A DNA stretch of 64,000 bases. Origin: Stutzerimonas stutzeri. Lineage in GTDB: Bacteria > Pseudomonadota > Gammaproteobacteria > Pseudomonadales > Pseudomonadaceae. The stretch lies in NCBI RefSeq assembly GCF_000219605.1, contig NC_015740.1, positions 1,674,001 through 1,738,000 on the forward strand, in the 5' to 3' direction. Below, one piece after another: positions 1-64,000 of this stretch (positions are counted from its first letter, which is position 1; each line of letters opens with the position of its first letter). The position numbers and the translations under genes were made by a program. A model generated the notes under the pieces. It had not been told where the DNA came from. It saw only the letters and a program-made list of their open reading frames with translations, and ran no database searches.

Positions 1-554
1 AGCGTGACCTGTGCTTCCCCGGCCAGCGGATGGCCGACCGGCACCGCCAGCAGCAGGCGGTCGGTGCTGAAGTGCAATACCTGCAGCCCTTCGGCCTGCA
101 CCGGGCCCGCGATGATGCCCATGTCGGTGCTGCCGTCCAGCACGCCACGCACGATGTCGCGGCTCAGCCGTTCCTGCAGGTCCACCGTGACGCCGGGGCG
201 CTCGGCGAGAAATCCGGCCAGCACCTCCGGGAGGAATTCGGTTACGGCCGTGGTATTGGCGAAGATGCGGATGTGACCGGCCGAGTCGGTGCCGTATTCG
301 GCGAACTCGCTTTTCAGATAGTCCACCTGGCGCATGATCAGCCGCGCATGCTGCAGCAGCTTGTGGCCGGCCGGCGTCAGCTCCACTCCGCGGCTGTCGC
401 GGTAGAGCAGGCGGCTGTCGAACTGGGCTTCCAGCGCCTTGATGCGTGCACTGGCGGCTGCCGGTGAGAGGTGCGCGCGGCGCGCGCCCTGGGTCAGGCT
501 GGGGGACTCGGCGATATGGATGAACAGGCGCAGATCGGCCAGATCGAAATGCAT
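1..554 (-). CDS. LysR-family regulator of the itaconate-type operon (partial, 3' end outside window)
   Basis: The minus frame starts with MHFDLADLRLFIHIAE at 554 and stays open to the window edge (about 184 residues visible). The N-terminus is a winged helix-turn-helix typical of LysR proteins (SLTQGARRAHLSPAAASARI, then the LTPAG element), followed by the start of the effector domain. It is divergent from the hydratase gene at 678, the classic layout of a LysR regulator and its target operon. In P. aeruginosa a LysR gene occupies the same place beside the itaconate genes. It resembles the second LysR at 14512, including a shared GVELTPAGH segment. The C-terminus cannot be judged. Confidence 0.9.
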   Translation of the reverse strand, partial: MHFDLADLRLFIHIAESPSLTQGARRAHLSPAAASARIKALEAQFDSRLLYRDSRGVELTPAGHKLLQHARLIMRQVDYLKSEFAEYGTDSAGHIRIFANTTAVTEFLPEVLAGFLAERPGVTVDLQERLSRDIVRGVLDGSTDMGIIAGPVQAEGLQVLHFSTDRLLLAVPVGHPLAGEAQVT

Positions 555-677
555 GAGGCGCCTCGGCTTGGGTCGGGCGTTCAGCTTAGCCGAACGACGG
601 TGTCGGTAAATACAAATTCTCGGAACGCTGGCTTCGTAGCATCCTGCGGCAAAACAAGACAACAGCGGAACCCGACG
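555..677. promoter_or_regulatory. Divergent lysR / catabolic operon intergenic region with a LysR-box-like dyad
   Basis: This 123 bp gap separates two divergent genes. At about 580-594 lies TTCAGCTTAGCCGAA, a T-N11-A dyad close to the TTCG-N7-CGAA element seen three times in the second module (14420, 14483, 15447). It is a plausible LysR binding site. No clear -35/-10 pair was assigned. Confidence 0.4.
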
Positions 678-1499
678 ATGACCGATACCTCTGCCTGGAT
701 TGGCCGCAGCGAAGAAGTCCACGACCAGCTCAGCCGCAACCTGCTGATGCGCATTGCCGCGACCTTCGGTGAAAGCACTCCCGCCCATGGCGAAGCGCTG
801 CCGCCTTTGTGGCAATGGTGCTTCTTCCAGGACCCGATTGCCGAAAACGGGCTGGGCGAGGACGGCCACCCGGCGCGCGGTGGCTTCCTCCCGTCGGCGG
901 ACAACCGCAACCGCATGTGGGCCGGTGGCCGCGTCGAATTCTTCCGCCCGCTGGAAGCGGGTGGCGAGGCCCGGCGGGTATCGACCATCAAGCACATCGA
1001 GGAGAAGCATGGCCGCACCGGTGCGTTGCTGTTCGTCACCGTGCAACACGACTACCTGCAGGACGGCCGCCTGGCCATCCGCGAGGAGCAGGACATCGTC
1101 TACCGCGAGCCGAGCCCGCCGAAGACCAGCAGTGGCGAACCCATGGTCGCCGGTGGCTGGCGCGAGGCGGTCACACCGACGCCGACGTTGCTGTTCCGTT
1201 ATTCGGCGGTCACCTTCAACGGCCATCGCATCCATTACGACTGGCCCTACGTCACCGAGACCGAAGGCTATGCCGGCCTGGTCGTTCACGGCCCGCTGAT
1301 CGCCACGCTCAACCTGCGCGCCTTCTGCCGCGCCAATCCCGACGCCCGCCTGCGCCGCTTCGCCTACCGCGGCCTGCGCCCGCTGATCGCGCCGCAGCCG
1401 TTCGAGGTCGGCGGCCGCATCGTCGCACCGGGCAAGGCCGAACTCTGGGCCGGCGACCACAACGGCCTGGCGCAAAGGGCTGAAGTGGAGTTCGAGTGA
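678..1499 (+). CDS. ich: MaoC/FAS1-like dehydratase, probable itaconyl-CoA (mesaconyl-C4-CoA) hydratase
   Basis: The product has 273 residues starting MTDTSAWIGRSEEVHD; the upstream extension of the frame is non-coding leader. It is a double hot-dog hydratase: the second half carries FNGHRIHYD and a following VVHGPL, the active-site pattern of the HTD2/mesaconyl-C4-CoA hydratase type. In the itaconate pathway this enzyme hydrates itaconyl-CoA to (S)-citramalyl-CoA. It is the first gene of a plus-strand operon holding a CoA-transferase and a CitE-type lyase, which supply the steps before and after it. The position matches ich in P. aeruginosa. Substrate is inferred from context and family. Confidence 0.8.
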   Translation: MTDTSAWIGRSEEVHDQLSRNLLMRIAATFGESTPAHGEALPPLWQWCFFQDPIAENGLGEDGHPARGGFLPSADNRNRMWAGGRVEFFRPLEAGGEARRVSTIKHIEEKHGRTGALLFVTVQHDYLQDGRLAIREEQDIVYREPSPPKTSSGEPMVAGGWREAVTPTPTLLFRYSAVTFNGHRIHYDWPYVTETEGYAGLVVHGPLIATLNLRAFCRANPDARLRRFAYRGLRPLIAPQPFEVGGRIVAPGKAELWAGDHNGLAQRAEVEFE

Positions 1500-1518
1500 G
1501 GTACATGGCTGGACTCCG

Positions 1519-1675
1519 CCCCCTCACCCTAACCCTCTCCCCAGGGGGGAGAGGGGACTGGTCGGTGTCCGGCTTCTGGATCGGTGTGCACGCGACTCCA
1601 TCTGCCCAGGCATGACTTCCGACGTGCACCGGATAGCTCCCTCGCCCCTCCGGGGAGAGGGCTGGGGTGAGGGGC
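1519..1675. repeat. MITE-like intergenic inverted repeat (CCCTCACCC type)
   Basis: The ends are near-perfect inverted repeats: CCCCTCACCCTAACCCTCTC at about 1520 against GAGAGGGCTGGGGTGAGGGG at about 1655. Each arm can also form its own hairpin. Between them is a smaller inverted pair built on GTGCAC. Such CCCTCACCC elements are widespread non-coding repeats in proteobacteria. It lies between the hydratase and acyl-CoA dehydrogenase genes and could fold in the operon mRNA. Confidence 0.7.
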
Positions 1676-1704
1676 GACCTCTCCAACAACGAGAACGTAT
1701 CGAG

Positions 1705-2886
1705 ATGACGACGAATCACAACCACCAAGACGCCAGGCAGGAAGAACTCAACGCCATCCGCGAAGGCGTGCGCGCCCTCTGTGCCGAATTTCCCGCCGAG
1801 TACTGGCGCAGGATCGACGAGGAGAAAGGCTTCCCGGAAGCCTTCGTCACGGCCATGACCGAGGCCGGCTGGCTCTCGGCGATGATCCCGGAAGAATATG
1901 GCGGCTCGGGCCTGGGCCTGGCCGAAGCCTCGGTCATCCTCGAGGAGGTCAACCGGTGCGGCGGCAATTCCGGCACCGTCCACGGCCAGATGTACAACAT
2001 GTTCACCCTGCTCAGAAACGGCAGCGAGGAGCAGAAACGCTACTACCTGCCGAAACTGGCCAGCGGCGAGCTGCGCCTGCAGTCCATGGGCGTGACCGAG
2101 CCGACCACTGGCACCGACACCACCAAGATCAAGACCACTGCTGTGCGCCGGGGCGACAAGTACGTCATCAACGGGCAGAAGGTGTGGATCTCGCGTATCC
2201 AGCACTCCGATCTGATGATCCTGCTGGCGCGCACCACGCCGCTGGCCGAGGTGCAGCGCAAGTCCGAGGGCATGTCGATCTTTCTCGTCGACCTGCGCGA
2301 GGCCATCGGCAACGGCCTGACCGTGCAGCCGATCGCCAACATGGTCAACCACGAGACCAACGAGCTGTTCTTCGACAACCTGGAGATTCCCGCCAGTAGC
2401 CTGATTGGCGAGGAGGGCAAGGGCTTTCGTTACATCCTCGATGGCCTCAATGCCGAACGCACGCTGATCGCCGCCGAGTGCATCGGCGATGGTCGCTGGT
2501 TCGTCGAGAAGTCCGCTGCCTACGCCCGTGACCGCGTGGTATTCGGCCGGCCGATCGGGCAAAACCAGGGTGTGCAGTTCCCTATCGCCGAAGCGCATAT
2601 CGAGATCGAGGCCGCGGACCTGATGCGCTGGCGCGCCTGCGAGGAGTACGACAGCGGCCGCAACGCCGGGGCCGCGGCGAACATGGCCAAGTACCTGGCG
2701 GCCAAGGCCAGCTGGGAGGCCGCCAATGCCTGCCTGCAGACCCACGGCGGCTTTGGCTTTGCCAACGAATACGACGTCGAGCGCAAATTCCGCGAGACGC
2801 GGCTGTACCAAGTGGCGCCGATCTCCACCAACCTGATCCTGTCGTACGTGGCCGAGCACTTGCTCGAGTTGCCGCGCTCGTTCTAA
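1705..2886 (+). CDS. Acyl-CoA dehydrogenase family protein
   Basis: The product has 393 residues. ATG 1705 (MTTNHNHQDARQEELN) was chosen because the upstream open frame runs through the inverted repeat. It has the three-part acyl-CoA dehydrogenase fold: N-terminal helices, a middle FAD-contacting beta domain (MGVTEPTTGTDT, INGQKVWISR), and C-terminal helices with FGRPIGQNQGVQFPIAEAH and the LQTHGGFGFANEYDVER signature. It probably oxidises a short branched acyl-CoA feeding the pathway, such as methylsuccinyl-CoA, but the substrate cannot be read from sequence. An acyl-CoA dehydrogenase sits at the same place in the P. aeruginosa itaconate locus. Confidence 0.85.
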   Translation: MTTNHNHQDARQEELNAIREGVRALCAEFPAEYWRRIDEEKGFPEAFVTAMTEAGWLSAMIPEEYGGSGLGLAEASVILEEVNRCGGNSGTVHGQMYNMFTLLRNGSEEQKRYYLPKLASGELRLQSMGVTEPTTGTDTTKIKTTAVRRGDKYVINGQKVWISRIQHSDLMILLARTTPLAEVQRKSEGMSIFLVDLREAIGNGLTVQPIANMVNHETNELFFDNLEIPASSLIGEEGKGFRYILDGLNAERTLIAAECIGDGRWFVEKSAAYARDRVVFGRPIGQNQGVQFPIAEAHIEIEAADLMRWRACEEYDSGRNAGAAANMAKYLAAKASWEAANACLQTHGGFGFANEYDVERKFRETRLYQVAPISTNLILSYVAEHLLELPRSF

Positions 2887-2896
2887 CGGAGCCAAA

Positions 2897-2982
2897 CGTA
2901 GGGTGGAAAACGGCGAAGCCTTTTCCACTCGTATCGAACAGGCGACACAGGTGGTGGAAATGCTTCGCGATTTCCACCTACG
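2897..2982. repeat. REP-like double-hairpin repeat, copy 1 (CGTAGGGTGG family)
   Basis: It is bounded by CGTAGGGTGGAAA and its near-inverse TTTCCACCTACG. Inside are two hairpins, GTGGAAAA...TTTTCCAC and GTGGAAAT...ATTTCCAC, each with a GGCGAAGCC-like or GCTTCGC loop region. Related copies are at 4761 and 13048. It fills the gap before the VOC gene. Confidence 0.75.
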
Positions 2983-2999
2983 AAAGAGAGAAGTGCGTC

Positions 3000-3404
3000 A
3001 TGAATATCAGCCACCTCGACCATCTGGTCCTCACCGTTGCCGATATCGAGGCCACGGTGGACTTCTACACCCGCGTGCTCGGCATGCAGCTGGTGACCTT
3101 CGGCGAAGGGCGCAAGGCGCTGGCCTTCGGCAACCAGAAGATCAACCTGCACCAAGCCGGCCGCGAGTTCGAGCCCAAGGCCGAGCGCCCGACGCCGGGT
3201 TCGGCGGACCTCTGCTTTATCGTCGCCACACCGCTGGATCAGGTTATCGCCCATCTCCAGGCGCAGCAGGTTGCCATTGTCGAAGGTCCGGTGCAGCGCA
3301 CCGGCGCGACCGGACCGATCCGCTCGGTTTACCTGCGCGACCCCGACCAGAACCTCATCGAACTGTCCAATCCGTTAGAGAATCCGCTGGAGCCCAACGC
3401 ATGA
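3000..3404 (+). CDS. VOC-superfamily (glyoxalase/dioxygenase fold) protein
   Basis: The product is a 134-residue single VOC domain with paired beta-alpha-beta modules. Candidate metal ligands are in HLDHLVLTV at the start, INLHQAG in the middle and NLIELSNP near the end. It overlaps the next gene by 4 bp (ATGA), so the two are translationally coupled. A similar small VOC gene is conserved in the itaconate locus of P. aeruginosa. Its reaction is not known to me; an isomerase or epimerase acting on a CoA ester or hydroxy-acid is possible. Confidence 0.8.
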   Translation: MNISHLDHLVLTVADIEATVDFYTRVLGMQLVTFGEGRKALAFGNQKINLHQAGREFEPKAERPTPGSADLCFIVATPLDQVIAHLQAQQVAIVEGPVQRTGATGPIRSVYLRDPDQNLIELSNPLENPLEPNA

Positions 3405-4753
3405 GCCAGCACACCCGTGCCTTGACCGAATTCCTCGCCGGGCTCGCCTACGAGCAGATCCCCGAACCGGTGCTCGCCCGCACCGAAGACCTCTTTCTCG
3501 ATTGGCTCGGCTCGGCCCTGGCCAGCGCCGGCTCGCATCCGATTCCGCTGTTCGAGCATTACGCGCAGAAGATGGGCCCGGCCGACGGACCGGCGCGCAT
3601 TCTGGTCAACGGCCAGAGCAGCTCGGCCTATTTCGCTGCGCTGGTGAATGCCGCCAGCTCGCACCTGGTGGAGCAGGACGACCTGCACAACAGCTCCGTG
3701 TTGCACCCGGCCACGGTGGTGTTTCCCGCTGCGCTGGCGGCGGCGCAGGATCTCGGCAAGTCCGGCCGCGAGCTGCTGGTGGCCTCGGTGGCCGGCTACG
3801 AGGCGGGCATCCGCATCGGCGAGTTCCTCGGCCGCTCGCATTACCGCATCTTCCACACCACCGCGACGGTCGGCACCCTGGCCGCGGCGGTGGCCGTTGG
3901 CAAGCTGATGGATTTCGACCAGCAGCAGTTCACCCATCTGCTCGGCAGCGCCGGTACGCAAGCGGCGGGGCTGTGGGAGTTTCTCCGTGACGCGGCGGAC
4001 TCCAAGCAACTGCACACCGCCAAGGCGGCTGCCGATGGCCTGCTCGCCGCCTACCTGACCGCCGATGGCCTGACCGGCGCGCAGAACATCCTCGAAGGCG
4101 AGCAGGGCATGGCGGCGGGCATGTCCCGCGATGCCGAGCCGAGCAAGCTGTCCGACCGGCTCGGCATGCGCTGGGCGCTGGCGGAAACCTCGTTCAAGTT
4201 CCACGCCTCCTGCCGCCATACCCACCCGGCGGCCGATGCGCTGCTGGCGCTGATGCAGCGCGAAGGGCTCGGGGCCGATGACATCGCCTCGGTCACCACC
4301 CGCGTGCACCAGGGCGCGATCGACGTGCTCGGCCGCGTGACGGTGCCGCAGACGGTGCATCAGGCCAAATTCTCCATGGGCACCGTGCTGGGGCTGATCG
4401 CCCTGTACGGCAAGGCCGGCCTGACCGAATTCCACAGCCATGCGCTCAGCGACCCTCGCGTCGGCGAGTTCCGCGAGAAGGTCTCGATGACGCTCGATCC
4501 CGAGGTGGACGGCGCCTACCCGGCACGCTGGCTCGGTCGCGTCGAAGTGACCACCGCCGATGGCCGCACGCTGCACGGCGCCATCGACGAGCCGAAGGGC
4601 GACCCGGGTAACACGCTGAGCCGCGCCGAGCTGGAGGACAAGTTCCGCCGCCTGGTGCAGTTCTCCGCGGCGCGCAGCGATGACGAGGCGGGCGCGCTGA
4701 TCGATACGGTCTGGCGCCTGCGCGAGCTGCAGCGGCTGGACGCATTGGCCTGA
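3401..4753 (+). CDS. MmgE/PrpD family protein
   Basis: The product has 450 residues, starting MSQHTRALTEFLAGLAYEQI at an ATG overlapping the VOC stop. It belongs to the family of 2-methylcitrate dehydratase and cis-aconitate decarboxylase: the N-terminal helical domain carries LFLDWLGSALA and the central part HLVEQDDLHNSSVLHPATVV, with the typical FKFHASCRHTHPAADAL histidine-rich segment. In this operon it could interconvert or dehydrate C5/C6 branched dicarboxylates such as itaconate, mesaconate or cis-aconitate. The exact reaction is inference; the family assignment is firm. Confidence 0.85.
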   Translation: MSQHTRALTEFLAGLAYEQIPEPVLARTEDLFLDWLGSALASAGSHPIPLFEHYAQKMGPADGPARILVNGQSSSAYFAALVNAASSHLVEQDDLHNSSVLHPATVVFPAALAAAQDLGKSGRELLVASVAGYEAGIRIGEFLGRSHYRIFHTTATVGTLAAAVAVGKLMDFDQQQFTHLLGSAGTQAAGLWEFLRDAADSKQLHTAKAAADGLLAAYLTADGLTGAQNILEGEQGMAAGMSRDAEPSKLSDRLGMRWALAETSFKFHASCRHTHPAADALLALMQREGLGADDIASVTTRVHQGAIDVLGRVTVPQTVHQAKFSMGTVLGLIALYGKAGLTEFHSHALSDPRVGEFREKVSMTLDPEVDGAYPARWLGRVEVTTADGRTLHGAIDEPKGDPGNTLSRAELEDKFRRLVQFSAARSDDEAGALIDTVWRLRELQRLDALA

Positions 4754-4760
4754 ACTGAAT

Positions 4761-4862
4761 CGTAGGGTGGATGACGGCGAAGCCTTATCCACCAATGTGG
4801 CGCCAGAGCCCCAGGGGCTGGAACAAACGCGTGGAAATGGCTTCGGCGATTTCCACCCTACG
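4761..4862. repeat. REP-like double-hairpin repeat, copy 2
   Basis: The ends CGTAGGGTGG and CCACCCTACG are a perfect inverted repeat. The first hairpin is GGTGGAT...ATCCACC with a GGCGAAGCC core; the second is GTGGAAAT...ATTTCCAC. It is the same family as the element at 2897 and lies between the MmgE/PrpD and CoA-transferase genes. Confidence 0.8.
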
Positions 4863-4883
4863 CCGAAATTGCAGGAACCGAAC

Positions 4884-6089
4884 ATGAACGACACCCAAGT
4901 CAAACCCCGCCCACTCGATGGCATCACCGTGGTCAGCCTCGAGCACGCCATCGCCGCGCCGTTCTGCACGCGCCAGCTGGCCGACCTCGGCGCACGGGTG
5001 ATCAAGATCGAGCGGCCCGGTGCCGGCGACTTCGCCCGCGGCTACGACGAGCGGGTCGACGGCCTGGCCTCGCATTTCGTCTGGACCAACCGCTCCAAGG
5101 AAAGCCTGAGCCTGGACGTGAAGCAGGACGCCGCTGCCCAGGTGCTCGACCAGCTCTTGGCCAAGGCCGACGTGCTGGTGCAGAACCTGGCACCGGGCGC
5201 CGCCGCGCGCATGGGGCTCTCCTTCGAGGCGCTGCACGAACGCTTTCCGCGGCTGATCGTCTGCGACATCTCCGGCTACGGCGAGGGCGGCCCTTACGAG
5301 CAGAAGAAGGCCTATGACCTGCTGATCCAGAGCGAGGGCGGCTTTCTCTCCGTCACCGGCGGGCCGGGCGAAACCGAGATGGCCAAGGCCGGCTGCTCCA
5401 TCGCCGATATCGCCGCCGGCATGTACGCCTACACCGGCGTGCTTTCGGCGCTGATGCTGCGCGACAAGACGGGCGAGGGCAGCCGCGTCGACGTTTCCAT
5501 GCTCGAAAGCCTGGTGGAGTGGATGGGCTACCCGTTGTATTACGCCTACAAGGGCGCGACGCCGCCGCCGCGTGCCGGCGCCGCCCACGCCACCATCTAC
5601 CCCTACGGCCCTTTCCCCACTGGCGACGGCGGCACGGTGATGCTCGGCCTGCAGAACGAGCGTGAGTGGCTGGCGTTCTGCGACAAGGTGCTGCTGCAGC
5701 CGGAACTGGCGCAGGACGAGCGCTTCTCCAGCAACGCCCGGCGTTCGGAGCATCGCACCGAATTGCGTGCGCTCATCGTCGAGGCGTTCAGCCACCTGAG
5801 TGCCGAAGAGGTGATCGCCCGGCTGGATGCCGCGCCCATCGCCAATGCCCATGTCAACGACATGGCCGGTGTCTGGGCGCATCCGCAGCTCGAGGCGCGC
5901 CAGCGCTGGAGCGAGGTGGACAGCCCGGCCGGTCGCTTGCCTGCGCTGCTGCCGCCGGGACGCAACAGCGCCTTCGCCCCGCGCATGGATCCGATCCCCG
6001 CGCTGGGCCAGCACACCGACAGCCTGCTGGCCGAGCTGGGTTACGCCCCCGGCGACATTCAGCGCTTGCACGAGCAGGGCGCGGTATGA
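4884..6089 (+). CDS. ict: Class III (CaiB/BaiF) CoA-transferase, probable itaconate CoA-transferase
   Basis: The product has 401 residues, starting MNDTQVKPRPLDGITVVSLE; the longer open frame upstream reads through a repeat. Family signatures are seen: LADLGARVIKIERPGAGDFA near residue 35, the N-terminal Rossmann-like half, NLAPGAAARMGL, and IVCDISGYGEGGPY around the expected catalytic-Asp region. It would transfer CoA from succinyl-CoA to itaconate, starting the pathway completed by the hydratase (678) and lyase (6110). Position and neighbours match P. aeruginosa ict. Confidence 0.8.
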   Translation: MNDTQVKPRPLDGITVVSLEHAIAAPFCTRQLADLGARVIKIERPGAGDFARGYDERVDGLASHFVWTNRSKESLSLDVKQDAAAQVLDQLLAKADVLVQNLAPGAAARMGLSFEALHERFPRLIVCDISGYGEGGPYEQKKAYDLLIQSEGGFLSVTGGPGETEMAKAGCSIADIAAGMYAYTGVLSALMLRDKTGEGSRVDVSMLESLVEWMGYPLYYAYKGATPPPRAGAAHATIYPYGPFPTGDGGTVMLGLQNEREWLAFCDKVLLQPELAQDERFSSNARRSEHRTELRALIVEAFSHLSAEEVIARLDAAPIANAHVNDMAGVWAHPQLEARQRWSEVDSPAGRLPALLPPGRNSAFAPRMDPIPALGQHTDSLLAELGYAPGDIQRLHEQGAV

Positions 6090-6109
6090 GCGTGCCCAGG
6101 AGCCAGCCC

Positions 6110-6937
6110 ATGAACTCATCGATCATCCGTAGCGCGCTGTTCGTCCCGGCGACCCGCCCGGAGCGCATTCCCAAGGCTCTGGCGAGCGGCGCCGACGCGG
6201 TCATCGTCGACCTCGAGGATGCGGTCGCGGAGAACCTTAAGGCAGAGGCGAGGGGCAACCTCGATGCCTTCCTCGCTGCCAACCCGGCGGCGCGCCTGCT
6301 GGTGCGCATCAACGCGCCAACCCATGCCGAGCAGGCCGCGGACCTGGCACTCTGTGCCCGTCATGCCGGTGTCACCGGCGTGCTGCTGCCGAAGGTCGAA
6401 AGCGCGGTGCAGGTTGCGCTGGCGGCCAGCTGCGGCAAGCCGGTCTGGCCAATCGTCGAAAGTGCCCGCGGGCTGGCCAATCTGGCGGAAATTGCCCACG
6501 CCCAGGGTGTCGAGCGGCTGTCCTTCGGCGCGCTGGACCTGGGCCTCGATCTCGGCCTGGCCAATGGCACCGCCGGCGCCGAGCGCATGCTTGACCAGGC
6601 ACGCTATGCGCTGCTGCTGCAGTCGCGATTGGCCGGGCTGGCAGCACCGCTGGACAGCGTCTTTCCCGACATCAAGAACCTCGAAGGCCTCGCCCGTGCC
6701 GCTGCCGACGCGCGTGACATGGGCTTTGGCGGCCTGCTGTGCATCCACCCGAGCCAGGTGGCTGTGGTGCACGAAACCCTGATGCCCAGTGCCGCGGAAC
6801 TGGACTGGGCGCAACGCATCCTCGCCGCCGGAGCTTCCGGCGATGGGGTTTTCGTGGTGGACGGACAGATGGTCGACGCCCCCGTCATCGGCCGTGCCCG
6901 TCGCCTGCTGCAACGTGCCGGGCAAGCGGTGCCCTGA
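6110..6937 (+). CDS. ccl: HpcH/HpaI (CitE-like) lyase, probable (S)-citramalyl-CoA lyase
   Basis: ATG 6110 (MNSSIIRSALFVPATRPERI, 275 residues) is preferred over ATG 6086 because AGGAG lies about 8 bases before it; 6086 would add eight residues. CitE-family hallmarks are LFVPATRPERIPKAL, ADAVIVDLEDAV (metal/CoA site), LLVRIN, and a second acidic cluster FGALDLGLDLG. It cleaves citramalyl-CoA to acetyl-CoA and pyruvate, the last step of itaconate breakdown. It follows the CoA-transferase with 20 bp between. Confidence 0.8.
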   Translation: MNSSIIRSALFVPATRPERIPKALASGADAVIVDLEDAVAENLKAEARGNLDAFLAANPAARLLVRINAPTHAEQAADLALCARHAGVTGVLLPKVESAVQVALAASCGKPVWPIVESARGLANLAEIAHAQGVERLSFGALDLGLDLGLANGTAGAERMLDQARYALLLQSRLAGLAAPLDSVFPDIKNLEGLARAAADARDMGFGGLLCIHPSQVAVVHETLMPSAAELDWAQRILAAGASGDGVFVVDGQMVDAPVIGRARRLLQRAGQAVP

Positions 6938-7984
<1,047 letters not shown>

Positions 7985-8010
7985 GCCTCCAGAGGCACGA
8001 AGCGGAGAAC

Positions 8011-8047
8011 GAACGGGTCTGTCCGATGTGACCGGCCCGTTCTTTTA
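8011..8047 (+). terminator. Rho-independent terminator after dctP
   Basis: Stem GAACGGG (8011-8017) pairs with CCCGTTC (8036-8042) and is followed by TTTT. It closes the catabolic operon 27 bp after the dctP stop. Confidence 0.7.
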
Positions 8048-8100
8048 TGCCTGAAACCAGGCTTATGCTGACCGACCAAAGCGCGCAAGGAGACGCCGGC

Positions 8101-8991
8101 ATGAGTCGTTACGCCACGGTCAGCACACCCGTGCTGGATATCGCTTATCTCGAATGGAACCCCCGCGGCCAGCAGGTGGCCGTGCTCGTGCACGGCTGGC
8201 CGGATTGCCCCGAAGGCTGGGAGCCCGTAGCCGAGCGCCTGGCCGCAGCGGGCTATCGCGTGCTCTGCCCGACGCTGCGCGGCTTCGGCCAGACACGCTT
8301 TCGCGACGCGCTGACCCCACGTAGCGGTCAGCTCACCGCGCTGGGGCGCGACCTGCTGGATTTCATCGACGCATTGCGCCTCGACCAGCCGGTGCTGGTC
8401 GGCCATGACTGGGGCGCGCGGGCGGTGGCCAATGCCTGCGGGCTGCGCCATCACGCCGCCGCACGGCTGGTAATGCTCGCGGTGGGCTACGGCACCAATG
8501 ACCCGAACCAGCACATCTCGCTCAGCCAGACGCGCAACTACTGGTACCACTGGTACATGGCCACCCCGCGCGGCGAGCAGACGGTAGTCGAGGATCGCGC
8601 GGCCTTCACGCGGCTGCTGTGGGATACCTGGTCACCCGCCGGCTGGTACGCCGAGGCGGATTTCGTCCAGGCGCTGGAGGCGTTCGACAACCCGGACTGG
8701 GCCGCCGTGGTACTGCATTCCTATCGCCACCGCTGGGGCTTCGTCGACGGCGATCCTGCCTATGCATCGGACGAGGCGTTGCTGCAACCGGCCCCGGTGC
8801 TCGCCGTGCCGACGCTGGTGCTGCACGGCGAGGCCGATACCTGCAACGCACCGGAAACCTCGGCCGGGCGTGAGGCCTTGTTCAGCGGCCCATACCACCG
8901 ACAGCTATTGCCAGGCGTCGGCCACTTCCCTCAGCGCGAGGCGCCACAGGCAGTAGCCGAGGCGATCCTACAGTTCTGTCAGGGGGATTGA
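8101..8991 (+). CDS. Alpha/beta hydrolase, epoxide hydrolase-like
   Basis: The product has 296 residues, starting MSRYATVSTPVLDIAYLE; AAGGAG just upstream supports this ATG over the earlier in-frame one. Seen motifs: oxyanion HGWPD, nucleophile elbow VGHDWGARA with Asp in place of Ser (typical of epoxide hydrolases and dehalogenases), and catalytic His in LLPGVGHFPQRE. It probably acts on a soluble cytoplasmic substrate; which one is unknown. It is separated from the operon by a terminator, so it is likely its own transcript. Confidence 0.75.
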   Translation: MSRYATVSTPVLDIAYLEWNPRGQQVAVLVHGWPDCPEGWEPVAERLAAAGYRVLCPTLRGFGQTRFRDALTPRSGQLTALGRDLLDFIDALRLDQPVLVGHDWGARAVANACGLRHHAAARLVMLAVGYGTNDPNQHISLSQTRNYWYHWYMATPRGEQTVVEDRAAFTRLLWDTWSPAGWYAEADFVQALEAFDNPDWAAVVLHSYRHRWGFVDGDPAYASDEALLQPAPVLAVPTLVLHGEADTCNAPETSAGREALFSGPYHRQLLPGVGHFPQREAPQAVAEAILQFCQGD

Positions 8992-9330
8992 GCCGTTGCT
9001 ACATGTTGCAGGCGGCGAGACCTAACCGTTTCTCTGGCCTGCAGTGGTTGGTTTTTCTAGGGGCCTGCCGCTTGTGCTTGCCAATTTTTGTTGCGGCTCT
9101 ACACGGCATGGAATCTGGAAGCCTTATCGACACGGCAATGGTGGAGCGTGTGCGGTAGCTCGCAGGCGAGGCAATGTTTGATGACATCAATTTCACGCTT
9201 CCCAGAGCTGGTGTATAAACACCCGTCGTCGCTGAGAGGCCCGAGCTAGAGGCTCGGAGAGAGTGGCGAACGGAATGTTATACACCAAACCCGTTCGGCG
9301 CCTTATACACCACTTGGTGTCTAATTATAG
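8992..9330. other. Left flank of the integron array, no gene seen
   Basis: About 340 bases without a convincing gene. No integron integrase is seen on either strand; the only open frame (8999-9196, minus) has no recognisable content. The right half holds an attC-like dyad (9210-9286), further TTATACACC copies, and a small palindrome ACACCACTTGGTGT (9307-9320). The first cassette starts immediately after base 9330. Confidence 0.5.
9210..9286. repeat. attC-like imperfect dyad of a different type
   Basis: The left end GGTGTATAAAC and right end GTTATACACC are complementary except for one extra A. An internal hairpin CCGAGC-TAGAG-GCTCGG sits in the middle. The layout (terminal complementary boxes, about 77 bp, internal hairpin, GTT end) is that of an attC site, but the sequence is unlike the three clear sites downstream. 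TTATACACC is repeated directly at about 9303. Confidence 0.35.
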
Positions 9331-9893
9331 TTAGAGGTGCAAGTTGAAAGCACTGGAGAAATGGGCAGAGCGTATATACGCCGAGACAGATGCGGGGCGA
9401 AGCATCGCAACATCTGTTGCCGGCATCGTTGGTTTGTCGGTTTATCTTTTGACATTGGATTGGGTTATTGCCGCCTTTTCAGCAGTTATTGCGTTCCCGC
9501 TAGTTCGGCTAATAGCAACTGGGCTTCATGCAAGCGCAGTAAGGCGGGCACAAAGTCGTGAAGAGCTAGAAGAAGCAAAGAGAATTTATTCCCGCTTGAG
9601 TACACACGAGAAATCTGTAGTGCAAGCCTTTGTACAGTCCGGCGGCTCAGTTCTCACTTGGAGCCAAGTAAATAAGCTAGGTCTATCAGGCAATGCTATC
9701 GAGTCACTTATCCAGCGAGAGGTCGCTTGGACATCAACGACCTCGGATGGCATGCGCGAAACATTTGCTCTAGATTCAGCAATATTTGATGTAGGGCAAA
9801 AGCATTCGGCCAGTGGTAGCAACCTCTAACAACTGGTTCAAACCGTTCGCTTCGCTCACTGGGACGGGCTAAAGCCCGCCCCTTAACCAAACG
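9331..9893 (+). mobile_element. Integron gene cassette 1
   Basis: It starts TTAGAGG directly after a G (9330) and ends inside attC1, whose left arm reads CCTCTAAC. This is the exact reverse complement of G+TTAGAGG, as required when a cassette closes into a circle. It holds one gene in the standard orientation. Confidence 0.9.
9344..9829 (+). CDS. Cassette-encoded two-helix membrane protein
   Basis: The product has 161 residues from a TTG start 13 bases into the cassette, a usual place for cassette genes. Two adjacent hydrophobic helices (about residues 20-40 and 41-60) are followed by a charged helix and a C-terminal soluble domain with helix-turn-helix-like spacing (LSTHEKSVVQAFVQSGGS, LGLSGNAIESLIQREV). 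The stop codon lies inside attC1. The layout recalls SieB-type superinfection exclusion proteins, but this is a resemblance in architecture only. Codon use is AT-richer than the flanking genes. Confidence 0.65.
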   Translation: MKALEKWAERIYAETDAGRSIATSVAGIVGLSVYLLTLDWVIAAFSAVIAFPLVRLIATGLHASAVRRAQSREELEEAKRIYSRLSTHEKSVVQAFVQSGGSVLTWSQVNKLGLSGNAIESLIQREVAWTSTTSDGMRETFALDSAIFDVGQKHSASGSNL

Positions 9894-9899
9894 TTAGGC
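9824..9899. other. attC1 recombination site
   Basis: The left box CTCTAAC and the right box GTTAGGC (9893-9899) flank a 60-base imperfect dyad containing AACTGGTTCAAACCG and CCTTAACCAAACGTTAG. The central stem GCGGGCTTTAGCCCG-type is shared with attC2 and attC3. It is like known P. stutzeri chromosomal integron attC sites. Confidence 0.9.
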
Positions 9900-10596
9900 A
9901 TCGGAGAAGTTTATGCCTGGATCCCCTCGAATCGATAAAGGCGAAGGCTTTATTCGTACCTATGAGCTTCTGCAAGCCCTTCGAGGAGACATTGATCAGG
10001 CCTACGCAAATCTGGAGGTAGACCGAGAGTCCCAGTTCCTTCGGCGCTGTGTTGTTCGAGCAATTTTCTCCTACATTGAAGCAATAGCCGAATGCGTAAA
10101 GGTTGAAATCCGATCAACCATTAGGGCTGGCGTTTATTCTGGAAAACTCACCCCAAAGGAGCAAGAAACTCTGGGATCGCTGTTAATTGTTGGAGCCGAG
10201 CCAGGAAAATTCTTGCCGCTAGACCAAAATATAAAGAGAACATTTAAACTCGCAGCAAAGGTCTGGGATTTAAGCTATCGGCTTTCAACGGACGGCGAAG
10301 ATTTTAGAGATTTCTTGTCCGCAAAATCAGCTCGCAACAAACTTACTCACCCTCGCACTTTTTACGACATCGAAGTTAACGATTACGACATGCACTGCCA
10401 CACAGTTGCGGGAGTGTGGGCGCAAAATGAGTTTCAGAGGCTCTTTCAAGAAAGGGTTAAATCTATTGTAAGTAATCTGCCTGAAGATATGCGTGAAGCT
10501 TTTTTAAATAGAGTTGGCGGCGCCGATGCCTAACAACTGGTTCAAACCGTCGCTTCGCTCACTGGGACGGGCTAAAGCCCGCCCCTTAACCAAACG
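9894..10596 (+). mobile_element. Integron gene cassette 2
   Basis: It begins TTAGGCATC and its attC2 left arm reads GATGCCTAAC, the exact reverse complement of G+TTAGGCATC. One gene is present in the cassette direction. Confidence 0.92.
9913..10533 (+). CDS. Cassette-encoded HEPN-like protein
   Basis: The product has 206 residues, predicted all-helical and soluble, with no signal peptide. Near residue 140 it has SAKSARNKLTHPRTFYDIEV, containing R-N-x3-H (R-x4-H), the catalytic motif of HEPN-domain RNases, in the expected place towards the C-terminal helix. Helices with conserved-looking charged residues (RAIFSYIEAIAECVKVEIR) precede it. HEPN proteins act as toxins and as nuclease effectors in phage defence; whether this one cuts RNA is unknown. 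The stop codon lies inside attC2. A. T-rich composition differs from the host genes. Confidence 0.7.
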   Translation: MPGSPRIDKGEGFIRTYELLQALRGDIDQAYANLEVDRESQFLRRCVVRAIFSYIEAIAECVKVEIRSTIRAGVYSGKLTPKEQETLGSLLIVGAEPGKFLPLDQNIKRTFKLAAKVWDLSYRLSTDGEDFRDFLSAKSARNKLTHPRTFYDIEVNDYDMHCHTVAGVWAQNEFQRLFQERVKSIVSNLPEDMREAFLNRVGGADA

Positions 10597-10602
10597 TTAT
10601 AA
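10528..10602. other. attC2 recombination site
   Basis: Left box GCCTAAC, right box GTTATAA (10596-10602). The core is identical to attC1 except for a one-base deletion in the TTCGCTTCGC stretch. Confidence 0.9.
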
Positions 10603-11508
10603 ACATGAATCCAAACATACCCTTCAACGTCAACACTGTATATCTAGTCACAAGCTCTAGACCGGGAGAAGAAGGAATAACTCGCCGCTTAGTTGAGAGC
10701 ATAAGCGACACCTCTAGTAATGGAGGCGACTTTAATTTTTTGCACGCACGAATAAATAGTGGCGACGGATACTTTCAGCTACTAGAGGAAATATTTTACG
10801 AAATTGATAAGGGGCTTAGGCCAATTATCCACTTTGACATGCACGGATCCCAAGAGCGGGGTTTAGAAATTGGTAAAACTGGAGAGTTTATTGACTGGGG
10901 ATCAGTCATTGATAGTCTTAGGATTTTAAACACCAAGCTTAATAACGAGCTGGTTGTTTTAATGACGGCGTTTCATGGCCTTCATGCAATCCTGCCAATT
11001 AGTTTTGAGAAAGTCGCTCCATTTTTGTGCCTAATAGCACCCGAGCAAGAAATAAAAATTGGGCATATTGAAGACCGAGTTCCAGAATTTTATCGCGAGC
11101 TGTTTTCCTCAGGCTCATTAGCTCACGCATGCCAAAAGCTCGGGAGTGAGTTTAACTATTTTCATAGCGCAGAGTTTCTCTTCAGAACCCTAACCAGATA
11201 TATCAAGGAAAAATGCAAAGGCGCTGGCGGGCAAAAAAGAAGAGAGGATTTACTTACTGAAATAATGGAGACTCGGCTAGGAGAGGAGCCTGAGAAAATT
11301 TCAGAATACAGAACAAAAGTTAAGCAACATGTTGCACCAAATCAAGAGCTACTAGATCGCTATACCAGTCGCTTCTTAATGGGAAAAGCTTCAGGCATAA
11401 AAATCGATGAACTACTCACAGAGATCGAGAAGTCATATTTATAACAACTGGTTCAAATCGTTCGCTTCGCTCACTGGGACGGGCTAAAGCCCGCCCCTTA
11501 ACCAAACG
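10597..11508 (+). mobile_element. Integron gene cassette 3
   Basis: It begins TTATAAACATG and its attC3 left arm reads TTTATAAC, the reverse complement of G+TTATAAA. The start codon of the gene is only eight bases from the cassette end. Confidence 0.92.
10605..11444 (+). CDS. Cassette-encoded CHAT/caspase-like protein with a substituted catalytic Cys
   Basis: The product has 279 residues. The first half looks like a caspase-fold CHAT domain: a short beta strand TVYLVTSSRPGEEG, helix, then PIIHFDMHGSQERGLEIG (catalytic His strand, HG motif), FIDWGSVIDSLRILN, and strand ELVVLMTAFHGLHAIL, where CHAT proteases carry the catalytic Cys (usually A-C-x-G). Here that place is Phe (TTT, one base from TGT). 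APFLCLIAPEQEIKIG follows, as in the family. The C-terminal half is helical and lysine-rich. CHAT proteases are effectors in several defence systems; this copy may be inactive or a scaffold. The stop codon lies inside attC3. Confidence 0.6.
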   Translation: MNPNIPFNVNTVYLVTSSRPGEEGITRRLVESISDTSSNGGDFNFLHARINSGDGYFQLLEEIFYEIDKGLRPIIHFDMHGSQERGLEIGKTGEFIDWGSVIDSLRILNTKLNNELVVLMTAFHGLHAILPISFEKVAPFLCLIAPEQEIKIGHIEDRVPEFYRELFSSGSLAHACQKLGSEFNYFHSAEFLFRTLTRYIKEKCKGAGGQKRREDLLTEIMETRLGEEPEKISEYRTKVKQHVAPNQELLDRYTSRFLMGKASGIKIDELLTEIEKSYL

Positions 11509-11514
11509 TTAGGT
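11439..11514. other. attC3 recombination site
   Basis: Left box TTATAAC, right box GTTAGGT (11508-11514). The core differs from attC1 by a single substitution (CAAATCG for CAAACCG). Confidence 0.9.
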
Positions 11515-11860
11515 GCTTCAATTGTGCGAAAGCTATTAGAGGCTGACAGCCTGGTTCAGGTAAATCTTATGGCAAGCTACCTGCAAAGCAGCGGCATTGC
11601 CACAAGGTTAATTAATTAATGAATATCAAGGCTCTGTTCGTTCAATTGTTTCTTTTCATAGACCAATACGCCCTGAGCTTTGGGTGCCCTCTGAAAAATT
11701 TGAAACAGCTGCCAGATTAGTTGGGCGCTATCAGTATGAACAAGAATCAAATAATTCAGGCGTTGAAGTCGAATGGTTGTGTAAAAATTGCAAGGAAAGC
11801 AATCCTGATAATTTCATGTCTTGCTGGAATTGCGGTGGGTCGAAATGAGCCTGCACCCTG
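11509..11860 (+). mobile_element. Degenerate fourth integron cassette without an intact attC
   Basis: It begins TTAGGTGC as expected after attC3, with a gene start 15 bases in. No downstream GCACCTAAC box or attC core is present. GCACCCTGG at about 11855 could be a decayed remnant, but the match is short. The right end is therefore uncertain. Confidence 0.5.
11524..11848 (+). pseudogene. DUF2007-like (putative signal-transducing protein) gene, frameshifted
   Basis: A GTG start gives MRKLLEADSLVQVNLMASYL, the start of the DUF2007 fold, but stops at 11617 in a TTAATTAATTAA run (11608-11619). Removing one TTAA restores one frame of 106 residues: LINEYQGSVRSI, then PELWVPSEKFETAARLV (typical DUF2007 end) and a C-terminal zinc ribbon CKNCKES...CWNCGG ending at the TGA 11846. 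So a 4-base tandem duplication broke the gene. The intact product would be a small cytoplasmic protein of unknown role. Confidence 0.75.
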
Positions 11861-12094
11861 GCTAGTTTGTAGTTCGTGCAGCAGGGGCCAAGCATTCAAA
11901 CGATCACAGAGATAATCATTGTCTTATCGGCCTTGTTCTGCTGTAGGTCTCGCCTGTTCCGACAGTATTGCTTCACAACAAGAACCATCAGCTCATTGTT
12001 CAATCCTGCCGTAAGGGGCGGCCTTGCGTTGTGCCAGTTCCGGCTTAAACACCGCTCATGCCACCACACCGTCCAACAGGCGCTCCACATGCGG
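11849..12094. other. Right flank of the cassette array, no gene seen
   Basis: About 245 bases between the cassette remnant and the stop of the lyase gene. Composition returns gradually to the host average. No attC, IS end or terminator with a T-run was found. Confidence 0.45.
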
Positions 12095-13030
12095 TCAAAC
12101 GCCGGCTTCCTGCATCCACTTCGGCTTCGCATAACGACGATCGGCCTTGCCGGCCTTGAGCACGGCGCCCGGTACGTCGTGGCCGACCAGTTGGGGCAGG
12201 TCGGCGGCGCATTGCAGCAGACGGTCGAGATCGACGCCGGTGTTCAGGCCCATGCGCTGGAACATATGCACGAGATCTTCGGTGCAGATATTGCCGCTGG
12301 CGCCGGGCGCGTAAGGGCAGCCGCCGAGTCCGCCGAGCGAGGCGTCGAAGCGGTCGATGCCGGCGTTCAGCGCTGCCAGCGCGTTGGCCAGGCCCATGCC
12401 GCGGGTGTTGTGGAAGTGTGCGGTGAATACTGCCTGCGGCCAGCTGTTCAGCACTTCGCGGCAGATGCGCTCGACCTGCGCCGGGTCGGCCATGCCGGTG
12501 GTGTCGCAGAGCGTGATGCCCTGCACGCCGATCTCCAGCAGGCGTTGCACCAGCTCATAGATGCGCCGCTCGGGCACGTCGCCCTCGAAGGGGCAGCCGA
12601 AGGTGGTCGATAGCGAGGCGTTGATGAACACGCCACTGCCGCGAGTGACTTCGATGATTTCGCGGAACTGCACCAGCGACTGCTCAGGCGTCATGCGCAG
12701 GTTGGCCAGGCCGTGGGTGTCGCTGGCCGACATCACCAGGTTGATCTCGTCCACCTCGCAGGCCAGCGCGCGCTCGCAGCCCTTCACGTTGGGCACCAGC
12801 ACGGTGTACTCGACGCCCTCCGCACGGCGGATGCCGCGCATCACGTCCTCGGCGTCGCGCAGGTTGGGGATGGCCTTGGACGAGGTGAAGGAGGTGACCT
12901 CTATCTTCGCCAGCCCGGTTTGCGAGAGACGGTCGATCAGGGCGATCTTGGCTTCGGTTGGCACGAAGTCCGCTTCGATCTGGAAGCCGTCGCGGGTGGC
13001 GACTTCCTGGATATACAGGCGTTTGCTCAT
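12095..13030 (-). CDS. HMG-CoA lyase-family enzyme, candidate (R)-citramalyl-CoA lyase
   Basis: The product has 311 residues, starting MSKRLYIQEVATRDGFQIEA at 13030. The TIM-barrel HMGL features are present: RDGFQIE metal/substrate motif, FTAHFHNTRGMG metal-binding histidines, and GGLGGCPYAPGASGN with the catalytic Cys. The N-terminal motif (EVATRDGFQ) and TSFTSSKAIPNLRD differ from true HMG-CoA lyases (EVGPRDGLQ, TSFVSPKW). With the class III CoA-transferase at 13133 it matches the transferase/lyase pair used for (R)-citramalate in Chloroflexus. It could instead act on HMG-CoA. It is probably co-transcribed with the transferase. Confidence 0.75.
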   Translation of the reverse strand: MSKRLYIQEVATRDGFQIEADFVPTEAKIALIDRLSQTGLAKIEVTSFTSSKAIPNLRDAEDVMRGIRRAEGVEYTVLVPNVKGCERALACEVDEINLVMSASDTHGLANLRMTPEQSLVQFREIIEVTRGSGVFINASLSTTFGCPFEGDVPERRIYELVQRLLEIGVQGITLCDTTGMADPAQVERICREVLNSWPQAVFTAHFHNTRGMGLANALAALNAGIDRFDASLGGLGGCPYAPGASGNICTEDLVHMFQRMGLNTGVDLDRLLQCAADLPQLVGHDVPGAVLKAGKADRRYAKPKWMQEAGV

Positions 13031-13047
13031 GGGGAGTCCTGGGGTTT

Positions 13048-13126
13048 CGTAGGGTGGATGATGCTCTGCCCATCCACCGTTGTGGCTTGCTGGCTGGTGG
13101 ACAAGCTTCGCCTTGTCCACCCTGCG
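13048..13126. repeat. REP-like double-hairpin repeat, copy 3
   Basis: The ends are CGTAGGGTGG and CCACCCTGCG. Hairpins GGTGGATG...CATCCACC and GGTGGACAAG-CTTCG-CCTTGTCCACC lie inside. It sits between the CoA-transferase and lyase genes. Confidence 0.75.
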
Positions 13127-13132
13127 TGGCGT

Positions 13133-14338
13133 TCAGATGATCCCGCGTTCGCGCAGGCCCTGGCGTTGTTCATCGGTGAGGCCGAGGCCGGCCAGCACAT
13201 CGTCGGTGTGCTCGCCCAGTTGCGGGCCGCCTTCGCCGATGCGCCCTGGCGTGCGCGACAGCTTGGGCAGCACGCCCGGTACCTTGAGCGGGCCGGCGAA
13301 GGTCTGCACCTGCTCGATCATCTGCCGCGCCAGGTAGTGCGGGTCCTTGACGATATCGGCAGCGGTGTAGGGATAGCCGGCCGGCACGCGGGCGCCCTTG
13401 AGTGCTTCGATCACCTCGTCGCGGCTGTGCTGGATGGTCCATTCGCCAATGGCGGCATCGATCAGCTCGGCGTGCTGGGCGCGGCCGTCGTTGTGGGCAA
13501 AGCGCGGATCATCGGCAAGGTCCTGGCGGCCCATCAGGGTCATCAGGCGCTTGTAGATGCTGTCGCCATTGCCGGCGATCAGCACGTAGGCGCCGTCGTT
13601 GCACAAATAGGAATTGGACGGCGTGATGCCGGGCAGGGCACTGCCAGCCGGCTCGCGTACATAGCCGAAGGCGTCGTATTCGGGCACGAGGCTTTCCATC
13701 ATGGCGAACACCGACTCGTACAGCGCCACGTCGATTTCCTGGCCCTGGCCGCTACGGTTGCGCTCCTGCAGGGCGAGCAATACACCGATCACCCCATACA
13801 GCGACGACAGCGAATCGCCGATGCTGACGCCGACCCGCACCGGGGGCTGGCCGGGATAGCCGGACAGGTGGCGCAGACCGCCCATGGCTTCGCCGATCAC
13901 ACCGAAGCCAGGCAGGTCGCGATAGGGCCCGGTCTGTCCGTAGCCGGAGATGCGCAGCATGATCAGCCGAGGGTTCAGCTTCGACAGCTCATCCCAGCCC
14001 AGGCCCCATTCTTCCAGCGTGCCGGGGCGAAAGTTCTCCACCAGGATGTCGGCTTCGGCCACCAGCTGGCGGACGATTTCCTGGCCTTCCGCGGCCTTGA
14101 GATCCAGCGTCACCGAGCGCTTGTTGCGCGACTGCACATGCCACCAGAGCGAGGTGCCGTCCTTGAGCTTGCGCCACTTGCGCAACGGGTCGCCAACCCT
14201 GGGCGGCTCGATCTTGATCACATCGGCGCCGAATTCGCCGAGCAGCTTGCTGGCGAAAGGGCCGGCGATCAGTTGGCCCATCTCGATCACCTTGAGGCCC
14301 TGCAGCGGCAGGTTCTTGTCAGTCTGTTCGCTCATCAC
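13133..14338 (-). CDS. Class III (CaiB/BaiF) CoA-transferase (module 2)
   Basis: The product has 401 residues, starting MMSEQTDKNLPLQGLKVIEM. Family signatures: LLGEFGADVIKIEPPRVGDP, WHVQSRNKRSVTLDLKA, VENFRPGTLEEWGLG, and ISGYGQTGPYRDLPGFG. It is the same length as the CoA-transferase at 4884 but clearly divergent from it. It is transcribed together with the HMG-CoA-lyase-family gene, so it should make the CoA ester that the lyase cleaves: (R)-citramalate or 3-hydroxy-3-methylglutarate are the best guesses. The promoter is shared divergently with the LysR gene. Confidence 0.85.
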   Translation of the reverse strand: MMSEQTDKNLPLQGLKVIEMGQLIAGPFASKLLGEFGADVIKIEPPRVGDPLRKWRKLKDGTSLWWHVQSRNKRSVTLDLKAAEGQEIVRQLVAEADILVENFRPGTLEEWGLGWDELSKLNPRLIMLRISGYGQTGPYRDLPGFGVIGEAMGGLRHLSGYPGQPPVRVGVSIGDSLSSLYGVIGVLLALQERNRSGQGQEIDVALYESVFAMMESLVPEYDAFGYVREPAGSALPGITPSNSYLCNDGAYVLIAGNGDSIYKRLMTLMGRQDLADDPRFAHNDGRAQHAELIDAAIGEWTIQHSRDEVIEALKGARVPAGYPYTAADIVKDPHYLARQMIEQVQTFAGPLKVPGVLPKLSRTPGRIGEGGPQLGEHTDDVLAGLGLTDEQRQGLRERGII

Positions 14339-14511
14339 GACACCTGTGCCGGTTGATTCATGGCGCCGAGCATGACCGAGGCGGGGACGGCGGACAATTG
14401 GCCGTTGGCCAAGCGAGGTTTCGCGCTTTACGAAGGCTAAGACGAAAGGCGCTTTGATTAGTGGGCGTATAGCGGCGCATGCTTCGTATACCGCGAACTC
14501 TGTAATCCACT
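14339..14511. promoter_or_regulatory. Divergent CoA-transferase / lysR promoter region with two LysR-type dyads
   Basis: Two copies of TTCG-N7-CGAA are present: TTCGCGCTTTACGAA at 14420-14434 and TTCGTATACCGCGAA at 14483-14497. Each contains T-N11-A, the LysR-box rule. A third copy lies before the TRAP receptor gene (15447-15461). This strongly suggests the binding sites of the adjacent LysR protein. Confidence 0.65.
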
Positions 14512-15411
14512 ATGCGCCGCATCGATTTCGTCACCCTTCGGCTGTTCGTCGCCATCGCCGAGACCCGCAGCCTGACCCGCGCCGCCGAGCGCGAGCATCT
14601 GGCGCTGGCGGCGGTGAGCAAGCGCGTCAGCGATCTGGAAGGGCAGCTCGGCGTCAGCCTGCTCTATCGCCAGCCCAAGGGCGTCGAGCTGACGCCGGCC
14701 GGCCACGCGCTGCTGCACCACGCGCGCAACCTGCTGGACAACCTGCAGCAGCTGGACGCTGACCTCAGCGAGTTCAGCCAGGGCGTGAAGGGCCATGTGC
14801 GCATCCACGCCAACACCTCGGCGGTGATCGAGTTTCTGCCCGAAGACCTGAGCGCCTTTGCCCGCCAGCACCCGGAAGTGAAGATCGACCTGGAGGAGCG
14901 CGTCAGCAGTGACACCCTGCGCGCCCTGCGCGAGGGGCTGACCGATATCGGCATCTTCGCCGGGCACATGCCGGCCGAGGACCTGCAGGTGTTTCCCTAC
15001 CGCGAGGATCGGCTGGTGCTGGTCACGCCACGCGAGCATCCGCTGGCCGGCCGCGAATGCATTGCGCTGCGCGAGGCGGCAGGCTTCGACTTCATTGGCC
15101 TGCAGCAGGATGCCTCGCTGCATGCCCTGCTGCAGCAGTCGGCACAGCAGATGGGTACGCCGCTGCGCCTGCGCATCCAGGTGCGCAGCTTCGAGGCGAT
15201 CTGCCGGATGATCCACACCGGCATGGGCATCGGCGTGCTGCCCGAGCAGGTGGTGCGCAACTACCTGCCGGCGCTGGACGTGGCCATGGTGCCGCTGACC
15301 GATGTCTGGGCGCGGCGCGAACTCAAGCTCGGCGTGCGCAATCTGGAAAGCCTGTCGGTGACTGCCCGGCTGATGCTCGAGCACCTCACGCTTCGCGAAG
15401 GCCAGTCCTGA
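14512..15411 (+). CDS. LysR-family transcriptional regulator (module 2)
   Basis: The product has 299 residues, full length for the family. The helix-turn-helix is near residues 18-40 (SLTRAAEREHLALAAVSKRV), followed by LLYRQPKGVELTPAGHALL and a periplasmic-binding-protein-like effector domain. It is divergent from the CoA-transferase gene and upstream of the dctP gene at 15557, and likely regulates both in response to the transported dicarboxylate. It is a paralogue of the LysR at the start of the window. Confidence 0.9.
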   Translation: MRRIDFVTLRLFVAIAETRSLTRAAEREHLALAAVSKRVSDLEGQLGVSLLYRQPKGVELTPAGHALLHHARNLLDNLQQLDADLSEFSQGVKGHVRIHANTSAVIEFLPEDLSAFARQHPEVKIDLEERVSSDTLRALREGLTDIGIFAGHMPAEDLQVFPYREDRLVLVTPREHPLAGRECIALREAAGFDFIGLQQDASLHALLQQSAQQMGTPLRLRIQVRSFEAICRMIHTGMGIGVLPEQVVRNYLPALDVAMVPLTDVWARRELKLGVRNLESLSVTARLMLEHLTLREGQS

Positions 15412-16555
<1,144 letters not shown>

Positions 16556-16678
16556 AGCAAGCCCGCCAATGGTCTGTTAGACCAATGTGCAGTTTCGGCC
16601 ACGGCGCTGGCTGCACAGAATGGCGGCGTCTATCTGCGTGATCGGACAAGTGTGTATTCCAACCGGATGGTTGACCGA

Positions 16679-16705
16679 GCGGCCCCTGAGGCCGCTTTTT
16701 TTTTT
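16679..16705 (+). terminator. Rho-independent terminator after dctP (module 2)
   Basis: Stem GCGGCC / GGCCGC (16679-16695) with a five-base loop is followed by ten T. It ends plus-strand transcription before the converging DUF2254 gene. Confidence 0.85.
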
Positions 16706-16803
16706 GCCTTCAGCTTTTCGCCGGAATCGGCAGTAATGCCAGCGGCGCCAGTTCGTCATGCAGGCGGTTGATGCGCTCCAGCAGATCGTTGACCGCACGG
16801 CGG

Positions 16804-18033
16804 TCACGGTCGTTCTGCAGGTCCGTATGCTGCGTCGCGCAGTGCCGCCAATTCATCCACGTAGGCCTCCAGCTGGTCGCTGGAGGGCTGCCCGTGCAAG
16901 GCAGTCTTCAGGCACTGCATCAGCGCCATGACGATCGCCGGGTCATTGCTGCCATAGGTACGAATCGGGTCGAGGATAAGCGTCAGCCGTCGTTGCGGGC
17001 TCAGCTGTGGATAGAACAGCCTGGGCTTGCCATTGTCGATGCAGCCGACGTCCAGCGGCGGGACGCCACCCAGGCGACCGAGCAACACACCGTGCAGATT
17101 GAGCACGCGTATTGCCGTGCCCGGGTCGTTGATCGACGGGCTGATGGCCTTTACCGCGATTTCGGTCATCTGCCGCATGGCATAGAAAACGTTGGCGCCG
17201 GCGAACTCTTCATCGTGGAAATCGAAGCAGTCGAGCACCTGTCGGGTTCGCCGGGCATCCAGTTCGGCGCTGACCTTGAGCAACGGATGCCCTTCGACCA
17301 GAAAGAAGCCGGGTTCCACCTGCAGCACCGCCTGCAGATCGTCCGGCCCCAGCAATTCCTGCAGGCGCCGCTCATTGACCTCGCGCAGATAGCCGGGCGT
17401 GACCGCCTCGATGCAGTACCAGTCGCGGTCATCCTGCGCCGCGGTGATCGACCCCAGGCGCTCGCAACGCTGCGCCAGGTTATGGCAGGCGCTGCGGTAG
17501 AGCTGGCCGACGATCCAGTCCACCTGGATGGACTGCGAGATGAAACGGATGAATACGACGAACAGGGCCATACAGCCCAGGCCCATCAGTACGGCGAGCA
17601 GCACGCCGAACGCAGGCAGGCTATCGGGTTCGTTCTTGTTGATGAAGGCGATCATCAGCAGGAAGAACAGGATGCAGCCCAGGTAGTTGCCGAGGATCAG
17701 CTGGTTGCGCCGATCGCTGATCAGCCCGGGCAGCACGCGCGGGGACAGTCGCGAGGCGGCCCCGTTGAGCACGACCATGACCATGGAAAAGCTGAACACG
17801 GTCAGCGAAATGATGCTGGTGATGAGCGTGCCGAGGATTTCCCAGGCGTTGTCCGCCTCTGCCAGGCCGGGCGGCAGCATGTTTCGCCAGGCGTGAGCCA
17901 GGTCGGTCGTTTCGAAGAGCAGGACGAGACCGCCCAGCATGAAGTAGCCGGCCGGAATCACGGTGGGGTAGAAGACGATGCTCTGGGGGATCCGCTGCAG
18001 CTGACGAAACAGGGCATTGCTTGGTGCTGACAT
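16804..18033 (-). CDS. DUF2254 inner-membrane protein, C-terminus frameshifted
   Basis: The product has 409 residues. Four hydrophobic segments lie in the first 150 residues, then a soluble domain (ISPSINDPGTAIRVLNLHGV is a typical DUF2254 stretch). It ends abruptly with AAYGPAERP. In the next frame the DNA continues with a convincing C-terminus, LQNDRDRRAVNDLLERINRL ending at 16710, just beside the terminator. A single-base indel near 16815-16830 therefore seems to have removed about 38 residues. Function of the family is unknown. Confidence 0.8.
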   Translation of the reverse strand: MSAPSNALFRQLQRIPQSIVFYPTVIPAGYFMLGGLVLLFETTDLAHAWRNMLPPGLAEADNAWEILGTLITSIISLTVFSFSMVMVVLNGAASRLSPRVLPGLISDRRNQLILGNYLGCILFFLLMIAFINKNEPDSLPAFGVLLAVLMGLGCMALFVVFIRFISQSIQVDWIVGQLYRSACHNLAQRCERLGSITAAQDDRDWYCIEAVTPGYLREVNERRLQELLGPDDLQAVLQVEPGFFLVEGHPLLKVSAELDARRTRQVLDCFDFHDEEFAGANVFYAMRQMTEIAVKAISPSINDPGTAIRVLNLHGVLLGRLGGVPPLDVGCIDNGKPRLFYPQLSPQRRLTLILDPIRTYGSNDPAIVMALMQCLKTALHGQPSSDQLEAYVDELAALRDAAYGPAERP

Positions 18034-18283
18034 GGGGGCTCCGGGCGATGGCTGTTACGAATTGAGACAGCAACCCTCGGCAAATGGCCGCGAAACAGTG
18101 TCTATGCTTGGAGAGTGGCCGCTAGTCGCGGCCGCTGCGGTATTCGGCATCGGCTGAAGCAGACGTCTGACAGGCGCGTGGTTGGCGATCCGCACGGGAA
18201 GCGTGGATCGATCGGGTGGTGAGGGTTCGCCTGCGAGACAAGGCTGCGACCGGAAAATAACCAGATAACCCGAGGTGACTGCC

Positions 18284-20239
<1,956 letters not shown>

Positions 20240-20340
20240 ACTCGCGGGCGTCCGGCGAGCGGTCGACTCGCCGGGCTCATGGTCGCCTGGCAGCTTCGTT
20301 CGCGGACAAGTCCGCTTGCCACAGGCGCGCAGGGCGATGT

Positions 20341-20700
20341 TCAGACGCCGGCGGGCGGGCTTTTCAGATCGTCGTTGCCGGTGACCGTGGTGCCGTTGGT
20401 AGCAGCTGCGGCGTTGGCCTGCAGTTGCTCCTTGTTCGAGTCATAACGCTCGAACGGCATATGGTGCGAGCGCCCTTCGGCCATGCCCGCCTGTTCGCTG
20501 ACTTCATTGAACACGCGCTTGGCCTCGCAGTGGCCGGTCACGCCCCGGGCAACGGCCATCCCGCCGATGCCCAGTTGCAGCAGGCCGCCGAGGCCACCAC
20601 GGCGCAGACCCTTGGCGAGGAAGTACAGGCCGCCGGCCAGGGACATGGCGCGCTCCCAGCCGTGGACGTTCTGTTCGAGGTGCTTGGAAGAGTTGTTCAT
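20341..20700 (-). CDS. DUF2892 (YgaP-like) membrane protein
   Basis: The product has 119 residues. NVHGWERAMSLAGGLYFLAK and LGGLLQLGIGGMAVARGVTG form the two-helix DUF2892 domain, followed by CEAKRVFNE and a polar Ala/Thr/Asn-rich tail. The family is small inner-membrane proteins of unknown role, sometimes fused to rhodanese domains. It stands alone, converging on acsA. Confidence 0.8.
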   Translation of the reverse strand: MNNSSKHLEQNVHGWERAMSLAGGLYFLAKGLRRGGLGGLLQLGIGGMAVARGVTGHCEAKRVFNEVSEQAGMAEGRSHHMPFERYDSNKEQLQANAAAATNGTTVTGNDDLKSPPAGV

Positions 20701-20786
20701 GGGGGGGCTCCGACGAAGACATTCTCAATGAATGACTCTTGCCGGAGCCGCCTGTTCGCCACCGCAGGTCGGCAGGCATGGTCCGA

Positions 20787-22817
20787 TCAGGCCATGCCGA
20801 ACACCTTGAGCACAAAGGCGTACTCCAGCGCCACGTCCTTGAGCGCCTGGTAGCGTCCGCTCATGCCACCGTGACCTGCGCCGAACTCGGTCTTGAGCAG
20901 CAGCAGGTTGTCGTCGGTGCGGGTGGCACGCAGCTTGGCGACCCACTTGGCGGCCTCCCAGTACTGCACGCGGCTGTCGTTGTAGCCGGCCACGGCAAGC
21001 AGTGGCGGATAGGCCTGGGCCCGGACGTTCTCATAGGGCGCATAGGCGCGGATGCGTTCGTGCACCTCGGGCTGGTTCGGGTCGCCCCATTCGTCGTACT
21101 CGGTCACCGTCAGCGGCAGGTCGGCATTGAGCATGGTATTGAGCACGTCGACGAAGGGCACCTCGGCGATCGCCGCACCGAACAGTTCCGGGCGCAGGTT
21201 GAGCACGGCACCGATCAGCAGGCCGCCGGCACTGCCGCCGCTGATGGCCAGGCGTGGCGATGTGGTGTAACCGTCGGCCAACAGCTGCTCGGCACAGGCG
21301 ATGAAGTCGTTGAAGGTGTTCGGCTTGTGCTCCAGCTTGCCGGCGCGGTACCAGGCCTCGCCGAGATCGCCGCCGCCACGCACATGGGCGATGGCGAAGA
21401 TGAAGCCGCGGTCGAGCAGCGACAGCCGCGCGTGGGAGAACCAGGGGTCCAGGCTATGGCCGTAGGCGCCGTAACCGTAGAGGTAGAGCGGTGCGGGCTT
21501 GCCGAAGCTGTCGCGGCGGCCGACCAGGCTGATGGGAACCTGCGTACCGTCCTGGGCGGTGGCCCAGATGCGCCGACTTTCATAGGCGTCCGCATCGAAG
21601 GGGCCTTCCACCGGGGTTTCCTTGAGCACCTCCTGCGTGCCGTCGGCCAGGGTCAGCTGGCGGATCTGCGCCGGGCGATTCAGCGCCTCGTAGCGCAGGC
21701 GGATCACCGTGCTGGTGAATTCCAGCGAGTTCTGCACGTGCAGGCTGTAGGCCGCATCGGGCAATTGCAGGCGATAGGGTTGGACGCCCTGCGGTCGTAC
21801 CTCGATCACCGGCAGGCCGCTTTCGCGCAGGGTCAGGGTGATCGCCTCGGCGTTCAGGCTGACATCCTCGAGCATCACCGCGTCATCATGCGGGACCAGC
21901 TCCTGCCAGTGCTCGCGGCCTGGCTCGGCCTCGCTGGCGTGATAAAGGGCGAAGTTGATGCCCGCCTGGTTGCTGCGGATCAGCCAGCGCCACTGGCCTT
22001 CGTACAGGCCATGATCGGGGAAGTACTCGTGATCCTCCTGGCGCGGCGCCAGGCAGGTCCAGCTGCCCTCCGGCTGGTCCGCCGACAACACCCAGGCTTC
22101 GCTGGTGGTCTTGCTGTGGGAAAGGATGACCAGCTGGCGGTCGGAGCTGGCGCGGTAGCAATGCACGAAGAAGCGCCCGTCCGGGTCGTGATAAACCTCG
22201 CTGCTGTCCGTATCGCCAAGGCGGTGGCGGTAAATCTTGTGCGGGCGGTGGGTCTCGTCCAGCTCGCCGTAGAACAGGGTCTGGCTGTCGTTGGCCCAGG
22301 TCATGCTGCCGTCGCAGTTATCGAACGGCAGCTCGGTGACCGCACCGCTGGCCAGGTCCTTGACGTACAGCCGGTAGATCTCGTCGCCCTCGCGGTCGAG
22401 GCTGTAGGCGAGCTTGCTGTGGTCCTGGCTGACGCTGAAGGCACCCAGCGAAAGAAAGCCGCCGCCGGCCAGCTCGTTGGGGTCGAGCAGCAGCTGTTCG
22501 GCGCTTTCATCGACGGTCAGCGAACCATCCAGGGGGCGCGGGCAGCGGTAGTGCCGGGGATACTCGTCGCCTGCGGTGGTGCGCTGGTAGTACAGCCATA
22601 GACCCCAGGGGGAGGGCAGTGACAGATCGGTTTCGCGGATGCGGCTCTTGATCTCCTGAAACAGGGCTTCACGCAGTTCGGCCTGATCGGCGAGCTGCTC
22701 CTCGAGATAGGCATTCTCCGCCTTGAGATAGGCCAGCACGTCCTCGGCGTCGCGATTCTCCAGCCAGCGGTAAGGGTCGGTGCCGGTGTCGGCGCGGGCG
22801 ATGGGGGCTTGGGACAT
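20787..22817 (-). CDS. ptrB: Oligopeptidase B (prolyl oligopeptidase family S9)
   Basis: The product has 676 residues. An N-terminal seven-bladed propeller (repeats such as GAFSVSQDHSKLAYSLD) is followed by a catalytic alpha/beta hydrolase domain: LYLYGYGAYGHSLDPWFS, nucleophile AISGGSAGGLLIGA near residue 525, and catalytic His in GAGHGGMSGRYQ. It cleaves short peptides after basic residues in the cytoplasm. It is monocistronic with start MSQAPIARADTGTDPYRWLE. Confidence 0.92.
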   Translation of the reverse strand: MSQAPIARADTGTDPYRWLENRDAEDVLAYLKAENAYLEEQLADQAELREALFQEIKSRIRETDLSLPSPWGLWLYYQRTTAGDEYPRHYRCPRPLDGSLTVDESAEQLLLDPNELAGGGFLSLGAFSVSQDHSKLAYSLDREGDEIYRLYVKDLASGAVTELPFDNCDGSMTWANDSQTLFYGELDETHRPHKIYRHRLGDTDSSEVYHDPDGRFFVHCYRASSDRQLVILSHSKTTSEAWVLSADQPEGSWTCLAPRQEDHEYFPDHGLYEGQWRWLIRSNQAGINFALYHASEAEPGREHWQELVPHDDAVMLEDVSLNAEAITLTLRESGLPVIEVRPQGVQPYRLQLPDAAYSLHVQNSLEFTSTVIRLRYEALNRPAQIRQLTLADGTQEVLKETPVEGPFDADAYESRRIWATAQDGTQVPISLVGRRDSFGKPAPLYLYGYGAYGHSLDPWFSHARLSLLDRGFIFAIAHVRGGGDLGEAWYRAGKLEHKPNTFNDFIACAEQLLADGYTTSPRLAISGGSAGGLLIGAVLNLRPELFGAAIAEVPFVDVLNTMLNADLPLTVTEYDEWGDPNQPEVHERIRAYAPYENVRAQAYPPLLAVAGYNDSRVQYWEAAKWVAKLRATRTDDNLLLLKTEFGAGHGGMSGRYQALKDVALEYAFVLKVFGMA

Positions 22818-26594
<3,777 letters not shown>

Positions 26595-26677
26595 CAGACA
26601 GATGCAGATGACTGCGCTAGGCTGACAACCATTTCTGCAGGTTTGCGGAAAGAATGTTGTCAGCCGGTGCATGGAAG

Positions 26678-26708
26678 CCGGGGCCTGGTGCCCCGGTTTT
26701 TCTTTTTT
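26678..26708 (+). terminator. Rho-independent terminator after fadBA
   Basis: Stem CCGGGGC / GCCCCGG (26678-26696) with loop CTGGT is followed by TTTTTCTTTTTT. Confidence 0.9.
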
Positions 26709-26728
26709 GTCGTTGCGTGGAGGTAGGC

Positions 26729-26962
26729 ATGCAGTTGGAGCCGGGGCGTTATCGCCATTACAAGGGGCCGGAATATCGCGTATTCGCCGTGGCCAGGCAC
26801 TCCGAGACGGAGGAGCTGGTGGTGTTCTACCAGGCGCTGTATGGCGAGCGCGGACTCTGGGTGCGGCCACTGTCGATGTTTACCGAGACGGTCGAGGTCA
26901 ACGGTGAAACGGTGCCGAGGTTCGCGCTGATCGAAGCCGAGCCCAGCGTTTTTCGGGATTGA
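26729..26962 (+). CDS. DUF1653 protein
   Basis: The product has 77 residues, starting MQLEPGRYRHYKGPEYRVFA at 26729 after a GGAGG site. The whole protein is one DUF1653 domain, with the typical RHSETEELVVFYQALYG and LWVRPLSMFTE. Function unknown. It lies between fadA and topA, as in P. aeruginosa. Confidence 0.88.
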   Translation: MQLEPGRYRHYKGPEYRVFAVARHSETEELVVFYQALYGERGLWVRPLSMFTETVEVNGETVPRFALIEAEPSVFRD

Positions 26963-27247
26963 GCTGGCACAGGGCTACCAGTGCCGCGCTTGACCTCAGC
27001 TCCATCGCCACTATATATAGCGGTGCTTTTTAGACAGAGCGCTAACCCCGGCGTCCGGTTCATGGCCTCGAATCGTCGCTCTGGTCCGCGCCAGGCCGAG
27101 CCGAGCAGGAATATCCTGCAGAGCCGCCCCGTTCGCAAAACGCGCACGAACGTTCGCTGATGCCTTGCCGATTACCGACGGCACGGGTATTCAAACTGCC
27201 GGAGGCGCCGCCTCTGTTCACCTCTAGATTCAGGAACTCTCCTCTCC

Positions 27248-29851
27248 ATGGGTAAATCGCTGGTCATCGTGGAATCACCGGCCAAGGCCAAGACAATCAA
27301 CAAGTATTTGGGCAACCAGTACGTGGTGAAGTCGAGTATCGGCCACATCCGCGACCTTCCCACCAGCGGCTCGGCCAACAAGGAGCCGGTCAAGCGCGGC
27401 AAGGCTGCGGCGGCCGAAGCGCCTGCGCTGTCGCCCAAGGAGAAGGCCAAGCGTCAACTGATCGCGCGCATGGGCGTCGATCCGGAACATGGCTGGAAGG
27501 CCAAGTACGAGATCCTGCCCGGCAAGGAAAAGGTCATCGAGGAGCTGCGCCGCCTGGCCAAGGAAGCCGACACCATCTATCTCGCGACCGACTTGGATAG
27601 AGAAGGGGAGGCCATCGCCTGGCACCTGCGCGAGTCCATCGGTGGCGATGACAGCCGTTACAAGCGCGTGGTGTTTAACGAGATCACCAAGAAGGCGATC
27701 CAGGAGGCCTTTTCCCAGCCGGGCGAGCTCGATCTGAATCGCGTCAACGCCCAGCAGGCGCGGCGCTTCCTCGATCGGGTGGTTGGCTACATGGTTTCGC
27801 CGCTGCTCTGGGCGAAGATCGCCCGCGGCCTGTCTGCCGGTCGCGTGCAGTCGGTGGCGGTGAAACTGGTGGTCGAGCGCGAGCGCGAGATCCGCGCCTT
27901 CGTCCCGGAAGAATACTGGGAAGTTCATGCCGACCTGGCGACTGCCCAGCAGGCCAAGGTGCGCTTCGAAGTCGCCCGCGAGAAGGGCGAGGCGTTCAAG
28001 CCGCTGAACGAGGCGCAGGCCAATGCTGCGCTGGAGAAGCTCAAGGGCGCCAGCTACAGCGTGACCAAGCGCGAGGACAAGCCGACCAGCAGCAAGCCTT
28101 CGGCGCCCTTCATCACCTCGACCCTGCAGCAGGCGGCGAGCAATCGCCTCGGCTTCGGCGTGAAGAAGACAATGATGATGGCCCAGCGCTTGTACGAAGC
28201 CGGTTACATCACCTACATGCGTACCGACTCGACCAACCTGTCGGCCGACGCCATCAGCATGGTGCGCGGTTTCATCGAAGGCGAGTTCGGTGACAAGTAC
28301 CTGCCCGAAAAGCCGAACCTGTATTCGAGCAAGGAGGGCGCCCAGGAAGCGCACGAGGCGATTCGCCCGTCCGATGTCAACCTGAGGCCGAACCAGCTGT
28401 CCGGCATGGAGCGCGATGCCGAGCGCCTGTACGAGCTGATCTGGCGCCAGTTCGTCGCCTGCCAGATGCCGCCGGCGCAGTACCTGTCCACCAGCGTGAC
28501 GGTCGAGGCCGGTGACTTCGAGCTGCGTGCCAAGGGGCGCATCCTCAAGTTCGACGGCTACACCAAGGTCATGCCGCAGCAGAGCAAGGCTGGCGAGGAC
28601 GACGTGCTGCCGGAAATGAGCAAGGGCGACGCCATGAAGCTGCTCAAGCTCGACCCGAGCCAGCACTTCACCAAGCCGCCGGCCCGCTATTCCGAAGCCA
28701 GCCTGGTCAAGGAGATGGAGAAGCGCGGCATCGGCCGGCCATCCACCTATGCGGCGATCATTTCCACCATCCAGGATCGGGGCTACGTCTCGCTGCACAA
28801 TCGCCGTTTCTACTCGGAAAAGATGGGCGACATCGTCACCGAACGCCTCTCCGAGAGCTTCAACAACCTGATGGACTATGGCTTCACCGCTGGCATGGAA
28901 GAGCATCTGGACGACGTCGCCCAGGGCGAGCGCGACTGGAAGCATGTGCTGGACGAGTTCTACGGTGATTTCCGCAAGAAGCTCGAGGTCGCCGAGTCCA
29001 GCGAGAATGGCATGCGTGCCAACCAGCCGACCCTGACGGACATCCCGTGCAAGGTCTGCGGCCGGCCGATGATGATCCGCACCGCGTCCACCGGCGTGTT
29101 CCTCGGTTGTTCCGGCTACAGCCTGCCGCCGAAGGAGCGCTGCAAGTCCACGGTGAACCTCATTCCCGGTGACGAGATCGCCGCGGATGACGAGGGTGAG
29201 TCCGAATCCCGCGTGCTGCTGGGCAAGCATCGCTGCCCGATCTGCAGCACCGCGATGGATGCCTACCTGCTCGACGAGACGCACAAGCTGCACATCTGCG
29301 GCAACAACCCGGACTGCTCCGGCTACGAGATCGAGGAAGGTCAGTACCGTATTAAGGGGTACGAGGGGCCAAGCCTGGAATGCGACAAGTGCGGCAGCGA
29401 GATGCAGCTCAAGACCGGTCGTTTCGGCAAGTTCTTCGGCTGCACCAACGCCGAATGCAAGAACACCCGCAAGCTGCTGAAGAATGGCGAGCCGGCGCCG
29501 CCGAAGATGGATGCGGTAAAGATGCCGGAGCTCAAGTGCGAGAAGGTCGACGACACCTACGTACTGCGCGATGGCGCTTCCGGGTTGTTCCTGGCTGCCA
29601 GCCAGTTCCCGAAGAATCGCGAGACCCGCGCGCCGCTGGTGCGAGAGCTGATCCCCCACAAGGACGAGATCGATCCCAAGTACCACTTCCTGCTCCAGGC
29701 ACCGCAGCAGGATCCGGACGGCCGCCCGGCGGTGATCCGCTTCAGCCGCAAGACCAAGGAGCAGTACGTGCAGAGCGAAGTGGATGGCAAGCCCACCGGC
29801 TGGAAGGCGTTCTACGACGGCGGCAAGTGGCAGGTCGAAGACAAGCGCTGA
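27248..29851 (+). CDS. topA: DNA topoisomerase I
   Basis: The product has 867 residues. The N-terminal Toprim domain starts [20 protein letters not shown] and includes [15 protein letters not shown]; the catalytic Tyr is in [14 protein letters not shown] near residue 322. Three C-terminal zinc-binding units follow (CKVCG from about 600, [25 protein letters not shown]). It relaxes negative supercoils. The upstream 285 bases hold no gene. A 23-base GC-rich hairpin (29862-29884) follows the stop, without a T-run. Confidence 0.97.
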
Positions 29852-29986
29852 TCCTGGCTCGACCGACTCGCCAGGCGAGTCGGTCGGGTTGATTGCCTCA
29901 CGCCCACGCCGTCTGTTCGTCGTTCGCTCTGGTGCGGCGTTCGTCGAAGGTCCATTCTCTGCACATTCTCTTCCGGAGAGCATGCC

Positions 29987-30505
29987 ATGGCTCACGAGCT
30001 CTACACCCGTACCAACCAGAAGATCTTCTTTGCAGGCCTCTCGCTGGAAAGCTGGCGCAAGGCCGAAGAGGCTGCCTCGATGAACTCTCAGGGGCTTATC
30101 CAGGCCGAGCGCGAGGCGTGTCTGTTTCACCTGTACGGCGCGTTGCTCGGCCTTTGCCACGAGATCGCCGGCTACTATCGCTCGCCGGGCGCCGATGCGC
30201 CGGTGGTGGAGGCGTTCCTGACGCGCAGCGTTCTAGAGGCCGCGCCGAGTCCGGAGCTCGCCGAGCTGCTGGAACTGTCGGAACAGCCGAGTACCTGGCT
30301 CGGGCAGTTGCTGGCCGCCTATCGTCAGCTGTTCCAGCCGCCTCGCGCCCCGGCCAAGGCCAAGACCGATCCGCGGCAGCCATTGATCGAGGCGGTCACC
30401 GTCGAGGACGAGACTCCGCCGCTGACCCGCGCCGAGCTGGAAGCCTGGCGGCAGAACCTCAAGGGGCTGGCGCTGCGCTTTCGCGAGTCGCTCACCGAGT
30501 GGTGA
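29987..30505 (+). CDS. DUF6586 conserved protein
   Basis: The product has 172 residues, starting MAHELYTRTNQKIFFAGLSL. It is mostly helical with no signal or membrane segment. It corresponds to the gene following topA in other pseudomonads. No catalytic motif is recognisable and the function is unknown. Confidence 0.8.
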   Translation: MAHELYTRTNQKIFFAGLSLESWRKAEEAASMNSQGLIQAEREACLFHLYGALLGLCHEIAGYYRSPGADAPVVEAFLTRSVLEAAPSPELAELLELSEQPSTWLGQLLAAYRQLFQPPRAPAKAKTDPRQPLIEAVTVEDETPPLTRAELEAWRQNLKGLALRFRESLTEW

Positions 30506-30519
30506 CCGGCGACGCCGGG

Positions 30520-31359
30520 CTAATGGCGATGCCTGATGCGCAGGACCAGGGCGATGCCGCCCAGAATCGCGGTGCCGGCCAACAGTAGCGTTGTGGTCAC
30601 CGCTTCGCCCAGCAGCACGGCACCGGCAATGGCCGCCAGTAGCGGAACGCTGAGTTGCACGCTGGCGGCCTGGATCGCCGCCAGACCGGGCAGGGCGGCG
30701 TACCAGATGGCATAGCCGACCCCGGACGTCAGCGCCCCGGAAAGCAGCGCGTAGGCCACGCCAGGCCAATCCCACGTCTGCTGGCCCAGCGAAAGCAGGC
30801 AGAGCACTGCCGCCAATGGAACCGCCCGTAGAAAATTACCCGCAGTGGCTGCAAGCGGTGTGGCTGCACCTCGTCCACGGAGCGAATAGACGCCCCAGGC
30901 GATGCCGGACAGGATCATCAGCAAAGCGCCATCCAAGGGCGGGGTGCTGCTCCCCGGGAGCAGCAGGATCACCAATCCACTGACCGCCAGCAGCAGGCCG
31001 GCGAGCTGCCCGGCGCTGAAACGCTCGCCTCTCAGCAAGCCCCAGGCAAGCATGCTCAGCTGTACGGCACCGAACAGCAGCAGTGCGCCGGCGCCGGCGT
31101 CCAGGTCAATATAGGCAAAGGAAAAGCAGGCCGCGTAGACGAACAGCGCCATGGCACCGACCCAGTCACCGCCTAGGGGCTGGTCGGCCCTGTCGACGCG
31201 CAACAGCAGCCATAGAGTGAGCGCTCCGGCGACTATCCGCAGGCCGGTGAAGCTGGCTGGATCGATGGCGGTGTCCCGCAGCGCGATCCGGCAGAGGATC
31301 GAGTTGCCGGCGAACGCCAGCATGGCCAGAGCGGTGAGCAGCAAGGTGCGGGTGGTCAT
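30520..31359 (-). CDS. EamA/DMT-family transporter
   Basis: The product has 279 residues with ten predicted membrane helices in two EamA repeats (first TALAMLAFAGNSILCRIAL, second ALLMILSGIAWGVYSLRGRG). It is an inner-membrane drug/metabolite exporter of unknown substrate. It converges with the DUF6586 gene, 14 bp apart. Confidence 0.85.
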   Translation of the reverse strand: MTTRTLLLTALAMLAFAGNSILCRIALRDTAIDPASFTGLRIVAGALTLWLLLRVDRADQPLGGDWVGAMALFVYAACFSFAYIDLDAGAGALLLFGAVQLSMLAWGLLRGERFSAGQLAGLLLAVSGLVILLLPGSSTPPLDGALLMILSGIAWGVYSLRGRGAATPLAATAGNFLRAVPLAAVLCLLSLGQQTWDWPGVAYALLSGALTSGVGYAIWYAALPGLAAIQAASVQLSVPLLAAIAGAVLLGEAVTTTLLLAGTAILGGIALVLRIRHRH

Positions 31360-31564
31360 GCACGATTCCTTGTCCCGGCGCAGAGATGCGCGCGCTTTTT
31401 TCAGCGCATGCTACGTTGCCGATCCGCCTTGGGCACGTCATTTTCGGGGCGCAACGCACGAGGTGTGCGCCCCGCAACGCGCCGGACTGGTGGCCTGAAG
31501 CGCCAAAGGCTGCCGCGACGGCGACCGGCTGCTACAATGGCGGCCTTTCACGCGGAGCTGATCC

Positions 31565-31801
31565 ATGCCTACATCTTTTCTGGAAATCGTCGAGCTACCA
31601 GACGGGCGCATCGTGCTTCGTCGTGCCGAGGACGAAGAGGTGTTGGTCACGCTCGACTTTTCCGACGACGCCAAGCTCTTCCTGCAGGGGCAGCATGTGG
31701 AGATTGCCAAGGCGATGTTCAATGTTGGCGTTCAGATGGCGGGTCGGATGACAGAAGGCGATTTCGACCACGATGCAGACGAGCCGCGCGTTCTGCACTG
31801 A
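31565..31801 (+). CDS. Conserved hypothetical protein of pseudomonads
   Basis: The product has 78 residues, starting MPTSFLEIVELPDGRIVLRR; it is acidic and soluble. A TACAAT -10-like element is about 30 bases upstream. A gene of this size lies at the same place (between sulA and the DUF6586 gene) in P. aeruginosa. Function unknown. Confidence 0.75.
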   Translation: MPTSFLEIVELPDGRIVLRRAEDEEVLVTLDFSDDAKLFLQGQHVEIAKAMFNVGVQMAGRMTEGDFDHDADEPRVLH

Positions 31802-31867
31802 GCGCAGCTGCTCCGGGGCTCGGCCTTCACTTCACAACAGGCAGCACGTCCTTGTGCTCGCCGCCAC

Positions 31868-32347
31868 TCAACAACCCAGACGAATATTCAGGCTCTGCGC
31901 CCCGCCCAGGCTGGCGGCGTTGCGCAGCTTGCTGCGTGTCGCGTCGTCGATCTGGCCGAGCCAGCTGATGACGGTATGGCTGCAGCCGGACGCCAGCGCC
32001 TTGCACGCGAGTTCCAGCGCGCCTTCCGCGTTGCGTGGTTGCAGCAGGATGATGCGCTCGCGGTTCAGGCCGCACTTGCGCAGGAAGCTCTGTGAAAGGA
32101 AGGCGGGCGGCGCGATCAGTGTCAGCCAGCGGCTGTCCGTCGCGTCGCCGAGTTCGCGCAGGATCGGCGTGAGCAGCAGATGACAGTGCTGACTGCTGCC
32201 GCTGAGGCTCAACTCGCTCAGGTGATCCTTTTTCTCCTGCTCGGGTTTGCTGCGCGGTGCAAGACTGCCGAACGGTGCCAGGCTTTGTGCGATGACACCG
32301 TCGAACAGCGATAGTTGGGGCCGGGAAGTGCTGGTCTGGTACTGCAT
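31868..32347 (-). CDS. sulA: SOS cell division inhibitor SulA
   Basis: The product has 159 residues from ATG 32347, chosen because AGGAGAAGG lies just before it. The central part resembles SulA (LTLIAPPAFLSQSFLRKCGL, RIILLQPRNAEGALELACKA, ASGCSHTVISWLG). SulA blocks FtsZ assembly after DNA damage. It starts 10 bases after the lexA stop, so it shares the LexA-controlled promoter, as in other pseudomonads. Confidence 0.88.
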   Translation of the reverse strand: MQYQTSTSRPQLSLFDGVIAQSLAPFGSLAPRSKPEQEKKDHLSELSLSGSSQHCHLLLTPILRELGDATDSRWLTLIAPPAFLSQSFLRKCGLNRERIILLQPRNAEGALELACKALASGCSHTVISWLGQIDDATRSKLRNAASLGGAQSLNIRLGC

Positions 32348-32357
32348 AACCTTCTCC

Positions 32358-32966
32358 TCAGCGGCGTATGACGCCGACACTCAAGCCTTCGATAACCAAT
32401 TCCTGATGTTCGAGATCGACCTCGATGGGGGCGAATTCCGGGTTTTCCGCCAGCAGCCAGACTTTCTTGCCGTCGCGCTTGAAGCGCTTGACGGTAACCT
32501 CGTCGCCGACCCGCGCGACCACGATCTGGCCATTGCGTGCTTCACGGGTGGTGTGCACCGCCAGCAGGTCGCCATCGAAAATGCCGATGTCCTTCATGCT
32601 CATGCCACGAACACGCAGTAGATAATCGGCGCGCGGATGGAAAAAGGCGGGGCTGATCTGGCAGGATTCCTCGACATGCTGCTGGGCCAGTATCGGTGCG
32701 CCAGCAGCGACGCGGCCGATGATGGGCAAGCCGGTTTCGGCAGGTGCGGGCTCGAAGTCGGGAATACGTATCCCGCGGGAGGCGCCGGGCGTCATCTCGA
32801 TGGCGCCTTTGCGGGCGAGCGCCTTGAGGTGCTCCTCCGCGGCATTGGGCGATTTGAAGCCGAGCTCCTGAGCGATCTCCGCGCGGGTTGGCGGATAACC
32901 GTTGTCTTCCAGACAGCGCTTGATGAAGGCGAGGATTTCCGTCTGGCGAGGCGTCAGCTTGATCAT
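32358..32966 (-). CDS. lexA: LexA repressor
   Basis: The product has 202 residues. The N-terminal winged helix starts [20 protein letters not shown]; the self-cleavage site is Ala-Gly in RVAAGAPI; catalytic Ser is in [10 protein letters not shown] and the Lys in VTVKRFK. It represses SOS genes. Two LexA boxes overlap its own promoter. Confidence 0.97.
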
Positions 32967-32974
32967 GTCGGTCT

Positions 32975-33009
32975 CTATTCTTTTATACAGTGACTGGGAT
33001 TATATACAG
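32975..33009 (-). promoter_or_regulatory. Tandem LexA boxes before lexA-sulA
   Basis: CTGGGATTATATACAG (32994-33009) fits CTG-N10-CAG. CTATTCTTTTATACAG (32975-32990) is a second box with one mismatch. Two adjacent boxes are usual in autoregulated lexA promoters. Confidence 0.85.
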
Positions 33010-33124
33010 TGATCCGGCCTTGGCAATGAATGTTTCATGTCTGGTCAGCCGGCGGGCTGGGCAGTGCGTCTGCGACAATGACGCTAGTGCCACGCGGCGT
33101 TTCGTGGTTGACTTGCCGGTCGGT

Positions 33125-33151
33125 GAAACGTAAGTTTCAAACAGTTGTTTG
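33125..33151 (+). promoter_or_regulatory. Two adjacent PsrA boxes before psrA
   Basis: GAAACGTAAGTTTC (33125-33138) and CAAACAGTTGTTTG (33138-33151) share one base and both fit the known PsrA motif (G/C)AAAC-N4-GTTT(G/C). They end about 16 bases before the psrA ATG and support autorepression. Confidence 0.85.
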
Positions 33152-33166
33152 TCTTTCGGAGGGGGC

Positions 33167-33874
33167 ATGGCGCAGTCGGAAACAGTTGAGCGCATTCTTG
33201 ATGCAGCGGAACAGCTGTTCGCGGAAAAAGGCTTCGCCGAGACCTCGCTTCGCCTGATCACCAGCAAGGCTGGGGTCAACCTCGCGGCGGTCAACTATCA
33301 TTTCGGTTCGAAGAAGGCGCTCATCCAGGCGGTGTTCTCGCGTTTCCTCGGGCCGTTCTGTGCCAGCCTGGAGCGTGAGCTGGATCGCCGCGAGGCGCTC
33401 ACCGACAAGAAGGACACGCTCGAGGAGCTCCTGGAAATCCTCGTGGAGCAGGCATTGGCGGTCAAACCGCGCAGCGGCGACGACCTGTCGATCTTCATGC
33501 GCCTGCTGGGCTTGTCCTTCAGTCAGAGCCAGGGCCACCTGCGGCGTTACCTGGAAGACATGTACGGCAAGGTGTTCCGTCGTTACATGCTCAAGGTTCA
33601 CGACGCCGCGCCGGCCATTCCGCCCATCGAGCTGTTCTGGCGCGTGCACTTCATGCTCGGGGCTGCGGCATTCAGCATGTCCGGTATCAAGGCGCTGCGT
33701 GCGATCTCCGAGAACGATTTCGGCGTTCGGACTTCCATCGAGCAGGTGATGCGCATGATGGTGCCGTTCCTGGCAGCCGGCATGCGTGCCGACAGCGGTA
33801 TCGATGACAATACCCTGGCGGCGGCGCAACCGATCGCGCGGCGCAACGCCGTGGCCATCCCGGCGAAGGCTTGA
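33167..33874 (+). CDS. psrA: TetR-family regulator PsrA
   Basis: The product has 235 residues from ATG 33167 (MAQSETVERILDAAEQLFAE) after GGAGGGGG. The TetR helix-turn-helix is ITSKAGVNLAAVNYHFGSKK near residues 30-50. In P. aeruginosa PsrA senses long-chain fatty acids, represses fadBA and its own gene and activates rpoS. Its presence 8 kb from fadBA, in the same order as P. aeruginosa, fits that role. Confidence 0.93.
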   Translation: MAQSETVERILDAAEQLFAEKGFAETSLRLITSKAGVNLAAVNYHFGSKKALIQAVFSRFLGPFCASLERELDRREALTDKKDTLEELLEILVEQALAVKPRSGDDLSIFMRLLGLSFSQSQGHLRRYLEDMYGKVFRRYMLKVHDAAPAIPPIELFWRVHFMLGAAAFSMSGIKALRAISENDFGVRTSIEQVMRMMVPFLAAGMRADSGIDDNTLAAAQPIARRNAVAIPAKA

Positions 33875-33913
33875 GCTACAAGCCTGCCGGGTGATCGGCT
33901 AAGCTAGCCGCCC

Positions 33914-34438
33914 ATGGCCTTTCTCGATCTTCTGCATATCTCCGTCGCTGACCAGCAGCTTTACGGCTTTGCCGGCGGGCAGCTGCGTCTGCGCTTTCCG
34001 GTGTCCACCGCTCGTAACGGTGTCGGCGAACAGAATGGTTCCGGCTGTACACCGCGCGGCGTGCATCAGGTGCGTGCGCGCATCGGTGATGGCCTGCCCG
34101 AGGGGGCGGTGTTGCGCGGGCGGCGCTGGACCGGTGAAATCTGGACACCCGAGCTGCATGCGGTGTTTCCCGGGCGCGACTGGATCCTGACCCGCATCCT
34201 CTGGCTCAGCGGTTGCGAGCCGGGCGTCAACCGGATGGGGCAGGTCGACACCTTCCGCCGCTACATCTACATCCACGGCACGCCCGATTGCGAACCTATG
34301 AGTGTGCCGCTTTCCCACGGTTGCGTGCGTATGCGCAATGCCGATCTGCTGCAACTTTTCCCCAGGGTGCCGCCTCACTGTCAGGTGCGCATCACCGAGG
34401 CACCTTGCCCGAGCTGGGCTGCCGCTGAACTCGAATAA
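33914..34438 (+). CDS. L,D-transpeptidase (YkuD domain)
   Basis: The product has 174 residues. The YkuD active site is complete: YIYIHGTPD with the catalytic His, and LSHGCVRMRNADLLQLF with the catalytic Cys. There is no clear signal peptide, so export is uncertain; several small pseudomonad homologues are likewise predicted cytoplasmic. It lies just before nagZ, 14 bp apart, hinting at peptidoglycan remodelling or recycling. Confidence 0.85.
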   Translation: MAFLDLLHISVADQQLYGFAGGQLRLRFPVSTARNGVGEQNGSGCTPRGVHQVRARIGDGLPEGAVLRGRRWTGEIWTPELHAVFPGRDWILTRILWLSGCEPGVNRMGQVDTFRRYIYIHGTPDCEPMSVPLSHGCVRMRNADLLQLFPRVPPHCQVRITEAPCPSWAAAELE

Positions 34439-34452
34439 GGATCTGCGTCTGT

Positions 34453-35451
34453 ATGCACGGTTCATTGATGCTGGACATCGCCGGTACCTGGCTGACTGCC
34501 GAGGATCGGCACCTGCTGCGCCAACCCGAAGTGGGTGGGCTCATTCTGTTCGCTCGCAATATCGAGTCTCCGCGACAGGTGGAGGAACTGTGCCGTGCGA
34601 TCCGCGCCGTGCGCCCCGATCTGCTGCTGGCGGTGGATCAGGAAGGCGGCCGCGTGCAGCGGCTGCGCCAGGGTTTCGTGCGGCTTCCGGCAATGCGCGA
34701 ACTGGCGCGTTGCACCGACGCTCCCAGGCTGGCCGAAGCCTGTGGCTGGGTCATGGCCAGCGAGGTGCTTGCGGTGGGCCTGGATTTCAGCTTCGCGCCG
34801 GTTCTCGATCTGGATCATCAGCGCAGCGCGGTGGTAGGCGCACGCGCCTTCGAGGGTGACCCGCAGGTCGCGGTGACGCTGATCGACGCCTTTATTCGCG
34901 GCATGCATGCCGCCGGCATGGCCGCCACTGGCAAGCACTTCCCCGGGCACGGCTGGGCTGAGGCCGATTCGCATGTCGCGATACCGGTGGATGAGCGCAG
35001 CCTCGACGAGCTGCGCCGCTGTGATCTGATTCCCTTTATGGCGCTGAGTGGCACGCTCGATGCGATCATGCCGGCGCATGTCATCTATCCTCAGGTCGAC
35101 GAGCAGCCCGCCGGTTTTTCCCGGCGCTGGTTGCAGGACATCCTGCGCAACGAGCTGGGCTTCAAAGGCGTGATCTTCAGCGACGATCTCTCGATGGCCG
35201 GAGCGCATGTCGCAGGCGACGCGGCGCAGCGGATCGAATCCGCTCTGGGCGCTGGTTGCGACATGGGGCTGGTCTGCAACGATCGTGGGGCCGCAGAGCT
35301 GGCGCTGACTGCGCTGCAGCGCTTGAAGGTGACGCCGTCGACCGCGCTGGCGGGAATGCGTGGCCGGGCGGGCTGCCCGGCGGACTACAAGCAGAACCCT
35401 CGCTGGCTGGACGCCATCGGCGCGCTGAAGGCTGCCGATCTGATTGACTGA
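34453..35451 (+). CDS. nagZ: Beta-N-acetylhexosaminidase (cell wall recycling)
   Basis: The product has 332 residues, starting MHGSLMLDIAGTWLTAEDRH. The glycoside hydrolase family 3 signature is present: VDQEGGRVQRLR, KHFPGHGWAEADSH (flexible-loop catalytic His), and GVIFSDDLSMAGA carrying the nucleophile Asp. It removes GlcNAc from anhydro-muropeptides in the cytoplasm. It is followed by mtnP as in P. aeruginosa. Confidence 0.95.
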   Translation: MHGSLMLDIAGTWLTAEDRHLLRQPEVGGLILFARNIESPRQVEELCRAIRAVRPDLLLAVDQEGGRVQRLRQGFVRLPAMRELARCTDAPRLAEACGWVMASEVLAVGLDFSFAPVLDLDHQRSAVVGARAFEGDPQVAVTLIDAFIRGMHAAGMAATGKHFPGHGWAEADSHVAIPVDERSLDELRRCDLIPFMALSGTLDAIMPAHVIYPQVDEQPAGFSRRWLQDILRNELGFKGVIFSDDLSMAGAHVAGDAAQRIESALGAGCDMGLVCNDRGAAELALTALQRLKVTPSTALAGMRGRAGCPADYKQNPRWLDAIGALKAADLID

Positions 35452-36213
<762 letters not shown>

Positions 36214-36359
36214 CTGCTCTTCAGGCAGGTGCGCGCGGTCCGGGCGGCTGCCTGCCACGACGTTGTCATAATGCGGCCTGAGACTGGTATTTTTGCGGCG
36301 GCACCCCATTGCGGTGAAGATGCTGCTTGCTACACTTGGCCGTCCTTTGGAGTACCGGA

Positions 36360-36857
36360 ATGTCTTGCCAGGCACACACAATAAGAATTCTAAGAACGGT
36401 CGTGTTGCTGACGCTGCTTGGCGGCATGGCCGGTTGTTCGACCTGGTTCTCGGGTAACTTCAAGGACCCGAAAGTCGAACTCACCAAGGTCGATATCATC
36501 AAGGCGAGGCTGCTGGAACAGCAGTTCATGCTGCGTTTTCGCATCGACAACCCCAACGATCGCAGCCTGCCTGTACGCGGCCTCATCTACACCGTCCATC
36601 TCAACGACGTGGAGCTGGCCAGCGGCGAGTCCAGCGGTTGGCTGACCGTTCCCGCCAACAGCTTCGAATATTACGAAGTGCCGGTGCATACCAACCTGTG
36701 GCGGCACATGAAGTACATCGTGCGGCTGCTGGAAAAGCCGGATCGGCCGATCAACTACCGACTGGCCGGCGAGCTCAAGACCGGGCTGATGGCCGGGCGA
36801 CGCGTGCACATTTCCAGCAATGGCGAGATAATCCCGGGCAACTTTATTCCGGAGTAG
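36360..36857 (+). CDS. LEA type 2 (water-stress) family lipoprotein
   Basis: The product has 165 residues from ATG 36360. A signal peptide with lipobox LLGGMAGCS puts the acylated Cys near residue 26. A single LEA-2/WHy beta-sandwich domain follows ([33 protein letters not shown]). It is probably an outer-membrane or inner-membrane anchored periplasmic protein; function unknown. Confidence 0.85.
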
Positions 36858-36864
36858 TACCCAG

Positions 36865-37053
36865 ATGAGTCACGAGCCCCATGTGCATGGTCCCGACTGC
36901 AACCACGATCACGACCATGACCATCACCACGTTCACGGCCCGCATTGCAATCATGGCCACGAGCCGGTGCGTAATCCGCTGAAGGACGTCGGACGCAACG
37001 ACCCGTGCCCTTGCGGCAGCCAGAAGAAATACAAGAAGTGCCACGGCGCCTGA
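36865..37053 (+). CDS. His-rich SEC-C zinc-binding miniprotein
   Basis: The product has 62 residues. The N-terminal half is a run of His, Asp and Asn with two HGPxCNH repeats; the C-terminal half is a SEC-C motif ([20 protein letters not shown]), the zinc-binding element found at the end of SecA. It lies 7 bp after the lipoprotein gene and 7 bp before the next gene, so it is in the same operon. It may bind or store metal; function unknown. Confidence 0.85.
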
Positions 37054-37060
37054 GCCTGTC

Positions 37061-37522
37061 ATGACACTTTCCATGAGCCTGTTCGCCGCCGCCACGCTGC
37101 TGATCGCCGCGCTGGCGGGCTATGCGCTGTATCTCTGGCGCCGTGTCTGGCGCAATGAACGGCAGCAGGCCGAGCTGAAGGAAAAACAGCAGACGGCGCT
37201 GGCGGAGGATCTGCGGATTCTCGCCAGCTGTCTGCTGGACGAGCAGCTGCCGCTCATCGAGGGCGCCATCCGCATCAAGGTGCTGCTCGACAATTACGAC
37301 GCCGAGCTCGGGCAACATCCGCGCTGTCAGGTGTTCCAGCAGTTGTTCGAGGCCACCGAACAGGTGCCGACCCATGCCGCCTGGAAGGCCCTGGACAAGA
37401 GCGAGCGCCGTCGCCACGAAGCGCAGTTCAGCGCGCTGGAACTGCGGCACAAGGCAGAGGCGCGCCGCTCGGCCCGTTGGCTGCTCGACGAGGCTCTGCC
37501 AAAATCGCGCGACGCGGCCTGA
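37061..37522 (+). CDS. DUF2489 membrane-anchored protein
   Basis: The product has 153 residues with one N-terminal membrane helix (LFAAATLLIAALAGYALYLW) and a helical cytoplasmic part matching DUF2489 (ILASCLLDEQLPLIEGAIRI). It is the third gene of the small operon begun at 36360. Function unknown. Confidence 0.82.
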   Translation: MTLSMSLFAAATLLIAALAGYALYLWRRVWRNERQQAELKEKQQTALAEDLRILASCLLDEQLPLIEGAIRIKVLLDNYDAELGQHPRCQVFQQLFEATEQVPTHAAWKALDKSERRRHEAQFSALELRHKAEARRSARWLLDEALPKSRDAA

Positions 37523-37592
37523 CCGACCTTCTTCGCCGTACGCCCTCTAATCTGTTAGCACCATCCTCGCCAAGCCCGCACAGGAGTCTTCG

Positions 37593-40130
37593 ATGTCTCT
37601 GCGTCTGCCGTACGCCCTGGTTCGCCTGACGCTGGGGGCCGCACTCGGCCTGGCCGGCCTCGGCGGTTGTCAGGCCTATCTCGATAACCGCTACAGCGCC
37701 AGTCTGCCGCCGGCACAAGGCATTCAACCGCTGACCGGACTGGCGGGCAGTGCGAGCATCCGGCGCAATTCCCTGGGCATGCCGCTGATCGAAACCTCGT
37801 CGTTTCACGATGCGCTGTTTGCCATGGGATACGTCCACGCCACCGACCGACTGAGCCAGATGGTCAGCCTGCGGTTGATGGCCCAGGGCCGCCTGGCGGA
37901 AATGGTCGGCCCGGGCGTGCTGGAGACCGACCGTTTCATGCGGGCGGTCAATCTGCGCCAGAGCGCCGAGCTGCTGTACCGCGAATCCTCGCCGAGGATG
38001 AAAAAGTTCTTCGAGGTGTACGCCCGTGGCGTGAACGCCTACCTGTATCGCCATCGCGACAAACTGCCGATGGACCTCGCCGAGTCCGGCTACAAACCGG
38101 AGTACTGGAAGCCCGAGGATTCGGTGCTGGTGTTCTGTCTGCTCAATTTCGGCCTTTCGCAGAACCTGCAGGAAGAGGTCGCCGCGTTGCTGATGGCGCA
38201 GAAAGTGGGTAGCGACAAGCTGGCCTGGCTGTTGCCCATCTACCCGGACGAGGTGTTGCCGTTCGACGAGGTGGACAAGCTCAAGGGCTTGAAGCTGGGT
38301 GGCAATGTGCCCGGGCTGGCGGCACTCGAACGTGCCACACAGCCGCTGGCGGCTCTGACGCCGGCCGGCATGGCGGCTTCCAACAACTGGGCCATCGCCG
38401 GCAGCAACACGCGCAGCGGCAAGCCGATCCTGGCCAACGACACGCACCTTCCGCTGTCGATGCCCTCGTACTGGAATTTCATGCAGATCCGCGCACCGAA
38501 GTTCCAGGCGGCGGGTGTCACCATCGCCGGCGTCCCCGCCGTGGTGGCGGGCTTCAACGGCAAGCTCGGCTGGGGCATGACGATGGTCATGGGCGACAAC
38601 CAGGACCTCTATCTCGAGCAGGTGCGTCGCGAAGGCTCGCGGCTGATGTACCTGGCCGACGGCAAATGGCTGCCGGCCCGCGAGCGCCACGAGACCTACT
38701 TCGTCAAGGGCGAGCGGCCGATCCGCGAGACCATTTTCGAGACTCGCAACGGCCCGCTGCTCAACAGCGTACTCGGCGAGCGCAAGCACCCGCTGCAACC
38801 GTTGCAGCTCGGTAGTGGCTACGGCCTGGCCCTGAAGACCACGCAGCTGGAAGCCGATCGCACGCTGGACGCCTTCTTCGACCTGTCCCGCGCGCAGTCG
38901 GTGGACCAGGCCTTCGAGGCGGCCCGGGAGATTCGCGCCGCCGCGCTCAATCTGGTGTTCGCCGACCAGCAGGGCATTGGCTGGCAGGTGACCGGGCGCT
39001 TCCCCAACCGTCGCGAGGGGCTGGGGCTGGTGCCGTCGCCGGGCTGGGACGGTCGCTACGACTGGGATGGCTATGCCGACCCGATGCTGCATCCCTACGA
39101 CCAGGACCCGTTCCAGGGCTGGCTAGGCACCGCCAACCAGCGCAGCGTGCCGCGCGGCTATGGCATGCAGCTGTCCAGCTCCTGGTACGGCCCGGAGCGC
39201 TACGAGCGACTGGCGGAGCTGGCCGGGCGGGGCAAGCATGACACCCGCAGCACCATCGCCATGCAGTACGACCAGGTCACGCCGTTCGCTGCCAAGCTCA
39301 GGGCGATGTTCGAGGCGCCGGGCATGGCCGGGCCGCTGCGCCAGGCGATCGATGCCCTACCGGCCGCCGAACGCAGCAAGGCGCGCGAGGCGCTGGATCG
39401 GTTGCTCGCCTTCGATGGCAAGCTCGCGGCCGATTCGGCCAACGCCGCGCTGTATGGCGCCTTCCTGCACGAGAGTGCGCGGCACATCTTCCTCGACGAA
39501 CTGGGGCCTGAGGACTCGCCGGCCTGGCGTGCGCTGGTACAGACCGCCAACACTTCCTATTCGGCCCAGGCGGACCATCTGCTCGGTCGCGAGGACAGCC
39601 CGTTCTGGAACGACCAGCGCACCGCGCAGAGCGAAGACAAACCGGCGATCCTGGCGCGCAGCCTGGCCGCTGCGGTGAGTTTGCTGGAAACCCGTCTGGG
39701 CAACGAGCGCAGCGCCTGGCAATGGGGCAAGCTGCATACCGCTCGCTGGACCTCCGGCGCGACGCAGCTGGCACCGCACATGGCGGCCGGCCAGCGCAGC
39801 AGAATCCACGCCATCGGCAACTACCTCGATCGTGGTCCGTATGCCATGGGCGGCGATCACAGCACGCTGAATGCCTCGGCCTATCACCTGGGCACGGACT
39901 TCGATACCTGGCTGATCCCGGCAATGCGCATCATCGTCGACTTCGGACTGGACGAACCGATGATCGGGCTGAACAGTTCGGGCCAATCCGGCAACCCGGC
40001 CAGCCCGCACTACGCCGACGGCATCGAGGCGTGGCTGAAGGCGCAGTACCTGAGCTTCCCGTTCAAGACGGAAAATCTCGACAAGGTCTATGGCACGCAG
40101 CGTCTGTTGCTGACCCCGGCCGGCAAGTGA
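37593..40130 (+). CDS. Penicillin acylase family (Ntn hydrolase) protein
   Basis: The product has 845 residues. A signal peptide with a possible lipobox (GLAGLGGCQ) is followed by the alpha-chain region (GVHA-like [19 protein letters not shown]). The autocleavage Ser nucleophile is in [20 protein letters not shown] near residue 262, and [13 protein letters not shown] follows, as in the family. Relatives cleave penicillins, acyl-homoserine lactones or other amides in the periplasm. The substrate here cannot be told, and it is not clearly PvdQ, QuiP or HacB. Confidence 0.85.
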
Positions 40131-40148
40131 GGTCGCCCCGCGCCGGCT

Positions 40149-40856
40149 TCAGGTCGGTCGCGGCGTCGCGGGTATCACCTCGAGCACGCGGATCGTGCCC
40201 GGCGCAGGGTAGTGCCAGCGCACGTCGACATCCCAGAACTGCGCGCCGTAGCGCCGCTCGGGCTCCGGCTTCTGGTATGCGGGGCGCGGGTCCTGTGCCA
40301 GGCATTGCTCGATGAGTTCCAGCAGTGGCTCGCCGAGGCGCAGCGCTTCGCGGTGGGCCTGCAGCAACCCGCTTTCCGTCCACTGCACCTCGATCAGTGT
40401 CGGCGCGTCCGCAGCCATGTCGTTGCGCGCATCCGGCAGGGCATCGGCGTAGGGCACATAGGGCTTGATGTCCAGCACCGGCGTGCCATCCAGCAGGTCG
40501 ATGCCGGAGATGAACAGCCGATCCGCTTCGACGCGGTCCAGCCTGACCACCGATTGACCGATACCGTTGGGGCGATGCGTCGCGCGGGTGGCGAACACGC
40601 CGACCATGCGATTGCCGCCCAGGCGCGGCGGTCGCACCTTGAGACGTGGTGTGCTTTCCAGCGCCTGATGGAAGAGGAACAGCAGCCATACATGGCTGAC
40701 CTGTTCGAGTCCGGCCACCGCATCGCCCTTGTCGAACGGCGGCAGCAGTTCCAGCATGCCGCGTGCGGCCGGGGCCAGGCTGGGTTGGCGCGGAATGGCG
40801 AACTTTTCCTTGAAGCAGGAGCGGACGTAGCCGATCGGCGAGACGCTATGTTGCAT
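40149..40856 (-). CDS. trmO: tRNA (N6-threonylcarbamoyladenosine37-N6)-methyltransferase
   Basis: The product has 235 residues. TrmO (TsaA/YaeB) features: IGYVRSCFKEKFAIPRQPSL at the N-terminus, SHVWLLFLFH, and VGVFATRATHRPNGIGQSVV binding S-adenosylmethionine. The C-terminal domain has ARNDM and AQDPRPAYQ. It methylates t6A37 in certain tRNAs. It converges with the acylase gene. Confidence 0.92.
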   Translation of the reverse strand: MQHSVSPIGYVRSCFKEKFAIPRQPSLAPAARGMLELLPPFDKGDAVAGLEQVSHVWLLFLFHQALESTPRLKVRPPRLGGNRMVGVFATRATHRPNGIGQSVVRLDRVEADRLFISGIDLLDGTPVLDIKPYVPYADALPDARNDMAADAPTLIEVQWTESGLLQAHREALRLGEPLLELIEQCLAQDPRPAYQKPEPERRYGAQFWDVDVRWHYPAPGTIRVLEVIPATPRPT

Positions 40857-40966
40857 GGGGCAGGCCTGGATACGGACGGGCGGCTGCGCATATTACCCGC
40901 TATGGCGCCGCGCTGCGCGACGTCGGGCCGCGTCCTCTCGGGAGGTGGCGGCCCGGCGCCAGAGGC

Positions 40967-42175
40967 TTACAGGCCGAGCAGCTTGGCGACGTAGTCGGCA
41001 TCCTTGTCGCCGCGGCCGGAGAGGTTGACCAGGATGTGGCTGTCCTTGCCCAGCGTCGGCGCGGTGCGAATCGCCCAGGCCACCGCGTGGGCACTTTCCA
41101 GGGCGGGGATGATGCCTTCGACGCGCGACAGGGTCATGAAGGCATCCAGACACTCCTGGTCGGTCGCGGTCTGGTAGTTCACCCGGCCGATGTCCTTGAG
41201 GTAGCTGTGCTGAGGGCCGACGCCGGGATAGTCCAGGCCGGAGGCGATGGAGTGCACTGCGGACGGGTTGCCCTCGGCATCTTCCAGCACGTAGCAGGCC
41301 ATGCCGTGCAGTTCACCGGGTTTGCCCTTGGACAGGGTGGCCGAATGGCGGCCGGGCTTGTCCAGGCTTTCGCCCGCCGGCTCGATGCCCACCAGCTCGA
41401 CCGCGGCGTCTTCCAGGAAGGCTGTGAAGATGCCCATGGCATTGGAACCGCCGCCGACGCAGGCGACCACCTGGTCCGGCAGGCGACCATGCCTGGCGAG
41501 AAACTGGCCGCGCGCCTCTTGACCGATGATCGACTGGAAATCGCGGACCATCTTCGGGAACGGATGCGGGCCTACCACCGAGCCGATGGCGTAGAGGTAG
41601 TTCTGCGGATCCTTCAGGTATTCCTCGAAGGCGCTGTCCACCGCTTCCTTGAGCGTCGCCGCGCCTCGGGTGACCGCCACCAGCTTGCAGCCGAGGATCT
41701 TCATCTTGGTGACGTTGGGATGTTCCTTCTCGATGTCCACCTGGCCCATGTGGATTTCGCAGGGGATGCCCACCAGCGCGCAGGCGGTGGCCAGGGCGAC
41801 ACCGTGTTGGCCGGCGCCGGTCTCGGCGATCACCTTGGTCTTGCCCATGAACCGGGCAAGCAGTGCCTCGCCCAGACAGTGATTGATCTTGTGTGCCCCG
41901 GTGTGATTCAGGTCCTCGCGCTTCAGGTGAATCTGCGCGCCACCGAGCTGCTCGGAGAGGCGCCGGGCATGGAAGATCGGGCTCGGCCGGCCCACGTAGT
42001 CGGCGAACAGGGCTGCCAGTTCCTGCTGGAAATCCTCGCGCTGGCGGATCTCTTCGTAGGCCAGGTTGATGTCGTCCATCGCCTGCTTGAGGTGCGGCGG
42101 CACCAGCTGGCCACCGTAGGGGCCGAAGTAGCCGTTGGCGTCGGGCATGGCAGTGAAACGAGGATCGGACGACAT
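40967..42175 (-). CDS. trpB: Tryptophan synthase beta-chain paralogue, no alpha gene nearby
   Basis: The product has 402 residues. It keeps the PLP Lys in [13 protein letters not shown] near residue 90, the catalytic Glu in [13 protein letters not shown], the phosphate-binding [11 protein letters not shown] and the Ser in [11 protein letters not shown]. The N-terminus ([20 protein letters not shown]) and the indole-tunnel region ([17 protein letters not shown]) differ from canonical TrpB. No trpA or trpI is near. It may be a second TrpB working alone, on indole or another substrate. Confidence 0.85.
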
Positions 42176-42605
42176 GGGTTCATCTCTGCAGGTTGAAGGG
42201 AGCGCCTGGTTACGCGGGGCCGATCATAAGCCAGCGTCTGTACCGCTGAAAATGCAGCCGCAGCCACGCCGCGATGCTCACCGGTTCGCTGCTGCGCGTT
42301 GCCGAACGCCGGGGTAGCGAAGGCGCTGGCCGGCACCGAGCAGGCTGTAGGTGGTTCGCGTTGTTCGCGGGATTGGCATTTATCGTGTAGGATGCCTCGC
42401 TTATTTCATCTGATCGGAGCAAATCAACGCTTTTGTTTTGTCGGCGCTCTTGTCGCCGAAGGGTATGGCTGTCATCAGCACAGCACGTCTTGCATGCCCG
42501 CCCCGCCATCAGGCCCGCGCAATTCCCATGGAATTGCACGCTACCTGCCGCAATACGTCGCACTGCGATGTCGTAAAGCCAGAACAAGTTCAGGAGATAG
42601 AACTG
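42176..42605. promoter_or_regulatory. Divergent trpB paralogue / betT intergenic region with a 19-bp dyad
   Basis: 430 bases without a credible gene. GCAATTCC-CAT-GGAATTGC (42519-42537) is a perfect dyad 69 bases before betT and is a candidate operator. TTGGCATTTATC...GTAGGAT near 42373 could be promoter-like. No betI gene is present. Confidence 0.45.
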
Positions 42606-44605
42606 ATGAACGAGGCTGAGCTCTCGCCTAATGATTCCGAAGCGCCCGCTGATCGAATCAATCCCGTAGTGTTCTACGGTTCCGCCATCGCCATCGTGGT
42701 ATTCGCCGTATGGACGATGTTCTTCACCGATCGCTCGCTGGCGGTCATCAACACGGTACTCGGCTGGATATCCAACAGCTTCGGCTGGTTCTACTTTCTC
42801 GCCGTGCTGCTGTACCTGCTGTTCGTGGTGATCGTCGCCACCAGTCGTTACGGCAAGATCCGCCTCGGGCCGGATCACTCCAAACCTTCTGCATCGCCGA
42901 GCCGATCACCCAGTTTCTCGAGCCGCCGGTAGGTGAGGGCGGCACCACCCAGGCGGCACGCCACGCCATGGAGCTGACCTTCCTGCACTGGGGGCTGTCC
43001 GGTTGGGGCGTATACACCCTGGTGGGCATGTCGCTGGCCTATTTCAGCTTTCGCCAGGGGCTGCCGCTGTCGATCCGCTCGGCGCTGTATCCGATCTTCG
43101 GCAAGCGCATCCATGGCGCGATCGGCCACACCGTGGATGGCGCGGCCGTGCTGGGCACGATCTTCGGCATCGCCACGAGTCTGGGCATCGGCATCATCCA
43201 GCTGAACTTCGGCCTCAACTACATCTTCGGCATCCCCGAAGGGACCCTGACCCAGGCCGTGCTGGTGGTGCTGATCGTGGTGTTTTCGGCCATCTCGGCG
43301 GCCACCGGCGTGGAGCGCGGCATTCGCCGGCTTTCCGAGTTCAACATGCTGTTGGCCGTATTGTTGCTGTTGTTCGTGCTGGTGGTGGGCGACTCGGTGT
43401 TCCTGCTCAATGCTCTGGTGATGAATGTCGGCGACTACTTCTCCAACTTCATCAGCCTGTCGCTGGACACCTACGCCTACCAGCGCCCGACCGACTGGCT
43501 GAACGCCTGGACGGTGTTCTTCTGGGCCTGGTGGATCGCCTGGGGGCCTTTCGTAGGGCTGTTCCTGGCGCGCATTTCCCGCGGCCGGACCATTCGTGAA
43601 TTCGTCATCGGCACGCTGTTGCTGCCGCTGGCCTTCATGATGGCCTGGATGTCGATCATGGGTAACAGCGCCATCGAGATGGTCATGGGCGGCGCGCTGG
43701 AGTTCGGCGAGCAGGCCATGAACAACCCTGGCTCATCGATCTACCTGTTCCTGCAGAGCCTGCCGTGGTCGGGCATCACCACCATCGTGGTGACCATCCT
43801 GGCCATCGTCTTCTTCGTCACCTCGGGCGACTCCGGTTCGCTGGTGCTGTCGAACTTCACCTCCATCCTCAAGGATGTGAACAGCGATGCGCCGGTGTGG
43901 ATGCGCATTCTCTGGGCCGCGATCATCGGCGTGCTCACCCTCGCGCTGCTGATCGCCGGTGGCCTGACGGCGCTGCAGGGCACCGTGGTGATCATGGGGC
44001 TGCCGTTCTCCATCGTGCTGCTGTTCATGATGGTGGGGCTGTTCAAGGCCCTGCATGTTGAAGGCGTCATGGCCGACAGCTACCAGAAGAGCCTCGCCGG
44101 ATATCTGTCCGGGCGAGCCACGCTGGAGCACACCCACATGAACTGGAGCCAGCGTCTTTCGCGGGCGATGAGCTTCCCCAGCCTGTCGCAGATTCGCCGT
44201 TATCTGAAGGAGGTCGGCAGGCCGGCCATGGAAGAGATCAAGAAGGCGCTGGGCGAGAAGGGCTTACCGGTGGAGATTCTCGAGGGCGAGCCGGGCAACG
44301 AGCATCTGATCCTCAACGTCAACCTGGGCAGCGAACAGGATTTCACCTATCAGATCTGGCCGGTGCGCAGCACCATGCCGTCGTTCGCCATGCGCACCCA
44401 GAGCAGCAAGGCCGATTACTACCGGCTCGAGGTGCACCTGCGCCAGGGCAGCCTGGGTTACGACCTGATGGGTTACTCGCGGCGCCAGCTGATCGAGGAC
44501 GTCCTCGACCACTACGAACACCACATGCACTTCCTGCATCTGCAGCGCGAGAACGGTGGGGGTGAAAGCGGCATGCCCAACCCGGGCGCGACACCGACGG
44601 CCTGA
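42606..44605 (+). pseudogene. betT: BetT-type choline transporter (BCCT family), broken by internal deletion
   Basis: The N-terminal part (MNEAELSPNDSEAPADRINP, first two membrane helices, up to LGPDHSKP at 42886) and the rest (FCIAEPITQFLEPPVGEGGT onwards from 42887) are in different frames. Between them BCCT proteins have about 23 residues with the W-x-x-M-L-F-x-A-G-x-G-I-x-L-L-F motif that binds sodium and substrate; it is missing here. So about 70 bases were lost with a frameshift. The remaining 570 codons, including the long BetT C-terminal domain, are intact. Next to betBA. Confidence 0.85.
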
Positions 44606-44691
44606 CCACACACGTCCGGGCGATCCCCGGGCGTTCCATTCACGTCGCGGCAGCGCTGATCCGTTGTCGCCTCGATTACAGGAGCTAGAAC

Positions 44692-46164
44692 ATGGCCCGT
44701 TTTTCACGGCAGCAACTCTATATCCATGGCGGCTACGTCGACGCCAGCAGCAACCAGACCTTCCAGAGCATCAACCCGGCCAACGGCGAAGTCCTGGCCG
44801 ATGTGGCTGAGGCCGGTGCGGCCGACCTGGAGCGCGCGGTAGAAAGTGCCGAGCAGGGCCAGCGCATCTGGGCGGCACTCACAGGCATCGAGCGGGCGCG
44901 CATCATGCGTCGCGCGGTGGACCTGCTGCGCGAGCGCAACGACGAGCTGGCGCTGCTGGAAACCCTGGACACCGGCAAGCCGCTGAGCGAAACCCGCAGC
45001 GTCGACATCGTCACCGGCGCCGACGTGCTGGAGTACTACGCCGGCCTGGCTCCGGCCATCGAGGGAGAACAGATTCCGCTGCGTGACAGCAGTTTCGTCT
45101 ATACCCGCCGCGAACCGCTTGGCGTGGTCGCCGGCATCGGCGCCTGGAACTACCCGATCCAGATCGCCCTGTGGAAGGCGGCTCCGGCGCTGGCCGCCGG
45201 CAACGCGATGATTTTCAAACCCAGCGAGGTGACGCCGCTGAGCGCGCTGAAGCTGGCGGAAATCTTCAGCGAAGCCGGGCTGCCCGATGGCGTGTTCAAC
45301 GTGCTGACCGGCAGTGGTGCCGGTGTCGGAGCGCTGATCACCGAGCACCCGCGCATCGCCAAAGTGTCGTTCACCGGCGGCGTGGCCACCGGCAAGAAGG
45401 TCATGGCCAGTGCGGCGGCGTCGTCGCTGAAGGACGTGACCATGGAACTGGGTGGCAAGTCGCCGCTGATCGTCTGCGAGGATGCCGATCTGGATCGCGC
45501 AGCCGATATCGCGGTCATGGCCAACTTCTTCAGCTCCGGCCAGGTGTGCACCAACGGCACCCGGGTGTTCGTCCCGGCGGGCCTGAAAGCGGCGTTCGAG
45601 GCCAAGCTGCTGGAGCGTGTGCAGCGCGTTCGCCTGGGTGATCCGCAGCAGGAGGCGACCAACTTCGGCCCGCTGGTCAGCTTTGCGCACATGGACAAGG
45701 TGCTCGACTACATCGCCCAGGGCAAGGCCGCCGGCGCGCGCATTCTGTGTGGCGGCGAGCGGGTGACCGAGGGCGAGTACGCCAAGGGCGCCTTCGTCGC
45801 CCCGACCATCTTCAGCGACTGCAGCGACGACATGAGCATCGTGCGCGACGAAATCTTCGGCCCGGTGCTGAGCCTGCTCGAATACCAGGACGAAGAGGAG
45901 GTCATCCGTCGCGCCAACGCCACCGAGTACGGCCTGGCCGCGGGCGTGGTCACCCCTGACCTGGCGCGGGCGCACCGCATCATCCATCGCCTCGAGGCCG
46001 GCATCTGCTGGATCAATACCTGGGGCGAATCGCCGGCGCAGATGCCGGTCGGTGGCTACAAGCAGTCAGGCATCGGCCGCGAGAACGGCATCGCCTCGCT
46101 GGCGCACTACACGCGAGTCAAATCGGTACAGGTGGAGCTGGGCGAGTTCGCCTCGGTGTTCTGA
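44692..46164 (+). CDS. betB: Betaine aldehyde dehydrogenase
   Basis: The product has 490 residues. ALDH signatures: [15 protein letters not shown], catalytic Glu in [13 protein letters not shown] near 252, catalytic Cys in [16 protein letters not shown] near 286, and [10 protein letters not shown]. It oxidises betaine aldehyde to glycine betaine. It is 15 bp before betA. Confidence 0.95.
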
Positions 46165-46179
46165 GGGAAAGGAGGACGC

Positions 46180-47853
46180 ATGGAATACGACTACATCGTC
46201 ATCGGCGCGGGTTCGGCCGGTAATGTGCTGGCCGCGCGCCTGACCGAGGACGCCGACGTCAGCGTGCTGCTGCTGGAAGCCGGCGGCCCGGACTACCGGC
46301 TGGATTTCCGCACCCAGATGCCTGCCGCGCTGGCGTATCCGCTGCAAGGCACGCGCTACAACTGGGCCTACAAGACCGATCCCGAACCGCACATGAACAA
46401 CCGCCGCATGGACTGCGGCCGCGGCAAGGGCCTGGGTGGTTCCTCGCTGATCAACGGCATGTGCTACATCCGCGGCAACGCCCTGGACTACGACAACTGG
46501 GCGAAGGCACCGGGGCTGGAGGACTGGACCTACCTCGACTGCCTGCCGTACTTCCGCAAGGCCGAGTCGCGCGACATCGGCCCCAACGACTACCACGGCG
46601 GCGATGGCCCGGTCAGCGTGACCACACCCAAGGCCGACAACAACGAGCTGTTCCATGCCATGGTGGAAGCGGGCGTGCAGGCTGGCTATCCGCGTACCGA
46701 TGACCTCAATGGCTACCAGCAGGAAGGCTTCGGCCCGATGGATCGCACCGTCACGCCCCAGGGCCGGCGCGCGAGCACGGCGCGCGGTTATCTGGACCAG
46801 GCCAAGGAGCGGCCGAACCTGACCATCCATACCCATGCCGTCACCGACCGCGTGCTGTTCGAGGGCAAGCGTGCCGTCGGCGTTCGTTATCTGCGCGGCC
46901 GCGAGCAGCCGCAGGTGGCGCGCGCGCGCCGCGAAGTGCTGCTGTGCGGCGGCGCCATCGCCTCGCCGCAGATCCTGCAGCGTTCGGGGGTCGGCCCTGG
47001 CGCGTTGCTGAAGAAGCTCGGCGTCACGCTGGTGCAGGAGTTGCCCGGCGTAGGCCAGAACCTGCAGGACCACCTGGAGATGTACCTGCAGTTCGAGTGC
47101 CTGAAGCCGGTGTCGCTGTACCCGGCGCTCAAGTGGTGGAACCAGCCGGCGATCGGCGCCGAGTGGCTGTTCCTCGGCAGCGGCATCGGTGCCAGCAACC
47201 AGTTCGAGGCCGGCGGCTTCATCCGCAGCAGCGACGAGTTCGAATGGCCGAACATCCAGTTCCACTTCCTGCCGGTGGCGGTCAGCTACAACGGCAGCAA
47301 CGCCCATGACGGCCACAGCTTCCAGGCCCACGTCGGCTCGATGCGTTCACCCAGTCGCGGGCGCATCGAGATTCGCTCCACCGATCCGCGGGTCGACCCC
47401 AGCATCCTGTTCAACTACATGGCCCACGAGCAGGACTGGCGCGAGTTTCGCGATGCCATCCGCATCACCCGCGAGATCATCGCGCAGCCGGCGCTCGATC
47501 CGTACCGTGGTCGCGAGTTGAATCCGGGCGTGGAGGCGCAGAGCGACGCCGAGCTGGACGCCTTCGTCCGCGAGCACGCCGAGACGGCCTATCACCCGTC
47601 CTGCTCCTGCAGGATGGGCACCGACGACATGGCCGTGGTCGACGGGCAGGGCCGTGTGCATGGAGTGGACGGGTTGCGCGTGGTGGATGCCTCGATCATG
47701 CCGCAGATCATCACCGGCAACCTCAACGCCACCACCATCATGCTGGCCGAGAAGATCGCCGACCGGATTCGCGGGCGCAGCCCGCTGCCGCGCAGCACGG
47801 CGAGCTACTACGTCGCCAACGGCGCACCGGTGCGGCAACCACCGCAGCGTTGA
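46180..47853 (+). CDS. betA: Choline dehydrogenase (GMC oxidoreductase)
   Basis: The product has 557 residues. FAD-binding Rossmann motif [15 protein letters not shown] at the N-terminus, GMC signature [35 protein letters not shown], and C-terminal catalytic His in [11 protein letters not shown] plus the Asn in [13 protein letters not shown]. It oxidises choline to betaine aldehyde at the membrane. It ends at a bidirectional terminator. Confidence 0.96.
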
Positions 47854-47915
47854 CGGATCGTCAATCGGTGGAGAAGGCCTCGCCGTAGGCTGTCGAGGAC
47901 TGGTTGCGCAGAAAT

Positions 47916-47945
47916 GAAAACGCCCCGCTAGTGCGGGGCGTTTTC
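47916..47945. terminator. Bidirectional terminator between betA and rimO
   Basis: Perfect 13-base stem GAAAACGCCCCGC / GCGGGGCGTTTTC with loop TAGT, giving a T-run on both strands. It serves both converging genes. Confidence 0.92.
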
Positions 47946-47960
47946 CTGTAGCGGAGCAGT

Positions 47961-49283
47961 TCAGATCACTTCGGCCCAGAGGTCGTACTCGTCGGCATTG
48001 GTGACGCGCACGCGCACCTTGTCGCCCGGCTGCAGCGGTTGTTCGCTGTCAACGTAGACCATGCCGTCAATCTCCGGGGCATCGGCCCAGGAGCGGCCGA
48101 TGGCGCCGTCCTCATCCACTTCATCGATCAGTACATCCAGTTCCTTGCCGACCTTCAGCTGCAGGCGCGCGGCGCTGATGGCCTGCTGGTGCGCCATGAA
48201 GCGGTCCCAGCGATCCTGCTTGATCTCGTCCGGTACCGGCTCCAGGTCCATGGCCTCGGCCGGCGCGCCGTCAACCGGCGAATACTGGAAGCAGCCGACG
48301 CGGTCGAGCTGGGCTTCGGTCAGCCAGTCCAGCAGGTACTGGAAATCTTCTTCGGTCTCGCCGGGGAAGCCGACGATGAAGGTCGAGCGGATGGTCAGCT
48401 CGGGACAGATCTCGCGCCATTTCTTGATGCGCGCCAGAGTCTTGTCCTCGAAGGCCGGGCGCTTCATCGCCTTGAGCACCTTCGGGCTGGCGTGCTGGAA
48501 GGGGATGTCCAGGTACGGCAGGATCTTGCCGGCGGCCATCAGCGGGATCACATCATCGACGTTGGGGTAGGGGTAGACGTAGTGCAGGCGCACCCAGACG
48601 CCCATCTTGCCCAGCTCCTCGCACAGCTCGAGCATGCGCGTCTTGACCGGCTGGCCGTTCCAGAAGTCCAGCTTGTACTTGAGGTCGACGCCATAGGCGC
48701 TGGTGTCCTGGCTGATCACTAGGACTTCCTTCACGCCGGCCTTGACCAGGCGCTCGGCTTCGCTGAGCACATCGCCCACCGGGCGGCTGACAAGCTTGCC
48801 GCGCATGGACGGGATGATGCAGAAGCTGCAGCTGTGGTTGCAGCCTTCGGAAATCTTCAGATAGGCGTAGTGGCGCGGGGTGAGCTTGATGCCCTGCGGC
48901 GGCACCAGATCGACGAAGGGATCGTGTTCGATGCTCGGAGGCACCACTTCGTGCACCGCGTTGACCACCTGCTCGTACTGCTGCGGGCCGGTAACCGCCA
49001 GCACGCTGGGATGCACGCCGCGGATGTTGTTCTCGTCCACGCCCATGCAGCCGGTGACGATCACCTTACCGTTCTCGGCGATCGCCTCGCCAATGGCGTC
49101 CAGCGATTCGGCCTTGGCGCTGTCGATGAAACCGCAGGTATTGACCACCACCACATCGGCATCCTCATAGGACGGCACGATCTGGTAGCCCTCCATGCGC
49201 AGCTGAGTGAGGATGCGTTCGGAATCGACGGTCGCCTTGGGGCAACCCAAGCTCACGAACCCGACTGTTGGCGTTTTGCTCAT
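47961..49283 (-). CDS. rimO: Ribosomal protein S12 methylthiotransferase
   Basis: The product has 440 residues from ATG 49283 ([20 protein letters not shown]). The N-terminal cluster domain has Cys in SLGCPK, VNTCGF and TGCMG; the radical-SAM motif CNHSCSFC is near residue 155; a TRAM domain ends the protein. It methylthiolates Asp89 of S12. Confidence 0.96.
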
Positions 49284-49368
49284 CGACTTTGAACCTCGAA
49301 AACCGCGCATGAAAAAGGCGCGCGAGTATACAGAGCTGAGCATTTTTTAGCCATGCCGAACGTGCCGT

Positions 49369-50436
49369 TCAGCGGGACGTTGCAGCGACGCCGGCGGTCT
49401 GTGCGGGTGGCTGCGGCAGATAGCGCTTGAGCCTGAGCGCCGGCGCTTCGATCAGATGCCAGCACAGCGCGGCGGCGGCCAGGCTGGTGATGAAACTCAA
49501 GCCCATGAACGGCAGCAGCGGTAGCCGGCCATCGCTCCAGTGCATGATCAGCTGCTGGATCGGAAAGGCGAAGATGTACAGGCCGTAGGAGAAGTCGCCG
49601 GCCTTGCCGAACCCGGCCAGGCGCGGGATGCGTAGCTGGGCGAGGTAGAGCGTGAGGTAGGGGAGCGTCAGCACGTGGACGAACTCCCACTGGTCGTTGC
49701 GCGCGAAGATCAGGTTGGCGACCACCATCAGCGTGGCGAGCTTCCAGCTCCACAGGATTCGCTGGCGATACAGGTAGAAGATCACTCCGGCATAGAAGAA
49801 CGCTCCCAGTCGGGTGGCCTTGTACAGCAGGTCGCTCTGCACCTCGTAGAGGGGGATCAGCCAGAAATGCGTGACGACCATCAGCAGCAGGCTGATCAGC
49901 GCCATGTTGCGACCGAATGCCTTGAGCAGGCCAAGCGTTACCACGGTGGCATACATCAGCACCTCGTAGGGCAGCGTCCACAGCGAGCCGTTGACCGTGT
50001 CCGGGAAGGGATTGCTGGCGAACACGCCGGGCAGGCGGAACTCGGTGATCAGCGCGGCATTGCTCAGGTAGGCGAAGGTGTCGGGTGCGCTGAAGTACTC
50101 GCCCAGCGGCAGGCGCGTGGCCAGCGGCCCGATCACGAGCACGACGAACAGCACCGAAACGATCAGCGCCGGCATGATGCGCAGCGCCCGCTTGGCGGCG
50201 AAGTCCAGCACGCTGCGGCTGTTCAGCCAGGAGGCGGCGATCAGGAAGCCGCTCATGACGAAGAACACGTGCACGGCGATGTCCGCCGAGTCGTAGCTGC
50301 CACTGAACAGGCGCAACGGCTCCTGGTGCGCCTGCCCGGCGAGGCCGTAGCTGTGACCGAACACCACCATCGCGGCGGCGAAAAAACGCAGGAAATCGAA
50401 GTTGTTGTCTCGGTTCGCCGGGGTGGGCGTGGGCAT
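49369..50436 (-). CDS. Acyltransferase family 3 membrane protein
   Basis: The product has 355 residues with about ten membrane helices. Family features are NNFDFLRFFAAAMVVFGHSY (catalytic His), FFVMSGFLI, and R-rich RALRIMPALI. Such proteins O-acylate surface sugars at the inner membrane. It is the last gene of the exopolysaccharide cluster. Confidence 0.88.
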   Translation of the reverse strand: MPTPTPANRDNNFDFLRFFAAAMVVFGHSYGLAGQAHQEPLRLFSGSYDSADIAVHVFFVMSGFLIAASWLNSRSVLDFAAKRALRIMPALIVSVLFVVLVIGPLATRLPLGEYFSAPDTFAYLSNAALITEFRLPGVFASNPFPDTVNGSLWTLPYEVLMYATVVTLGLLKAFGRNMALISLLLMVVTHFWLIPLYEVQSDLLYKATRLGAFFYAGVIFYLYRQRILWSWKLATLMVVANLIFARNDQWEFVHVLTLPYLTLYLAQLRIPRLAGFGKAGDFSYGLYIFAFPIQQLIMHWSDGRLPLLPFMGLSFITSLAAAALCWHLIEAPALRLKRYLPQPPAQTAGVAATSR

Positions 50437-50458
50437 CGGAACCTCCTTGTGGGTGTGG

Positions 50459-51532
50459 TCAGCGCAGTGGGAATGTCCGGCTCATCCCCAGCGTGCGGCT
50501 TTCGCCGTCATGGATCGCCTGTTCGATCAGCCGCAGTCGTTCCGGCACCTGCTGACGCCGCGCGACATGACGCAGCAGGCCGAGGAAGATCCGACGGTTC
50601 AGGCGGTACAGCCACGGCGAGGCCGCCCACACATGGGTGTCGAACCAGGCCTGGTTGCGGGCGGTGTAGTAGGCGCGGAAGTCCGAATCGCCGAGCAGGA
50701 AGGCCTCGTAGATGTTGCGGGTGTGCGCCTTGATGTTCCACGACAGCTCCAGCTCGTCGATCAGCGCATCGGTGACCAGCCGCAGACGGCCGCCCATGGC
50801 GGTGATGCGGCGGGTGTACTCGGTGTCGTCGGCGTAGAGCACCAGTTCGCGCAACGGCAGACCGATCGCCTGGTACAGGCTGCGATGCGCGAGCATGCCG
50901 CCGTAGGGCGCGAACGGCAGGTCGATGGCGCGTGGCGGCGTTCCTTTGGGCCGGCCCCAGGGCAGGCGCCGCCAGAGCTTGTAGGGCAGCTGCGCGACAT
51001 GAAAGCCGAAATAGCTGGAGCGCGGCTGAATGGCGAAGCGCCGCGGCACGCCGCGAGCGATGTCTTCCTGCTGGCTGGGGCGAAAGCCCAGCACCGCGGC
51101 GTTCTGCAAGCCCACCTCATCGCCCAGCCGCGTCAGTTCCTCGTGCAACAGGCGCACGGCGGACGCGGTGGGCGCGTTGTCGTCATCCATCATCCACAGG
51201 TATTCGGCGCCTTCTTCGAGCGCGGCCTGCAGGCCCACCGCATAGCCGTTGGCCGAGCCGGTGTTCTGCTCCAGCGGGATGATGCGGACCTGGCCGGGCC
51301 AGCGGCTGGTGAGCTGTTCGAGCGGTGCGCGGGAGGCGTTGCTGACCACCACCACGCGGGTGATCTGCTCGAAGGCAAAGGCCTGTTCGATCAGGCGACG
51401 CAGGTAGATGAGGCGATCGCCATAGGTGACCGTGACGATGGTCGTCTGGCGCTTGACCGGCATGTCGCAGGCCATGTCGGCCATAGCCGGCGTCTGTTGG
51501 CGGCAAGGTTGAATACGCGCCTGGTTGTGCAT
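50459..51532 (-). CDS. Glycosyltransferase family 2
   Basis: The product has 357 residues. GT-A fold: TTIVTVTYGDRLIYLRRLIE, metal-binding LWMMDDDNAPTASAVR, acceptor-side LYADDTEYTRRI. It resembles rhamnosyl/galactofuranosyl GlfT-like GT2 enzymes in layout. An alternative start (M25) would drop a poor N-terminal stretch. Confidence 0.87.
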   Translation of the reverse strand: MHNQARIQPCRQQTPAMADMACDMPVKRQTTIVTVTYGDRLIYLRRLIEQAFAFEQITRVVVVSNASRAPLEQLTSRWPGQVRIIPLEQNTGSANGYAVGLQAALEEGAEYLWMMDDDNAPTASAVRLLHEELTRLGDEVGLQNAAVLGFRPSQQEDIARGVPRRFAIQPRSSYFGFHVAQLPYKLWRRLPWGRPKGTPPRAIDLPFAPYGGMLAHRSLYQAIGLPLRELVLYADDTEYTRRITAMGGRLRLVTDALIDELELSWNIKAHTRNIYEAFLLGDSDFRAYYTARNQAWFDTHVWAASPWLYRLNRRIFLGLLRHVARRQQVPERLRLIEQAIHDGESRTLGMSRTFPLR

Positions 51533-51543
51533 GGTGTCGGTCC

Positions 51544-51738
51544 TCAGCTCTGTTCCGGTGTGGCGAGCGGCGTGTGGTACGCCTCCACCTCGGGCTCGGG
51601 TGTTTCTTCCTGCGGGCTGAAGAAGGCGTGGAAGATACGGATGAAGCCGGACGGGCTGTCCGGCACGGGAATGAGTTCGGTGTAGGAGTAGCCATCGGCC
51701 AGAATCAGCGGAGATCTGGCGGTTCCTTCTGTGCTCAT
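51544..51738 (-). CDS. Small unknown protein in the exopolysaccharide cluster
   Basis: The product has 64 residues from ATG 51738 with AGGAG eight bases before it (MSTEGTARSPLILADGYSYT). It is acidic and Pro/Glu-rich with no signal peptide or membrane helix. It lies 11 bp before the glycosyltransferase gene and 40 bp after the secreted protein gene, so is probably translated within the operon. Not recognised. Confidence 0.55.
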   Translation of the reverse strand: MSTEGTARSPLILADGYSYTELIPVPDSPSGFIRIFHAFFSPQEETPEPEVEAYHTPLATPEQS

Positions 51739-51778
51739 GCTGAGGCTCCTGAGTGGCCGGACGCTGCGACGCCCGTGG

Positions 51779-52120
51779 TCAGAATGAATAACGTCTGCTG
51801 TCCGTCGGGGCATACCAGAACGAGCCGGAGGCTGGCTCGACGACGCGATGGCCCGGATGGCCAGGCGACTGACTGGTGCCCTGGCTGCCGCTGGTGGTGG
51901 CGCAGGGCAGCGCTGAATCGTTGGATGACTCGCTGTAGGCGATCGGGCTCGGGCTGCCCGCGCTGTCGCAGGACGACGAGGTGCTGCCCTGCACGTCCGG
52001 CAGGGCCGTATCGGCCCTCAGCGACTCGGCGATCACCATGGCACTGGCCGGCTCGACCGCCAGCACGAGTGCGAAACCGAGGGCGCGGGTCGCCCTCATC
52101 CATTGCTTTACCGTGTTCAT
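51779..52120 (-). CDS. Small exported protein of unknown function in the exopolysaccharide cluster
   Basis: The product has 113 residues. A signal peptide (RATRALGFALVLAVEPASA) is followed by a Ser/Pro/Gly-rich, probably disordered mature part. An AAGG site precedes the ATG. It lies between two glycosyltransferase genes. No family recognised. Confidence 0.55.
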   Translation of the reverse strand: MNTVKQWMRATRALGFALVLAVEPASAMVIAESLRADTALPDVQGSTSSSCDSAGSPSPIAYSESSNDSALPCATTSGSQGTSQSPGHPGHRVVEPASGSFWYAPTDSRRYSF

Positions 52121-52165
52121 CCTTGAAACCTCGTAAATGCGTACATGAATGGCTGGGTAGGTCGT

Positions 52166-53368
52166 TCAGGCTTGCTTGATCGGTACCACCGCGGCTGGGT
52201 AGAGCGGGGTGCTGGGCTGCGCTGCCGAGCCGAGGTCCTGGCCTTCGAAGCGGGCCTCGCGCACGCGGGCCTCGACGAAGGCGCGGATTTCCTGCTCGAA
52301 GCGCTCGCCGGAGAAACGTTCCGAGTTGCTGCGGCAGTTGGCAGGGGTGATGCGTGCGCGATTCGCTTCGAATTCCGCGATGGCGGCAATGATCGAGTCG
52401 GTCGTCTGCTCCGGGTAAAACACGCCGGTCGGTTCCGGCTGGTCGAGCCCGCGCACGGTTTCCAGCACCCCGCCGCGGCCGTAGGCGATCACCGGCGTGC
52501 CGCAGGCCTGAGCCTCGATCGGGGCGATACCGAAGTCTTCCTCGGCGGCGAAGACGAAGCCCTTGGCGCGCTGCATGTGGTGCAGCAGTACCTCGAAGCT
52601 CTGATAGCCGAGCAAGGTCACGTTGGGCCCTGCTACTTCGCGAGCCTTGTCCATCTCCGGCCCGGTGCCGATGACGATCAGGCGCTTGTCCGGCATCGCC
52701 GCGAAGGCCTCGATGATCAGCGGAATCTTCTTGTACGGCACCATGCGCGAGGCGGTCAGATAGAAGTCCTCCTTGGCCTCGTGGAGCGTGAACTGGCGCG
52801 TGTCTACCGGTGGGTAGATCACGGTGGACTGGCGCCGGTAGCTCTTGTTGATGCGCCGGCCGATGAAGTGCGAGTTGGCGATGAACTCGTCGACGCCGCT
52901 GGCCGTGCGCTGGTCCCACATGCGCATGTAGTGCAGCAGCATGCGCGCGAGCTTGGCCTTGATGCCACGCTCCAGGCTGGCCTCGTGCAGGTACTGGTGC
53001 TGCAGGTCCCAGGCATAGCGGATCGGCGAATGCACATAGCTGATATGCAACTGGTTGGGGCCGGTCAGTACGCCCTTGGCCACCGCGTGGCTGCTGGAAA
53101 TGATCAGGTCGTAGGAGGACATGTCCAGCTGCTCGATGGCCAGCGGCATCAGCGGCAGATACTTCTGGTAGTGCGTCCGCGCCTTCGGCAGCTGCTGGAT
53201 GAAGGTCGTGGTAGCGCGCTTGCCGCCCAGATGGGCGCGGTCTTCATCGGAGAGGAAGTCGATGACGGCGAACAGGTCGGCCTCCGGCCAGACCGCGCAC
53301 AAACCGGCCAGCACGCGCTCGGCGCCGGCGTAGGTCACCAGCCAATCGTGAACGATGGCAACTTTCAT
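52166..53368 (-). CDS. Glycosyltransferase family 4
   Basis: The product has 400 residues from ATG 53368 (MKVAIVHDWLVTYAGAERVL). GT-B fold with AGAERV glycine loop, SHFIGRRINKSYRR linker, YLTASRMVPYKKIPLIIEAF, and donor-binding EEDFGIAPIEAQACGTPVIA (E-x7-E). It adds a sugar to the lipid-linked repeat unit. Confidence 0.9.
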   Translation of the reverse strand: MKVAIVHDWLVTYAGAERVLAGLCAVWPEADLFAVIDFLSDEDRAHLGGKRATTTFIQQLPKARTHYQKYLPLMPLAIEQLDMSSYDLIISSSHAVAKGVLTGPNQLHISYVHSPIRYAWDLQHQYLHEASLERGIKAKLARMLLHYMRMWDQRTASGVDEFIANSHFIGRRINKSYRRQSTVIYPPVDTRQFTLHEAKEDFYLTASRMVPYKKIPLIIEAFAAMPDKRLIVIGTGPEMDKAREVAGPNVTLLGYQSFEVLLHHMQRAKGFVFAAEEDFGIAPIEAQACGTPVIAYGRGGVLETVRGLDQPEPTGVFYPEQTTDSIIAAIAEFEANRARITPANCRSNSERFSGERFEQEIRAFVEARVREARFEGQDLGSAAQPSTPLYPAAVVPIKQA

Positions 53369-53427
53369 GGGATGACATCCTTGGTCGAAACGAATGAGCG
53401 GCCAGGCCGCGATACGGAAAGCGTTGG

Positions 53428-54474
53428 TCAGCGGCTGTGCAGGCGGCCCAGGGGCAGTACGCCGCGCTGTCCGGTGAGCCGATTGCCGGCGCGCGTCAGC
53501 GGGTGCTCGAGCAGGCGGCGGCAGAGCAGGGCGGATGTGATGGCCAGCGCCAGGCCAAATACCGCGCTGGCACTGGCCGCCAGCGGACCGTTCAGGCCCA
53601 GCGTCTGCGTCAGCAGCTGGCCCAGGCGCTGCATCGCCGGCAGCAGCAGGTAGAGCGAGCAACTGAGGCTGCCGAACCAGATGAGCAATGGCGCCCGCAG
53701 GCGCAGGCGACCGGTGAACAGCAGGAACAGGGCGACGGCCACGGCGTAGCCGAGCAACTGTCCCGGCCAGGCGGCCTGCTGTGCCGAGCCGTCCCGCGCC
53801 CAGCCGGCAACGAAAATCACCGGCAGCACCAGCAGGTAAACCCGCAGCGTGTAGCGCGCATATTCACGGGCGCGCCGGCGGGCGTAGCTGCTGGCCTCGT
53901 GCTGCACCTCGTAGCGCAACGAGGCGAAGAACATCAGCGACAACACCAGCGGCAGGGTGACCGGCAGCGTCCTGTCGATCAGCTGCTGGGTCAGGGCCAG
54001 CAGCAGTGCGGCCGCGAGCAGCACCAGGGCGCAGCCGGCCCGCAGGCTCACGCTGTGCAGCAGGCCGAGCGCATGCAGCAGCAGGCACAGCCCGTAGAAC
54101 AGCAGAAGGGGCGGCAGGGCGCCGTAGGCGCTCACGGCCTCGAATGCCATGCCTGGGTAGCGGCTCGTCACGCCGGGCAGCCAGGCCGGCAAGCTTGGTA
54201 GCAGCACCGCAGTCAGGAGGACCGCCAGCAGATACACCGGCAGCAGGCGCAGCAGGCGCCGGATGGCGAAGCCGCGTCCGTCATTGCCACCTGCATGCAA
54301 GGCGGCCGGTACCAGAAAGCCGCAGCCGAACAGCAGCCACAGCGTGGCCACCAGCCAGAGGTCGATGGCCGGCGAGGAACCGGGCTCTGTCAGCAGCGGC
54401 AGCGCTACGACATGAACAATCAGAAGGATGGATGCGCCGCCTCGCAGCGCGTCGATGTGCACCAACCGTTCCAT
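53428..54474 (-). CDS. Acyltransferase family 3 membrane protein
   Basis: The product has 348 residues from ATG 54474 (MERLVHIDALRGGASILLIV). HIDALRGG is the usual N-terminal motif. About ten membrane helices are seen, with a conserved C-terminal RRLLEHPLTR. It probably acetylates the exopolysaccharide. Confidence 0.85.
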   Translation of the reverse strand: MERLVHIDALRGGASILLIVHVVALPLLTEPGSSPAIDLWLVATLWLLFGCGFLVPAALHAGGNDGRGFAIRRLLRLLPVYLLAVLLTAVLLPSLPAWLPGVTSRYPGMAFEAVSAYGALPPLLLFYGLCLLLHALGLLHSVSLRAGCALVLLAAALLLALTQQLIDRTLPVTLPLVLSLMFFASLRYEVQHEASSYARRRAREYARYTLRVYLLVLPVIFVAGWARDGSAQQAAWPGQLLGYAVAVALFLLFTGRLRLRAPLLIWFGSLSCSLYLLLPAMQRLGQLLTQTLGLNGPLAASASAVFGLALAITSALLCRRLLEHPLTRAGNRLTGQRGVLPLGRLHSR

Positions 54475-54529
54475 GGTCTGCCTCGTTTGACGGATGGAAA
54501 TGTACGGGCCGGGCATAGGCTCGGCGCTG

Positions 54530-55636
54530 CTAGGGGCGGTCCGACGACCAGGCGATGAAGGTCGGTGGCTTGCTTCTGCCCATCAGCGTCTCGTCGATCA
54601 GCTGGGAAACCGTCTGCGCGGAGCGCTTCCAGGAGTAGCGCTCGACGTTGGCCAGCCCGAGGGTGCGCAGGTCTTCGCGCAGGCCGGCGTCCTGCAGCAC
54701 GTGGCGCATGCAGCGGGCGATGTCCTCGATGTTCAATGGCTCGAAATACAGGACGCTTTCGCCGAGCACTTCGGGAATCGACGCGGCCCGCGCCGCGATC
54801 ACCGGGCAGCCACAGGCCTGCGCCTCCAGCGGCGGTATGCCGAAGCCTTCGTAGAGCGACGGAAAGACGAACGCGGTGGCGCCCTGGTATTCGCGCACCA
54901 GCTGCTCGTCGTCGAGGCGGCCAAGCACGCGTACGCGAGGATTGCCTTCCAGCCGGTAGTCGCTGCCGGAGAACACCGAGTGGGAGTCGCCGACGATGTG
55001 CAATTCCACCTCGTCGAAGCCTTCCAGGCTGAGGAAGGCGGCCACCATGCGAGCGAAGTTCTTGTGCGCATTGGGCGACGACACGGCCAGCAGATAGGGC
55101 CTGCCAGCCGGCGGCTGGCTTCCCGCGGCGGGTGGGCGGAACTTCGCCGACACGGCATTGGGTACCACACAGATGTTCTCTCTCGGGTAGCCGTAGTAGC
55201 GGGCGATTTCCTTGCGGGAAAAGTCGCTGACCGTGATCAGTGCCTTGATGCGCTTGAGCAGCAGCGGCGTCAGGCTCTTGTAGGCACCGCGGAAGGTGCG
55301 CGAGTAGCTTTCCGGATGGCGCACGTAGGTGATGTCGTGGTGGGTGGCGATCTGGTTGCGGTAGATCAGCGGGGCGGTGTTGCACAGCGATACCAGCGGC
55401 GGCCGACCATTGCGCGCCAGCCACAACGGCAGGTCCAGTTGTTCCCACAGGTGCCCGCGGTTGCGTCCGATACGGCGTACCTGCAAGCGTTCGGCACTGC
55501 CATGCACGGGCGTGTCCTGAGGCGCGACAAAGGTGAGGTCCTTGCGCATGGCACCTAACTCCAGGCAGACCTGTTCGGCGAAACGTTGCACGCCGCGGGT
55601 TTCCTGGGTCAGGAAGCGAGCGTTGATGACGATCAT
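54530..55636 (-). CDS. Glycosyltransferase family 4
   Basis: The product has 368 residues, starting MIVINARFLTQETRGVQRFA. GT-B fold with ITVSDFSRKEIARYYGYPRE, VSSPNAHKNFARMV, and donor-site PSLYEGFGIPPLEAQACGCP. Similar to mannosyltransferases of exopolysaccharide operons. Confidence 0.9.
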   Translation of the reverse strand: MIVINARFLTQETRGVQRFAEQVCLELGAMRKDLTFVAPQDTPVHGSAERLQVRRIGRNRGHLWEQLDLPLWLARNGRPPLVSLCNTAPLIYRNQIATHHDITYVRHPESYSRTFRGAYKSLTPLLLKRIKALITVSDFSRKEIARYYGYPRENICVVPNAVSAKFRPPAAGSQPPAGRPYLLAVSSPNAHKNFARMVAAFLSLEGFDEVELHIVGDSHSVFSGSDYRLEGNPRVRVLGRLDDEQLVREYQGATAFVFPSLYEGFGIPPLEAQACGCPVIAARAASIPEVLGESVLYFEPLNIEDIARCMRHVLQDAGLREDLRTLGLANVERYSWKRSAQTVSQLIDETLMGRSKPPTFIAWSSDRP

Positions 55637-55814
55637 GGGGCTCTCCTTGCAAAGGGCGATCGCGCGGGCCGGCAGCGCTCGCGCGATGACTGTGACGCAG
55701 CGGGTGCGTTGCGTTGTGATTGGCAGCGGGCCAGTGGACCTGGCCCGGTTCTATCGGCCGGCGGCCGAGCGCAGGGCCGGCGCGGCGGCCGGTTGTGCGC
55801 AAAGCGGCGGGGCG

Positions 55815-57131
55815 CTAGTCCTGCACGGCGCGCAGGCTGACGATCTTGGGAAAGCCATCGAGCTTGAGCGTTGTGCGGCAACGACCGCCCCTGCCCGTGC
55901 ATTCCCAGCGGGCGTTGCTGGTGACACGGCCGTGCTGTGGTTGCGCCGTATCGATCAACGCCACCCGGCCGGGTTGCGGGTCGAGCGCTTCGAGCTCCAG
56001 GTTGCGCGGCTTGCCGGCGCTCCAGGCCACCAGCAGTTCGTCTTCACCACGGGCGAAACGCAGCGCCACCACGTCACCGTCGCTGTTCTCGTCGCGGCCG
56101 ATGAAGCGGTAGTTGGCGACGATATCGCTGACGGCGGTGAGCACGCGGTAGGCCGGCTTCGGCGTGAAGTCCTGGCGGACCAGGCCGAAGTTGTGCTCGC
56201 GCTCGGTTCTGTCGGTACCGTCGTTGCGGAAGTCGTACCACCACATGCCGCGGATGCTCGGCAACGTCCTGGCGAGGAAGAAGCTGCGGGCGAGATAGGC
56301 GGCCTGCAGGGTCTCGTCGATGCCGCACGCGCCCTGATGCGACGGCCAGGCCATTTCAGTCAAATAGAGCGGCACTGGGCGTCCCGCGGCGCGGGTCAGC
56401 TCCTTGTCCACCTCGGCCATCCAGTCGATCCAGGCTTCCGGGGTGTTGCGTCGCCAGCCGCGGCAATGCACGTAGGGATGCAATGACAGGCCGTCCACCG
56501 ATTGCATCAGCCCGTTCTCCAGCAGACGCTGGGCGAATCCCGACTCGATGCCCTGGGTGGTCACCGCGCCGGCCAGCACCTTGGCGGCGGGGTCGCGCTG
56601 GCGAACGATACCGGCCGCATCGGCGATTAGCCGTGCGTAATCCTGGGTGAACTCGGGGTCGCGCGGATCTTCGACGTCCCATTCGTTCCATATCTCGTAA
56701 TAGGCCACCTGGCCCTTCAGCTCTTCAGTGATGAACTCGACATAGCGGTTGAAAGCTGCTCTGACCGGCTCGGTGCGGGGCTTTTCTCCACCGCCGTAGT
56801 GCGAGTTGCCATAGCCGAGGATGAACTGGGTGCTCAGCCCTTGAGCGGCGGTTGCCTTGAGATAACGGTGCCAGTGCGGTTCGATCTTCAGCTGCCCAGG
56901 CCTGCGCTCCACATAGGCCCAGTGAGCATCAGTGCGCACGGAGGTGATGCCAGCGTCGCGCATCATCGCGTAGGCACGGCCGCTGGGGTCGCCCTTGTGC
57001 AGCTCATGGGCACAGACGCCGACCACGAAAGGCTCCTCGATGGTCTGGGCCGGCGCAAATGGGGCAAGGCCTAGCAGGCCGCCCAGCAGCAGGGCGTTGA
57101 GCGGGGTAGAGCGCTTCGTCATGTGGATCAT
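55815..57131 (-). CDS. PslG-like glycoside hydrolase (family 39-type)
   Basis: The product has 438 residues with a signal peptide ending APFAPAQT. The clan GH-A barrel has acid/base Glu in YEIWNEWDVED near residue 165 and nucleophile Glu in YLTEMAWPSHQ near 276. A beta-rich domain closes the protein. PslG cleaves Psl exopolysaccharide in the P. aeruginosa periplasm; a similar role on the polymer made here is likely. Confidence 0.8.
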   Translation of the reverse strand: MIHMTKRSTPLNALLLGGLLGLAPFAPAQTIEEPFVVGVCAHELHKGDPSGRAYAMMRDAGITSVRTDAHWAYVERRPGQLKIEPHWHRYLKATAAQGLSTQFILGYGNSHYGGGEKPRTEPVRAAFNRYVEFITEELKGQVAYYEIWNEWDVEDPRDPEFTQDYARLIADAAGIVRQRDPAAKVLAGAVTTQGIESGFAQRLLENGLMQSVDGLSLHPYVHCRGWRRNTPEAWIDWMAEVDKELTRAAGRPVPLYLTEMAWPSHQGACGIDETLQAAYLARSFFLARTLPSIRGMWWYDFRNDGTDRTEREHNFGLVRQDFTPKPAYRVLTAVSDIVANYRFIGRDENSDGDVVALRFARGEDELLVAWSAGKPRNLELEALDPQPGRVALIDTAQPQHGRVTSNARWECTGRGGRCRTTLKLDGFPKIVSLRAVQD

Positions 57132-57146
57132 CCGTGAAGGTAGGTC

Positions 57147-58445
57147 TCAGGTCAGGTGCTGCAACTCGGGCAGCCGTTGTGCCGCCAGGTTGTTGCTCGG
57201 GGCGCGAGCCGGGGTCAGCACGTGGGAGATGGCCAGGCCCAGGAAAAGCGTGGCGATGGACACCTCCAGTACATCCGTGGCCCAGGCGACCAGACAGATG
57301 CAGAACACGATCGGCAGCAGGGCACTGCGCAGTCGCGGGCCACGTTCATGCAGACGCAGCATGAGTGGATAGGTCAGCAGGTAGAGCAGCACGCCGAATA
57401 CGCCGAGCATGCCCCACAGGTACAGCGCGGTATTATCGGCAACGCTCAGCAGCTCGAGGCCCGGTACGGGATAGACCTGTCCTGCGCTGCCCACCGCCCC
57501 GAATCCCGCGCCCCACCAGCCCCAGCCCTCGCGGGTAATGACCCCGATGAAGTTCGGCCAGCTGTTGATCAACCGATCGGCAAAGGAGGCCAGTAGGGTG
57601 CCGTTGTTGGCTGCATTTGGGTCCAGGCTTAGCACCAGGCTGGCCATAGGCAGGGTGAGGCCAACCAGCACTGCAACGAGAAAGGCCGTCGCACTGGCAA
57701 AGCGGTAGGCCGTCACTATCAGCATCAACAGTGTCAGTACATAGGCTGCGGCAGTGGATTTGTTGGTGGTCAGCACGATGCCGATCAGGGCGGCGATGTA
57801 GAGCAGTACGCGTAGTAGCCGCGAGCGCGTGAATGCGGCGATGAACAGGCTGTAGATCGCGATCATCACCGACAGCGCGGTAGACATGCGGGCGAAGCCG
57901 CCGATGCGGTCGATGTCGTCGAATGCCCAGGAGCGGTTGGCGCTCAGTTCCACCTCGCCGACCATGTAGCTGTAGCCTTTCCAGGGCACGTTGGTGAGCA
58001 TGTCCAGGGCAATGCCGACAAAGCTGGCGATCAGACAGAAGCCGATGATCCGCCGCAGGAGCGCCAGCCGTAACTCCAGATGCCGGCCGCAAATAAGGCC
58101 GAACAGCAATGGTATGTAGATGAACAGGCTGAAACCGATGTTGGCCAGCTCCGCGCCGTGCATCAGTGCCAACTGGGCGGACGTGATAATTCCCAGCAGC
58201 ACCAGCCAGAACGCCGGCCAGCCGCGATAGCGCAAAAGCTCCAGGCCCAGCGCGATCAGACAGGCAATCTTGGGCAGGTACAGCAGCCAGGATATTCCGG
58301 CCATGTCGAAGTAATAGCGCAGCGCCCCGGAAAAGGTTTCAGTCAGCAGCAGCGAGGCGACGACCAGCGTCAACAATGTCGGCTTGTCGAAGGCCAACGG
58401 ATTCGAGTCGCGTCGCCGCGGGGTAATCAGCAGGCTCTGGTTCAT
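57147..58445 (-). CDS. O-antigen/exopolysaccharide polymerase-like (Wzy) membrane protein
   Basis: The product has 432 residues from ATG 58445 (MNQSLLITPRRRDSNPLAFD) with about eleven membrane helices and a large periplasmic loop (GWGWWGAGFGAVGS). This is the Wzy/WaaL layout. It probably polymerises repeat units. Its first 107 bases overlap the end of the preceding glycosyltransferase gene. Confidence 0.8.
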   Translation of the reverse strand: MNQSLLITPRRRDSNPLAFDKPTLLTLVVASLLLTETFSGALRYYFDMAGISWLLYLPKIACLIALGLELLRYRGWPAFWLVLLGIITSAQLALMHGAELANIGFSLFIYIPLLFGLICGRHLELRLALLRRIIGFCLIASFVGIALDMLTNVPWKGYSYMVGEVELSANRSWAFDDIDRIGGFARMSTALSVMIAIYSLFIAAFTRSRLLRVLLYIAALIGIVLTTNKSTAAAYVLTLLMLIVTAYRFASATAFLVAVLVGLTLPMASLVLSLDPNAANNGTLLASFADRLINSWPNFIGVITREGWGWWGAGFGAVGSAGQVYPVPGLELLSVADNTALYLWGMLGVFGVLLYLLTYPLMLRLHERGPRLRSALLPIVFCICLVAWATDVLEVSIATLFLGLAISHVLTPARAPSNNLAAQRLPELQHLT

Positions 58446-59649
58446 GGTGGATTCTCGTTCCCTGAAGTGTTTCACGCAGGATGGTCTGGTACTGATCCAG
58501 CATGCGTTCCATATCCAGCAGCGGCAGTACGCTGGCCCGCGCCTGGCTGGCGAGCCGCTGCCGCAGTGCGCCGTCGATGTAGAGCCAGAGCATGGCGATG
58601 CCGAGTGAGTCGGGATCATCGGGTGAGCAGAGCAGGCCATTGCATTCGTCGCGGATGATCTCCGGCAGCCCGCCCATGTTGCTGGCGATCACCGGCAGGT
58701 GGTTGGCGCAGCCTTCGACGGCCACCAGGCCGAACGGCTCGGCCCACAGCGACGGCACCACCAGCACATCGATGCTCTGCATGAAGGCGTCGCTGTCGCA
58801 GTAGCCGAGAAAGCTGACCTTGGTTGGATCGGCCATGGCCTTGAGCTTGGCCTCGTATTCCAGCTTGCCGCGCCCGGCAATATCCAGCCGAGCATCGATT
58901 TCCAGTCGCTGGAACTGCTCGATCAGCCAGCCGACGCCCTTGTTCTCCGATAGTGTGCCGATGTACCCGAACCGCAGCGGATGGTTGCTGCGTTGCTTTA
59001 GATTGCTGTCCTGGCCAGGATTGGCCGGCGTGCAGTTATGCACCACATGGCGGCGGGCGTGGCTGAAGTAGCCTTGCGTGGCGACTCGTTCGAGCACGAA
59101 GCGGCTGACACCGACCACGGTGGCAACTTGCGCCGACGCACCGGCGTGGCCGAGGCGGAACACCGAGCACAGGCCGCACTGGCGCTGGCAGCACTTGCCG
59201 CGATTGAACATCGTGTCCTTTGGGCAGAGCAGGTACAGGTCGTGCAGCACCTGAACGATGGGCAGCCCCGCAGCGGTGATTTCGTCCCAGGCGGAAATCG
59301 ACCAGCCGGTGAGGTTGTTGCTGACGACGATGTCGGGTCGCTCCTGCTCGATCACGTCGCGTACGTAGCGGCGCATGTCGCTGTTGTAGCGGTCGCGGTA
59401 GTGCCAGCCTAATCGGGCAACACGGCTCGGGCGCTGCTGGGTGTAATGCCAGTAGATGTTGGCCAGGCCGGCGCGATAGATCCGCACGCCTGCCTGAAGC
59501 TGCATGTTCAGTCCGGCATCCGGACCGGTCGCCAGTACCGCTACCTCGCAACCACGACGCTGTAGTCCCTCGGCCAGGTGGCGGAGGATGACTTCCGCGC
59601 CGCCGCCGACATGCGGGGCATAGAACGCATTGAGGAATAGGATCTTCAT
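58339..59649 (-). CDS. Glycosyltransferase family 4 with long 3' overlap
   Basis: The product has 436 residues. GT-B fold starting MKILFLNAFYAPHVGGGAEV; FGYIGTLSENKGVGWLIEQF and PSLWAEPFGLVAVEGCANHL form the donor site. A Cys-rich insert CCQRQCGLCSVF in the middle may bind metal. The last 35 residues (from about TRIHHEPE) are coded over the start of the next gene and look unlike the family end, so a lost stop codon is possible. Confidence 0.85.
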   Translation of the reverse strand: MKILFLNAFYAPHVGGGAEVILRHLAEGLQRRGCEVAVLATGPDAGLNMQLQAGVRIYRAGLANIYWHYTQQRPSRVARLGWHYRDRYNSDMRRYVRDVIEQERPDIVVSNNLTGWSISAWDEITAAGLPIVQVLHDLYLLCPKDTMFNRGKCCQRQCGLCSVFRLGHAGASAQVATVVGVSRFVLERVATQGYFSHARRHVVHNCTPANPGQDSNLKQRSNHPLRFGYIGTLSENKGVGWLIEQFQRLEIDARLDIAGRGKLEYEAKLKAMADPTKVSFLGYCDSDAFMQSIDVLVVPSLWAEPFGLVAVEGCANHLPVIASNMGGLPEIIRDECNGLLCSPDDPDSLGIAMLWLYIDGALRQRLASQARASVLPLLDMERMLDQYQTILRETLQGTRIHHEPEPADYPAATRLESVGLRQADIVDAGRRLAAAD

Positions 59650-59710
59650 CGGTTGGCTCGCTGATTGATCCTGTCAGGCTGCTCGAACGCGCCGAAGCGC
59701 CTTGCCTGGT

Positions 59711-60214
59711 TCAGGAGTAGCACTGGAGATAGCGGGTGGGCACCCGGACTTTCTGTTCACGCTGCAGCAGGTTGAACAGGATGACGGAACGCTCCTCACC
59801 GTCGCTGCTGACGAAGATCGCTTCGATCTCACTGAAGCTGCCGCCACTGACTTGTACCCGTTCGCCGGGTGTGAACGGCACGGTCGGTTTGTCTTGCGCT
59901 TGGGCCAGGCGCTGGCGCAATTGCTCGATCAGCTCGTCGCGCACCGGTGTGGGCTGGCCGCCGAAGGTCACCACGCGGCTGACGCCACGGGTGGAGCGAA
60001 TTGGGTACCAGTTGTCGTGAGTGCAGTCGAGGCGGATAAACAGGTACCCAGGGAACAGCGCTTCACCCGTTCTAGGGCTGTTTGGGGTGCGAGAGGGTCC
60101 CTTGATCGGGCGGTAACATTCGAAGTGCTGGCGCAGCAGGTGTTCCTCGGCGCGTGCTTCCTGGCGTGGCTTGGTCTGGATCAGATACCAGCGGGCTGTA
60201 GCGTTGGTTGTCAT
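59711..60214 (-). CDS. RfaH/NusG-like transcription antiterminator
   Basis: The product has 167 residues from ATG 60214 (MTTNATARWYLIQTKPRQEA). The NusG N-terminal domain (FECYRPI, GEALFPGYLFIRLD) is followed by a KOW-type C-terminal domain (FTPGERVQVSGGSFSEIEAI). RfaH relatives help RNA polymerase through long polysaccharide operons. It lies inside this operon and probably acts on it. No ops sequence (GGCGGTAG) was found in the window. Confidence 0.85.
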   Translation of the reverse strand: MTTNATARWYLIQTKPRQEARAEEHLLRQHFECYRPIKGPSRTPNSPRTGEALFPGYLFIRLDCTHDNWYPIRSTRGVSRVVTFGGQPTPVRDELIEQLRQRLAQAQDKPTVPFTPGERVQVSGGSFSEIEAIFVSSDGEERSVILFNLLQREQKVRVPTRYLQCYS

Positions 60215-60269
60215 AACGAGTTCCTTCCGTGAATTGGCCTGCCTCAATCCGATGACAGGCTGAATGTCG

Positions 60270-61013
60270 TCACGCCGGTGCCAGCGTTGCTCTTTTTTCG
60301 TGACCCTCGACCACGCTGAAGCACTGCAGCAGGTCCTTGAGCGCCTCGCGACTGTTGAACATCAGCACGTCGATGATCGACAACGACGGTACGAATGGAT
60401 GCTTGAGCTGCGGATAAGCGATGTCGTCCATTCGCAGGTAACGCAGCAGCAGCCCGTCAGCGCGGAAGCGGGCCGGGCAATAAAGATCCATGCCGCCAAT
60501 GGGGTTCAGGTAGAGCTCGCCGTCCATGCGGTGTGTGATCTGGATGACCCTGTCCTGCATCTCCATTTTGGCCGGCAAGCCAAGGCTGGAGCCGCGATAG
60601 ATTGGCGTACGGATATTCATGTAGGCGCAGAGGCAGCGCAGGGCGTTCTCGGTAAACAGCGCCAAGTTGCGTTCCGGGCACTGGAGGATCCCGCGAATCA
60701 GCGGCAGCACTGTGTCGCGTTGCGGAGCCTTGGCATAGCAACGCTCGAGCGTCGTCATCAGCGCTTCGGCCTCCTTGTCGAAGTCGTCGCAGAGCCAGCG
60801 CTGATTGATGTGCTCGGTTTGGTGACCTTTCTTCAGTGGGAACGTAATCAACTTGGGCTGGCCGTTGACCAATATCCGGTTGCGATTCATCCATGAGCCT
60901 TTGACGAACTGCAGGTCGTCGCCCAGGACGAATACGTCGCTGAGCGCGATGAGTTGAAAGTAGCCCAGGTATGGGAATAGGTAAGGCTGCATCATCGAGA
61001 CGGTTCTGAGCAC
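60270..61013 (-). CDS. WbqC-like protein
   Basis: The product has 247 residues from GTG 61013, chosen because AAGGAGG lies six bases before it. MMQPYLFPYLGYFQLIALSD and FPLKKGHQTEHINQRWL are typical of the WbqC family, linked to surface polysaccharide loci; activity is not firmly known (a possible acyl- or amino-transfer role in sugar modification). Confidence 0.82.
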   Translation of the reverse strand: MLRTVSMMQPYLFPYLGYFQLIALSDVFVLGDDLQFVKGSWMNRNRILVNGQPKLITFPLKKGHQTEHINQRWLCDDFDKEAEALMTTLERCYAKAPQRDTVLPLIRGILQCPERNLALFTENALRCLCAYMNIRTPIYRGSSLGLPAKMEMQDRVIQITHRMDGELYLNPIGGMDLYCPARFRADGLLLRYLRMDDIAYPQLKHPFVPSLSIIDVLMFNSREALKDLLQCFSVVEGHEKRATLAPA

Positions 61014-61035
61014 AGTGCACCTCCTTGTCTGACGT

Positions 61036-63246
61036 TCAGGCTTGCTGGGTGTAGGTGTAATAGCCGTAGGCACCGCTGTCATAAGGTGACGTCGATGCCT
61101 TGCGCTTCACGGCGTTGAGAATCACGCCCTTGAGGATCACGCCGTTCTGCGCGAGCCGGCGTTTGGATGCATCGATCTGCGAGCTCGTGCTGAGACCGAA
61201 GCGAGCTACCAGCAGGTTGGTACCGGCCTGCTGCGCAACGAGCACCGCATCGGTGACGGCCAGCACGGGCGGCGTATCGATGATGATGAAGTCGTACAGC
61301 TTCTCTGCCTCCCTGAGCAGGCGGGAAAAGTTGTCGTGCATTAGCAGCTCGGACGGGTTTGGTGCGGAAAAACCAGCGGATATGAAATGCAGATTCTTCT
61401 GCTCGGTACGGTTGCTGACTTCCGCCAGGCTCAGGCCACTGGCCAGCGCATCCGAGAGTCCGTGGCGTGGTGCCATGCCGAACAGGGTATGCAGGTAGCC
61501 GCGACGCATATCGGCATCGATAAGCAACACGCGCTGTCCGGTCTGGGCGATGACGGCGGCGAGGTTGCTGGACACGAACGACTTGCCCACCGCAGGGGTT
61601 GGGCTGGTGATCATCAGCACCTTGTTGCGCGCCTCGAGCATGGCGAACTTGAGGCTGGTACGCAGGCTGCGCAGCGATTCGACGGCCAGGTCGGTCGGCT
61701 CGGTGAGGCTGAGCAGCCGGGTTTTGCCGTCGCGGCTCTTGCGGCTGCGGTTCAACTGATCCTGCGAAGCACTGTAGGGCAGGCCGGCATAGACCGGCAC
61801 GCCTAGCTTCTCGATCACATCCGGGCTTTCCACACCGCGGTAGAACGCCTGGCGCAGCAGAATCACTGCCGCCGAGGCGAGCAGGCCGACGAAGATCGCG
61901 ATGGCCACCACCAGTGGTTTGACCGGTTTGGAGGGCTTCTCGATCATCGAGTAGGCGTTGTCGATGACGCGCACGTTGCCGATCGTGCCGGCGCGCAGGA
62001 TGTCCTGCTCCTGGGCCTGGTTCATCAGCAGCGTGTAGGTTTGGGTCGTGACTTCCATGTCACGTTGAAGGCGCAGCAACTCCTGCTGCGTCATGGGGAG
62101 AGCGTCGACCTTCTTCAGCAGCTGAGCTTTCTGTGCCTGCAGCTCGTTCATCTGGGTCATCAGTGTCCGGTAGGTCGGGTGTTCGCGGGTATAGAGGCGG
62201 TCGTACTCCACGCGCTTGAGAGACAGTTCGGAAATCTGTGTTTCCAGGGCGACGATCTGATCCAGCACGCCTTTGGTCTCGATGCTGATGTCTACGGACT
62301 TGGAGCTGGTCTGGTAGGCGTTCAGCGCCGCCTCGGCTTTTTCCAGTTCCTTACGCACCTGTGGCAGCTGCGAGCGCAGGAACTCAAGGCGCTGGGCCGC
62401 TTCAGCCGAACTGCGCTGGATGTTTTGACTGACGTACAGGCGGCTGATTTCATCAAGCACCCGGTTGGCCAGTTGTGGATCGGGATCTTCCAGGGACATG
62501 TAGATGATCCCCGAGTCCTTGCCGGCTTCGCCGACTTTCAGGCGGTTCTGGTAATCCAGCGCGGTGGTCTGCGGACGATTCCTGACCAGCAGGAACTCGG
62601 TGCCGGGGCGCGCCTGCAGGTTGGCGACCTGCACCTTGAAGCCTTGGCTCTCAACAGCCTGGTTCACTTGGCCACGCAGGAGCAGCTGCTGCTCGTCGTC
62701 ATACAGGCTGTAGTTGTCTGCATTGCCGGCCACCAGTGTGAGCTCCATGCCCAGATAGGCCTCCGGAACATCGAGCTGGAATACGTCGAGCTTCTCCCCG
62801 CCCCAGGCGTATCCAACCAAGCCGAACAGCGGAGCAGCCAGGGCACCATCGGTCGCGGGGTCATGTCTGCGAGCCAGGTAGCTACCAATGAGCGGGAAAT
62901 GCCGCGGCTTCGCCACGATATAGAGCTTGAGCTCTTCTACTGCCTTTCCCAGCACCGCGCGGGATTTGAGCAGTGAGATTTCGGTGACCGCCTGGGACAC
63001 CGAATCTGGCCGGGCCGATATTTCCGGCACGCCGGTGATCGCGGCTTTTTTCGGTTCGATCTGGATCATCGCGGTTGCCTGATAGATCGGGGTAGCGATC
63101 AGTGCGTAGGCGACACCCAGCGCGGCGAATAGCCCGGTAATGGCGATGATCAGCGCCTTGTGGTCGAAGGCAGTGCGCATTATTCCGGCGAGATCGATGC
63201 GGTTGTCCGCGTCATATTCCAGCGAAGAGCGGGTCAAGGCAGTCAT
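61036..63246 (-). CDS. Wzc-type polysaccharide co-polymerase and tyrosine autokinase
   Basis: The product has 736 residues. An N-terminal Wzz domain with a first membrane helix (LIIAITGLFAALGVAYALIA), a long periplasmic coiled coil (about 250-430), a second helix (PLVVAIAIFVGLLASAAVIL), then a BY-kinase: Walker A SPTPAVGKSF, A' LLIDADMRRG, B IIIDTPPV. The tail YDSGAYGYYTYTQQA is the tyrosine cluster that is phosphorylated. It controls chain length and export. Confidence 0.93.
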   Translation of the reverse strand: MTALTRSSLEYDADNRIDLAGIMRTAFDHKALIIAITGLFAALGVAYALIATPIYQATAMIQIEPKKAAITGVPEISARPDSVSQAVTEISLLKSRAVLGKAVEELKLYIVAKPRHFPLIGSYLARRHDPATDGALAAPLFGLVGYAWGGEKLDVFQLDVPEAYLGMELTLVAGNADNYSLYDDEQQLLLRGQVNQAVESQGFKVQVANLQARPGTEFLLVRNRPQTTALDYQNRLKVGEAGKDSGIIYMSLEDPDPQLANRVLDEISRLYVSQNIQRSSAEAAQRLEFLRSQLPQVRKELEKAEAALNAYQTSSKSVDISIETKGVLDQIVALETQISELSLKRVEYDRLYTREHPTYRTLMTQMNELQAQKAQLLKKVDALPMTQQELLRLQRDMEVTTQTYTLLMNQAQEQDILRAGTIGNVRVIDNAYSMIEKPSKPVKPLVVAIAIFVGLLASAAVILLRQAFYRGVESPDVIEKLGVPVYAGLPYSASQDQLNRSRKSRDGKTRLLSLTEPTDLAVESLRSLRTSLKFAMLEARNKVLMITSPTPAVGKSFVSSNLAAVIAQTGQRVLLIDADMRRGYLHTLFGMAPRHGLSDALASGLSLAEVSNRTEQKNLHFISAGFSAPNPSELLMHDNFSRLLREAEKLYDFIIIDTPPVLAVTDAVLVAQQAGTNLLVARFGLSTSSQIDASKRRLAQNGVILKGVILNAVKRKASTSPYDSGAYGYYTYTQQA

Positions 63247-63295
63247 TGGGGTCCTTCCTCATGGTGCGAGTTTGCAAAGAAGCGGGGCGGGCTGG

Positions 63296-64000
63296 TCAGC
63301 TCCTGGCCAGCCGTGGGCTCAACCGGCGCAGCAGGTTGAGGCTGATGTTCTGGGCGATCGTCGAGAGCGCCTGGATCTTGCTGAACGGCGAGATCAGCGA
63401 GAGGCACTCGCCGAACACCTGGATCAGGAAGTACTCGTAGAGCGCGTTGTTGCCGATGCAGTTGTAGTAGCGCGCCAGCGAGTAGTGGGCGTGCATGGCC
63501 ATCTGGATGCGTTGCCGGCTCGGCTGCATGGAGAAGATGCCGCCCTCGTGCACGCGGTAGGCGGCGGGGCTGATCTCTTCCATGAACTTGCCCTTGCCGT
63601 AGGCGCCGAGCAGCGACCACCAGCAGATATCCAGCACTTTCACGCCGAGCAATTCCGGCGGCAGTTCCTGGATGAGGTTGCGAAAACACACCGTCAGCGT
63701 CGACAGCGGACGGCCCTGCATCAGTTCCAGCGCGGTGGCGTCCTTGCGCAGCTTTCCGGTGAGCTGCGGGCTCTGGATGATGCCCTGGCTGTTGAACATG
63801 AATGCATCGTGAAAGGTGATCACGTAGTCACGATGCTGCTCGAGAAAGTCCACCTGCTGCTGCAGTTTGGTCGGGTCGGTCCAGTAGTCGTCGCCTTCGC
63901 AGTAGGCGATGTACTTACCCCCCGCACGGGCGAATAGCCGCGTGCTGAACGGCTCGCCAAGGCTGAACTGGTTCTGCGTCTGGTAGATCGGCTTGATGAT
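63296..64000 (-). CDS. Glycosyltransferase family 2 (partial, 5' end outside window)
   Basis: The minus frame is open to the last base. The visible 234 residues include AGGKYIAYCEGDDYWTDPTK, the donor/metal DxD-like motif with EGDDYW, then FLEQHRDYVITFHDAFMFN and GGIFSMQP. It heads the visible part of the exopolysaccharide operon and lies 49 bp before wzc. Confidence 0.85.
   Translation of the reverse strand: MIKPIYQTQNQFSLGEPFSTRLFARAGGKYIAYCEGDDYWTDPTKLQQQVDFLEQHRDYVITFHDAFMFNSQGIIQSPQLTGKLRKDATALELMQGRPLSTLTVCFRNLIQELPPELLGVKVLDICWWSLLGAYGKGKFMEEISPAAYRVHEGGIFSMQPSRQRIQMAMHAHYSLARYYNCIGNNALYEYFLIQVFGECLSLISPFSKIQALSTIAQNISLNLLRRLSPRLARS

Follow-up and report, generated by a model that had tools for sequence, protein, structure and literature searches.

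A Probable Satellite Integron Platform in Stutzerimonas stutzeri: attI and Three attC Cassettes in a Genome without Detected intI

Introduction

A chromosomal integron of Pseudomonas stutzeri populations was reportedly described by Holmes et al. in 2003, and the attC sites treated here are of a type which we take to be that of this integron. Another closely related system is found in Xanthomonas, whose CALINs, arrays of attC sites without a nearby integrase, occupy recurrent chromosomal positions, and their mobilisation in trans is stated in the available parts of the literature (PMC12444791; also PMC9668308). The array discussed here fits the CALIN definition and differs from it by an attI site kept at a conserved locus. 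It lies in the window, that is, the whole analysed stretch of 64,000 nucleotides, which corresponds to G000:C1:1674001-1738000 of the complete 4.55-Mb chromosome of Stutzerimonas stutzeri; positions without a contig label are those of the window. Judged from the sequences of the locus and its relatives, it is probably a satellite integron platform, consisting of attI and three attC cassettes in a genome in which no intI was found, and its cassettes were likely inserted in trans.

Cassettes and attC Sites

Three cassettes, all in one direction and each closed by an attC site, lie between an alpha/beta-hydrolase gene (8101-8991, plus strand) and a hydroxymethylglutaryl-CoA lyase family gene (12095-13120, minus strand). 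The hydrolase gene, the left neighbour, is 95-99% identical in named Stutzerimonas relatives, where its orthologues have either the leader described below or an empty site behind them. Covariance-model attC sites together with complementary ends delimit cassette 1 (9331-9893), cassette 2 (9894-10596) and cassette 3 (10597-11508), all on the plus strand, as are attC 1 (9826-9897, 104.1 bits, E 9.2e-31), attC 2 (10530-10600, 92.6 bits, E 4.8e-27) and attC 3 (11441-11512, 101.7 bits, E 5.6e-30). The model was built from 25 attC sites, all from other genomes. The complementary cassette ends are TTAGAGG/CCTCTAAC, TTAGGCATC/GATGCCTAAC and TTATAAA/TTTATAAC, the TAA stops (9827-9829, 10531-10533 and 11442-11444) are inside the attC left boxes, and the three attC cores are one deletion or one substitution apart in the model alignments.

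An earlier, sequence-only reading of this DNA had proposed three tandem cassettes of the P. stutzeri type with complementary ends, cores one substitution or deletion apart and a TAA stop in each left box, and had named covariance-model scores as a check. The coordinates and the anatomy hold: the sites score 93-104 bits, the cores differ as proposed in the model alignments, the stops are so placed at all three genes, and the model from other genomes confirms the cassettes as genuine. The three tandem attC cassettes are real, far beyond chance, and chance resemblance as their source is ruled out by the E values in the window (9e-31, 5e-27 and 6e-30), which match all three sites strongly. In addition, single-strand folding of the attC bottom strands gave z values of -2.7, -1.9 and -2.4, which are supportive, not decisive, and a search of the window against Rfam gave no family at gathering scores. 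The same covariance model found four attC sites in the whole 4.55-Mb genome, the fourth at C1:4456655-4456725, and the next-best match had an E of 1.3. Measured against the CALIN criterion of at least two attC sites with no integrase nearby, the array has three and no intI.

Behind the third cassette there is a remnant of a fourth (11509-11855, plus strand) with a DUF2007 gene; its reading frame is interrupted here but open in the relative L018. The remnant is found also in G019, and no attC was found behind it in the window. The array ends with a truncated IS110/IS1111-type element (11856-12079, minus strand), a 224-bp remnant which was identified through a longer copy in the relative L208 (Pfam PF02371 and PF01548). 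Terminal repeats of a transposable unit were also considered and none was established, the right-hand repeat being this remnant. L208 itself, near the array sequence of G032, has an open reading frame at 40-1194 (minus strand) that by eye is pyocin-type-like.

Search for an Integrase

The sequence-only reading saw no integrase in the window, which was borne out, and a search of the complete 4.55-Mb genome with the TIGR02249 profile likewise found no integron integrase above the cut-off. Six sub-threshold matches were located within four tyrosine recombinases, which by NCBIfam are XerD, XerC and two others that lie below every listed cut-off; this profile search thus revealed no integrase hidden elsewhere in the genome. 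Seventeen other genomes keep intI at what is called here the home locus, and this place was located in the present genome via a neighbour gene. In 8 kb at the home locus of this genome, there was no match better than E 2.1 for intI, E 0.67 for attI or E 2.4 for attC. Among the components of a complete integron, the attC cassettes are present in this genome and intI was not found.

The attI Docking Site

Sequence comparison defined a conserved leader (8992-9208, plus strand) and, to its right, an attI site (9209-9334, plus strand), which was recognized by homology to intI-linked attI and whose function is putative. Because 9209-9334 is an attI homologue, the array can be regarded as an integron platform without an integrase. 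Thus the description "cluster of attC sites lacking an integrase" stands as far as the intI-less attC array is concerned and falls short in that the array also keeps its attI. The site comprises, all on the plus strand, an upstream inverted copy of the repeat, TGGTGTATAAAC (9209-9220), the direct repeats GTTATACACCA (9278-9288) and CTTATACACCA (9302-9312), a further element TTGGTGTCTAA (9314-9324) and the crossover GTTAG (9330-9334), with the junction between G9330 and T9331, at which identity drops in the alignment. Over the 63 bases of 9272-9334, identity to the attI adjoining intI in L133/L134 is 95%. In relatives, the stretch from intI to the first cassette holds the same elements in the same order, and this order is readable, with substitutions, in 36 aligned sites. 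At the sequence level, homology and element order consequently supply the attI component of a complete integron. Since the repeats of attI sites in general bind IntI, those described here are presumed to be putative integrase-binding sites. As for a cassette promoter Pc, there is one weak sigma-70-like match (9304-9331) against a mean of 0.3 in shuffles. At 0.89, the attI core is not more strongly conserved than the leader, whose best stretch reaches at most 0.90, so selection on attI is not shown by these values.

The insertion point also bears on the view that the cassettes entered a non-attI chromosomal site of the attG type, with the attC cluster made from scratch. Insertion of cassettes at attG is mentioned in the available parts of PMC12901181 and PMC12444791, but here the point of insertion is homologous to attI, carries the elements found in intI-linked sites and is not an attG, which makes such an entry very improbable.

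Part of the leader, from about 9027-9062, recurs together with attI at other loci (L191, L197, L217 and L227). At these loci the leader and attI, of about 300 bp, are 72-75% identical, as if a docking module had been copied. Furthermore, in L023 (S. kunmingensis DSM 25974, about 11100-11230) the attI-like end consists of apparent short tandem copies of TATGCACCGACTGGTGCCTAATATAGC.

Cassette Genes

Cassette 1 carries a gene with a TTG start for a SieB-like membrane protein of 161 aa (9344-9829, plus strand). This protein matches SieB (PF14163) at 19.9 bits, under the gathering cut-off of 26, and across its family E values up to 0.1 were obtained for 24 of the 25 aligned members, the best being 5.4e-6. 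Its sole match in NCBIfam was a sub-threshold one to SLATT, and a sequence search gave no solved structure. The HEPN-like protein of cassette 2 (206 aa; 9913-10533, plus strand) has the motif of HEPN proteins, R-x4-6-H, in the form R-x4-H, with R141 and H146 invariant in all 34 aligned sequences; Pfam gave nothing convincing and Foldseek no match at E 0.001. The protein of cassette 3 (279 aa; 10605-11444, plus strand) has a CHAT/caspase-like fold. It matches no Pfam family, and the 29 aligned sequences gave only two stray single-member matches. CHAT/caspase-like proteases use a catalytic pair of His and Cys. His80 is invariant (29/29), and at position 123 all 28 aligned relatives have Cys but the window copy has Phe, so that its pair is incomplete.

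None of the three proteins matched the PADLOC defence library. The SieB-like, HEPN-like and CHAT/caspase-like cargo is predicted to act, probably, in phage defence, and phage defence in integrons is said to be the subject of reports from 2025.

History of the Locus

In 14 of the 56 genus genomes, the hydrolase gene is followed by an intI-less platform, and the lyase gene is on the far side in 12 of them, the sequence ending first in G018 and G032. Among the 19 named hydrolase loci (L015-L033), 12 have the leader or part of it (L021 just 41 bp, before an IS) and six have hydrolase and lyase without the leader, that is, no insert; L031 has no lyase match nearby. Loci and genomes overlap (for example, L017 is G029), so the two counts are not additive. 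In a flank-gene tree of 13 named loci and the window, with midpoint rooting, the eight filled loci fall together with one change, which would mean that the platform was gained once, but the branch concerned has weak support (52/7).

What stands behind the docking site is variable. In an alignment of 13 of the 14 platform genomes (G018 was left out, as its contig ends 128 bp past attI), the hydrolase end had a mean column identity of 0.92, the leader one of 0.86 and the attI core one of 0.89; for bases 4-60 past the attI core the value was 0.24. In finer windows the mean was 0.92 in the 30 nucleotides up to GTTA and 0.29 and 0.22 in the next two windows of 30 nucleotides, a collapse at the attI crossover that arises because the cassettes differ. 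There are 12 different first-cassette starts among the 14 genomes, while the flanks are 90.5-98.7% identical across the 91 genome pairs. With a sharing threshold of at least 150 bp, G004 and G005 have the first cassette in common (G005 holding more cassettes), G006 and G008 have one cassette in common, and G016 and G054 share the whole array at 96%; the other segments in common among the 91 pairs, judged by where they lie, belong to the IS element, to the final attC together with the IS remnant, or to the distal remnant. The present genome and G019 have flanks 97.4% identical, and the common part is only the distal remnant and a piece of the IS. The comparison of related strains for an empty site, proposed in the earlier reading, thus yielded six named loci without insert and variable cassettes, and the outcome set there against its own claim, the same three genes fixed in every relative, did not occur. 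The attC cassettes are genuinely of the P. stutzeri type; the array is, however, hardly a stray one-time piece, with the platform in 14 of 56 genomes and mostly other cassettes in it.

Such variability could also result if strains exchanged entire arrays through homologous recombination between their conserved flanks, with no integrase acting here. The leader and the flank genes offer long homology for this, and the array of G016 and G054, at 96%, is more alike than their flanks at just 92.3%; therefore, some arrays have moved by other routes than an integrase. Homologous exchange, however, would often end elsewhere in the flanks, whereas identity in the 13 genomes stays near 0.9 until the crossover and drops there, and donor arrays would still need building at an attI. 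As a general account, array swapping is thus quite improbable. Loading of cassettes in trans is regarded as likely because the docking site is shared by relatives that have other genes behind it.

attI, attC and intI in the Genus and the Family

Among the 56 genus genomes, attC matches at E up to 1e-6 were found in 49 and intI matches at E up to 1e-60 in 32, 29 of which are over the curated cut-off. The attI query gave 59 places in 36 genomes. The 59 sites inspected are these places minus a contig-end fragment that adjoins intI (G055:C25) and plus a weaker site in G029; a second attI query also matched G009 and G047, both outside the inspected set. An adjoining intI was seen at 19 of the 59 sites, and the other 40 are intI-less, one of which (L228) has just 129 bp of left sequence. 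Downstream attC sites were present at 34 of these 40, and of the remaining six, four are no farther than about 700 bp from the end of a contig. The number of attC sites in intI-less arrays did not differ between genomes with intact intI (11 sites) and without it (24 sites; Mann-Whitney p 0.42).

The same few fixed chromosomal places carry intI-less sites in different genomes: the one behind the hydrolase gene, the region described next and a few more. A second recurrent region is beside a PAS-kinase or LysR-type gene (names given by eye) and includes the second site of the present genome, L013, an intI-less attI and attC locus on the same chromosome (C1:4456655-4458572, minus strand). This locus contains a first cassette open reading frame, a transposase gene (IS5-like by eye), one attC and, behind it, a further open reading frame of 221 aa, and it adjoins a LysR-type gene. 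A "locus B" of 18 sites, grouped by 4-kb left flanks, was not retained as one group, pairwise comparison having revealed the grouping as chained: G012, G049 and G055 show matches of only 66-79% to one another or to the remaining sites and are probably part of other loci. In G030 (C1:768234-769073) and G038 (C1:2049231-2049962), the intI of the home locus has in-frame stops, with arrays and satellites still present.

In the family, attI-like matches occur in 59 of 248 genomes and in 8 of 19 genera. Twenty-two of these 59 genomes are outside the genus and have 22 matches of at least 50 bases; for four of these, an intI match lies no more than 0.7 kb away on the same contig. G064, G086, G112 and G194, from other Pseudomonadaceae genera, have two or three attI-like sites each, most without a detected adjoining intI.

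Cassette Traffic and Loading in Trans

Three satellite arrays begin with a cassette that is found elsewhere from the crossover on. The first cassette of the G049 satellite is identical to an internal cassette of the intI-bearing home array of G041 (245/245 bases to the contig end, from the crossover), that of the G032 satellite is 85% identical over 372 bases to the home array of G049, also from the crossover, and that of the G036 satellite is 94.8% identical over 423 bases to the intI-less array of G005, the match beginning at the crossover save one mismatch in the first five bases. None of the three is at the window's own locus, although one partner, G005, is. Many other shared segments, same-genome ones included, fit the length and position of the IS element and were not counted. 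Loading in trans is favoured because these junction-sharing cassettes sit in genomes (G049, G032 and G036) each of which has an intact intI at the home locus.

Intact intI is absent today in 11 of the 14 genomes with the platform of the window. Of the three that have it, G032 alone carries it at the home locus; the intI of G005 has no attI or attC match within 1.5 kb, and that of G021 is of another, lower-scoring type. Therefore, activity in trans at this locus would be mostly historical. The lack of a difference in attC number between genomes with and without intact intI and the unexceptional conservation of the attI core likewise speak against loading in trans.

The absence of intact intI in these 11 genomes would also be expected of an ordinary relic, that is, if the locus once had its own intI, which was deleted in the common ancestor, and the present arrays arose by differential cassette loss. 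Decay of intI does occur in the genus: the genes of G030 and G038 contain in-frame stops, several further genomes have partial matches, and in G002:C4 the left flank matches the home locus and the attI-proximal sequence is still intI-like by eye. On the other hand, tblastn at E up to 1 found no trace of intI to the left of the intI-less attI sites, that of the window included, and one ancestral array could hardly supply the 12 first-cassette starts, with few shared cassettes at such flank identity. A relic of this kind is hence unlikely.

For loading in trans, the following course can be envisaged. The platform would be acted on by an integron integrase whose gene lay elsewhere on the chromosome or belonged to a previous host; the enzyme would have been supplied by the home locus, as long as intI persisted in the lineage, or from outside. 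IntI would bind attI and recombine it with the attC of free circular cassettes, so that the newest cassette would be next to attI. The platform in this strain is probably frozen now. More tentatively, and with slightly less than even confidence, Stutzerimonas and perhaps other Pseudomonadaceae may have a distributed integron, in which one home integrase would serve several intI-less attI stations at fixed sites, and the stations might outlive the integrase, refill in trans from a shared pool and duplicate as small attI modules.

Significance and Comparison with Known Systems

In the available parts of the open-access literature (PMC12444791, PMC9229058, PMC12901181, PMC4405911, PMC7923331, PMC12690207, PMC9668308 and PMC11551772), no description of intI-less attI at conserved loci was found. 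According to the part of its methods that is available, one survey was restricted to few known attI types (PMC7923331), and surveys so restricted would miss intI-less arrays that bear attI. Arrays without intI are defined by attC alone, and many of them may carry attI, as 40 intI-less sites among 59 suggest; if so, they would be extra landing sites fillable by an integrase in the cell. The locus is, moreover, a directly testable case of an integron acting in trans from fixed satellite sites, and it shows that cassettes likely to serve phage defence turn over at places other than the intI locus.

The platform resembles several known systems, each in part. With the attG insertions it has in common chromosomal cassettes away from intI, but the target here is an attI homologue. 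An IS110/IS1111-type element follows an attC-left-box-like sequence in several relatives, as in IS1111-attC elements, whereas here only the 224-bp remnant is present. Like the CALINs, it is an attC array without a nearby integrase; their definition, however, covers attC and intI only, and this platform has in addition a docking site of its own in the attI of the genus integron. Finally, the platform resembles the P. stutzeri chromosomal integron in its types of attC and attI, which according to sequence searches are those of Stutzerimonas arrays that bear intI. The intI of that integron is either at the home locus (17 genomes) or absent, whereas here attI stands without intI.
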